Below, piece after piece: positions 1 through 32,164 of a stretch of 32,164 bases of DNA. The number at the start of each line of letters is the position of its first letter. Position 1 is the stretch's first letter. A program made the position numbers and the translations under genes. Origin of the DNA: a virus; the IMG/VR virus record IMGVR_UViG_3300002231_000335, positions 12,770 to 44,933 of that record. One strand, 5' to 3'. The notes under the pieces are model-generated. The model worked only from the letters and a program-made list of their open reading frames with translations. It had not been told where the DNA came from and did not search any database.

Positions 1-1780
1 CTCAAAACAGATCCGTTTGCAACGCAAGTTGAACACCTTGCGTTCACGTCAAGACGCGCTCAATGAAGACGGTGATGGCGATGCAAAGTGGTCTCACTCG
101 TGGCTTTGCGGCTACGGGTGCGGCTGCTGCTGTAGGCGCGGCCGGCGTCTGGAAACTCACCGAAGCGGGGCGATCTTTCGATTCGGAAATGTCCAAAGTT
201 CAAGCGGCCATGGGCAAGAGCACGTTCGATCAGGACTTGGAGAACATGCGGGCCAAGGCCGCAGAGATGGGCGCAACAACTGAATTCACAAGCACTCAAG
301 CTGCTTCAGGACTCACAGAGCTGGCCAAGGCTGGCTTCACCGCCGATCAGTCTATCGGCGCGCTAGAAAGCGTTCTCGCGGGCGCAAGCGCGGGTGAGCT
401 TGAGATGAGCCAAGCAGCCGCGATCATGACCTCGACAATGGCGGGCTTCGGGGCTCAAGTCGAAGGACATGGCAGAGAACACGAAGCAGGCGAATCGTGT
501 GATGGATGTGTTAGCGGTTGCCAGCACGAAAACCAAAAGCTCAATCGCTACTCTCGGCGAATCTCTCAAGAGCGTTTCCCCCGTTGCTAAGCAGTTCGGT
601 TTCTCTCTTGAGGATTCGGTTGCGATGGTCGCAAAAATGCAGGATGTTGGGATCGAAGCCAGCGAATCAGGCAACGCGGTCAAGACGATGCTCACGAAGC
701 TCACGGCGGGCGGCGGCCCAATGAAGAAAACTCTCAAGGAGTTGAATGTTAGTTTCGTTGATCTCAACGGCAACATGAAACCGCCGAAGGAAATTTTCGC
801 CGAAGCAAACAAGCTCAAGGGAGCGCTAGCGGGCAACGCTGCGCAAGCAAAAGCGTTTGCTGACATTGTTGGTTTGCGCGGTCAGAAAGCGCTAACAGTT
901 CTCTCAGATACCTTTTCAGACGCTTCATATAACGGCCAAAACCTTGACCGAAGTGTTAGAGGGTAGTGAGGGCGCGGCTAAGAAGATGGCCAAGATCAAG
1001 TTAGACAACTTGAATGGCGATGTTGTGAAAATGAGTTCCGCGTTTGACGGCTTGCGCGTAGGTCTGAACGACACGCTACAGGGCGCGCTTCGTCCAATGA
1101 TCCAAGACTTTACAAATTGGATGAGTTCCGATGCGGTCAAGCAAGGGCTCACGCGACTAGGCGAAACGATCAAGAGTTGGATCCCGACGATCAAGGAAAT
1201 TGTGACCGTGCTCGCTTCGATTGTTATGGGGATCTGGGAAGTCGCAGACGCGATCATTCCTTGGGAAGGAACGATCAAAATTGTTCTAGCAATCGCTTCG
1301 GCCGTTTGGGTTGTGACTACCGCGATCAAAGCATGGACCGCATCGGTTGCGATCTTCAATGCAGTGATGGCGCTCAACCCTGTTGTTGCTCTGATGATAG
1401 CAATCGGCGCGGCGATCATTCTCGTGATCGCCTACTGGGATGAGTTCAAGATCGCGGGCAACATGGCGCTTGACGCGTTGCTACTTCCCGCAAAGTCTCT
1501 TTACAACCTGATCGTGTTAATCGCTAACGGACTCGGGGCTAACATGGAATATGCCGATGTGTTATCGAATACTGAGGGCATCATGAGAGAGAACGAAGCC
1601 AAGGCAAACGATGCAGCGCGTGCGCGTGCGGCGAAAGCTCAAGGCGGCAAGCAGGGCGGGGGCGGCGACACGAAGGTCGGCGGAAGCATCGAAGTAACTT
1701 CAAAGGGACCGGCAACGGTTACAACTAAGAGTTCAGGGCCCGTGGGTCTCAGAACTCCCAACTCAGCAGGATTCAGCTAA
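1..1780 (+). CDS. Tail tape measure protein (5'-partial, frameshifted)
   Basis: The tape measure sets tail length and is threaded through the tail tube. The gene runs in from before the window and is spread over all three forward frames. Frame 2 at the left edge (LQRKLNTLRSRQDALN) passes to frame 3 near 60. Frame 3 (KTVMAMQSGLTRGF, then FDSEMSKVQAAMG and TEFTSTQAASGLTELAKAGF) carries the typical conserved N-terminal tape-measure segment. It moves to frame 1 at the GGGG run 450-453 and to frame 2 at the AAAA run 938-941. Removing one base at each run restores a continuous protein. The hydrophobic stretch near 1270-1440 matches the membrane-like segment of the family. The gene ends TAATG, overlapping the next start by one base. 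Confidence 0.88.
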
Positions 1781-3082
1781 TGGGCTTCGGTGATGCAGTA
1801 GTAGGCGCGATCAAAAATGCGTTAGGTCTTGATGAGGGGGGCGCGGACATTCCAGGTTGGCAAAAGCGACTCAAAGAAGCCGCATACACCGGCCCAGAAG
1901 GAACGCGGATCGTTTTTCAATACGTCGATCTCAAGCGTTCGATCAATCTCAGAAACAAGATCTTCCGCTTCAACGGGATCAACGGAAAGTTCATCCAAAG
2001 CAACGGTCATGATGAGGGCGACTATCCGATCGTTGCCTTCTTTACCGGCGACGATCAAGATCGTTTGGGCACGGCGTTTGAAGGGCTACTCACGGAGCCG
2101 GGGCGCGGCAAGTTAGAGCATCCGATGTACGGGACTTTTGATGTTGTTCCGACTGGACAGATCCAAAGAGAAAACTTGATGGTGAACGCGGCGAATCAGA
2201 CCGCGATCATGGTGACACTTTCAACCACGCTTGCGGACGTGTATCCAGAATTTGGAGCAGTCCCGAAGAACACAATCGATCAAACTCTCGGCGCGTGGGA
2301 CGTTGGAGCGGCGGCCGCATTTGAAACGACTGTTGATCTCAACGATCCGGTCGGCCAAGCGTTAATGGGTAACAGCGTTGGAAAAGCTCTAACAAAGAGC
2401 GCACAAACGATCCGCGCAGTTTCAGGCGGACTCGCAAGCGCGCAGCGCGCATACGACAACCAGGCGCGCAAAATTACCGAGTCGATTGACACACTAGTGA
2501 CAGCACCTGCGAACCTTGCCGGGCAACTAATCGATCTCGTAAAGTCAACCCTCAAGAACCGCTCTGGATCTTAAAGCGAAGCTAACTGGCTACACGTTTT
2601 TTTCCGAGTCACTTGCAGGCGACTTTGACAAGGTAAAGAATCCCAACGACGTAGCACTTAACAATCTGCTCATGACATGCGCAACGAATGCCTCAGTGCA
2701 AAGCGGCAAACTTTCAAGAGTTCAACAACCGACCGGACGCACTAGAAACCGCAAGCGACCTAGTGAAAAATGAACGAAGCAAACAACGCCGCGCTTTGAT
2801 GAGTTATTTGTTAACACTAACTTTGCCGATATTGGGGAAACATATCAGCTCAATCAAAAGGCCGTGGCTCAAGTTACCGGCAAACTTGTTAGCGATTCGT
2901 TTCTACTGCTCAGTGAGCGCGTGATCTACCTTAAAAGGGATCGATCTGCTGTTGACGTTTGCTCTCAAGTCTACGGCGATCTTTCCGACGAAACTTTGCA
3001 ACGCTTCATAGACACCAACCGCATAGGCGGAGATGAGATGTATTTGTTAGAGCGCGGAAGGCGGATCTCATACTATGCCTAG
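1780..3082 (+). CDS. DNA circularisation protein, Mu gpN-like (frameshifted)
   Basis: The first 264 residues are open (1780-2574) and match the DNA_circ_N domain of Mu gpN-type tail/baseplate hub proteins, with core WQKRLKEAAYTGPEG followed by RNKIFRFNGINGKF. The gene then continues in other frames. One extra base near 2560 (CC) gives KNALDLKAKLTGYTFF. An indel near 2706 restores NFQEFNNRPDALETASDLVK, one in AAAAA near 2768 gives KMNEANNAAL, and one in TTT near 2800 gives the long tail ending RRISYYA at 3082. The repaired length of about 430 residues suits the family. It overlaps the following gene by 8 bp, and position between tape measure and gpP agrees with Mu gene order. Confidence 0.85.
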
Positions 3083-4182
3083 TGACGTTCAGATCGAAAT
3101 TGACGGTGAATATTGGGACCACTGGTCTACAGTAACGCTAACAGAGCGTGCAGATTCAATCGCGCAAGCTTCACTCACCTGCAACTTTCAACCTGAGAGA
3201 AAAAAGTTCCGCGACGTTTTTCGTCCCTTCTCATATCACGAAATGGTTTTGTATGTGGGCGGGGTTGTGCGCTTCGTCGGCACGATCATGAGCATTGAAC
3301 CTCAAGTCACGGCAACCAGTAGTGAGGTAAGTGTTAGCGCTTACGCTCTGCCCGGCGTACTCGGTGATGTGACGGCAACACCGGATCAATTCCCGACCGA
3401 ATATCGCAACTTGAAACTCGACAAGCTAGCAAAAGCGATTTGCGATCCTATCGGGATCAAAGTTGTTATGGGCGCTTCGTCTCCTGAGATCCTTGATCTT
3501 GATACCGGAAAAACGATCCTTGATATCGACGTTGAACCGGGCGCGGTAGTTTGAAAAAGTTTTCTCTCAAGCCAGGTCAAAAGATCCTGGAACTTCTGAT
3601 CGAACTGGCGAAGCAAAGGGCGCTCGTTATCACGTCAACTTTCGAGGGCGATCTACTAATCTACACACCGAGTTCAGATGTTAGTGATGTGGTAGCGACA
3701 CTCACGGAGGATCGCCCGGTCGTAAGTGTTACGTCCGAATTTTTCTACTCAAGAATATTACTCATCACTAACAGGGATCAGTAAAACCAAAGGGAGGAAA
3801 AACCGGCTCGCGTTACACGGTGAACAATCCAAAGCTTGAAGACAATTTCGACATTCAACGGCCCTTCGTTTACGAGTTGAGCGACACCGATCCGGCAGAT
3901 GTTCCGGCGGCAGTAGAGGCGCGCATGGGGCGCATGTTCGCGGACGCTATCACTTACGATATTGATCTTGCGGCAGAGTACGATCAGAGTGGGTTTTATT
4001 GGGAGCCTAACAGATACATCACACTTGAAGCGCCGAAGGCGATGGTCTACACCAAGACTCCGCTCTACATAATGCAAACGGAACTCACCTTCACACCGGA
4101 TTCCAAAACTGCTAAACTTTCGTGCATCTTGCCCGGCTCATTGTCTGGTGATCTACCTAGGAAACTACCATGGGAAGAGTAG
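3075..4182 (+). CDS. Baseplate hub protein, Mu gpP/gp44-like (frameshifted)
   Basis: The N-terminal part (3075-3554, VQIEIDGEYWDHWSTVTLTE) looks like the start of Mu gpP, the ring-shaped baseplate hub related to T4 gp27. A missing T near 3550 shifts to KKFSLKPGQKILELL. An indel in the TTTTT run near 3738 gives STQEYYSSLTGISKTKG, and one near 3790 gives GGKTGSRYTVNNPKLED. The last segment ends RPF...SCILPGSLSGDLPRKLPWEE. The repaired protein is about 370 residues, normal for the family. It overlaps the gp45-like gene by 13 bp and is followed by the spike, as expected for hub then spike. Confidence 0.82.
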
Positions 4183-4694
4183 CCGAATTTCTTTCGTGGG
4201 CATTAAACACTAACAGCGACAAGAGGCCGCCGGAAGTCAAAGGCGATCCCGGTGGTGGAGCCGTGGTCACTGCTGAAAACTTCTCTCCCGCTGGCGTAGA
4301 TTCGCAACCTGTTGAGGGTGATTTTTTCGCGACGCATGACGGGCCTGGAACTGGTGATGAAATTGTTAGTGGCTACCATGATCCGAAGCCAAGCAACCGA
4401 AAAGCCGAAGCGGGAGAGACGCGAACCTATGCGCGTGACTCAAACGGCGCGGTTGTTTGCGAGGTGTGGTGCAAAGCAGACGGAACGGTCGCGATCAACT
4501 CAATCAAAACCGGATCGGTTCTGAATCTCAACGGAGTTGAGATCGATCAGGACGGCAACATTTCAACGCCGGGAGTCATAGGCGCGCAAGGTGAGATCAC
4601 AACCGACGCAAACCCTCTAGGATCGGTCTCACTAAGCACTCACGATCATAATTCGGCAATGGGGCCGACCTCACCTCCGACGCCGGGTACATAA
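4170..4694 (+). CDS. Baseplate spike protein, Mu gp45-like
   Basis: This is an intact protein of 174 residues that should form the trimeric membrane-piercing spike at the tip of the tail tube. The N-terminal half looks like an OB-like domain (EGDFFATHDGPGTGDEIVSGYHDP). The C-terminal half has the beta-helix style repeats INSIKTGSVLNLNGVEIDQDGN. It ends with STHDHNSAMGPTSPPTPGT. The H-D-H is the HxH motif that binds iron at the apex of P2 gpV and Mu gp45 spikes. Its place directly after the gpP-like gene supports the call. Confidence 0.88.
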   Translation: MGRVAEFLSWALNTNSDKRPPEVKGDPGGGAVVTAENFSPAGVDSQPVEGDFFATHDGPGTGDEIVSGYHDPKPSNRKAEAGETRTYARDSNGAVVCEVWCKADGTVAINSIKTGSVLNLNGVEIDQDGNISTPGVIGAQGEITTDANPLGSVSLSTHDHNSAMGPTSPPTPGT

Positions 4695-4695
4695 A

Positions 4696-5136
4696 ATGCC
4701 ATTGATCAAAGCAGATCTCAAAGCGTCGCTCAAAGCGCTTGCAGATAATCCACCGACAAGCCACGCAAGCGCGGCCGAAGGCTGGGGCGATGCGATTGTG
4801 AACTATTCGTTAGCGGTTGTCCCCCCTTCAACGACGGTTGCGGGCGGCCTAGCTGCACTTGTGGGGGCGTTTGCAACGGCCTTTGACTCAGACGACGGGG
4901 CACCGGGCATGGAGGCCGCTATGGCGGCGTTTGGGCTCACGGTTGCGGGCGGTATGTTGCCACTCAATACCGGGGTTGCGCCTCCCGGATCGGTTGGGTT
5001 CGCGGCGCTCTTCTCAGGAACAACGGACGATACGGATCAAGCGGCCGATGATATGGCTAGCGCGATTGATACTTGGATGAAAACGGGAACAGCAACGCTC
5101 GTTGCGCCCCCCAATACTTTGGTGAATTGGTCATGA
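4696..5136 (+). CDS. Baseplate-operon protein of unknown function
   Basis: The protein has 146 residues, is rich in Ala and Gly, and carries no motif I recognise. It lies one base after the spike gene and overlaps the gp46-like gene by ATGA, so it is part of the baseplate operon. The middle (TTVAGGLAALVGAFATAF) is hydrophobic but interrupted by acidic residues, which argues against a true membrane segment. A small structural or assembly role in the baseplate is an inference from position only. Confidence 0.7.
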   Translation: MPLIKADLKASLKALADNPPTSHASAAEGWGDAIVNYSLAVVPPSTTVAGGLAALVGAFATAFDSDDGAPGMEAAMAAFGLTVAGGMLPLNTGVAPPGSVGFAALFSGTTDDTDQAADDMASAIDTWMKTGTATLVAPPNTLVNWS

Positions 5137-5567
5137 GTGATCCAGATCTGATCTTAGAAGAGAACGGCGGCGACGCAATCCTAAGTGGTGGCGATCTGTT
5201 ATTGGGTAACGGTCTAACAAGCGCGGCGATCCTCTCGCTATGGGGCGGCAATATTGAAGACGATGGATTGCCGGGCTCTGATAGCGTCCAGTTTTGGGGA
5301 AATAATATCAGCGACGACCCGAAAGAGCGACTGAGATCCGAAACTCAGAAACTACTAACATCTATCCCGGCGACCTCTGGGAACTTGCTTCGCTTGCAGG
5401 ATGCCGTTTTGCGCGATCTCGCTTGGATGATTCCCGATCTTGTTAGTGAAATGTCAGTTGAGATCGCTTTGATAGGCGTCAAAAGAATTTCAATCACAAT
5501 CGATCTCACGGTAAACGGCGAGGATCAACAAATTCAACTCACTAGAGAATGGACGGGCACAAGATGA
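5133..5567 (+). CDS. Baseplate wedge protein, Mu gp46-like
   Basis: The 144-residue protein starts at the ATG that overlaps the previous stop (ATGA). An in-frame upstream start exists but would run deep into the previous gene. The features SDPDLILEENGGDAILSGGDLLLG, then AAILSLWGGN and GSDSVQFWGN, followed by ERLRSETQKLL, are typical of the phage GP46 family, which is related to T4 gp25 and joins wedge to sheath. It overlaps the J-like gene by 4 bp. Confidence 0.85.
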   Translation: MSDPDLILEENGGDAILSGGDLLLGNGLTSAAILSLWGGNIEDDGLPGSDSVQFWGNNISDDPKERLRSETQKLLTSIPATSGNLLRLQDAVLRDLAWMIPDLVSEMSVEIALIGVKRISITIDLTVNGEDQQIQLTREWTGTR

Positions 5568-6769
5568 GCCAGCAAGTACCCACGATCAAAGAGATTTACG
5601 AAAACATAATCGCGCAACTTGAGGGCTCTCTAGCAACAACGATCCCGATCTTTCCTAAGTCGTTTTCGCGAGTGCTCGCAAAAGCGGTCGCGGCGATCTT
5701 TGTTATCGGTTACAAATTCGCGGGCTGGGTTTGCCTGCAACTTTTCGTCAAATATTCGAGCTATGATCCGCAAGTTGTAAACGGAAAAACTTTCATCCCT
5801 CTCGTTGAGTGGGGGAACCTGATCGGCGTAGGCGCGCCCAAGGCCGCGACACGGGCGGAAGCTGAGATCAGTGTTAGCGTTCAACAGCAGATCGGGGTGT
5901 TACCCGCTAACAGTCTACTCATCAAAAAAGATACAGGGGTGATCTACTCCGTACTAGCAGAAGTTCCTCTGAACTCGGCGACAATCACGGCAACGGTTCA
6001 AGCGGTAGACGACGATCAGGGAAACTTAGGATTTGGAGATCTCGGCAACCTATCTCCCGGCGATGTTTTGGAGTTCGCAAACCCTCTCGCGTATGTTAGC
6101 GGAACGGTAGTTGTCGGAACGATCCTAGTCATTGCGGCGGATCGCGAAACTGAAGCGGCGTATCGTGACCGCGTAGCTACTCGCTTTCAACGACGGCCGC
6201 AGGGTGGAGCGCGGATCGATTATCAGATCTGGGGTGAGGAAGTTGAAGGGATCGATCTTGTTCTTCCGTACACCAACGATCCGTCCGACAATATGATGAG
6301 ATTGTTTTCACGATCAACTACTGAACCAGACGGCATCCCGCTTGCGTTGCAGCTTGAAGAGGTAAAGCAGTCGTGCCTTTTTGACGAAGAGGGATTTGCA
6401 ACCCGAGCACCCCCCGGCGTTCTTGTTTTTTCAAACCCAATTTTCAAAACTGAAGTTGAGGTTGAGATTCAGGGTTTAGGTTTGGCCGATGGCGCATCGG
6501 TAACACTTGCATCACTACAAGAGAAAATTCAAGAGGCCCTTGAGGCACACTTGAAGACTCTTGAACCGTTTATTCTTGGCGTTTCAACGCTCCCCCCACA
6601 AGACAGAATTTCAAGCGCGGCAATCGGCGGTGTGATCTATGCCGTCGCAGAAAGTAACTCTGCATTTTTCGGCGCGTATGTGGTAAGAATCGGCGGCGCG
6701 GTGACGACTACCAAAGTGCTAACAGAAGGCGAGCTTGCAACACTGGCCTTGCCCGTGGTTTACTCGTAA
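5564..6769 (+). CDS. Baseplate J-like protein, Mu gp47-like
   Basis: This intact protein of 401 residues starts at the ATG overlapping the gp46 stop. It shows the Baseplate_J layout. An N-terminal segment (PTIKEIYENIIAQLEG) is followed by WGNLIGVGAPKAATRAEAEISV, where baseplate J proteins carry their conserved Arg/Ala stretch. Then come ETEAAYRDRVATRFQRRPQGGARIDY and WGEEVEGIDLVLPY. The family is the homologue of T4 gp6 and forms the inner baseplate ring. The gene lies in the expected order after gp46, but the next gene is a fibre rather than gp48. Confidence 0.9.
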   Translation: MSQQVPTIKEIYENIIAQLEGSLATTIPIFPKSFSRVLAKAVAAIFVIGYKFAGWVCLQLFVKYSSYDPQVVNGKTFIPLVEWGNLIGVGAPKAATRAEAEISVSVQQQIGVLPANSLLIKKDTGVIYSVLAEVPLNSATITATVQAVDDDQGNLGFGDLGNLSPGDVLEFANPLAYVSGTVVVGTILVIAADRETEAAYRDRVATRFQRRPQGGARIDYQIWGEEVEGIDLVLPYTNDPSDNMMRLFSRSTTEPDGIPLALQLEEVKQSCLFDEEGFATRAPPGVLVFSNPIFKTEVEVEIQGLGLADGASVTLASLQEKIQEALEAHLKTLEPFILGVSTLPPQDRISSAAIGGVIYAVAESNSAFFGAYVVRIGGAVTTTKVLTEGELATLALPVVYS

Positions 6770-6783
6770 AGGACTAACACCAA

Positions 6784-8031
6784 ATGGCTATCTCTCCAAA
6801 GAATCGTTACAACGCAAACCAGATCGATACCTCCGATCCTACTAACTACCCCGAGGGCAAAGCGAAAAATATTTCTGCCCTAGGAAACACCGATGGGTCA
6901 CCTTTTGAGCAAGATATGCTCAACGATATTTGGGGGTTCCAGCAAGCGATCTTGAAGGCGGCTGGAAACGTTGTTCCCGACGGCAACCCAGAAAACGCAA
7001 ACGCATCGCAGTACCTCGCGGCGCTAAGGCTTTCGATGCAAGGCGCGCACTACTACTACCGGGAGGCGGGCGCTGGCTCTTTGGTTGTTCCGGAATGGGT
7101 AACGCCTAGCCACACGATCAGAATCATCGGAAGTGCAGGCGGCGGCGGCGGCGGATCGTGCATGTATCAATCACCGACAAGCGCATACGCGGAAGCGGCG
7201 GCGGGCGGCGGTGGTGGCTCTGGGCGCACGTTTGAAACGATCATTTCTGGCAGCGAATTGGTTGCAGGGTCTACGATAAATTTCAACATCGGAGACGGCG
7301 GTGTTGGCGGCGCTGGGGCCGTGTTCAACACCCCTGGCCTTAATGGGGGCGATGGCGGCACAACTACGCTAGACATAACATCGCTAAGCCTCTCACTAGC
7401 GGCGGCTGGAGGTTCTGGCGGCGGCGCTGGTTATGCTGCGTTGAACTCACAATCAACTCAGTCAGGAGCAGGCGGCTATGGTCTATGCGGAGGCGGCGGC
7501 GGCGCTTCAAGGTGGGGATCTCCTACCGTTTACAATGGGAGCGGCGGCGGCTTCTATGCTTACGATTCGACTTTAAGAGGGCTAGAAGGTCAAGATGGCT
7601 GGAAAGATCCTTACGTTCAGGAGGGGCTAGGTGGCAATGGCGGCGTTTATTCGATTGTAGTTTCTCCCGGCGTTAGATTGGTCCGAGATGTGCGAACGTA
7701 TTTCGGCAACCAAGATCAGCAAAGTCTAGGCGGGAAGTGGGATAGCTGGATTTACAATCCCAGCGGCACCCCTAAGACGGTTTACACAGCAGGCGGCGGC
7801 GGCGGCGCGCCGGGCGGTTCCCCGATCTACTATCCGCCTAATAGTACATACGACTCAAAGAACGGCTACAATCTGTCAACGTCTAGCTACGCGGCGGCAT
7901 GGATGGGCAAAGGCGGCGGCGGTCCAGGCGCGGGAGGCGGCGGCGCTGGGATCTGGGATGCAAACTCAATCTCAATTAAACTCGATGGCGGCAGAGGTGC
8001 TACCGGAATGATCGCAATCATAATCGCATAA
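6784..8031 (+). CDS. Tail fibre or adhesin with glycine-rich C-terminal domain
   Basis: The protein has 415 residues. The first 90 (NRYNANQIDTSDPTNYPEGK...GSPFEQDMLNDIWGFQQAIL) resemble N-termini of tail fibres that attach to the baseplate. From residue about 118 onward there are many separate glycine-rich runs (GGGGGGSC, GGGGGSG, GDGGVGGAG, GGSGGGAGY, GGGGGAS, GGGGGAPGG, GGGGPGAGGGGAG). They alternate with loop segments rich in Tyr and Ser. Known adhesins such as S16 gp38 fold comparable runs into a polyglycine-II sandwich with host-specific loops between them. Whether this protein folds that way is inference. The start follows AAGGACTAACACCAA, a leader also used by the gene starting at 15195. 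Confidence 0.78.
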   Translation: MAISPKNRYNANQIDTSDPTNYPEGKAKNISALGNTDGSPFEQDMLNDIWGFQQAILKAAGNVVPDGNPENANASQYLAALRLSMQGAHYYYREAGAGSLVVPEWVTPSHTIRIIGSAGGGGGGSCMYQSPTSAYAEAAAGGGGGSGRTFETIISGSELVAGSTINFNIGDGGVGGAGAVFNTPGLNGGDGGTTTLDITSLSLSLAAAGGSGGGAGYAALNSQSTQSGAGGYGLCGGGGGASRWGSPTVYNGSGGGFYAYDSTLRGLEGQDGWKDPYVQEGLGGNGGVYSIVVSPGVRLVRDVRTYFGNQDQQSLGGKWDSWIYNPSGTPKTVYTAGGGGGAPGGSPIYYPPNSTYDSKNGYNLSTSSYAAAWMGKGGGGPGAGGGGAGIWDANSISIKLDGGRGATGMIAIIIA

Positions 8032-8035
8032 CGTT

Positions 8036-8809
8036 ATGAATCTTCTATACCGCGCAATCGAAATGCTTTTGCCTCGCAGCGAAGCTTTCAAACTCACTGT
8101 GAGCAAAGTGTTAACGGATTACATTCGCGGCCTTGCAGCTGGCGTGCCTGAAGACTTCAAGGCGTTTGCTTTCAATCCGTGGACGGAGCTTTTCCCATAC
8201 ACGACAACTCAGATCGATGAATGGGCGAAACAGTTTGGTCTTTTTCCGAGTCAGATCGAATCAGCGCAACGTCAAAACGTAGACGCTGCATGGAAAGCAA
8301 CCGGCGGGCAAGGGTTAGATTATTTTCAGGCGATCATAGATGCGGCCGGGTTCGATGTGACGGTCCACGCCTCGCTTGATCCTATCACAAACAACTACCG
8401 GAACCCCCTCGACTACCTAGCAGCAGCGGCAAACATTGGAACCATTCAATGTGATTCGGAAACTGGATTTTGCGCTGGCGAGGGGGCGTTCTGCTCAGGG
8501 CTACAAGGGGCGATCCAAGAACATATTGTTAATCAAGATCTTAGCGGGCGAGTGCAACCGCCGATCTCTGCTGATCCTGCAACTTTCCCATTTTGGATCT
8601 ATGTCGGGGGTGATACGTTTGGTAGCAAAGCAACCATTCCGGCTCAACGTGAGATTGAGTTTCAATCTTTGATCTTGAGCATATTACCGGGTACCTATTG
8701 GATCGGGTACTTGATTCAAACAACTTCAGACAACCTGTGGATTGATTCTCCCTATGTTTGGGATGATTCGATGACATGGAATGACGACGACTTTTGGGGC
8801 ACACCATAA
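8036..8809 (+). CDS. Baseplate protein, Mu gp48-like (DUF2313/YmfQ family)
   Basis: The 257-residue protein has the family pattern of an N-terminal helical part (AIEMLLPRSEAFKL and WTELFPYTTTQIDEWAKQFGL) followed by NVDAAWKATGGQGLDYFQAIIDAAGFDVTV. A cysteine-containing region (CDSETGFCAGEGAFCSG) comes next, then a C-terminal domain ending in WDDSMTWNDDDFW. Members connect the J protein ring to tail fibres. In Mu, gp48 follows gp47 directly; here the glycine-rich fibre lies between them. Confidence 0.78.
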   Translation: MNLLYRAIEMLLPRSEAFKLTVSKVLTDYIRGLAAGVPEDFKAFAFNPWTELFPYTTTQIDEWAKQFGLFPSQIESAQRQNVDAAWKATGGQGLDYFQAIIDAAGFDVTVHASLDPITNNYRNPLDYLAAAANIGTIQCDSETGFCAGEGAFCSGLQGAIQEHIVNQDLSGRVQPPISADPATFPFWIYVGGDTFGSKATIPAQREIEFQSLILSILPGTYWIGYLIQTTSDNLWIDSPYVWDDSMTWNDDDFWGTP

Positions 8810-8820
8810 AGGGCTAACAG

Positions 8821-10561
8821 ATGACACAACAGACATTCAGCGACCTGACCGGGCTCTTTGACGTTCGGAAGATTATCAACGACAACGCAAACGACGCTGA
8901 GGCCAGGTTAAACGCGATCTCCCCGGGCAATACTGCAAACACGATTCAGGTCAACGACGGTAGCGGCGGCTTTGCTGGCTTCGTAGGGTACCAGTACACC
9001 GAAGCAGGCGGGTCAAGCATTCAGACAATCGGAAACACAGCGCTAGGATCTCAAAGCGCGGTGATCATGAACTCGTTTTCGGCGCTCAACTTCCGAAGCA
9101 ATGACGGTAACAACACGCTCATAGGTCGAATCTACAACAGCGGAAACACAGCGATCAAATTCGAAGGCTCGCCATCGCATCCGTTATTCGTTAACAATGT
9201 GCAAGTGCTCGCAACCGGCCTAGGGGATAAAGTACCTTGCAGACAATGGTGTCTACAAGTCAATCGCTGGCTTCAGTGATAAGTTCGTGGGCATTACTGC
9301 GCTTGATACCGATCCAGGTTTCCTATCTGATAAATTGGTTACGTCGCCGACACTGCAATATCAGCAAGTCGATCCAGGCGCTAACGAGAAGTTGAAGATC
9401 ATAAACTACTCGGCGGCGGGCGCTCGTGTGTGGAGCTATGATGCATCTGTTACCACTCCCGGTGATCCCGGTTCAACAGCTTACAGGCTCAACCACGCAA
9501 CTCAGAACCTTGCGACTGAGATGTATATCAACCCGGTTTGCGTTCCTAACGGAAACCTAACAGCCGTACTTGCTGCTCTCTCGACTGGTGACACAATTTT
9601 TGCTGAGTCGGTTGGAGAGTACCAGTTCAAGCAATTTGTTTTGAGCGGTCCACCTGTTGACAATGGTGGGTGGCTAACGATCCCGATCACGGTTGCGATC
9701 CTTGGTCCAGACATAACAGACGGCTCACAGGTCTCATTTGGTTTCTACGCCTCTGGACCTGTTGCGGGCGCTCCGGTCTTCGATGTTTTCGGAAGAGTTG
9801 GAAACGTAGTTGCGGCGGCTTCCGATTATGACGCATCACAGGTCGATAATGATTCAGGAGTGATAGGGGCTTTCGTATCTGATGCTCTCGATACATTGGA
9901 AACGGCAGCGGGCAACGCTCAAACGGCGGCAGACAATGCGGTGCAAAGTATCGTTGCCGGTACTAACATCACGGTCAACAATGCCGATCCGCAAAACCCG
10001 ATTGTTAGCTCTACGGGAGGAGGCGGAACCAGCGCTTTCGGTGTCGAGGTTTTCAATATTGCGAGCGCTACAGGAAACCAATTCATGACGAGCAACACAC
10101 TCGGGCGGCTCTATGCAATGGCCGTGATCCCGGTTGCGGATGTTCAACTAGCAGGCATGAGCTTTTTGGTAGCACAGAACAACGGCGGCGGAACTTTCGG
10201 CGTAGGCGTCTATGACGAAAGCGGGATCCTACTAGGTTACGCTTCCGGCAAGACCGCATCACTAGGAACTAACGAAGTAGCTCTTGAATTTGATGGGGCT
10301 CGTGCCCCTCTCACTGCTCCGATATCGCTAACGGCTGGAACCCCGTACTATTTTTGCCTTGAGTCAAACATCAACGCAATGGCTCCGATGAGCATCCAAG
10401 GCACAAGCGTTTACAATCCACCCGGCGGCGCTTCTAAACCTCTCGCGTTCTTCGTGACGAACTCACGGTCCTCTCACTCAACCGGATTTCCTACCAACAT
10501 TTCAGGATCGTTCGGACAAGTGAGCGGAGATGCACGCAAGTATTACATGCTAGGAAAATAA
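8821..10561 (+). CDS. Tail fibre protein (one frameshift)
   Basis: Two open stretches (8821-9279 and 9287-10561) form one gene. Removing one C from the CC near 9236 changes the end of the first into VLADNGVYKSIAGFSDKFVGITALD, which joins the second. The repaired product is about 580 residues. Features are low complexity beta-rich sequence, repeated SDK motifs (FSDKFVGI and FLSDKLV), and a short helical linker (LDTLETAAGNAQTAADNAVQSI). A Gly-rich hinge (SSTGGGGTSAFG) precedes a C-terminal domain of about 170 residues that may bind the receptor. The start follows AAGGGCTAACAG. Confidence 0.75.
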
Positions 10562-10562
10562 A

Positions 10563-11195
10563 ATGCAGTTGAGCGAAGTTGAAGAAAAAACGAACCAAAC
10601 TTTAGTCACTAACGAAGAGTTCACAGCCGATTCAATCAATGGGCTGATGCTATTTCGTGAGCTTGAAGATAAAGGCGTTGAAGTTGAAGCGGTCACTCTT
10701 CTTGAGGATGGTGTGTTAATCGTTAACGCTAACGATCCTACAACAGATCAACTTGCTTTGATCGCGGCGGCCGTCGCCTCTCATACCGGCGGCGACTTTC
10801 ATGAATGCAATCAAGTTTCACCGAGTACCGGGATCGTATCTGCTACTGATGAAAATTTGGTGGAGGTTGCGGCGCTTGATACTGGTCCGTTGCGCGCCGG
10901 GGCTTACTTGCTGATCTGGTACGGTGAGGCATGTGTTAGTGATGAGTTAGATCATGCCGTGGCGGTTTCGACCCTCACAATGGGAACCAACGGCGGCGCT
11001 CAAAGTGAGCGGGCGTTGTCATGTGTAAGCGGTCAAAGTTGGGGTAACATAGGAGGGATGCAACCCGTGATTTTGAGGGACGGCGAAAGCTTGCAATTTA
11101 AGTTGAACGTTTCAAGAGTCGCGGCTGCTACTGGAACACCTAGTGACAGTCAAGCGAAAATGCAGAGGGGGCAAATATTCATTAGACGGGCCTGA
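10563..11195 (+). CDS. Fibre-associated protein, function unknown
   Basis: The 210-residue protein starts one base after the fibre stop. It has an acidic N-terminal part (EVEAVTLLEDGVLIVNANDP) and a beta-rich C-terminal part (GAYLLIWYGEACVSDELDHAVAVSTLTMG and RDGESLQFKLNVSRV). It could be a fibre head or chaperone-like virion protein, judged by position only. After the stop, another frame continues as SLAASQELGRLSTDQQARRLLEADLDGNNNDLG to 11305 without its own start. A single missing base near 11192 would extend the protein by about 36 residues. Confidence 0.68.
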   Translation: MQLSEVEEKTNQTLVTNEEFTADSINGLMLFRELEDKGVEVEAVTLLEDGVLIVNANDPTTDQLALIAAAVASHTGGDFHECNQVSPSTGIVSATDENLVEVAALDTGPLRAGAYLLIWYGEACVSDELDHAVAVSTLTMGTNGGAQSERALSCVSGQSWGNIGGMQPVILRDGESLQFKLNVSRVAAATGTPSDSQAKMQRGQIFIRRA

Positions 11196-11306
11196 TACCC
11201 TCTCTCGCGGCATCTCAGGAGCTAGGACGACTCAGTACCGACCAGCAAGCCCGGAGGCTCTTAGAAGCCGACCTGGACGGCAACAATAACGATTTAGGAA
11301 CATAGA

Positions 11307-11510
11307 ATGAACGACGCTTTAGAGATTGCCGGAATTTTGAGAGATATGGGGGGGTATGGGGTCGCGGCCCTTATGTGGTTCTTCTGGCGTGAAGAGCGCA
11401 AGGAACGGATCCGCTATCGCGACTTGCACGAAACCACATTGAAGAGCGTTCCCGATCTGACAAGATCAATTGAGGAACTATCAACAGATCTGAAAGGGCG
11501 CAGACGATGA
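11307..11510 (+). CDS. Small membrane protein, holin candidate
   Basis: The protein has 67 residues. It has one hydrophobic segment near residues 15-27 (GYGVAALMWFFW), followed by a strongly charged cytoplasmic-type tail (REERKERIRYRDLHETTLKSV). It is the first gene of an operon in which each gene overlaps the next by a few bases and which ends with the endolysin. Holin or lysis regulator is an inference from that position. A single short membrane segment is compatible with a pinholin-like protein but does not prove it. Confidence 0.62.
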   Translation: MNDALEIAGILRDMGGYGVAALMWFFWREERKERIRYRDLHETTLKSVPDLTRSIEELSTDLKGRRR

Positions 11511-11713
11511 ATCACAATCCAATAACCAAACTTCGCATTGCAATCGTTCACTTCGTGGGTATGAAGACACGAGAGGAGATCGAAGAAGAACACACAAGGG
11601 ACTCACAGAAGGTCTTGAGCGTGACCCTTGGAGTGCGTAAGGCAACGAGCAAAGTTCACGAAGTGCGAAGGCACCTAAGCAGACAACCATCAGTGAGTGA
11701 GATTGTATTATGA
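11507..11713 (+). CDS. Small charged protein in lysis operon
   Basis: The protein has 68 residues and overlaps both neighbours by ATGA. The N-terminus has a weakly hydrophobic stretch (LRIAIVHFVGM) and the rest is charged and helical (KTREEIEEEHTRDSQKVL, then VRKATSKVHEVRRHL). An inner-membrane spanin is conceivable because the next gene is a lipoprotein, but the hydrophobic part is short. I do not recognise the family. Confidence 0.55.
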   Translation: MNHNPITKLRIAIVHFVGMKTREEIEEEHTRDSQKVLSVTLGVRKATSKVHEVRRHLSRQPSVSEIVL

Positions 11714-11919
11714 GAAAAGTGTTAGTTTTTTACATGGCCCTTTTGATTGCCGGTTGCGGCGGCGGAAACGTCAACCGCGATCTTTGCGTAGGGGGCGCGG
11801 CTATCGGATACCAAGCCGTGATCAACAAGTGCAAAGAAGAAAGCTTGAGCTACGATCAATGCGTCAAAAAGTACGACAACGAAAACGAGTTTCAGGGGAA
11901 GCAGGAGGGGTGCCGATAA
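11710..11919 (+). CDS. Small lipoprotein in lysis operon, outer-spanin candidate
   Basis: The 69-residue protein has a classic lipoprotein signal, MRKVLVFYMALLIAGC, with the lipobox LIAGC at residues 12-16. The mature part of about 54 residues carries several Cys and a charged C-terminus (SYDQCVKKYDNENEF). Lipoproteins just before an endolysin are often outer spanins. This one lacks the Pro-rich composition of Rz1, so the role is uncertain. The lipobox points to a Gram-negative host. Confidence 0.7.
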   Translation: MRKVLVFYMALLIAGCGGGNVNRDLCVGGAAIGYQAVINKCKEESLSYDQCVKKYDNENEFQGKQEGCR

Positions 11920-12089
11920 TGTTTAAGCTGGCATCACTGATCGGGCTTGTTCCCGATGCGGTTAGACTCACGCGAAAAGTGATCAGTGAGATCCGCAAGG
12001 GCAACGCAGACAAGGCGGCGATGCTAGCGAAAGAAGCGGCCGAACGGCAAGCGCTCTTTGCAGCGGGAAGGAAACAACTCGATGGGTAA
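11919..12089 (+). CDS. Small helical protein in lysis operon
   Basis: The 56-residue protein begins at the ATG sharing one base with the previous stop (TAATG). The N-terminus FKLASLIGLVPDAVRL may associate with the membrane. The rest is Ala/Lys/Glu-rich helix (KVISEIRKGNADKAAMLAKEAAERQALFAAG). It overlaps the endolysin start by 8 bp, so the two are probably translationally coupled. I do not recognise a family. Confidence 0.55.
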   Translation: MFKLASLIGLVPDAVRLTRKVISEIRKGNADKAAMLAKEAAERQALFAAGRKQLDG

Positions 12090-12705
12090 GGGGCTCACAG
12101 AAGGCTTGCGCGTTGCGCGTGAGCTTGGCTACACGATCCACGATCACAACTTCGGCAACTCATCAAAAGCTAACCTTGAGGGAGTGCTACCGACAATCGT
12201 TGACGTCGCGCGACTGGCGATCAAGTTGTGCCCTTTTGATGGCACGGTGATCCCTAACGGCGGCCTACGCACGCAAGCGGCGGCAAACCAGAACGAAGCA
12301 AACGGAACCGGGATCCCAGACTCCCGGCACCTACTGCAAAGCGACGGCTTCGGTCACGCAATCGATTGCATTGCACTCACACCGGGCGCGGGCATCGACT
12401 GGACCAACATGGCAGCCTTTGAAGCGATGGCTGAAGCAGTGAAGATTGCAAGCGCGATCTTGAACGTGCCGATCCGGCAAGGTTGTGATTGGAATATGAA
12501 CGGGACGTTTTCCGAAGGCAACGAATGGGACTGGTCACACTTTGAAGATCCAAAACAGAAGTACATGGCAGCGGCCGTCGCTGAGTTGGCGCGCTACCGC
12601 AGAGTGTTAGGTCTTGATGAGCTAGACGATCAGACGGACGAAACAGCGGGGCCCGGTTGCGAGTGTCCCGAATGCGGCGCGCCTCTCCGGCTTCTCTCTT
12701 TGTAA
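12082..12705 (+). CDS. Endolysin, M15-family peptidase
   Basis: The 207-residue protein should cut peptidoglycan cross-link peptides (L-Ala-D-Glu or D-Ala-D-Ala type peptidase). Zinc ligands of the M15 family are visible: SRH (His83), GHAID (Asp95) and WDWSHF (His153). GLRT...QNEANGTGIPDSR is the typical stretch before the first ligand. The family usually has a short SxHxxGxAxD, and here about five residues (LQSDG) are inserted. The C-terminus adds CECPECGAPL, a possible small zinc knuckle. I chose the ATG at 12082 because GGAAGG lies upstream; a TTG at 12058 is possible. No signal peptide is seen, so it would need a holin. Confidence 0.85.
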   Translation: MGKGLTEGLRVARELGYTIHDHNFGNSSKANLEGVLPTIVDVARLAIKLCPFDGTVIPNGGLRTQAAANQNEANGTGIPDSRHLLQSDGFGHAIDCIALTPGAGIDWTNMAAFEAMAEAVKIASAILNVPIRQGCDWNMNGTFSEGNEWDWSHFEDPKQKYMAAAVAELARYRRVLGLDELDDQTDETAGPGCECPECGAPLRLLSL

Positions 12706-12721
12706 AAAAAAAGAGATCCAC

Positions 12722-12759
12722 CTCCGCGCTATTTACTGAGCATAGCATATTATTCAACG
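12722..12759. repeat. Left copy of perfect 38-bp inverted repeat
   Basis: The sequence reads on the minus strand CGTTGAATAATATGC followed by TATGCTCAGTAAATAGC and GCGGAG. It is an exact reverse complement of 15702-15739. It contains a promoter-like pair pointing left on the minus strand (TTGAAT, 16 bp, TAAATA), toward the end of the endolysin gene. Similarity to the right copy continues imperfectly for about ten bases outward (AGAGATCCAC against AGAGGTACAT). Confidence 0.85.
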
Positions 12760-12788
12760 GAAGTAAATAGCAGAAAAAGCACGCAAAA

Positions 12789-12818
12789 AAGCCCCCTTCC
12801 GTTTCCGGTTGGGGGCTT
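12789..12818. terminator. Bidirectional terminator between endolysin and minus gene
   Basis: The 8-bp stem AAGCCCCC / GGGGGCTT has a loop of 14 bases. On the minus strand it is followed by a T run (A run at 12785-12790 on the plus strand). It lies between two convergent genes, the endolysin and the gene ending at 12823, and can serve both. Confidence 0.8.
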
Positions 12819-12822
12819 CTTG

Positions 12823-13098
12823 CTAGTTGATGCTGGGGTCGTTGCGGATCCGATCCCGGCGTTCCATTTCTCGGATCCGACTGTTAATGATTGACACTTC
12901 GCGGTCGCTCAAAGTTTCTTCGATCTTGTCGGCAAACTGAGAAGCAAGCCAGCTTGCCGCGTCTGCTACTTCATGCCGGGCGATGCTCAAGGTCGGAACG
13001 ATTCCAAGATCTCTCATGCTCGCGGCGTTGTCCTCAATGAGCTTGACCAATTGGGCGCGGAACCGATCCGCGTGTTCTCGTGTTTTCTCTTCTGACAT
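12823..13098 (-). CDS. Hypothetical protein, 91 residues
   Basis: This is an all-helical charged protein (REHADRFRAQLVKLIEDNAASMRDLG, ADAASWLASQFADKIEETLSDREVSII, REMERRDRIR). I do not recognise the family. It is the last gene of the minus-strand module inside the inverted repeat and lies after a hairpin that follows the ArdC gene. A run of ten G lies directly upstream of its start at 13101-13110 and may include length errors. Confidence 0.6.
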   Translation of the reverse strand: MSEEKTREHADRFRAQLVKLIEDNAASMRDLGIVPTLSIARHEVADAASWLASQFADKIEETLSDREVSIINSRIREMERRDRIRNDPSIN

Positions 13099-13126
13099 AG
13101 GGGGGGGGGCTTTCAGGTTGAAGAAA

Positions 13127-13148
13127 GAGCCCCCTTGCGGGGGCGCTC
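13127..13148 (-). terminator. Terminator hairpin after ArdC gene
   Basis: On the minus strand the sequence GAGCGCCCCC-GCAA-GGGGGCTC has a stem of about nine pairs with one bulge and is followed by TTTCTT. It lies between the ArdC stop and the next minus gene, so it may attenuate rather than end transcription. Confidence 0.65.
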
Positions 13149-13160
13149 CCTGTTAGTGGT

Positions 13161-14081
13161 TCACGCGCTAGCGCTCTTTTGAAAAGCGGGGGCATCAACT
13201 CCGAGCACGCGATCAGCGGCTTTCTGAGCAGCGGCAACTGCTTTGAGCACAATTGAGCTATCTGCTTTGATCGTCTTCTTCCACCCGGCGATGTATGCCG
13301 CAGAGTTGTTGAAGGTGCGCTCACCGATCCCGGCGGTACCGCAAAGGAAAGAAGCGGTGAACTCAGCGATCAACTCTTCTTGGCCGTACTTGTGAGATCC
13401 AAACCTGATCGGGTCGGTGATCCCGTCGCGGTTGAGCTTTGACTCGTGGCCGGTGCTGTGTGCCATCTCATGAAAAAGTGTTGAGTAGTATTCTTCCGAG
13501 CTGTTGAAGGACTCAGGGGCGGGCATCTTGATCGTGTCCTTCTTGGGGTTGTAAGAGGCTCTTGAGCCGCCATGGGTGATCGTTGGGCAATCAACGTATG
13601 CGCTCACAATGTCCTCACAACTAACGATCTCCTCATGGTCATTGTCTAGGGCTTCAGCGTCCTTTGCTTTCTTGGGGATCTTGAAGTCTCCCTCAACAAG
13701 GTCGAGATTGAAAACGGTGTATGTTTTAATCCCGCAAAACTTTTGATCCCGCTTCGCAAGCTTCTTGCCGTTCTTGTCCTTGTCAATGATGAGGGGGCGC
13801 ACAACCTTGACGCCTTGACCGCTTGCATCCTTGAGGGTGCAACCCTGCTTTTTGATCTGCAAGTATGTTGCCCAGACTGGCGACGTGTAACCGCGAGCGC
13901 TTGCAACGTATGCGGTAAACATTCCGTTCCATCCTCGGTAAGTGTGACCAGTTGCGCCCATTTGGGGTGCGCCTGTGTTCCAGGGCTTTTGCCAAGGAAG
14001 CTCCCCGGTGCTCTCAATGATCTCAAGGATGAGCTCAGCGGTGATTTCGTAGGCGTTCTTTTTGGCGGGCTTGGTTGTCAT
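13161..14081 (-). CDS. ArdC-type antirestriction protein with zincin domain
   Basis: The 306-residue protein has the two-part ArdC layout. The N-terminal ssDNA-binding domain spans residues 8-150 (YEITAELILEIIESTGELPWQKPW, then PQMGATGHTYRGWNGMFTAY, FNLDLVEGDF). The C-terminal zincin metallopeptidase-like domain has HEMAHSTGH at residues 204-212 and a likely third ligand in EELIAE (235-240). ArdC proteins of plasmids protect incoming single-stranded DNA against type I restriction. In a phage it would act early after entry. The start is the ATG at 14081 (TTKPAKKNAYE), after a GGTCC-rich leader; longer starts run into the leader. A palindrome-containing promoter lies about 45-70 bp upstream. 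Confidence 0.88.
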   Translation of the reverse strand: MTTKPAKKNAYEITAELILEIIESTGELPWQKPWNTGAPQMGATGHTYRGWNGMFTAYVASARGYTSPVWATYLQIKKQGCTLKDASGQGVKVVRPLIIDKDKNGKKLAKRDQKFCGIKTYTVFNLDLVEGDFKIPKKAKDAEALDNDHEEIVSCEDIVSAYVDCPTITHGGSRASYNPKKDTIKMPAPESFNSSEEYYSTLFHEMAHSTGHESKLNRDGITDPIRFGSHKYGQEELIAEFTASFLCGTAGIGERTFNNSAAYIAGWKKTIKADSSIVLKAVAAAQKAADRVLGVDAPAFQKSASA

Positions 14082-14125
14082 TGTTTGGGTCCTTTTTGGT
14101 GTGTCGCTTCGTTGCAACAAGAAAG

Positions 14126-14153
14126 AGACTAGTGAATATTATTCAACGCGCAA
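14126..14153 (-). promoter_or_regulatory. Promoter with palindromic operator in spacer (ArdC)
   Basis: On the minus strand -35 TTGCGC and -10 TAGTCT are separated by exactly 16 bp. The spacer is GTTGAATAATATTCAC, a near-perfect copy of the recurrent palindrome. A protein bound there would cover both boxes, which suggests repression. The ArdC start is about 45 bp downstream. Confidence 0.7.
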
Positions 14154-14268
14154 GTGCGGCAAAACAGCTAGCAAATGAATCGCGATCAGAACGGCAGGAG
14201 AAAACGCCTAGCTTGCGGGTGTTAATCTTTCACAGAAAAAGAATCTTTTTTTATCCTTGCTCGGGGGG

Positions 14269-14298
14269 TTGAATAATATTCAAGAGGCGTGCTAAAAT
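14269..14298 (+). promoter_or_regulatory. Plus promoter with perfect palindrome over -35
   Basis: The -35 TTGAAT (14269-14274) and -10 TAAAAT (14293-14298) are 18 bp apart. The perfect 15-bp palindrome TTGAATAATATTCAA covers 14269-14283. The predicted +1 falls on the GTG at 14305. It is divergent to the ArdC promoter, about 115 bp away. Confidence 0.7.
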
Positions 14299-14304
14299 AG
14301 CGCC

Positions 14305-14418
14305 GTGGATCCGATCCTAAAAAAGGATCCCCAAAAAGTGAAAGCCCCGGTCCATGCGTCGCCGGAAAAGGACCAACTAAACCGGGGGCGAGGGCGCGGG
14401 GCTCTCAGAGAGTTGTGA
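14305..14418 (+). CDS. Candidate leaderless small protein, 37 residues
   Basis: A GTG lies seven bases after the -10 box TAAAAT, exactly where transcription should start. It opens a frame of 37 codons: (M)DPILKKDPQKVKAPVHASPE then KDQLNRGRGRGALREL. The product is very basic. The same transcript could instead be a structured RNA. AGCCCCG at 14343-14349 pairs with CGGGGCT at 14397-14403, GGTCC pairs with GGACC inside, and the two GGATCC copies can pair. Transcription beyond the stop runs antisense to the minus gene ending at 14453. The coding call rests on start position only. Confidence 0.35.
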   Translation: MDPILKKDPQKVKAPVHASPEKDQLNRGRGRGALREL

Positions 14419-14452
14419 TGTTTTCGTTAGGTGTCGATTCCTGTGTTATTGG

Positions 14453-14974
14453 TTAACGAAATTCCGAAGCGTTCCAAGTTGTGAGCCCTCTCGGCTCATG
14501 CATTTTGACGGCCTGATCTTCTGTGATGGCTCTGTTAGAGATCGCGATCTCAACAAATGCGATCCATGCTTCCCGGCGATGTTCGGGCGAGTCGTCACCA
14601 CTGGTCACAACTTCGGGCATCACTGCATCACGAAATTCTTCAACCATGAAGGCGGGCGGCAACCGGCGCGCCGCTTTGCCTAGCATCGCGGTCAGGCAAG
14701 CTAACGCTTCTCTCACAAGTCGCTCACTACTCTCAGAGTCAAACCCTATGATCCAGTCACCACGGGATCCGATCCTCCCTTCGGGCTTGTCCAGGGTGCG
14801 AACCCTCGCAAGGTTCTCAGCGGTACTTGTCCAGCTCAAGCCCCGGATCGGCAACTCAGAGGGCGACCGGCCGTGGTAGGGGTGACCGGGCTTGAGTGCA
14901 ACAAAACCCCATAGGGTGCCGGTCTCAGCTTGCGCAACGTAGCATTTGAAACCGCGTTCAAGGTAAACGATCAT
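14453..14974 (-). CDS. Hypothetical protein, 173 residues
   Basis: The N-terminal part (MIVYLERGFKCYVAQAETGTLWGFVALKPGHPYHGRSP) looks like a small beta-rich domain with YHGRSPSELP and GDWIIGFDSE. The C-terminal part is helical (SERLVREALACLTAMLGK and EFRDAVMPEV). I do not recognise a named family. The start ATG overlaps the previous gene's stop (ATGA), so the two are co-translated. Confidence 0.6.
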   Translation of the reverse strand: MIVYLERGFKCYVAQAETGTLWGFVALKPGHPYHGRSPSELPIRGLSWTSTAENLARVRTLDKPEGRIGSRGDWIIGFDSESSERLVREALACLTAMLGKAARRLPPAFMVEEFRDAVMPEVVTSGDDSPEHRREAWIAFVEIAISNRAITEDQAVKMHEPRGLTTWNASEFR

Positions 14975-15195
14975 TTGATAGAGGGCCTTGCTAGGTTTGA
15001 GAGGGTATAGTTAACGCCTTGAACGAAACCGCGAGCGGTTGCAGCGTCGAAAAAAAGCACGCTTGCAAATGCGGAGTGTCCGCGCAACTGGTAGCGCTCA
15101 ACATCGATCATGTTATCACCGCGATCTTCGATCTCAGTTTTGAGCCCTAGTCGGTTGAGTTCATCTGCGTATATTGTTGCTTCTTGCTTGGTCAT
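14971..15195 (-). CDS. Hypothetical protein, 74 residues
   Basis: The small protein begins MTKQEATIYADELNRLGLK. It has an alpha/beta pattern (TEIEDRGDNMIDVERY, then FASVLFFDAATARGFVQGVNYTL). It is likely soluble and the family is unknown. Its leader TAAAGGACTAACACCAA up to the ATG is identical to that of the glycine-rich fibre gene at 6784. It overlaps the next gene by 4 bp. Confidence 0.6.
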   Translation of the reverse strand: MTKQEATIYADELNRLGLKTEIEDRGDNMIDVERYQLRGHSAFASVLFFDAATARGFVQGVNYTLSNLARPSIK

Positions 15196-15253
15196 TTGGT
15201 GTTAGTCCTTTAAGAGGGGCCCCGAAGGGACCCGCTGTTAGTGGTTTCCTCAA

Positions 15254-15505
15254 TTACCCTTTGGCGAGTGTCGTGATCCATTTAGATGCGCAGTAGAAAG
15301 CCTCACGGTCGCTCTCAGGCAACTTCGTTTCAAGGGTCTGCGCCAGGTGATGCATACTACCAGCGAGGAAAAGGTTTCCCTTGTTGAAGTTGTCCAAAGA
15401 CTGAGAAAGAGCCTCTTTTGCGTTGCTTTCTCCCATCTTGTCAATCCAGTTGCGGGCGAAAGTTGCGATTTTGGCGGTTTCAATTGCGATCATGGTGTTA
15501 GTCAT
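15254..15505 (-). CDS. Hypothetical protein, 83 residues
   Basis: The helical protein reads ATFARNWIDKMGESNAKEAL, then LDNFNKGNLFLAGSMHHLAQTLE and YCASKWITTLAKG. I do not recognise the family. Its promoter and leader closely resemble those of the ArdC gene, which suggests that both belong to one regulon. Between its stop and the next start (15196-15253) there is a GGGGCCCC-GAA-GGG hairpin. Confidence 0.6.
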   Translation of the reverse strand: MTNTMIAIETAKIATFARNWIDKMGESNAKEALSQSLDNFNKGNLFLAGSMHHLAQTLETKLPESDREAFYCASKWITTLAKG

Positions 15506-15550
15506 TTTCGGTTGGTCCTTTTCGGTTGCCGCTTCGTTGCGACAAGAGAG

Positions 15551-15578
15551 AAATTAGTGAATATTCTTCAATGCGCAA
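15551..15578 (-). promoter_or_regulatory. Promoter with palindromic operator in spacer (gene at 15505)
   Basis: On the minus strand -35 TTGCGC and -10 TAATTT flank a 16-bp spacer ATTGAAGAATATTCAC. The layout is identical to the ArdC promoter. About 45 bp separates it from the start codon, with a leader of the same type (GCAACGAAGCG and AAAAGGACC). Confidence 0.7.
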
Positions 15579-15701
15579 GCACGCAAAAAACCCTGCGAAA
15601 TGAATCGTGATTCACTAGACAGGGAAAACTAGCCGTTTCCGGTGTTAGCCGTTAACGGGAAAAAAGTTTCTTTTTTTTCAGTCTTTGGGGGTCTGTTTTT
15701 G

Positions 15702-15739
15702 CGTTGAATAATATGCTATGCTCAGTAAATAGCGCGGAG
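15702..15739. repeat. Right copy of perfect 38-bp inverted repeat
   Basis: Exact reverse complement of 12722-12759. It holds a plus-strand promoter-like pair (TTGAAT at 15704-15709, 16 bp, TAAATA at 15726-15731) pointing right, toward the 3' ends of the minus operon that finishes at 15748. Both copies therefore point outward from the enclosed 2.9-kb module. A three-codon frame, ATG TAC CTC TAA, begins at 15740, just after the expected start of transcription. Confidence 0.85.
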
Positions 15740-15747
15740 ATGTACCT

Positions 15748-15957
15748 CTAAAAAAAGTCTGGGGTCTTGTAGGTGTGCTTGGTGTTTTCCGCTTCGGTTT
15801 CTCTCAAGTGCTCTTGTGTTTCCTTGAGTTGCGCTTTGATCTTCCACAACTCAAGTCGAAGCCCTCCGTTGACCTCGCGCTGCAAAGCAAGTTGCCGCTT
15901 GAGTTCTTGGCAGTGCGCGCAAGGTGGCTCACAACCCACTAACGATCCCATTTTCAT
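15748..15957 (-). CDS. Small coiled-coil protein with CxxC
   Basis: From the ATG at 15957 the protein has 69 residues; a second ATG is two codons later. It begins MKMGSLVGCEPPCAHCQELK, with Cys in a CxxxCxxC arrangement. A long charged helix follows (RQLALQREVNGGLRLELWKI, KAQLKETQEHLRETEAENT), likely a coiled coil. It overlaps the end of the upstream membrane protein gene by 29 bp. Role unknown. Confidence 0.5.
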   Translation of the reverse strand: MKMGSLVGCEPPCAHCQELKRQLALQREVNGGLRLELWKIKAQLKETQEHLRETEAENTKHTYKTPDFF

Positions 15958-16210
15958 CAACGCAATAGTTGGGCGGGTTGATTTGATCGTGGATCTCCAT
16001 GGTGACGGACTCCGAAACGAACCAACCAAAACCAAACGCAAAGCCGAGCAACGCGACGGAAACGAAAAGAGCAACCGCGCCGAACGCGACAACGAAAAGC
16101 GCCGCGAGTAAACCGATCTTCTCAGGTTGCTTCTTTGGCTTGCGTGGGGGGATGGCGGCTCCCTTCGGTTCCGCTGGTGTCTTAGCATCGGGATCAAACG
16201 CAAAGCTCAT
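15929..16210 (-). CDS. Small membrane protein
   Basis: The protein has 93 residues. The N-terminus is Pro/Lys-rich (DPDAKTPAEPKGAAIPPRKP). Then comes a hydrophobic stretch of about 35 residues near positions 33-68 (IGLLAALFVVAFGAVALFVS, then VALLGFAFGFGWFVS), enough for one long or two short membrane segments. The tail is acidic. It overlaps the MazG-like stop by 4 bp. Function unknown. Confidence 0.6.
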   Translation of the reverse strand: MSFAFDPDAKTPAEPKGAAIPPRKPKKQPEKIGLLAALFVVAFGAVALFVSVALLGFAFGFGWFVSESVTMEIHDQINPPNYCVDENGIVSGL

Positions 16211-16551
16211 AACGCCTTCCCTCCGTGCCGGTGTGAGCGCGTTTCGTTGTAACGCATCTTCGCAAGCAGTGCGCTTTCAAGATCGAGATCCAACCTACCA
16301 ACAAGATCGAAAACACGGATCACAACATCGGCAAGCTCAACCTCAAGGCCCTCGGGCTTATCCGGCTTGTCTTCGTTTGCGTACATGATCAGTTTTCCGA
16401 TCCTTAGTTCTTCAGTCGCTTCGCTTACTTCGCTGTGAATCATTAACAACTTCTCAGCGATGTCTTGCGTTGTCGCGTCCCTTGTTTCGGGCCACCACCC
16501 TTTCGCAACGGCGTTATCATGACAACGATCTATCAAATCTCTAATATCCAT
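16207..16551 (-). CDS. MazG-like nucleotide pyrophosphohydrolase
   Basis: From the ATG at 16551 the protein has 114 residues and the all-helical NTP-PPase pattern. The first metal-binding motif is EVSEATEELR and the second is ELADVVIRVFDL, with acidic residues at MazG spacing. Such enzymes hydrolyse NTPs or dNTPs to monophosphates. In phages they are thought to adjust nucleotide pools or ppGpp. The C-terminus KMRYNETRSHRHGGKAL is typical. It lies in an operon with SSB and an exonuclease. Confidence 0.82.
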   Translation of the reverse strand: MDIRDLIDRCHDNAVAKGWWPETRDATTQDIAEKLLMIHSEVSEATEELRIGKLIMYANEDKPDKPEGLEVELADVVIRVFDLVGRLDLDLESALLAKMRYNETRSHRHGGKAL

Positions 16552-16579
16552 TTTCTGTTCTCTCAAAGGGAAAAAGGGC

Positions 16580-16593
16580 AGCCCCGAGGGGCT
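16580..16593 (-). terminator. Hairpin between SSB and MazG-like genes
   Basis: AGCCCC-GA-GGGGCT on the plus strand reads as AGCCCCTCGGGGCT on the minus strand, followed by GCCC and five T. It may partially terminate after SSB. It is weaker than the other terminators in the window because the T run is displaced. Confidence 0.5.
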
Positions 16594-16612
16594 ACCTGTT
16601 GAAGTGATGGTC

Positions 16613-17023
16613 TCAAAAAGGAATGTCGTCGTCATCGTCTGGCGCGCCGCCAAAACCATCGTCATCCGGCGGCGACGATCCGCCCCCTTCGCTCTTGCCC
16701 CCACCACTGAGAACAATGTTAGACGCGACGATCTCGGTTGAGTATCGTTTCTCACCGTCCTTCTCATAGCTGCTAGTCCTGATCGATCCCTCGACTAGCA
16801 ACCGATCCCCCTTCTTGAGAAAGCGCGCTAGGCCCTCGCCACGCTTGCCCCAAACGCTCACCCGGTGCCACTCGGTGCGCTCTTGCTTTTCCTTGTTGCG
16901 GTCAAGGAAAGTTTCAGAGGTTGCAAGCCTCATGTTGAGAACGTGAGTTTCCCCCGCTGCCCTCAGTTCGGGATCCGCTCCCAAGTTGCCTAGCAATATG
17001 ACTCGGTTCAATCCTTGGCTCAT
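16613..17023 (-). CDS. ssb: Single-stranded DNA-binding protein
   Basis: The 136-residue protein has an OB-fold of bacterial SSB type at residues 1-110 (LNRVILLGNLGADPELRAAG, then TEWHRVSVWGKRGEGLARFLKKGDRLLVEGSI). A Gly-rich linker leads to an acidic tail ending DDDDDIPF, the peptide that recruits SSB partners. The length is slightly short for SSB because the linker is short. It covers single strands during replication and recombination. Its start overlaps the upstream stop by 4 bp. Confidence 0.95.
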   Translation of the reverse strand: MSQGLNRVILLGNLGADPELRAAGETHVLNMRLATSETFLDRNKEKQERTEWHRVSVWGKRGEGLARFLKKGDRLLVEGSIRTSSYEKDGEKRYSTEIVASNIVLSGGGKSEGGGSSPPDDDGFGGAPDDDDDIPF

Positions 17024-17646
17024 GATTCAGTTTCGCTTTCTGCCGGCTCTTCAGTTGCGGGCTCTTCTGGTGTTTCGGTTTCGTTAGCTTCTTGTGAGTC
17101 ACTAACAGTTTGCTCATGCGCGGCGAACCACGCTTCTTTTGCTCCGGCGATCTTTGCGCCCTGCTCTTTGTTCCACTGCTTCTTGCGAACGCTCGCTAAG
17201 AACTCGCCTAGCTCTTCAGCCGTTGCGCATCCCTCGATCCCTGCAAGCGCGTATTCAAGATCCTTTGCCGTTGCAGCCGACCCAGTGTTCTTGCTTTTCG
17301 TGCGCTTGCCGTCGCGACCCTTCACGTTTTTCACGCGAAGTGCATCAACAGTTTTCTTGCCTAGCTTTGCATCGTTCACCTGATAGAGCGTGATGCTGCA
17401 ACCCTCCCAGCCGGAAGAGTTTTTTCCTAGCGATTGCTTGATTGTTTCTACGTTCGTTTTGTTGAGCGCAAGTTTCTTCTTTGAGTTGGAGAACGTGATC
17501 ACGGGCTTGCGTTTCTTCTGGCTAGTGCCTGCGATCTGCAACTCCCCTTGATCAACGCTCGCAATCTTTCCGGTGAAAGTTTTTCCCCCGTCAAGATCGC
17601 AAGCTCGCCAAAAGTCGCTCTCAAACATTGCGTCGATGTTACTCAT
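17020..17646 (-). CDS. Conserved phage protein linked to SSB and exonuclease
   Basis: The 208-residue protein has an N-terminal domain whose pattern is common in phage recombination clusters: KTFTGKIASVDQGELQI, KRKPVITFSNSKKKLALNKTN, WEGCSITLYQVND, then KTVDALRVKNV. The LNKTN and IxLY elements recur in that family, whose function is not known to me. The middle (LAGIEGCATAEELGEFLA) is helical and the C-terminus is very acidic (ETETPEEPATEEPAESETES). It sits between the exonuclease and SSB and probably helps handle single-stranded DNA. Confidence 0.68.
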   Translation of the reverse strand: MSNIDAMFESDFWRACDLDGGKTFTGKIASVDQGELQIAGTSQKKRKPVITFSNSKKKLALNKTNVETIKQSLGKNSSGWEGCSITLYQVNDAKLGKKTVDALRVKNVKGRDGKRTKSKNTGSAATAKDLEYALAGIEGCATAEELGEFLASVRKKQWNKEQGAKIAGAKEAWFAAHEQTVSDSQEANETETPEEPATEEPAESETES

Positions 17647-17668
17647 ACTTTTTCTCTTTCTGTTGCTG

Positions 17669-18535
17669 TTAGTCGATGATTAGATCATCGTCTGGAGAAG
17701 CCCAAGCGGGCAACTCAAACTCAATGATGCAGGGCGCTACTCCGGGCCATGCTTGATGCATGAAGTGTTTTTCACTAACACCTTGCTCACGGTAGGATGC
17801 TTCCATGGCTTCGCAATACTCAAGACGATCAAGCCATAGATCGACCTGCCGCTTGCCGTAGTCGAGCACGTTTTGCGGCGCGTGAATCACTGCAACGTCA
17901 TAGGGCGCTTTCTTCTCTTGAGCAATCCAATACCAAGGCAACGCCTCGCCGGTCTGGTAGGTGTTAGCGGCTTGGTAGTACCATGCTTGCGCCGGGTAAT
18001 CGTAGTTGAGCGCGCTTTTGAAAAAGCGGCGCGGCTCGATGTGTTCGGTGCTCTTGAGATCTCCCATGTAACGCCTGGTCTTGAGCGCCGTGTTCCTGAA
18101 GTCGATCTTGCTCTTGCACTTGTGGCCGCGATACTCCCAGAACTCAGGGATCTCAAACTCACAACCGCGACCCCTCAAGAGCTTCTTTGCTTCGGGGTGC
18201 TCAAGCACCTTTGCAGCCATTGTGATGAGCTTGTTATGATCGGCCAGACTGATGATCTGTTTGCCTTCGTTCTCCTCCGAGAACTCATCCCAAGCCTTGC
18301 CGCGCTTCTGTTTGATCGTCGCTGGCATCACGCAAAAGTCTTGCTCAAAAACTTCGGGCTCAAGGGTCAGAGCATGATAGGCGCGCCCAAAAGCAAACGC
18401 GGTTGAATCACCCGATCCGTTGTCGCGTTCGTGCCTAAAATGCTTCGGACTCAAGTCGATCTTTTTTAGCGTCGAATAGTTTAGTCCCGGCGCTGATCGG
18501 TACTCTGCTTCGGTCATGTTTTCGGTGTTGTCCAT
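17669..18535 (-). CDS. PD-(D/E)XK exonuclease, RecE/ExoVIII-like
   Basis: The 288-residue protein begins with the typical front of the family (MTEAEYRSAPGLNYSTLKKI, SPKHFRHER, TAFAFGRAYHALTLEPEVF). The nuclease core is visible as CKSKIDFRN, then YMGDLKSTEHIEPRRF and NYDYPAQAWYYQAA, giving D...DxK plus the helical QxxxY. It would degrade one DNA strand from ends to make substrate for annealing. No RecT-like annealase is seen next to it; the neighbour at 17020-17646 could fill that place. The first gene of the minus operon, it starts 86 bp from the divergent HTH gene. Confidence 0.88.
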   Translation of the reverse strand: MDNTENMTEAEYRSAPGLNYSTLKKIDLSPKHFRHERDNGSGDSTAFAFGRAYHALTLEPEVFEQDFCVMPATIKQKRGKAWDEFSEENEGKQIISLADHNKLITMAAKVLEHPEAKKLLRGRGCEFEIPEFWEYRGHKCKSKIDFRNTALKTRRYMGDLKSTEHIEPRRFFKSALNYDYPAQAWYYQAANTYQTGEALPWYWIAQEKKAPYDVAVIHAPQNVLDYGKRQVDLWLDRLEYCEAMEASYREQGVSEKHFMHQAWPGVAPCIIEFELPAWASPDDDLIID

Positions 18536-18544
18536 AGCTCGCGA

Positions 18545-18583
18545 ACCTAACAGCTCTTGCTTGTTGTGGCAAGCACTCTTGCC
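18545..18583 (-). promoter_or_regulatory. Exonuclease-operon promoter with GGCAAG palindrome
   Basis: On the minus strand TTGCCA (RC of 18567-18572), 16 bp and TTAGGT (RC of 18545-18550) make a weak promoter whose start would be very near the exonuclease ATG. The -35 is overlapped by GGCAAG-CACT-CTTGCC (18568-18583). A palindrome with the same arms lies at 21263-21278 in the ParB-like gene's leader. This looks like an operator in the divergent region. Confidence 0.5.
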
Positions 18584-18585
18584 CC

Positions 18586-18614
18586 TTGTGTTAGGCGGGT
18601 GTGACAGCTAATAT
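18586..18614 (+). promoter_or_regulatory. Promoter of HTH gene, predicted leaderless
   Basis: TTGTGT (18586-18591), 17 bp, TAATAT (18609-18614), then the ATG seven bases after the -10 at 18621. The inverted arms GGGTG and CACCC surround the -10. A transcript starting at the A of ATG needs no ribosome-binding site, and none is present. Confidence 0.7.
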
Positions 18615-18620
18615 CACCCG

Positions 18621-18896
18621 ATGGCTGTACTAAAAACAGAGGGCCGCGTTGCGCTTCGCGGCTGGCTTTCAAAGCATGAGCGATCTGTTAGTTGGCTCGC
18701 TCGAATGCTTGGAGTGAGCACAACAACCATACATAGCTGGCTCTCTGGGAAGAGTAGGCCGCTTCACTTTCACAGGGAGTGCATCGAAGATCTAACCCGA
18801 ATCGCTTCGTGTGAATGGTTTACAAAAAAGGAACTTGCGATCATGAATGAATCCAAGAAGCGGATCGCAAGCTATCACAGAAATAACCACCAATGA
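18621..18896 (+). CDS. HTH transcriptional regulator (leaderless)
   Basis: The 91-residue protein has a helix-turn-helix of Cro/CI type near residues 13-45 (LRGWLSKHERSVSWLARMLG, VSTTTIHSWLSGKSRPLHFH). The second and third helices are around SWLARMLGVSTTTIHSWLSG. It lies divergent to the exonuclease operon with inverted repeats in the 85-bp gap, so it may control that operon and itself. The start codon is at the predicted +1, as in lambda cI transcribed from PRM. It overlaps the next gene by ATGA. Confidence 0.8.
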   Translation: MAVLKTEGRVALRGWLSKHERSVSWLARMLGVSTTTIHSWLSGKSRPLHFHRECIEDLTRIASCEWFTKKELAIMNESKKRIASYHRNNHQ

Positions 18897-19593
18897 GAAT
18901 CATACTTCCCGATCTTATCGTCGCCGGGGGCCTAGCTTTGGCCGCGTCGATCCCTCTAACGAAATGCTCACTAGCTTACGGCGCGGAACCACCAGCCGAT
19001 CAAGTTGTGGAGAACCTGACACAACGTGTCTTAAAATACACACCGACTTGGTATCCACCGGGGGGCGGTCCAGAAACGACAATTGATCGCGAAGCTCGAT
19101 GGGCCGGGATCGTTGGCGTTGCATGGGATCGAATCATCAAAAGCTCACAACCCGATGTGGCCAAACGATCAATCCGCGCTGCTTCTCGCAACGTGGAAAT
19201 TTGAGAGCGCGTTTGACTTCCATGTCCACGGCGGCGAAGTGTCCCCCCATAGGCTCCCAGGACAGCGGCAAGGCGCGTTGCTTGGGGCAGTTGCACCACA
19301 TTAAAAGCTGGTGGACTGAAGACGAGTGGAGAGCCCTTGCGGGACGCAATCACGAAGCGACCGAACGATGCGCAAAGGCAACGCTTCGGGCGTTCTGGTA
19401 TCATGCCGAACGGTGCAAGCTACGGCGCGACATTCCGAAGGCGAAACGATGGCGCGGGATGTTATCACTTGATGAGGTTGCGATCCTCATGGGTGCCTAT
19501 GGAACCGGCACAACGTGCAAGCCGCTTGCGTGGCAAAAAAAGCGCGTTGCTGAATTTGAAAAACTGAGAGAGGTTGACCCTGTAAATGGCTAA
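18893..19593 (+). CDS. Secreted lysozyme-like transglycosylase (frameshifted)
   Basis: Three frames join into one protein of about 232 residues after removing one base near 19158 (CCC) and one in the CCCCCC run at 19243-19248. The first segment has a signal-like N-terminus (LPDLIVAGGLALAASIPLTK). The second has ATWKFESAFDFHVHGGEV with the likely catalytic Glu. The third has GSQDSGKARCLGQLHHIKSWW, then LAGRNHEATERCAKATLRAF. These patterns match lysozyme-like soluble transglycosylase domains in phage proteins. A role in entry or lysis is possible. It overlaps the HTH gene and is probably co-transcribed, which is unusual for a cell-wall enzyme. Confidence 0.65.
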
Positions 19594-19901
19594 CACACGA
19601 ATCACACGTTGAGGCGGTTGAGGCTCTTGAGAAACTAGGGGTCGGCGATGCGGTAAACGAGATCGGCGAACTGTTGCGCGATGGTGACGGCCTAGGCAAG
19701 CACGGTGAGCAAGGATGGCGCGATCTCTCCTATGCCGAGTTGTGCGCGAAGATCGGGAGACACAATCCGGGGCTTGCGGGATTAATGTCTTATGATGACG
19801 ATTCGCGGCGCTCCGTTTGGGCTCATCTTGGGGTCCGTGCTCTTATGGCACTTCAGATCGTGCTTGAGAGACTGCGGCGCGGGCTCTCAGCGGGCTTCTA
19901 A
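19586..19901 (+). CDS. Hypothetical protein, about 105 residues (frameshift near start)
   Basis: The ATG at 19586 overlaps the previous stop. The frame shifts within the AACACAC stretch just after it, and then reads THESHVEAVEALEKLGVGD, AVNEIGELLRDGDG, WRDLSYAELCAKIGRH and a C-terminal helix ALMALQIVLERLRRGL. The only intact ATG-independent start downstream is at 19674. I do not recognise the family. It is the last gene before a strong hairpin. Confidence 0.5.
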
Positions 19902-19917
19902 GAGCCTTTCACAGAGA

Positions 19918-19948
19918 AACGGCGCTAGGGGACCAACCTAGCGCCGTT
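19918..19948. terminator. Bidirectional terminator hairpin
   Basis: A perfect 12-bp stem AACGGCGCTAGG / CCTAGCGCCGTT with a seven-base loop lies between two convergent genes that end at 19901 and 19967. There is no long T run, but the stem is very stable. Confidence 0.75.
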
Positions 19949-19966
19949 CGTCGTTCTGAGGGGCTC

Positions 19967-20266
19967 TCAGCGGGCGGGAATCATCGCAACCGCTTGCAGT
20001 GTGAGATCCGGGATATCATCGATCAAGCGACCGGCGATCATGCTCTCAAGATCGTCGCCGCGTAGCACTTCGATCAAGCCCTTCGTGAGTGAGAACTGAA
20101 ACCGAACGGCAACCTCAACAAGTGTGATGTTTTCGTTAGCGGCTGCATACTCGATCATTTGCTTCGCAATGCTCGCAATGAACTCCTCACGCTCTTCATC
20201 ATAGACGCGCTCGGCTGCTTCGGAAAAGTCGATCACAACCTCTAGTTCTGGTGATATATTTCTCAT
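19967..20266 (-). CDS. Hypothetical protein, 99 residues
   Basis: The acidic helical protein reads SPELEVVIDFSEAAERVYDE, REEFIASIAKQMIEYAAANE, then VAVRFQFSLTKGLIEVLRGD. Start is the ATG at 20266 with AAAAGGAC five bases upstream. Longer starts run through the terminator. The order SPELEVVIDFSE...ITLVEVAVRFQFS suggests an alpha/beta fold, but I do not recognise a family. Confidence 0.6.
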   Translation of the reverse strand: MRNISPELEVVIDFSEAAERVYDEEREEFIASIAKQMIEYAAANENITLVEVAVRFQFSLTKGLIEVLRGDDLESMIAGRLIDDIPDLTLQAVAMIPAR

Positions 20267-20278
20267 GTTGTCCTTTTC

Positions 20279-20310
20279 AAAAAAAAGGGGGAAGGCCGAA
20301 GCCCTCCCCC
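20279..20310 (-). terminator. Rho-independent terminator after ParB-like gene
   Basis: On the minus strand GGGGGAGGGC-TTCG-GCCTTCCCCC is followed directly by eight T. The stem has ten positions with one mismatch and a TTCG tetraloop. It lies 24 bp after the ParB-like stop. Confidence 0.9.
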
Positions 20311-20333
20311 GGTGTGAGCGAAGTGTTAACGCT

Positions 20334-21245
20334 TTACTTATTTGCAGCCGCGTCCTTCTTGGCTTGGTTGTTCGGGTGAACCCTGCGATCCGTTGTCTTA
20401 CCCATGGCAGTATCGGCAACCATCAACTTGATCTCAGCGTTGAAGAGACGGCGCAAGAAGTCTTGATCCCGGTCTCCCAGCTTCTTGGAGCAAGCAACAA
20501 GCTCATTGCGTAGCTTGCTGATCGACTCGTCAAGGCTATCAGCTTGAGCGTCGGTGAGTTCAGCGCGCAACCGACCGCCCTTGCTTCCCTTGCCGCTGCT
20601 CTCTCCCTCTCCCTCACCGCTGTTGCGCTTGAGCGTCTTGCGGTACTTGGAAACCATCACGTTGCTCACTCCGATATGCTTCGCAATGTCGCGATCCGAG
20701 AACTTGGAAAACTCGGGATGTGTGAGGAAAGTGCGAACGGCTTTCTTCTTGTCGTCGTTGCTTCGGGCTAGGCCGTGGGTGCTGTTAGCACCTAGTGAGT
20801 GAAAGAGCGCTTCTTTCTCGCCACCTGGCAGAACCTTGACCGTGACCGTAACGTCGCCGTTTTCTTTGAGTGCGTGCAAGCGGTGGAAGCCATCGGCCAG
20901 GATGTACTGATCGCCATTTGCGAAAACATCAATAGGGGGAAACTTGATCCCGTCTTGCATGAGGGTCGCGTATTCTTTCGCCTTCCGCTCACTGATCTTT
21001 TCCCGTGCCTGCATCTTGCTTTCATCGGCGACGATCTTGGCCATGGGAACATTTTTTTCAACCTTACCCGCGCCGATCTTCATGATGGGGGGAGCCTTCG
21101 GGGCTTTCTCCTTCTTGGCGGTTGCGGGCTTTGCCTTGCCGTCCTTCTTGGGAGCGCTAGCGGGCTTTGCGGCGGGCTTTGCGGCGGGCTTTGCAGCGGT
21201 AGCGGGGGAGGTGGTTGCGGGTGCGTTTGCGGTTACATTGGTCAT
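20334..21245 (-). CDS. ParB/Srx-domain protein
   Basis: The 303-residue protein starts with a 55-residue low-complexity tail rich in Ala, Pro and Lys (TAAKPAAKPAAKPASAPKKD). The ParB N-terminal fold follows: VPMAKIVADESKMQAREKIS, YATLMQDGIKFPPIDVF and YILADGFHRLHALKENG, where DGFHR corresponds to the family's GxRR/DGxHR box. Then comes an HTH-like segment (FSDRDIAKHIGVSNVMVSKYRKTL) and a charged Gly/Ser linker. Such proteins bind DNA, and related phage forms can have nuclease activity or regulate early genes. ParA is not seen, so partition is uncertain. Confidence 0.82.
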   Translation of the reverse strand: MTNVTANAPATTSPATAAKPAAKPAAKPASAPKKDGKAKPATAKKEKAPKAPPIMKIGAGKVEKNVPMAKIVADESKMQAREKISERKAKEYATLMQDGIKFPPIDVFANGDQYILADGFHRLHALKENGDVTVTVKVLPGGEKEALFHSLGANSTHGLARSNDDKKKAVRTFLTHPEFSKFSDRDIAKHIGVSNVMVSKYRKTLKRNSGEGEGESSGKGSKGGRLRAELTDAQADSLDESISKLRNELVACSKKLGDRDQDFLRRLFNAEIKLMVADTAMGKTTDRRVHPNNQAKKDAAANK

Positions 21246-21262
21246 GGTTCTAATCCTGTTCC

Positions 21263-21278
21263 GGCAAGGTATCTTGCC
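21263..21278. promoter_or_regulatory. GGCAAG-N4-CTTGCC palindrome in ParB leader
   Basis: The sequence GGCAAG-GTAT-CTTGCC lies between the ParB start and its predicted promoter. It shares both arms with 18568-18583. It could be an operator or, in RNA, a 6-bp hairpin near the ribosome-binding site. Confidence 0.5.
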
Positions 21279-21298
21279 TAATCTGTAAAGGGGCTCTG

Positions 21299-21327
21299 AG
21301 CCTAATTGATGGTTGTTCTAAGTGCAA
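21299..21327 (-). promoter_or_regulatory. Predicted promoter of ParB-like gene
   Basis: On the minus strand TTGCAC, 17 bp, TAGGCT. The -35 and its upstream context (GGGCTTGCAC) equal those of the 22449-22476 promoter, but the spacer lacks the TTGAA palindrome. The leader is about 47 bases. Confidence 0.5.
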
Positions 21328-21351
21328 GCCCTTGCGGGCAGTTCCTACCAG

Positions 21352-21369
21352 AAAAGGCCCGGCCCTTTT
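21352..21369 (-). terminator. Hairpin after small minus gene
   Basis: AAAAGG-CCCGGC-CCTTTT forms a 6-bp stem that ends in T on the minus strand. It follows the stop at 21403 and precedes the ParB promoter. Confidence 0.5.
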
Positions 21370-21402
21370 CAGGGTGCGGGCCGTTGCGGGTGTTAGTCGT
21401 TA

Positions 21403-21634
21403 TCAGCTTGCAAGCATGAGAGCTTGCGTGAAGTCAAAGATCCTTGCGTGGGCTTCTAAGTCGTAATCTAGATCGGGGCGGTCACCTTCAATTGAGCAAG
21501 CCACCCTAGGGCTCCAGGCAAAAAACGACCTTTAGCGTATGGAATGTTGGCCCGGATGCAACCGCTGATTCGCGCTTTCTCCTACGACGGTAAAAAGTAA
21601 CTGAGGTTGTGACGGTAACGGTTTCGATAATCAT
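21403..21634 (-). CDS. Small hypothetical protein (one frameshift)
   Basis: From the ATG at 21634 the frame reads MIIETVTVTTSVTFYRRRRKR, then SAVASGPTFHTLKVVF. An extra base in the TTTTTT run (plus strand A run near 21520) cuts it off at CLEP. With one T removed it continues AWSPRVACSIEGDRPDLDYD, LEAHARIFDFTQALMLAS to 21403. The repaired length is 77 residues. A promoter of the TTGCGC-palindrome type lies 54 bp upstream, which supports a real gene. Function unknown. Confidence 0.5.
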
Positions 21635-21687
21635 TGCGGCGATCCTTTTTAGCGGGGGGGGGGTCTTGGTTTGCCCCGGTAAGAGTT

Positions 21688-21715
21688 AGACTAGTGAATA
21701 TTCTTCAACGCGCAA
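21688..21715 (-). promoter_or_regulatory. Promoter with palindromic operator in spacer
   Basis: On the minus strand TTGCGC, 16 bp, TAGTCT. The spacer is GTTGAAGAATATTCAC. Both boxes are identical to the ArdC promoter. It serves the small gene starting at 21634. Confidence 0.7.
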
Positions 21716-21725
21716 GCGGTATCTG

Positions 21726-22136
21726 TTAGTTTTTTACAGTCTCGCCATAAACCAGCTCATGCAACTCAATCGCGGCTTGAGTTTGCGCAAGCTCAAAGCA
21801 GCACTTGAAAAGGTCGGCGGTTGCTTCGCGCTCTGCTCGCTTCTCAGCGGTGAGCTTGAGCAAGGGGAGCAATGATCGGGTCTCTTCTATGCCCTCAAGA
21901 GCGCGCTTGAGAATATCGGGATCATCGCTGTTTACATCGAAGCGCAAGCGGTAGGTCATGGCCTGCCCATGAGCGTCAAGGTTGATCACAACGTCCGTTT
22001 TCTCGTAGCACTTAGAAGCGGGATCCTCGACTTCGTAGATCGCCACGTTGAAGGCGGCTGCATTGTCGAAGGTTTGGGGAGCGAGGTCGCTATGGGTAGA
22101 GGAAACGATCTCGATGCTGGTGATAACTTTGCTCAT
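21726..22136 (-). CDS. Hypothetical protein, possible LPD25-like
   Basis: From the ATG at 22136 the protein has 136 residues. The pattern VITSIEIVSSTHSDLAPQTF, DNAAAFNVAIYEV, YEKTDVVINL and AMTYRLRFDVN resembles small polyvalent-protein-associated domains that occur with ArdC-like proteins in phages and plasmids. This resemblance is from memory of the pattern and is weak. The C-terminal half is helical (LLKLTAEKRAEREATADLFKC). AAGGACC lies upstream of the start; an alternative start is 12 codons earlier. Confidence 0.6.
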   Translation of the reverse strand: MSKVITSIEIVSSTHSDLAPQTFDNAAAFNVAIYEVEDPASKCYEKTDVVINLDAHGQAMTYRLRFDVNSDDPDILKRALEGIEETRSLLPLLKLTAEKRAEREATADLFKCCFELAQTQAAIELHELVYGETVKN

Positions 22137-22176
22137 GGTGTGGTCCTTAGTGGCTTGTTCTTCGTGGTACATACCC

Positions 22177-22204
22177 AAAAAGCCCCGGCTTTTCAGCTCG
22201 GGGC
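22177..22204 (-). terminator. Terminator between two minus genes
   Basis: On the minus strand GCCCCG / CGGGGC forms a 6-bp stem with an 11-base loop, followed by five T. It lies after the stop of the gene at 22226. Confidence 0.7.
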
Positions 22205-22225
22205 GGTTGTTTGGGGGGGGGGCTC

Positions 22226-22441
22226 TCAGCAATCGTAGAGAGCAAGGGCCCGAAGGGCCCGGCGACGCTCACTATCAAGGATCCCCCGGTTGCGCCGTGA
22301 AAAGGTTTCGTCCTTTGACTGGCGATCAAGGACTTTCACAAGATCCTTGAGCCAGTGGCACCCCATGCCGTTGTCGGCGTCAGAGATTGCCATTTGAACG
22401 GCGTTGCAGGCGGAGTCGATAACTTTTTGCTCGGTGAACAT
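22226..22441 (-). CDS. Hypothetical protein, 71 residues
   Basis: The helical protein reads TEQKVIDSACNAVQMAISDA, then GCHWLKDLVKVLDRQSKDE and a basic end with SERRRALRALALYDC. The family is unknown. It is preceded within a few bases by a strong palindrome-containing promoter whose predicted start gives almost no leader. It marks the left edge of the origin-like region. Confidence 0.6.
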   Translation of the reverse strand: MFTEQKVIDSACNAVQMAISDADNGMGCHWLKDLVKVLDRQSKDETFSRRNRGILDSERRRALRALALYDC

Positions 22442-22448
22442 GAGATAG

Positions 22449-22476
22449 ATTGTATTGAAGAATCTTCAACGTGCAA
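22449..22476 (-). promoter_or_regulatory. Promoter with perfect palindrome in spacer (gene at 22441)
   Basis: On the minus strand TTGCAC, 16 bp, TACAAT, the best -10 of the set. The spacer contains the perfect palindrome TTGAAGATTCTTCAA (22455-22469). The -10 ends eight bases before the ATG, so the message would be leaderless or nearly so. Confidence 0.75.
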
Positions 22477-22907
22477 GCCCTCATTTGAGTTTTTTTCAGG
22501 GCGTTCTCAGAAAAAGGAACCGGGTGCGCGTAGCAGTAACCGTGCCACAATCGGCCCGAAAAACGTGTTTTCTGCGATGGCGGAACTCCTATGTTTTAAG
22601 GGGTTTTGAGCGTTGCGATTGCGACGGCAGCTGTTTTAAGCCATTGAATATTATTTCATGTTAACAGTTAACTCATTTCGGCGAATCGCTTGACACCCGC
22701 TAGGGCCCCTCAGAGGCCCCCTAAGACGTTTTGACCCCACTAAGCGGTACTCACCCGTTCTCGCGCTGAAAACGCGAATGGCGCTGCCATACATTTTTCG
22801 CAGCTGTTTTTAAGTGGTTTCAGCACTTGCTAGGACACGGTGTGACACACCACAAAAAAAGCCAAAAAAAGAGCTTGTGTTCGGTTGCATCCTGTAGTTA
22901 GCCGCAG
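22477..22907. other. Non-coding stretch left of the iteron array
   Basis: I see no convincing gene here. It holds a degenerate palindrome (TTGAATATTATTTCA near 22644), a GTTAACAGTTAAC inverted repeat near 22661, and a direct repeat GCAGCTGTTTT(T)AAG near 22628 and 22799. There is also a TCGCG/CGCGA hairpin near 22763 and the palindrome GGTGTGACACACC near 22838, followed by two A-rich runs. Short direct and inverted repeats next to iterons fit an origin region. Confidence 0.5.
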
Positions 22908-23062
22908 TCTCACAAGGTGCCCAAATCTCTCACAAGGTGCCCAAAGCTCTCACAAGGTGGGCGGCTTGCCTACAAGGTGCGAGGTTTGGTGACACTGTAG
23001 GTGCTTGCCTACATGGTGAGACATGCTCTCACTGTGTGGGTGTTGTCCTACATGGTGGGAGC
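22908..23062. repeat. Iteron-like repeat array, candidate replication origin
   Basis: TCTCACAAGGTG begins at 22908, 22928 and 22948, and GCCTACAAGGTG at 22968, so the first four are spaced exactly 20 bp. More diverged units follow at about 22988 (GGTGACACTGTAG), 23007 (GCCTACATGGTG), 23027 (TCTCACTGTGTGG) and 23046 (TCCTACATGGTG). The core is CWMCAWGGTG. Such head-to-tail arrays bind initiator proteins on plasmids and phages. An ATTCTCGAGAAT palindrome follows near 23076. The flanks carry divergent transcription units, as expected for an origin. Confidence 0.72.
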
Positions 23063-23141
23063 TTGTGGGAGCGTGTATTCTCGAGAATTACAGTGAGGGT
23101 GGATGTGGTCGGATGTAGGCAAGAGTGGGAGAAAACGGGCG

Positions 23142-23194
23142 TTGAAGTTTCTTCAATTAGGGGGTTGAATAATATGCGAAGCGCGTGTTAGAAT
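23142..23194 (+). promoter_or_regulatory. Tandem palindrome and promoter right of iterons
   Basis: A perfect palindrome TTGAAGTTTCTTCAA (23142-23156) is followed by -35 TTGAAT (23165-23170), 18 bp, and -10 TAGAAT (23189-23194). The second site has only one good half (TTGAATAATATGC). The -10 is followed by AGCGCC and GTG, as at 14299-14307. Confidence 0.68.
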
Positions 23195-23200
23195 AGCGCC

Positions 23201-23278
23201 GTGACTGCGGCTCTTCTCATAAAAGAAAAGGGCCGGGGTAGATGGTCGCTTTTCTGCTCCCTCCCCCTTGACTGTTGA
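23201..23278 (+). CDS. Candidate leaderless microprotein, 25 residues
   Basis: The GTG is seven bases after TAGAAT, matching the predicted +1, and opens (M)TAALLIKEKGRGRWSLF then CSLPLDC. The stop overlaps the next operator. A non-coding leader RNA is equally possible. I list it because the promoter and start geometry repeat those at 14305, not because of any protein similarity. Confidence 0.25.
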   Translation: MTAALLIKEKGRGRWSLFCSLPLDC

Positions 23279-23295
23279 AGAATATTCAAGACAAT
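23268..23295 (+). promoter_or_regulatory. Promoter with perfect palindrome in spacer (gene at 23303)
   Basis: TTGACT (23268-23273), 16 bp, GACAAT (23290-23295). The spacer is G plus the perfect palindrome TTGAAGAATATTCAA. It has the same geometry as the minus-strand set. The ATG is eight bases after the -10, though AGGAGG also lies between them. Confidence 0.72.
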
Positions 23296-23302
23296 AGGAG
23301 GC

Positions 23303-23500
23303 ATGAAAAACGAAAACTTCATGGGTTGCGATGTTCCTTTTTCCGGCAACTTCGTTCTTGACCGTTACCGGCTTGAGGCACGAATCAGGGTGCTAGGTGA
23401 GCGCAAGGAATCGCACGGGCTATCAGAGAAGGGCGCTGAGATTCTTTCCTACTGCGAAATGCACTTGCAGGACATAAAAGATATTTACTACCGCGATTGA
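23303..23500 (+). CDS. Small early protein, 65 residues
   Basis: It reads KNENFMGCDVPFSGNFVLDR, then YRLEARIRVLGERKESHGLS, EKGAEILSYCEMHLQDIKDI. It is soluble and mixed alpha/beta, family unknown. AGGAGG lies two bases before the ATG, unusually close for a Shine-Dalgarno, and the promoter geometry suggests the message may begin at the ATG. It lies first after the origin region. Confidence 0.6.
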   Translation: MKNENFMGCDVPFSGNFVLDRYRLEARIRVLGERKESHGLSEKGAEILSYCEMHLQDIKDIYYRD

Positions 23501-23502
23501 GC

Positions 23503-23530
23503 TTGACTCTCCCCCAGTATTGAATAATCT
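23503..23530 (+). promoter_or_regulatory. Promoter with operator over -10 (gene at 23578)
   Basis: TTGACT (23503-23508), 16 bp, TAATCT (23525-23530). The motif TTGAATAATCTTCTA at 23520-23534 overlaps the -10. The leader is about 40 bases with AAAAGGACC before the ATG. Confidence 0.65.
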
Positions 23531-23577
23531 TCTAAGCACCGGGGCAGAACAGCCCCCCAAAAAAAGGACCACTGATA

Positions 23578-24756
23578 ATGATTAACACTCTCCACACCGT
23601 AAACACCTGGCATCTTTCTTCAATCATCGACCGCGTTGAAAAGCTCAACAAGAAGGGCCGCAAGCTAGGCGTTGAACAACTTGTTGAGATCGTTTGCGGC
23701 GCTCGCAAGATTGAACGCAACGACGAAGGCAAGATCACCGGGGATACAACGGAGATCACTTTCATCGGTTCCGCTCCCAAGTGCAACGGCTTTGAGATGC
23801 TAGCCACGATCCGTCACTTGCCCGGCGGCGATATGATTCACCAGTCAAACGGCAAGCTCGACTTTTCCGAGTATGTCAACAAGGGCAGCTTTTGCGACCA
23901 TTGCAACACGAAGCGCAACCGCAATGAGACTTTCATCCTCTCAACTCCCGAAGGCGACACGATCAGGGTCGGCCGCAATTGCCTTGCCGACTTTATCCGC
24001 TCGGATGACGCGGCGATCTTCGTTCTTTACAGCACCGCGCTTGATACTCTCGTAAAGTTTTTTGAGGACGACGATTATTGCGGCGGCGGTTACGGCGGCC
24101 GGGCAATGTATGCGGCGGATCACTTCTTGGCGGTTGCGGTTCGCTCTATCCGCAAGCACGGTTTCAAGAAGGCCAACCATGAGGACTCAACACGCTCTGA
24201 GGTTTGCGGCTGGTATATTCTTTCCGGCGGTAGCAACAAGACCCCTAACGAAAAGGCATGGTTTGAGGCTCACGCTCCCACCGACAAGGATCACGAAGAT
24301 GCAGCCGCGATCATCGCATGGGGCAAGGCTCTTGAGGCTTCAAACGACTTCTTGAACAATGTGAAGGTTGCCCTAGCTTGCCCCGCTGTTGAGCGTACTG
24401 AGGGGATCCTATGCGCCGCTGCTATGGTTTGGCTCAAGGGGCAGGGGGAGCTTGAGAGCAAGAAGGCAAAGCGCCTATCAGAGCACTTCGGCGAGGTTGG
24501 CACCCGTTATGACTTTGAGGGTCTTGAGGTTGTGAGAACCTACACCATTGAAGGAACCTACGGCGATAAAAACATTGTAACCATGCGGGATAGCGACGGC
24601 CGTTGCATTGTGTGGAAGGGAACAAGCCCCTTTGCACTCGGCTTGGAGACCGGCGACATAGTAAGCGGCAAGGGAACCGTGAAAGAGCACGGTGAGTGGA
24701 AGGACTTCAAGCAAACCGACCTAACGCGCTGCAAGTTCGCTAAGGTTGCCGCCTAA
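23578..24756 (+). CDS. Conserved Cys-rich early protein, function unknown
   Basis: The 392-residue protein is the largest intact gene of the right arm. A central zinc-finger-like element reads SFCDHCNTKRNRNETFILST then IRVGRNCLADFIRSDDA (residues about 102-144), giving CxxC ... C. I recall this CxxC-NxxR-xR-xxTF ... VGxxCLxDF pattern in large phage and plasmid proteins without a known function. The N-terminal part has ITFIGSAPKCNGFEMLATI. The C-terminal 80 residues (EVVRTYTIEGTYGDKNIVTM, GDIVSGKGTVKEHGEWKDF) look like an OB-fold, so nucleic-acid binding is likely. It follows an origin-proximal promoter. Confidence 0.68.
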   Translation: MINTLHTVNTWHLSSIIDRVEKLNKKGRKLGVEQLVEIVCGARKIERNDEGKITGDTTEITFIGSAPKCNGFEMLATIRHLPGGDMIHQSNGKLDFSEYVNKGSFCDHCNTKRNRNETFILSTPEGDTIRVGRNCLADFIRSDDAAIFVLYSTALDTLVKFFEDDDYCGGGYGGRAMYAADHFLAVAVRSIRKHGFKKANHEDSTRSEVCGWYILSGGSNKTPNEKAWFEAHAPTDKDHEDAAAIIAWGKALEASNDFLNNVKVALACPAVERTEGILCAAAMVWLKGQGELESKKAKRLSEHFGEVGTRYDFEGLEVVRTYTIEGTYGDKNIVTMRDSDGRCIVWKGTSPFALGLETGDIVSGKGTVKEHGEWKDFKQTDLTRCKFAKVAA

Positions 24757-24802
24757 CGGCCGAACGGGTCCCACGGCGGGCCCTAACTCGCCCCACCTTG
24801 GA

Positions 24803-24829
24803 AGCCTCTGAGAACACCCCTCAGGGGCT
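24803..24829 (+). terminator. Terminator after the Cys-rich gene
   Basis: AGCCTCTGAG / CTCAGGGGCT is a 10-bp stem with one G-T pair and a seven-base loop, followed by TTGCTTT. It separates this gene from the next HTH operon. Confidence 0.75.
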
Positions 24830-24863
24830 TTGCTTTGCGTGTTGAATATCTTTCATTGAACCT

Positions 24864-24891
24864 TTTTTTACGTTGAAGATTCTGCTACGGT
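24864..24891 (+). promoter_or_regulatory. Promoter of HTH gene at 24898 with half operator
   Basis: The -10 TACGGT (24886-24891) lies seven bases before the ATG. The half palindrome TTGAAGATTCTGC fills the spacer, as in the other promoters. The -35 is only a T run and is weak. A further half site, TTGAATATCTTTCA, is at 24842-24855. This suggests autoregulation. Confidence 0.5.
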
Positions 24892-24897
24892 CGCCGG

Positions 24898-25218
24898 ATG
24901 GCAAATTCCAATCACCCCGAAGTGCCAGCGATCAAATTGCTTGATCAATGGCTCGAAAAAAAAAGAATGAGCGCGCCTCGATTCGCAAAGCTAATCCAGC
25001 GAGAACCGCAAATGGTCCATGCTTGGCGATACCGAAGGGCGCACCCTAAAACGTTGGACGTGTTAGCGATTGCTGAGATCACAGGGATCAGCGCCGAGAA
25101 GTGGTTGAGCGCTACCGAAAAGCGACGGCTAAGAAAGATCAAATTAGACTTCCACAACGAAGCAAAAGTGCAAGAGCAAGAGCAAGAAGCACGGGAAAGC
25201 AAAAGAGCAAACGCATGA
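24898..25218 (+). CDS. HTH transcriptional regulator (leaderless candidate)
   Basis: The 106-residue protein has a helix-turn-helix at residues 10-60 (IKLLDQWLEKKRMSAPRFAK, LIQREPQMVHAWRYRRAHPK, TLDVLAIAEITGISAEKW). The layout resembles phage Cro/CI-like proteins with a helical, charged C-terminal tail (EEAKVQ-type repeats of Gln and Glu). No ribosome-binding site is seen, and the ATG is at the predicted +1. The promoter carries the recurrent TTGAA half sites, so this is a good candidate for the protein that reads them. It overlaps the DUF1353 gene by 4 bp. Confidence 0.75.
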   Translation: MANSNHPEVPAIKLLDQWLEKKRMSAPRFAKLIQREPQMVHAWRYRRAHPKTLDVLAIAEITGISAEKWLSATEKRRLRKIKLDFHNEAKVQEQEQEARESKRANA

Positions 25219-25592
25219 AGATTGAATACCGCAGGATCTACAAGTACGAATTGACCCGATCTTGTAAAGAACTAACACTTTGTCAACCTACCTACGACAC
25301 GAAGATCGGTCGGTGGATCACTTTGCGCCGTGGCGGCATGATTGAGATCGGTGAGCGTTACTCATGGGATGGTCCGAGCGGCCCGGCAAGGGACACGAAA
25401 AACTTCATGAGGGCTTCGTTAGTTCATGACGCGCTCTATCAGTTGATCCAAGAAGGTAAGTTGCCGCGAAACTATCGTAAGGCAGCAGATCAGACCCTGC
25501 GAAAACTGGCCAGAGAAGACGGCATGAGCGCTTTCCGAGCTTGGTACACATATCGGGCCGTTCGGTGGTTTGGGGGCTCTCATGCCCGGTAA
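25215..25592 (+). CDS. DUF1353 family protein
   Basis: From the ATG overlapping the previous stop the protein has 125 residues. The family pattern is clear: RGGMIEIGERYSWDGPSGPA, RDTKNFMRASLVHDALYQLI, then YRKAADQTLRKLAREDGMSAF and YRAVRWFGG. DUF1353 proteins are frequent in phages. The conserved HDALYQ and AD residues suggest an enzyme or metal site, but the function is not established. Confidence 0.82.
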   Translation: MKIEYRRIYKYELTRSCKELTLCQPTYDTKIGRWITLRRGGMIEIGERYSWDGPSGPARDTKNFMRASLVHDALYQLIQEGKLPRNYRKAADQTLRKLAREDGMSAFRAWYTYRAVRWFGGSHAR

Positions 25593-26091
25593 GCGCAACC
25601 CCTACGGGTACAACAAGGGAAGCTCACCGACCGTTGTTGAGACTCCCTCGGAACTGTTAGAGGCTTGTGAGGCTCGCTTCGGTGAGTTTGCTTGGGACTT
25701 GGCAGCGTTTGAGGACAACAAGAAAGCGCCGCGTTGCATCACTCCCGAACAGGATTCACTTGCTACTGAGTGGCCCCTTGATGTGCTTTGCTGGCTCAAC
25801 CCGCCTTACGACGTGATCAACCCATGGGTCCGCAAGTGCGCCAAGATGGTCGAAGCATACGGCAACCGCTTTGAGTGCTTGATTCTTATCCCGGCGCGGA
25901 TCGGATCGAATTGGTATCGCGATCACTGCTTCGGAAAGTGTGAGACCGTACCCTTGAACGTGCGCCCTCAATTCGTGGGATACGATAGCGGGGCCGGAGT
26001 CGATCACATGGTGCTTCGTTACGGCGGCGCTAACAACTCACTCACGATGCTTGAGCCGTGGGACTACGAGGCAACATGGGCAAGACTCTAA
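25582..26091 (+). CDS. Phage N6-adenine DNA methyltransferase (Dam type)
   Basis: From the ATG at 25582 the protein has 169 residues. The catalytic motif IV NPPY is at residues 73-76 (VLCWLNPPYDVINPWVRK). The upstream WDLAAFEDNKKAPRCIT, then QDSLATEW, match the phage Dam family, in which the order is substrate-type front, NPPY, then a LLPART-like strand (LILIPARIGSNWYRD). It transfers a methyl group to adenine, in many relatives within GATC. The window is very rich in GATC, which fits such a specificity but does not prove it. Overlaps its neighbours on both sides. Confidence 0.85.
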   Translation: MPGKRNPYGYNKGSSPTVVETPSELLEACEARFGEFAWDLAAFEDNKKAPRCITPEQDSLATEWPLDVLCWLNPPYDVINPWVRKCAKMVEAYGNRFECLILIPARIGSNWYRDHCFGKCETVPLNVRPQFVGYDSGAGVDHMVLRYGGANNSLTMLEPWDYEATWARL

Positions 26092-26216
26092 GCGTTTACG
26101 ACGAAAACAGATTGCTCAAAAAGAAAAACGCGGAGTACCGCAAAACGATTGAACGCCTTGAAAAAAAGGTCAAACAACTAGAAGAGAAAAACAAGCAAAT
26201 AGGCTTGTGGACTTGA
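26076..26216 (+). CDS. Short coiled-coil protein, 46 residues
   Basis: It starts inside the methyltransferase end (ATG at 26076) and reads GKTLSVYDENRLLKKKNAEY, RKTIERLEKKVKQLEEKNKQ, IGLWT. This is a strongly charged Lys/Glu helix with heptad-like Leu spacing. Family unknown; overlapping position and clean frame support a real small gene. Confidence 0.5.
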   Translation: MGKTLSVYDENRLLKKKNAEYRKTIERLEKKVKQLEEKNKQIGLWT

Positions 26217-26230
26217 ACGGAGAACCACCA

Positions 26231-26413
26231 ATGAAAGAATTATTTTATGTTTTCGTTACCGATCAGGAAACTGGTCGTGAGCAACTTGTTAGCAGTGAGC
26301 CGGTCAACCAAGGCGATGCGTTCAAGCTACTCACCGATCTTGAGCACCCGCTTTGGAGAATTGAGCAACTAGTTCCGGCAAATGATGTTGAGCGTTTGAA
26401 GGGGAAGCTATGA
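26231..26413 (+). CDS. Hypothetical protein, 60 residues
   Basis: From the ATG at 26231 (GGAGAACCACCA upstream) the protein reads KELFYVFVTDQETGREQLVS, then PVNQGDAFKLLTDLEHPLWR and EQLVPANDVERLKGKL. Small alpha/beta protein, family unknown. It overlaps the next gene by ATGA. Confidence 0.55.
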   Translation: MKELFYVFVTDQETGREQLVSSEPVNQGDAFKLLTDLEHPLWRIEQLVPANDVERLKGKL

Positions 26414-26658
26414 CGGTTTACGGCGGAAGCATTTCAAGCATTTCAATCGGGGGGCGCGAGTTCCCTGTTAACGGTTCACACGTTGTGAGTGAATCGTTAG
26501 TGCAACGGGTCACGGATTACACCGGGCCCGGTTGGCTCGCTCACTTCAAAGAGAAGCACCTTGAGCGCTTCTCACACGTCTATCACGGAACCCTGACGGT
26601 CGATGTTGGATCGGAAGCATGGGAAGAGATTGTGAAGGCGTGTTGCTATGGCCGATGA
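26410..26658 (+). CDS. Hypothetical protein, 82 residues
   Basis: It reads TVYGGSISSISIGGREFPVN, GSHVVSESLVQRVTDYTGPG, then WLAHFKEKHLERFSHVYHGT. A beta-rich front is followed by a helix. Family unknown. It overlaps the zinc-ribbon gene by 11 bp. Confidence 0.55.
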   Translation: MTVYGGSISSISIGGREFPVNGSHVVSESLVQRVTDYTGPGWLAHFKEKHLERFSHVYHGTLTVDVGSEAWEEIVKACCYGR

Positions 26659-26905
26659 TATCTTGCACGGCGCGCCGATCCGGCGGGCTTACAACTTCCC
26701 GAAGCGGCCCCCCTCTCTGCTTGAGTGTTTGGGGCTGCTTGTTGAGAACGAAAAAAAGCGCATGGCGGTTGATGTTCTCTATGCCTACGAATACCGCTGC
26801 AACGATTGCGGTCGGCGCTTCGTGCATGAAGTTTGGAATCATCAAACGCTAACAATCCAAGAAGCAAACGAACGCTTCAAACCAAAGTGCGAGTGTAGAC
26901 GATGA
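26648..26905 (+). CDS. Small zinc-ribbon protein
   Basis: The 85-residue protein ends with YRCNDCGRRFVHEVWNHQ, then ERFKPKCECRR. The CxxC and CxC pairs, about 30 residues apart, are likely to bind one zinc ion. The front half (PIRRAYNFPKRPPSLLECLG) has no known domain. Possible nucleic-acid or protein binding. Confidence 0.55.
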   Translation: MADDILHGAPIRRAYNFPKRPPSLLECLGLLVENEKKRMAVDVLYAYEYRCNDCGRRFVHEVWNHQTLTIQEANERFKPKCECRR

Positions 26906-26927
26906 AAGGTAGAACGGGAGGTTTCTG

Positions 26928-27083
26928 GTGGGTTTGAAAAAAGAAGTGTTCAACTTCATAGCTGGCGCGGCCATAGCGGCAACCGTTGCTCACCTGTTAG
27001 ACGGTGATGAGTTTTTTTGGGCCGGTATGGCGGTGCTCTACCGGGCGACCGTTATAGGCATTCAAAGGATGATGAGATCATGA
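26928..27083 (+). CDS. Small membrane-associated protein, 51 residues
   Basis: A GTG start at 26928 follows a good GGGAGG with six-base spacing. The frame reads (M)GLKKEVFNFIAGAAIAATVA, HLLDGDEFFWAGMAVLYRAT, VIGIQRMMRS. Two moderately hydrophobic stretches are present. It ends with ATGA overlap to the helicase start, which supports coding. Confidence 0.5.
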   Translation: MGLKKEVFNFIAGAAIAATVAHLLDGDEFFWAGMAVLYRATVIGIQRMMRS

Positions 27084-28679
27084 GTAAATTGAGAGCGTAC
27101 CAACAAGGGGCGTTGCGTGAGACGTTTCGGGCTTGGAAAGAAGCGGGCGAACCGGGCACGAATAGCAATGAGCTTGAGGGGGACTTGAGCGCGGTTTGCT
27201 TAGTGTCCCCAACTGGTAGCGGCAAAACTCGCATGGGCTCCGAGATCGTCAAGAGGGCGGTTGCAAAGGGTAAGCGCGTTCTGTGGATTGCTCACCGCAA
27301 GGAGTTGATCTCACAAGCCGCTGAGACCTTGAGCTTTGCGATAGGCCAGGAAGCGGCGACCGATCTTCGTGTGATGTTCTCGCCTGTTCTTGTTGCGTCG
27401 ATTCAAACGCTCTTGGCTTGCGCCGATAGGCCGAAGGTCGATCTATTGGTTGTTGATGAGTGTCACCATATCGTTGCGGACGAGTGGAAACGGATCACCG
27501 ATCACTACAGCTACGCTAGGATCTTGGGGCTCACTGCAACCCCAACAAGGCAAGACGAAGTGCCTTTAGGTGTGACGTTCGGGTCCATGGTGAACGCGGT
27601 CCACTACTCCCAGCTTTTGCGGGAAGGTCACCTAGTGGATTGCACCGTCTTTTCTCCCCCGGCGAAGTTGGAAAAGGGGATCGCTCTTGAGCCGTTAGTG
27701 GCTTATGAGCGGCACGCCAAAGGCAAAAAGGGATTCGTCTATGTGAGGACCAAAGCAGAAGCCGAAGAGCTTGCGGAGACTTTCACGGCGGCCGGGTATC
27801 CAGCCGCAGCGATCACCGATAGCACCGCGAAGAAAAAGCGGGCGGCCATGATCAAGGAACTCAACGATCCGGGCGGTGAGTTGTTGATCCTTGTGAACGT
27901 CTACACGCTCACCGAGGGCGTTGACATTCCTTGCGCTAAATTCGTCATGATGGCGCGGAATTGCGGTCACGTTTCGTATGTACTTGCAGATCGTAGGGCG
28001 CGCCCTTCGGCCCTTCCCTGGCAAGGGCAGAGCAATTGTGATTGATTTGGTAGGGGCGATGCGTGAGCATGGTTTCCCAACTGAAGATCGCCATTGGGAT
28101 CTGTTGAGCGGCAAGCCAGCAAAGGGAGAGGTTGCGCGCTATGGCGTGGAATGTCCCGATTGCATGGCCTACTTCATGAGGGCTTCAAAGTGTCCGAATT
28201 GCGGCCATGATTTTACCGTGCCGGATCCCGATGCGGAGCCCGATGATCAGCGCGTTTACAACGTGCAACTTCAGTGCGTAACAACGGCGGCCGAACGACG
28301 AAGAACGGAGACAAGCCCGAAGGCAAAGCGGCATGAATGGATCAAGCTGCAACAAGTTTGCGAGGCCAAAGGATGGTCGCTCTCATGGGCTCTCAAGAAG
28401 TACCGAACGAAGTACAGTGAGGATCCCGATCCTGAGTTGCTTGATGCGTTCGCGAAGATCGCTGAGTTGAAATTGTTAGTGGATAACGCGGTGAAGAATG
28501 GCCAGCACGGATACTACGTTCAGAAGCAATACAAGGATGCATTTGGAGAAAAGCCAAACTTTTCGTTAGTGGATTGTGAGAAGCTGAAAGAGGCAACAGT
28601 GAAGCGCATGAAAGAGAAAGGCGGCGGCAAGTTGACGCGCAAAGATCGCGCCGTGTACTTGTCAATCTTCGGCGCTTAA
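27080..28679 (+). CDS. SF2 DNA helicase (one frameshift)
   Basis: From the ATG at 27080 the motifs of superfamily 2 helicases follow in order: I SPTGSGKT, Ia WIAHRKEL, II DECHH, III TATPTR, IV FVYVRTKAEAEEL. Motifs V and VI follow as TEGVDIP and, after a shift, QIVGRALRP. One extra T near 27976 (TTTCGTATG) moves the frame; removing it gives NCGHVSMYLQIVGRALRPFP. After the core there is a zinc ribbon (CPDCMAYFMRASKCPNC) and a helical C-terminal part. The repaired product is about 532 residues. It probably remodels DNA in replication or recombination. Confidence 0.88.
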
Positions 28680-28722
28680 AGCTTGTGGTTTTTATCGCCT
28701 GGGGGTAATGTGGTTTTTCTCC

Positions 28723-29121
28723 ATGGCGAACGAAGAAACAGTTATTCAGCAAGACATTCGTTTGGACGTTCAAAAGGCGTTTGCCGGTGTTCGTCTTTTC
28801 CGAAATGAATGCGGAACTGCAATCGTAAAAGACAATGAGGGATCGAAGCCGCGCTACGTTAGATACGGACTATCAGTTGGATCGCCCGACTTGGTAGGCT
28901 GGCGCACTATCACAATCACCTCACAAATGGTTGGCAAAAAGATTGCTCAATTCGTAGGGTGCGAAGTGAAGACCGAAGAAGGCTACCGGAAGAACGGCAA
29001 GCATGAGAAGCGGCAACAGAAATGGATCGATCTCATCAATCAAATGGGGGGCCTCGCATTCAAGGCACGCTCACCAGAAGAGGCGATCCAAAAACTAAAC
29101 CCCGATCAGGTTGGAGTCTGA
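28723..29121 (+). CDS. VRR-NUC domain nuclease
   Basis: The 132-residue protein fits the stand-alone VRR-NUC family of PD-(D/E)XK nucleases. Visible elements are VQKAFAGVRLFRNECGTA, YGLSVGSPDLVGW, then FVGCEVKTEEGYRKNGKHEK and RQQKWIDLINQMGGLAFKA. Catalytic residues would be the E in RNECG, the D in GSPDLVG and the EVK. Such phage enzymes are predicted structure-specific nucleases or junction resolvases. A start five codons earlier (28708, after GGGGGTA) is equally possible. The gene sits between helicase and primase. Confidence 0.82.
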   Translation: MANEETVIQQDIRLDVQKAFAGVRLFRNECGTAIVKDNEGSKPRYVRYGLSVGSPDLVGWRTITITSQMVGKKIAQFVGCEVKTEEGYRKNGKHEKRQQKWIDLINQMGGLAFKARSPEEAIQKLNPDQVGV

Positions 29122-29173
29122 TCAGGGTTTAGAAAAGGACGACTCAGAAGAACCACCAACAGAGTCACGAGGC

Positions 29174-30297
29174 ATGAATAATAGCGAAAGACAGAACAGA
29201 GTCAACTTGATCATTGATACTCTCAACTCACTAACGGTTGAAGAGTTTTTGAAAGTTGCGCAAGTAGACGGGCTACGAACAAGCGGCGGCAAGTGGCGCG
29301 GCAAGTGCCCGATCCACGGTGGCGATTCTAAGGCGTTCACCGTCTACCAGAAGAGCGCCGGGATCTTCTACAATTGCCCTTCAAGTTGTGGGAGCGGCAA
29401 CACGATCAAACTGATCGCAAAGCTCAACAATCTTGAGACGAAGGGCCGCGACTTTATCAGCGTGATCAACTTGGCAGCGCAACGCATGGGGCTCCCTGGA
29501 CTTGAGGGCGGTGAGCTTACGGCGCAACAACTGGCACTGATTGAAGAGCGCAAGAAGCGGTCGGCAATCGTGAAGGCCCAGAAGGAAAAAGAAGAGCTTG
29601 AGCAAGCGGTGAAAACTCACCGGGTGTTGATGCATCTCTTCATGAGCTTACAGGTGAGTGATAAGGTTGTTAGTTACTTACAAGGGCGGCAACTGGTAGC
29701 GGATGCGGCCGATGCAAAGGTTCTCGGCGTTCGCTCTTGGGACTCTCGATGTGTTAGCGATCTGTTAGCTCACTTTGACCGTGAGACATTGGGGCAAGTG
29801 CTAGGCCCTGCCGACAAGCTAGAAGAGCAGATCGGAAAGCGCCCCCTGTTGCTCTTCACTTTCGTTGCGAATCAATGCACCGGTTTCCAGGCTCGAAGCA
29901 TTGACGACGATTGCGAAAAGCGATGGCGGTACATGAGCCGGGGAAAAACCGCTTGCGGTTTCTTCGGTGGTGAACAGTTAGCGGAACCGGGCCCGGTTGT
30001 GATAGTCGAGGGGATGACCGACACGATCATAGGGCGGCGCTATCCTGAGTTTGGCGCTGAGTTTTTCGATGGTGAGATCCCGACCGTGATAGGCAAGCCG
30101 GGGCGGGAAAGATTAGCAAGCAACTAGCTCAAGCTCTCAAGGGGCGGCATGTTGCTTTGGTTTTCGACGGCGACAAGGCGGGCATTGAAGGTGCTAGGCA
30201 GTCGGCGTGCGTCGTTCGTGAGTTTGCGGCTTCGGTGCAGTACGCAAACACGGACGGCGATCTATGTGATGAGATTGTGGGTGCTCTTAATGGTTGA
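29174..30297 (+). CDS. DNA primase with CHC2 zinc finger and TOPRIM (one frameshift)
   Basis: The start at 29174 gives NNSERQNRVNLIIDTLNSLT. The zinc finger is WRGKCPIHGGDSKAFTVYQ, then IFYNCPSSCGSGNTIKLIAK (C, H, C, C). A helical linker follows, then the TOPRIM fold with the Glu motif VVIVEGMTDTIIGRR. The frame breaks at the GGGG run near 30104. With one G added it reads GKPGAGKISKQLAQALKG, HVALVFDGDKAGIEGARQSA, which has the TOPRIM DxD pair, and ends at 30297. The protein would be about 374 residues and synthesises RNA primers. It overlaps the SF3 helicase gene by 8 bp, so primase and helicase are translated together. Confidence 0.87.
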
Positions 30298-31717
30298 TTC
30301 AAAAGTTCTGAGCTTCGGCAAGAAGCTAAAAGGGGAAGGCAAAGGACGCTAAACTAGGCACCCCGCCACACACTGAAGATGAGCAAGGCAAGTACGTTGC
30401 TCGATGGTTGAAAGGGAGCCACCTACAGATCAGGGAGTGGGGGAAGTGGCTGCACTGGAACGAAGTATGCTGGGAGCTGGACCATTGTGAGATCGAAGCA
30501 CGCAAAGCGACTCAAGAAGCGTTAGCAGAGTGTTATGAGTTAACACTTAACAGCACGATTGATCCGAAGTCGGTTGAGTACAAGTTGAACGACTATCGCC
30601 GGGTTGGTTCCGGCAAGTTGAGAGCATCGTTAGAGCTTAGCTGAGTTGCAACTGAATGAGACTCACGAAGCGTTAGGGACCCACACCGATACTCCTACCA
30701 GTGAAGAACGGGACGCTTGAGCTGCGCTCGGGTCTGCTTCGGCAATCAATGCCCGGCGATCTCATGCTTAACTCATCACCCGTTACCTATGACACAGAAG
30801 CAAAGTGCTCTCTTTGGGATGCGTTCTTGGCAGCCGTCCTACCCGACGAACAGGTCAGAAAGTTTTTCCAAACGATGGTCGGTTACTGTCTTACCGGCGA
30901 CGTTGGAGCACAGAAATTTTTCTATCTTTACGGCGAGGGAGCGAACGGCAAGAGCACGGCCATGGATGTGATCCAAGCCCTGTTAGGAAAGTATTATACC
31001 AACGGCTCACCATCGCTGATCGTTCAAGGTAAAGACGAGCACGCAACGGCAACCGCCGACCTTCATGGTAAGCGCGTTGCGGCGTTCTCTGAAGTAGCAG
31101 AAGGCGCGAAGTTGAATGAGGTTTCTATCAAGCAGCTAACGGGTGGTGAGACGATATCAGCGCGAAGAATGCGCGAAGACTTTTGGGAGTTCTCACCAAC
31201 TCATAAGGTGATCATTTCGGGCAATCACAAGCTCTCTGTGAGCGGTAGCGATAACGCAATTTGGAGACGGCCCGTGCTGATAAAGTTCCCGGTTCAGATC
31301 CCGAAAGAGCGGCGCGATCCTCACCTCACGGCGAAGCTCAAAAAGGAACTTCCTGGCATTCTCAATTGGGCTCTTGAGGGCTCGATGCGTTACTATAACG
31401 AAGGGCTCAAGGTGCCGAAGGTGTTGCAGTCCGAGACCGACAAGTACCGCGATGAATCAGACTGGTGTCAGGCGGTGATAGATGAGGAGTTTGTTATTGA
31501 CGAGGAAGCCGACACTGATCGCGCTTTGGTCATGGGCAAGTTCAAGGCGTTCTTTGAGCGCAACAGTGAGAAGCCCAAGAGCGCCATGGCAGTCTATGCG
31601 GCGCTTGAGCGCAAACACTTCCACACGATTAAAAAGAAAGGGCGGCGCTATATCAGGGGGCTCACTTTGAAGAGTTCAATGGCCGCAGCAGAAGAGGAGT
31701 TTCTAAATGATTACTGA
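30290..31717 (+). CDS. SF3 replicative helicase, D5/P4-type (frameshifted)
   Basis: The gene starts at the ATG overlapping the primase stop. Extra bases near 30340 (AAA), 30641 and 30690 break the frame. The parts join as GKKLKGEGKDAKLGTPPHTE, WLKGSHLQIREWGKWLHWNE, ELAELQLNETHEALG and ILLPVKNGTLELRSGLLRQ, the last being the family's D5_N-type region. The helicase core is intact: Walker A LYGEGANGKST near 30932, Walker B-like VAAFSEV, and the SF3 motif C region HKVIISGNHKL. The C-terminal winged part follows to 31717. It would unwind the origin as a hexamer. Iterons at 22.9 kb are a plausible target of it or an unknown initiator. Confidence 0.85.
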
Positions 31718-31934
31718 GACGATTGTTAGTTACGAACAGGAATTGAGACAACGGCTAGGCATTGAGATCCCAGAAGGAGATCGGCGCATCAAGTGGAGCG
31801 CTCAAGACTCTGTAAACGTGATGACATTGCGCAAAAGAGGACTGCCGATCCGAACGATTGCGGACGTGCTTAGGTGCTCGACTCGCATGGTTCAGGACGT
31901 GCTAAAGGGCAAGGCGTTAGATCTGGATCGTTGA
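31707..31934 (+). CDS. Small HTH protein
   Basis: The 75-residue protein overlaps the SF3 helicase by 11 bp. It has a C-terminal helix-turn-helix (VNVMTLRKRGLPIRTIADVL, RCSTRMVQDVLKGKA) of the type seen in resolvase and sigma-factor C-terminal domains. The front reads YEQELRQRLGIEIPEGDRRIK. It could bind DNA as a small regulator. It stops directly before another copy of the recurrent palindrome. Confidence 0.65.
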   Translation: MITETIVSYEQELRQRLGIEIPEGDRRIKWSAQDSVNVMTLRKRGLPIRTIADVLRCSTRMVQDVLKGKALDLDR

Positions 31935-31952
31935 ATGATATTCAGCTATAAA
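31931..31952 (+). promoter_or_regulatory. Palindrome and -10 before last gene
   Basis: TTGAATGATATTCAG (31931-31945) is followed by TATAAA (31947-31952), the same order as in the other promoters. The -35 (GGATCG) is poor, so an activator may be needed. A leader of about 20 bases with AAAAAGGAC precedes the ATG. Confidence 0.55.
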
Positions 31953-31977
31953 CCACAAGGAAAAAGGACAACAAATT

Positions 31978-32164
31978 ATGACCACTAACAGAACACTAGC
32001 AGAACAGATCGTTGCAAAAGTTGAGTTCAACTTGAACGATAGGCGGGGGCTCAAGTGGAGCAACCTTGATGATGAGATCCTTGATGAGCTTCGGGCTTCG
32101 ATGGTTGCAATGGTCGAGGGTGAGATCAGCAACGCCGGGAGCGGGGATCTTTCGGTCCACCTCA
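31978..32164 (+). CDS. Hypothetical protein, 3'-partial
   Basis: The start ATG at 31978 gives TTNRTLAEQIVAKVEFNLND, RRGLKWSNLDDEILDELRAS, MVAMVEGEISNAGSGDLSVH and remains open at the window end. No domain is recognised in these 62 residues. It is controlled by a palindrome-type promoter. Confidence 0.6.
   Translation, partial: MTTNRTLAEQIVAKVEFNLNDRRGLKWSNLDDEILDELRASMVAMVEGEISNAGSGDLSVHL

Follow-up and report, generated by a model that had tools for sequence, protein, structure and literature searches.

What purpose does a row of evenly spaced short repeats serve in the non-coding DNA of an uncultured phage? The row lies in a 46,537-bp virus record, within the window analyzed here, a stretch of 32,164 nucleotides (bases 12770-44933 of the record) to which coordinates refer unless another contig is named. 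Its eight units lie within positions 22909-23059, and a preliminary description had proposed that they are the iterons of a replication origin. Judged from its sequence, the array is very likely a row of binding sites for protein dimers. That this lineage-specific array of dimer sites is the origin of phage replication is a tentative reading, possible but no better than that, with a regulatory cluster as its nearest alternative.

The first four units are the most alike. CACAAGGTG occurs at 22911-22919, 22931-22939 and 22951-22959, and TACAAGGTG at 22971-22979. The 20-bp spacing described earlier for these units is exact, but the short units had been placed 3 bp too low: they begin at 22911, and the start previously given, 22908, fits a longer repeat, TCTCACAAGGTG, and not CACAAGGTG. 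To their right, where about four diverged units in register had been described, we found four, at steps of 19-20 bp (Table 1). From the first center to the last (22915 to 23053), the steps are 20, 20, 20, 20, 19, 20 and 19 bp, giving a mean period of 19.7 bp. This corresponds to about 1.9 helical turns, which is no whole number, and because the record shows signs of indel errors, the 19-bp steps may be partly errors of the sequencing record.

All eight units share A(-3), C(-2), G(+2) and T(+3) without exception, and these bases form a dyad core, AC-N3-GT. C(-6) is kept in seven units and G(+6) in six, and the overall pattern reads C-T-Y-A-C-N3-G-T-G-S-G. Since core positions on both sides are invariant or kept, the units are near-palindromic dyads, not simple direct repeats. 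Unit similarity falls from left to right along the array. A pair of A7 tracts to the left of unit 1 is, from its sequence, a possible intrinsic bend.

Table 1. Coordinates of the array, its surroundings and the replication and DNA-binding genes (window positions).
Feature	Position	Strand	Details
Array units 1-4	22909-22981	+	CTCACAAGGTGCC (center 22915), CTCACAAGGTGCC (22935), CTCACAAGGTGGG (22955), CCTACAAGGTGCG (22975); exact 20-bp steps
Array units 5-8, diverged	22989-23059	+	GTGACACTGTAGG (center 22995), CCTACATGGTGAG (23014), CTCACTGTGTGGG (23034), CCTACATGGTGGG (23053)
Two A7 tracts, 10 bp apart	22850-22874	.	CCACAAAAAAAGCCAAAAAAAGAGC; about 40 bp left of unit 1; from sequence and repeat report
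Gene-free spacer, 861 bp	22442-23302	.	holds the array; between divergent genes; from sequence and ORF list
71-aa ORF, left neighbor	22226-22441	-	no homologue in G001 or phages
65-aa ORF, right neighbor	23303-23500	+	no homologue in G001 or phages
392-aa ORF, phrog_2319	23578-24756	+	function unknown; absent from G001
Palindrome TTGAAGAATCTTCAA	22455-22469	-	fills the spacer of promoter-like TTGCAC-N16-TACAAT
Palindrome TTGAAGTTTCTTCAA	23142-23156	.	between the array and the next promoter
Promoter-like TTGAAT-N18-TAGAAT	23165-23194	+	TG before second hexamer
Promoter-like TTGACT-N16-GACAAT	23268-23295	+	directly before the gene at 23303
ParB-like protein, phrog_1033	20334-21245	-	about 1.7 kb from the array; 56-59% identical in G001
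Primase, CHC2 zinc ribbon	29111-30127		domain match
SF3 helicase, D5_N and DUF5906	30701-31717		domain matches; about 7.6 kb from the array
75-aa HTH_23 protein	31707-31934	+	directly after the SF3 helicase

The array was tested by plain self-identity; a dyad score was set aside because the dyad pattern was derived from the array itself. Across 22905-23062, self-identity at lag 20 is 0.54, a value matched by 0 of 2000 dinucleotide shuffles, and when only the diverged stretch (22980-23062) is considered, about 0.65% of shuffles (about 0.0065) match its highest value among lags 19-21. Genome-wide, the lag-20 z score reaches 8.0 at the array, whereas none of 200 simulated genomes exceeds 5.2 and the next-best real place reaches 4.9. 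The array is the top non-codon periodicity of the 46.5-kb genome and its only cluster of the unit, and Tandem Repeats Finder detects it too (period 20, score 97). An extension to 22875 or 23113 through weak in-phase half-sites was rejected: the stretch 22980-23125 gave a p of 0.25 at lags 19-21, and that stretch is also rich in GTGGG-like words.

Searches of IMG/VR with the SF3 helicase, ParB-like, HTH and terminase proteins returned one close relative, IMGVR_UViG_3300005600_000038 (48,869 bp; G001), and the comparative evidence is that of this single relative. The two genomes are largely colinear, with protein identities of 75% for the terminase, 67% for the SSB, 48% for an ExoVIII-like protein, 50% for the HTH protein at 24898, 67% for the ResIII helicase, 74% for VRR-NUC, 60% for the primase and 79% for the SF3 helicase. 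Both records begin with AGTTGGTTTCGCGCCC (G000 L002 1-16; G001 1-15), and the last 15 bases of G001 equal its first 15. These shared starts are probably cos-type cohesive ends. G001 is probably a complete genome, since its terminal repeat reads most simply as a real cohesive end, and our record (G000) likely lacks a piece at its right end. Because the ends are probably of the cos type, a circular intracellular form of the phage genome is probable.

The array has no counterpart in this relative. The distance from the ParB-like gene to the HTH gene is about 0.5 kb in G001 versus 3.7 kb here, and the divergent spacer at the corresponding place measures 142 bp. Across the whole genome of G001 we found no chain of units at 19-21 bp, and loose matches to the unit form no comparable array. 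Because G001 is short at this place and has no array anywhere, the comparison indicates that the array and its neighboring ORFs are either an accessory segment of this genome or a loss in G001. Absence from the sole relative, like the left-to-right loss of similarity among the units, would also fit a recent local tandem duplication that has no present function and is decaying rightward. The invariance of AC-N3-GT in all eight units while other bases drift suggests selection for a binding site instead, and we consider such a neutral origin of the repeats quite improbable.

As described previously, the array occupies an 861-bp stretch free of genes; the divergent ORFs on either side of this spacer encode 71 aa (leftward) and 65 aa (rightward). 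The phrog_2319 gene to the right has homologues in large Vibrio phages and other phages. Promoter-like elements face outward on both sides. TTGCAC-GTTGAAGATTCTTCAA-TACAAT, upstream of 22441, reads left into the 71-aa ORF, and the family of the palindrome that it contains, TTGAAGAATCTTCAA, is also present in G001. The spacer of TTGACT-GTTGAAGAATATTCAA-GACAAT, upstream of 23303, contains the palindrome TTGAAGAATATTCAA (23275-23289). More generally, both genomes are strongly enriched in the 15-bp palindrome TTGAA-N5-TTCAA, which in several cases takes up exactly the 16-bp spacing between two promoter-like hexamers. Its core, TGAA-N5-TTCA, occurs 10 times in this genome against 0.9 expected and 5 times in G001 against 0.6 (sites at window 14133, 14270, 15558, 21695, 22455, 23142, 23275, 24843 and 31932; L004 4557, 4641 and 11015). 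From this placement, the palindromes probably serve as conserved operators for a single phage regulator. The array, found in the same spacer as some of them, represents a site type distinct from these operators.

This setting raises the question of whether the array is itself regulatory. A dimeric regulator might cooperatively fill the eight sites and control the two promoters that read rightward (23165 and 23268), or silence the whole divergent region, the array having arrived with an accessory segment (71-aa ORF, spacer, 65-aa ORF and phrog_2319 gene) missing in G001. Dyad sites fit homodimeric regulators, the promoter-like element at 23165-23194 follows the array at a distance of about 105-260 bp, and the array and the accessory genes are present together here and jointly missing in the relative. 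However, the promoter spacers already carry a different, conserved operator. Because the promoters have their own TTGAA-N5-TTCAA sites, the array is not needed to explain divergent promoter control. In addition, eight even sites exceed the need of most operators, and no regulator gene was found next to the array. We therefore regard an operator cluster as somewhat unlikely.

With respect to replication genes, the primase, SF3 helicase, SSB and ParB-like protein that had been reported nearby are all encoded in this genome, but the closest of them (ParB-like) is about 1.7 kb from the array and the farthest (SF3 helicase) about 7.6 kb. Frameshifts split the ORFs of the ResIII helicase, primase and SF3 helicase (at about 27.98, 30.1 and 30.65-30.7 kb of the window). 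Because these three ORFs are intact in G001 and the record contains single-base Ns, the splits are probably indel errors of the record.

The proximity of the ParB-like protein would suit a centromere-like array bound by ParB, serving to keep the genome as a plasmid or to organize its DNA, and a plasmid-like prophage is conceivable, as no tyrosine or serine recombinase was found. A search for a ParA-type ATPase, however, gave zero AAA_31 matches in either genome, and G001 keeps the ParB-like protein, with its HTH segment nearly unchanged, although it has no array. These two observations make a centromere a distinctly unlikely explanation.

Several features, some of them invoked in the preliminary description, speak for an iteron-type origin. 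The eight in-register units exceed chance, their core is invariant, they lie in a gene-free spacer, and the genome encodes an SF3 helicase, a CHC2-type primase and an SSB and has probable cos ends. Against it stands that G001 keeps all recognized replication proteins without an array. The mean period of 19.7 bp, off whole helical turns in a record with probable indel errors, may also count against an origin. No AT-rich unwinding tract was evident, with 80-bp stability around the array at 1.37-1.48 versus a genome mean of 1.459 and the least stable places elsewhere (for example at 31918). The spacer contains no DnaA box (TTATNCACA) with up to one mismatch on either strand, the early-region ORFs scanned include no Rep family member, and no initiator-like gene adjoins the array, its neighbors being the 71-aa and 65-aa orphan ORFs and the phrog_2319 gene. 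Cumulative GC skew, which had been suggested as a check, shows no turning point at the array; because the skew follows gene orientation in this phage, it weighs little either way.

On the reading that we favor, a phage- or lineage-specific dimeric protein would occupy all eight sites side by side, wrapping or bending the array into a single nucleoprotein complex of the kind that lambda O builds on its iterons. Of the purposes that such a complex might serve, the likeliest, though tentative, is the start of theta replication on the circularized genome, with the SF3 helicase and primase being recruited. Since the shared replication proteins work in G001 without an array, only a protein missing from G001 could serve as the initiator; put differently, the conservation of these proteins in an array-less relative means that the array is either read by a protein absent there or is no origin. 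The SF3 helicase is unlikely to be the specific reader, because its C-terminal region, the expected place for a DNA-reading domain, is well conserved in G001. The 75-aa HTH_23 protein, which has no match in G001 or the phage collection, is a candidate array binder or initiator. Further DNA-binding candidates encoded here are the HTH proteins at 18621 and 24898. A more specific scenario, in which a lineage-specific origin was gained together with its own unrecognized initiator and added to a replication machinery that the sister phage runs from another origin, appears improbable; it would amount to an origin swap in an SF3-helicase phage of lytic or plasmid-like habit.

Comparison with known origins shows partial likeness to several. 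In lambda, the iterons to which O binds are imperfect inverted repeats of 19 bp (PMC7466680), and O binds them as dimers (PMC5043065). Like ori-lambda, the array lines up imperfect inverted repeats about 19-20 bp long, with dimer-type sites in a phage that probably has cohesive ends (PMC7466680, PMC5043065), but it has eight units versus four to six in lambda, differs in sequence, and lies outside any initiator gene without an adjacent AT-rich tract; no O-like gene was found. With the iterons of theta plasmids (P1, F, RK2 and pSC101 type) it shares contiguous multiple units in non-coding DNA and a period near two helical turns. Those units are plain direct repeats, whereas ours are dyads with a period of 19.7 bp; moreover, neither a Rep gene nor a DnaA box was found, and 72,556 plasmid records gave no match.

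Like P4 alpha and the PICIs, the phage has genes for a primase and for an SF3 helicase of the D5 type. Gram-negative PICIs carry two iteron sets around an AT-rich stretch, with the ori after pri-rep (PMC6092414), whereas the array is one set without an AT-rich stretch and 7.6 kb from the helicase. In PLE satellites, origin iterons and the DNA-binding domain of the initiator swap together between close relatives (PMC8263062). These RepA_N iterons are, like the array, semi-palindromic and non-coding, and close relatives can carry different origin modules (PMC7145576, PMC8263062). The array differs in that PLE iterons number three and measure about 30 bp, and RepA_N was not found among the ORFs scanned here.

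To place the array in a wider context, two-unit pattern scans were run against IMG/VR (13 viral loci) and 84,980 species genomes (62 genome loci). Matches were inspected at all 13 viral loci and at the two genome loci with several matches, and part of the other 60 went through a three-unit chain test. The inspected two-unit matches, from IMG/VR and the species genomes, included no array of the same kind, in scans whose exact patterns may overlook diverged arrays. Two-unit matches in a viral contig (L027 3000-3059) and a Herbinix genome (L056 1850-1950) proved to be unrelated 10-bp tandem repeats, with CACAAGGT or TACAAGG, and a third (L037) was a bacterial simple repeat. Matches to the three-unit pattern look like 21-bp protein-coding repeats. 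Distant SF3-helicase relatives (L005-L017) have no strong non-codon array, the periodic signal in L011 being a GC-rich coding repeat. A blastn search with the spacer gave no match in the phage collection or the plasmid records, and an Rfam scan found nothing.

These scans also bear on whether the array is read by a host protein instead of a phage protein, as might be supposed from the fact that no phage-encoded reader was recognized. A similar non-coding array was not seen among the bacterial genome matches examined, and we consider this explanation highly improbable.

An origin at this locus would provide a defined replication start in a group of uncultured SF3-helicase phages and would show that phages can trade origins yet retain one replisome. 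An operator cluster would instead represent a second layer of control beside the conserved TTGAA-N5-TTCAA operators. Under either reading, the locus adds one more phage site array with an unrecognized reader and leaves general ideas unchanged.

Further sequence elements were observed elsewhere in the two genomes. Window 31918-31998 and L004 10993-11073 each rank among the most unstable DNA of their genome; both lie just downstream of the SF3 helicase and have a TGAA-N5-TTCA palindrome inside. The 44-bp promoter element at the 23165 site, TTGAATAATAT...TARAATAGCGCCGTG, is present in two copies (window 14264-14307 and 23160-23203), and a perfect inverted pair of 38 bp, TTGAATAATATGCTATGCTCAGTAAATAGCGCGGAG, is related to it and occurs at window 12722-12759 and 15702-15739. 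Some of these copies are followed almost directly by a hairpin-like stretch, an arrangement that possibly yields very short transcripts.
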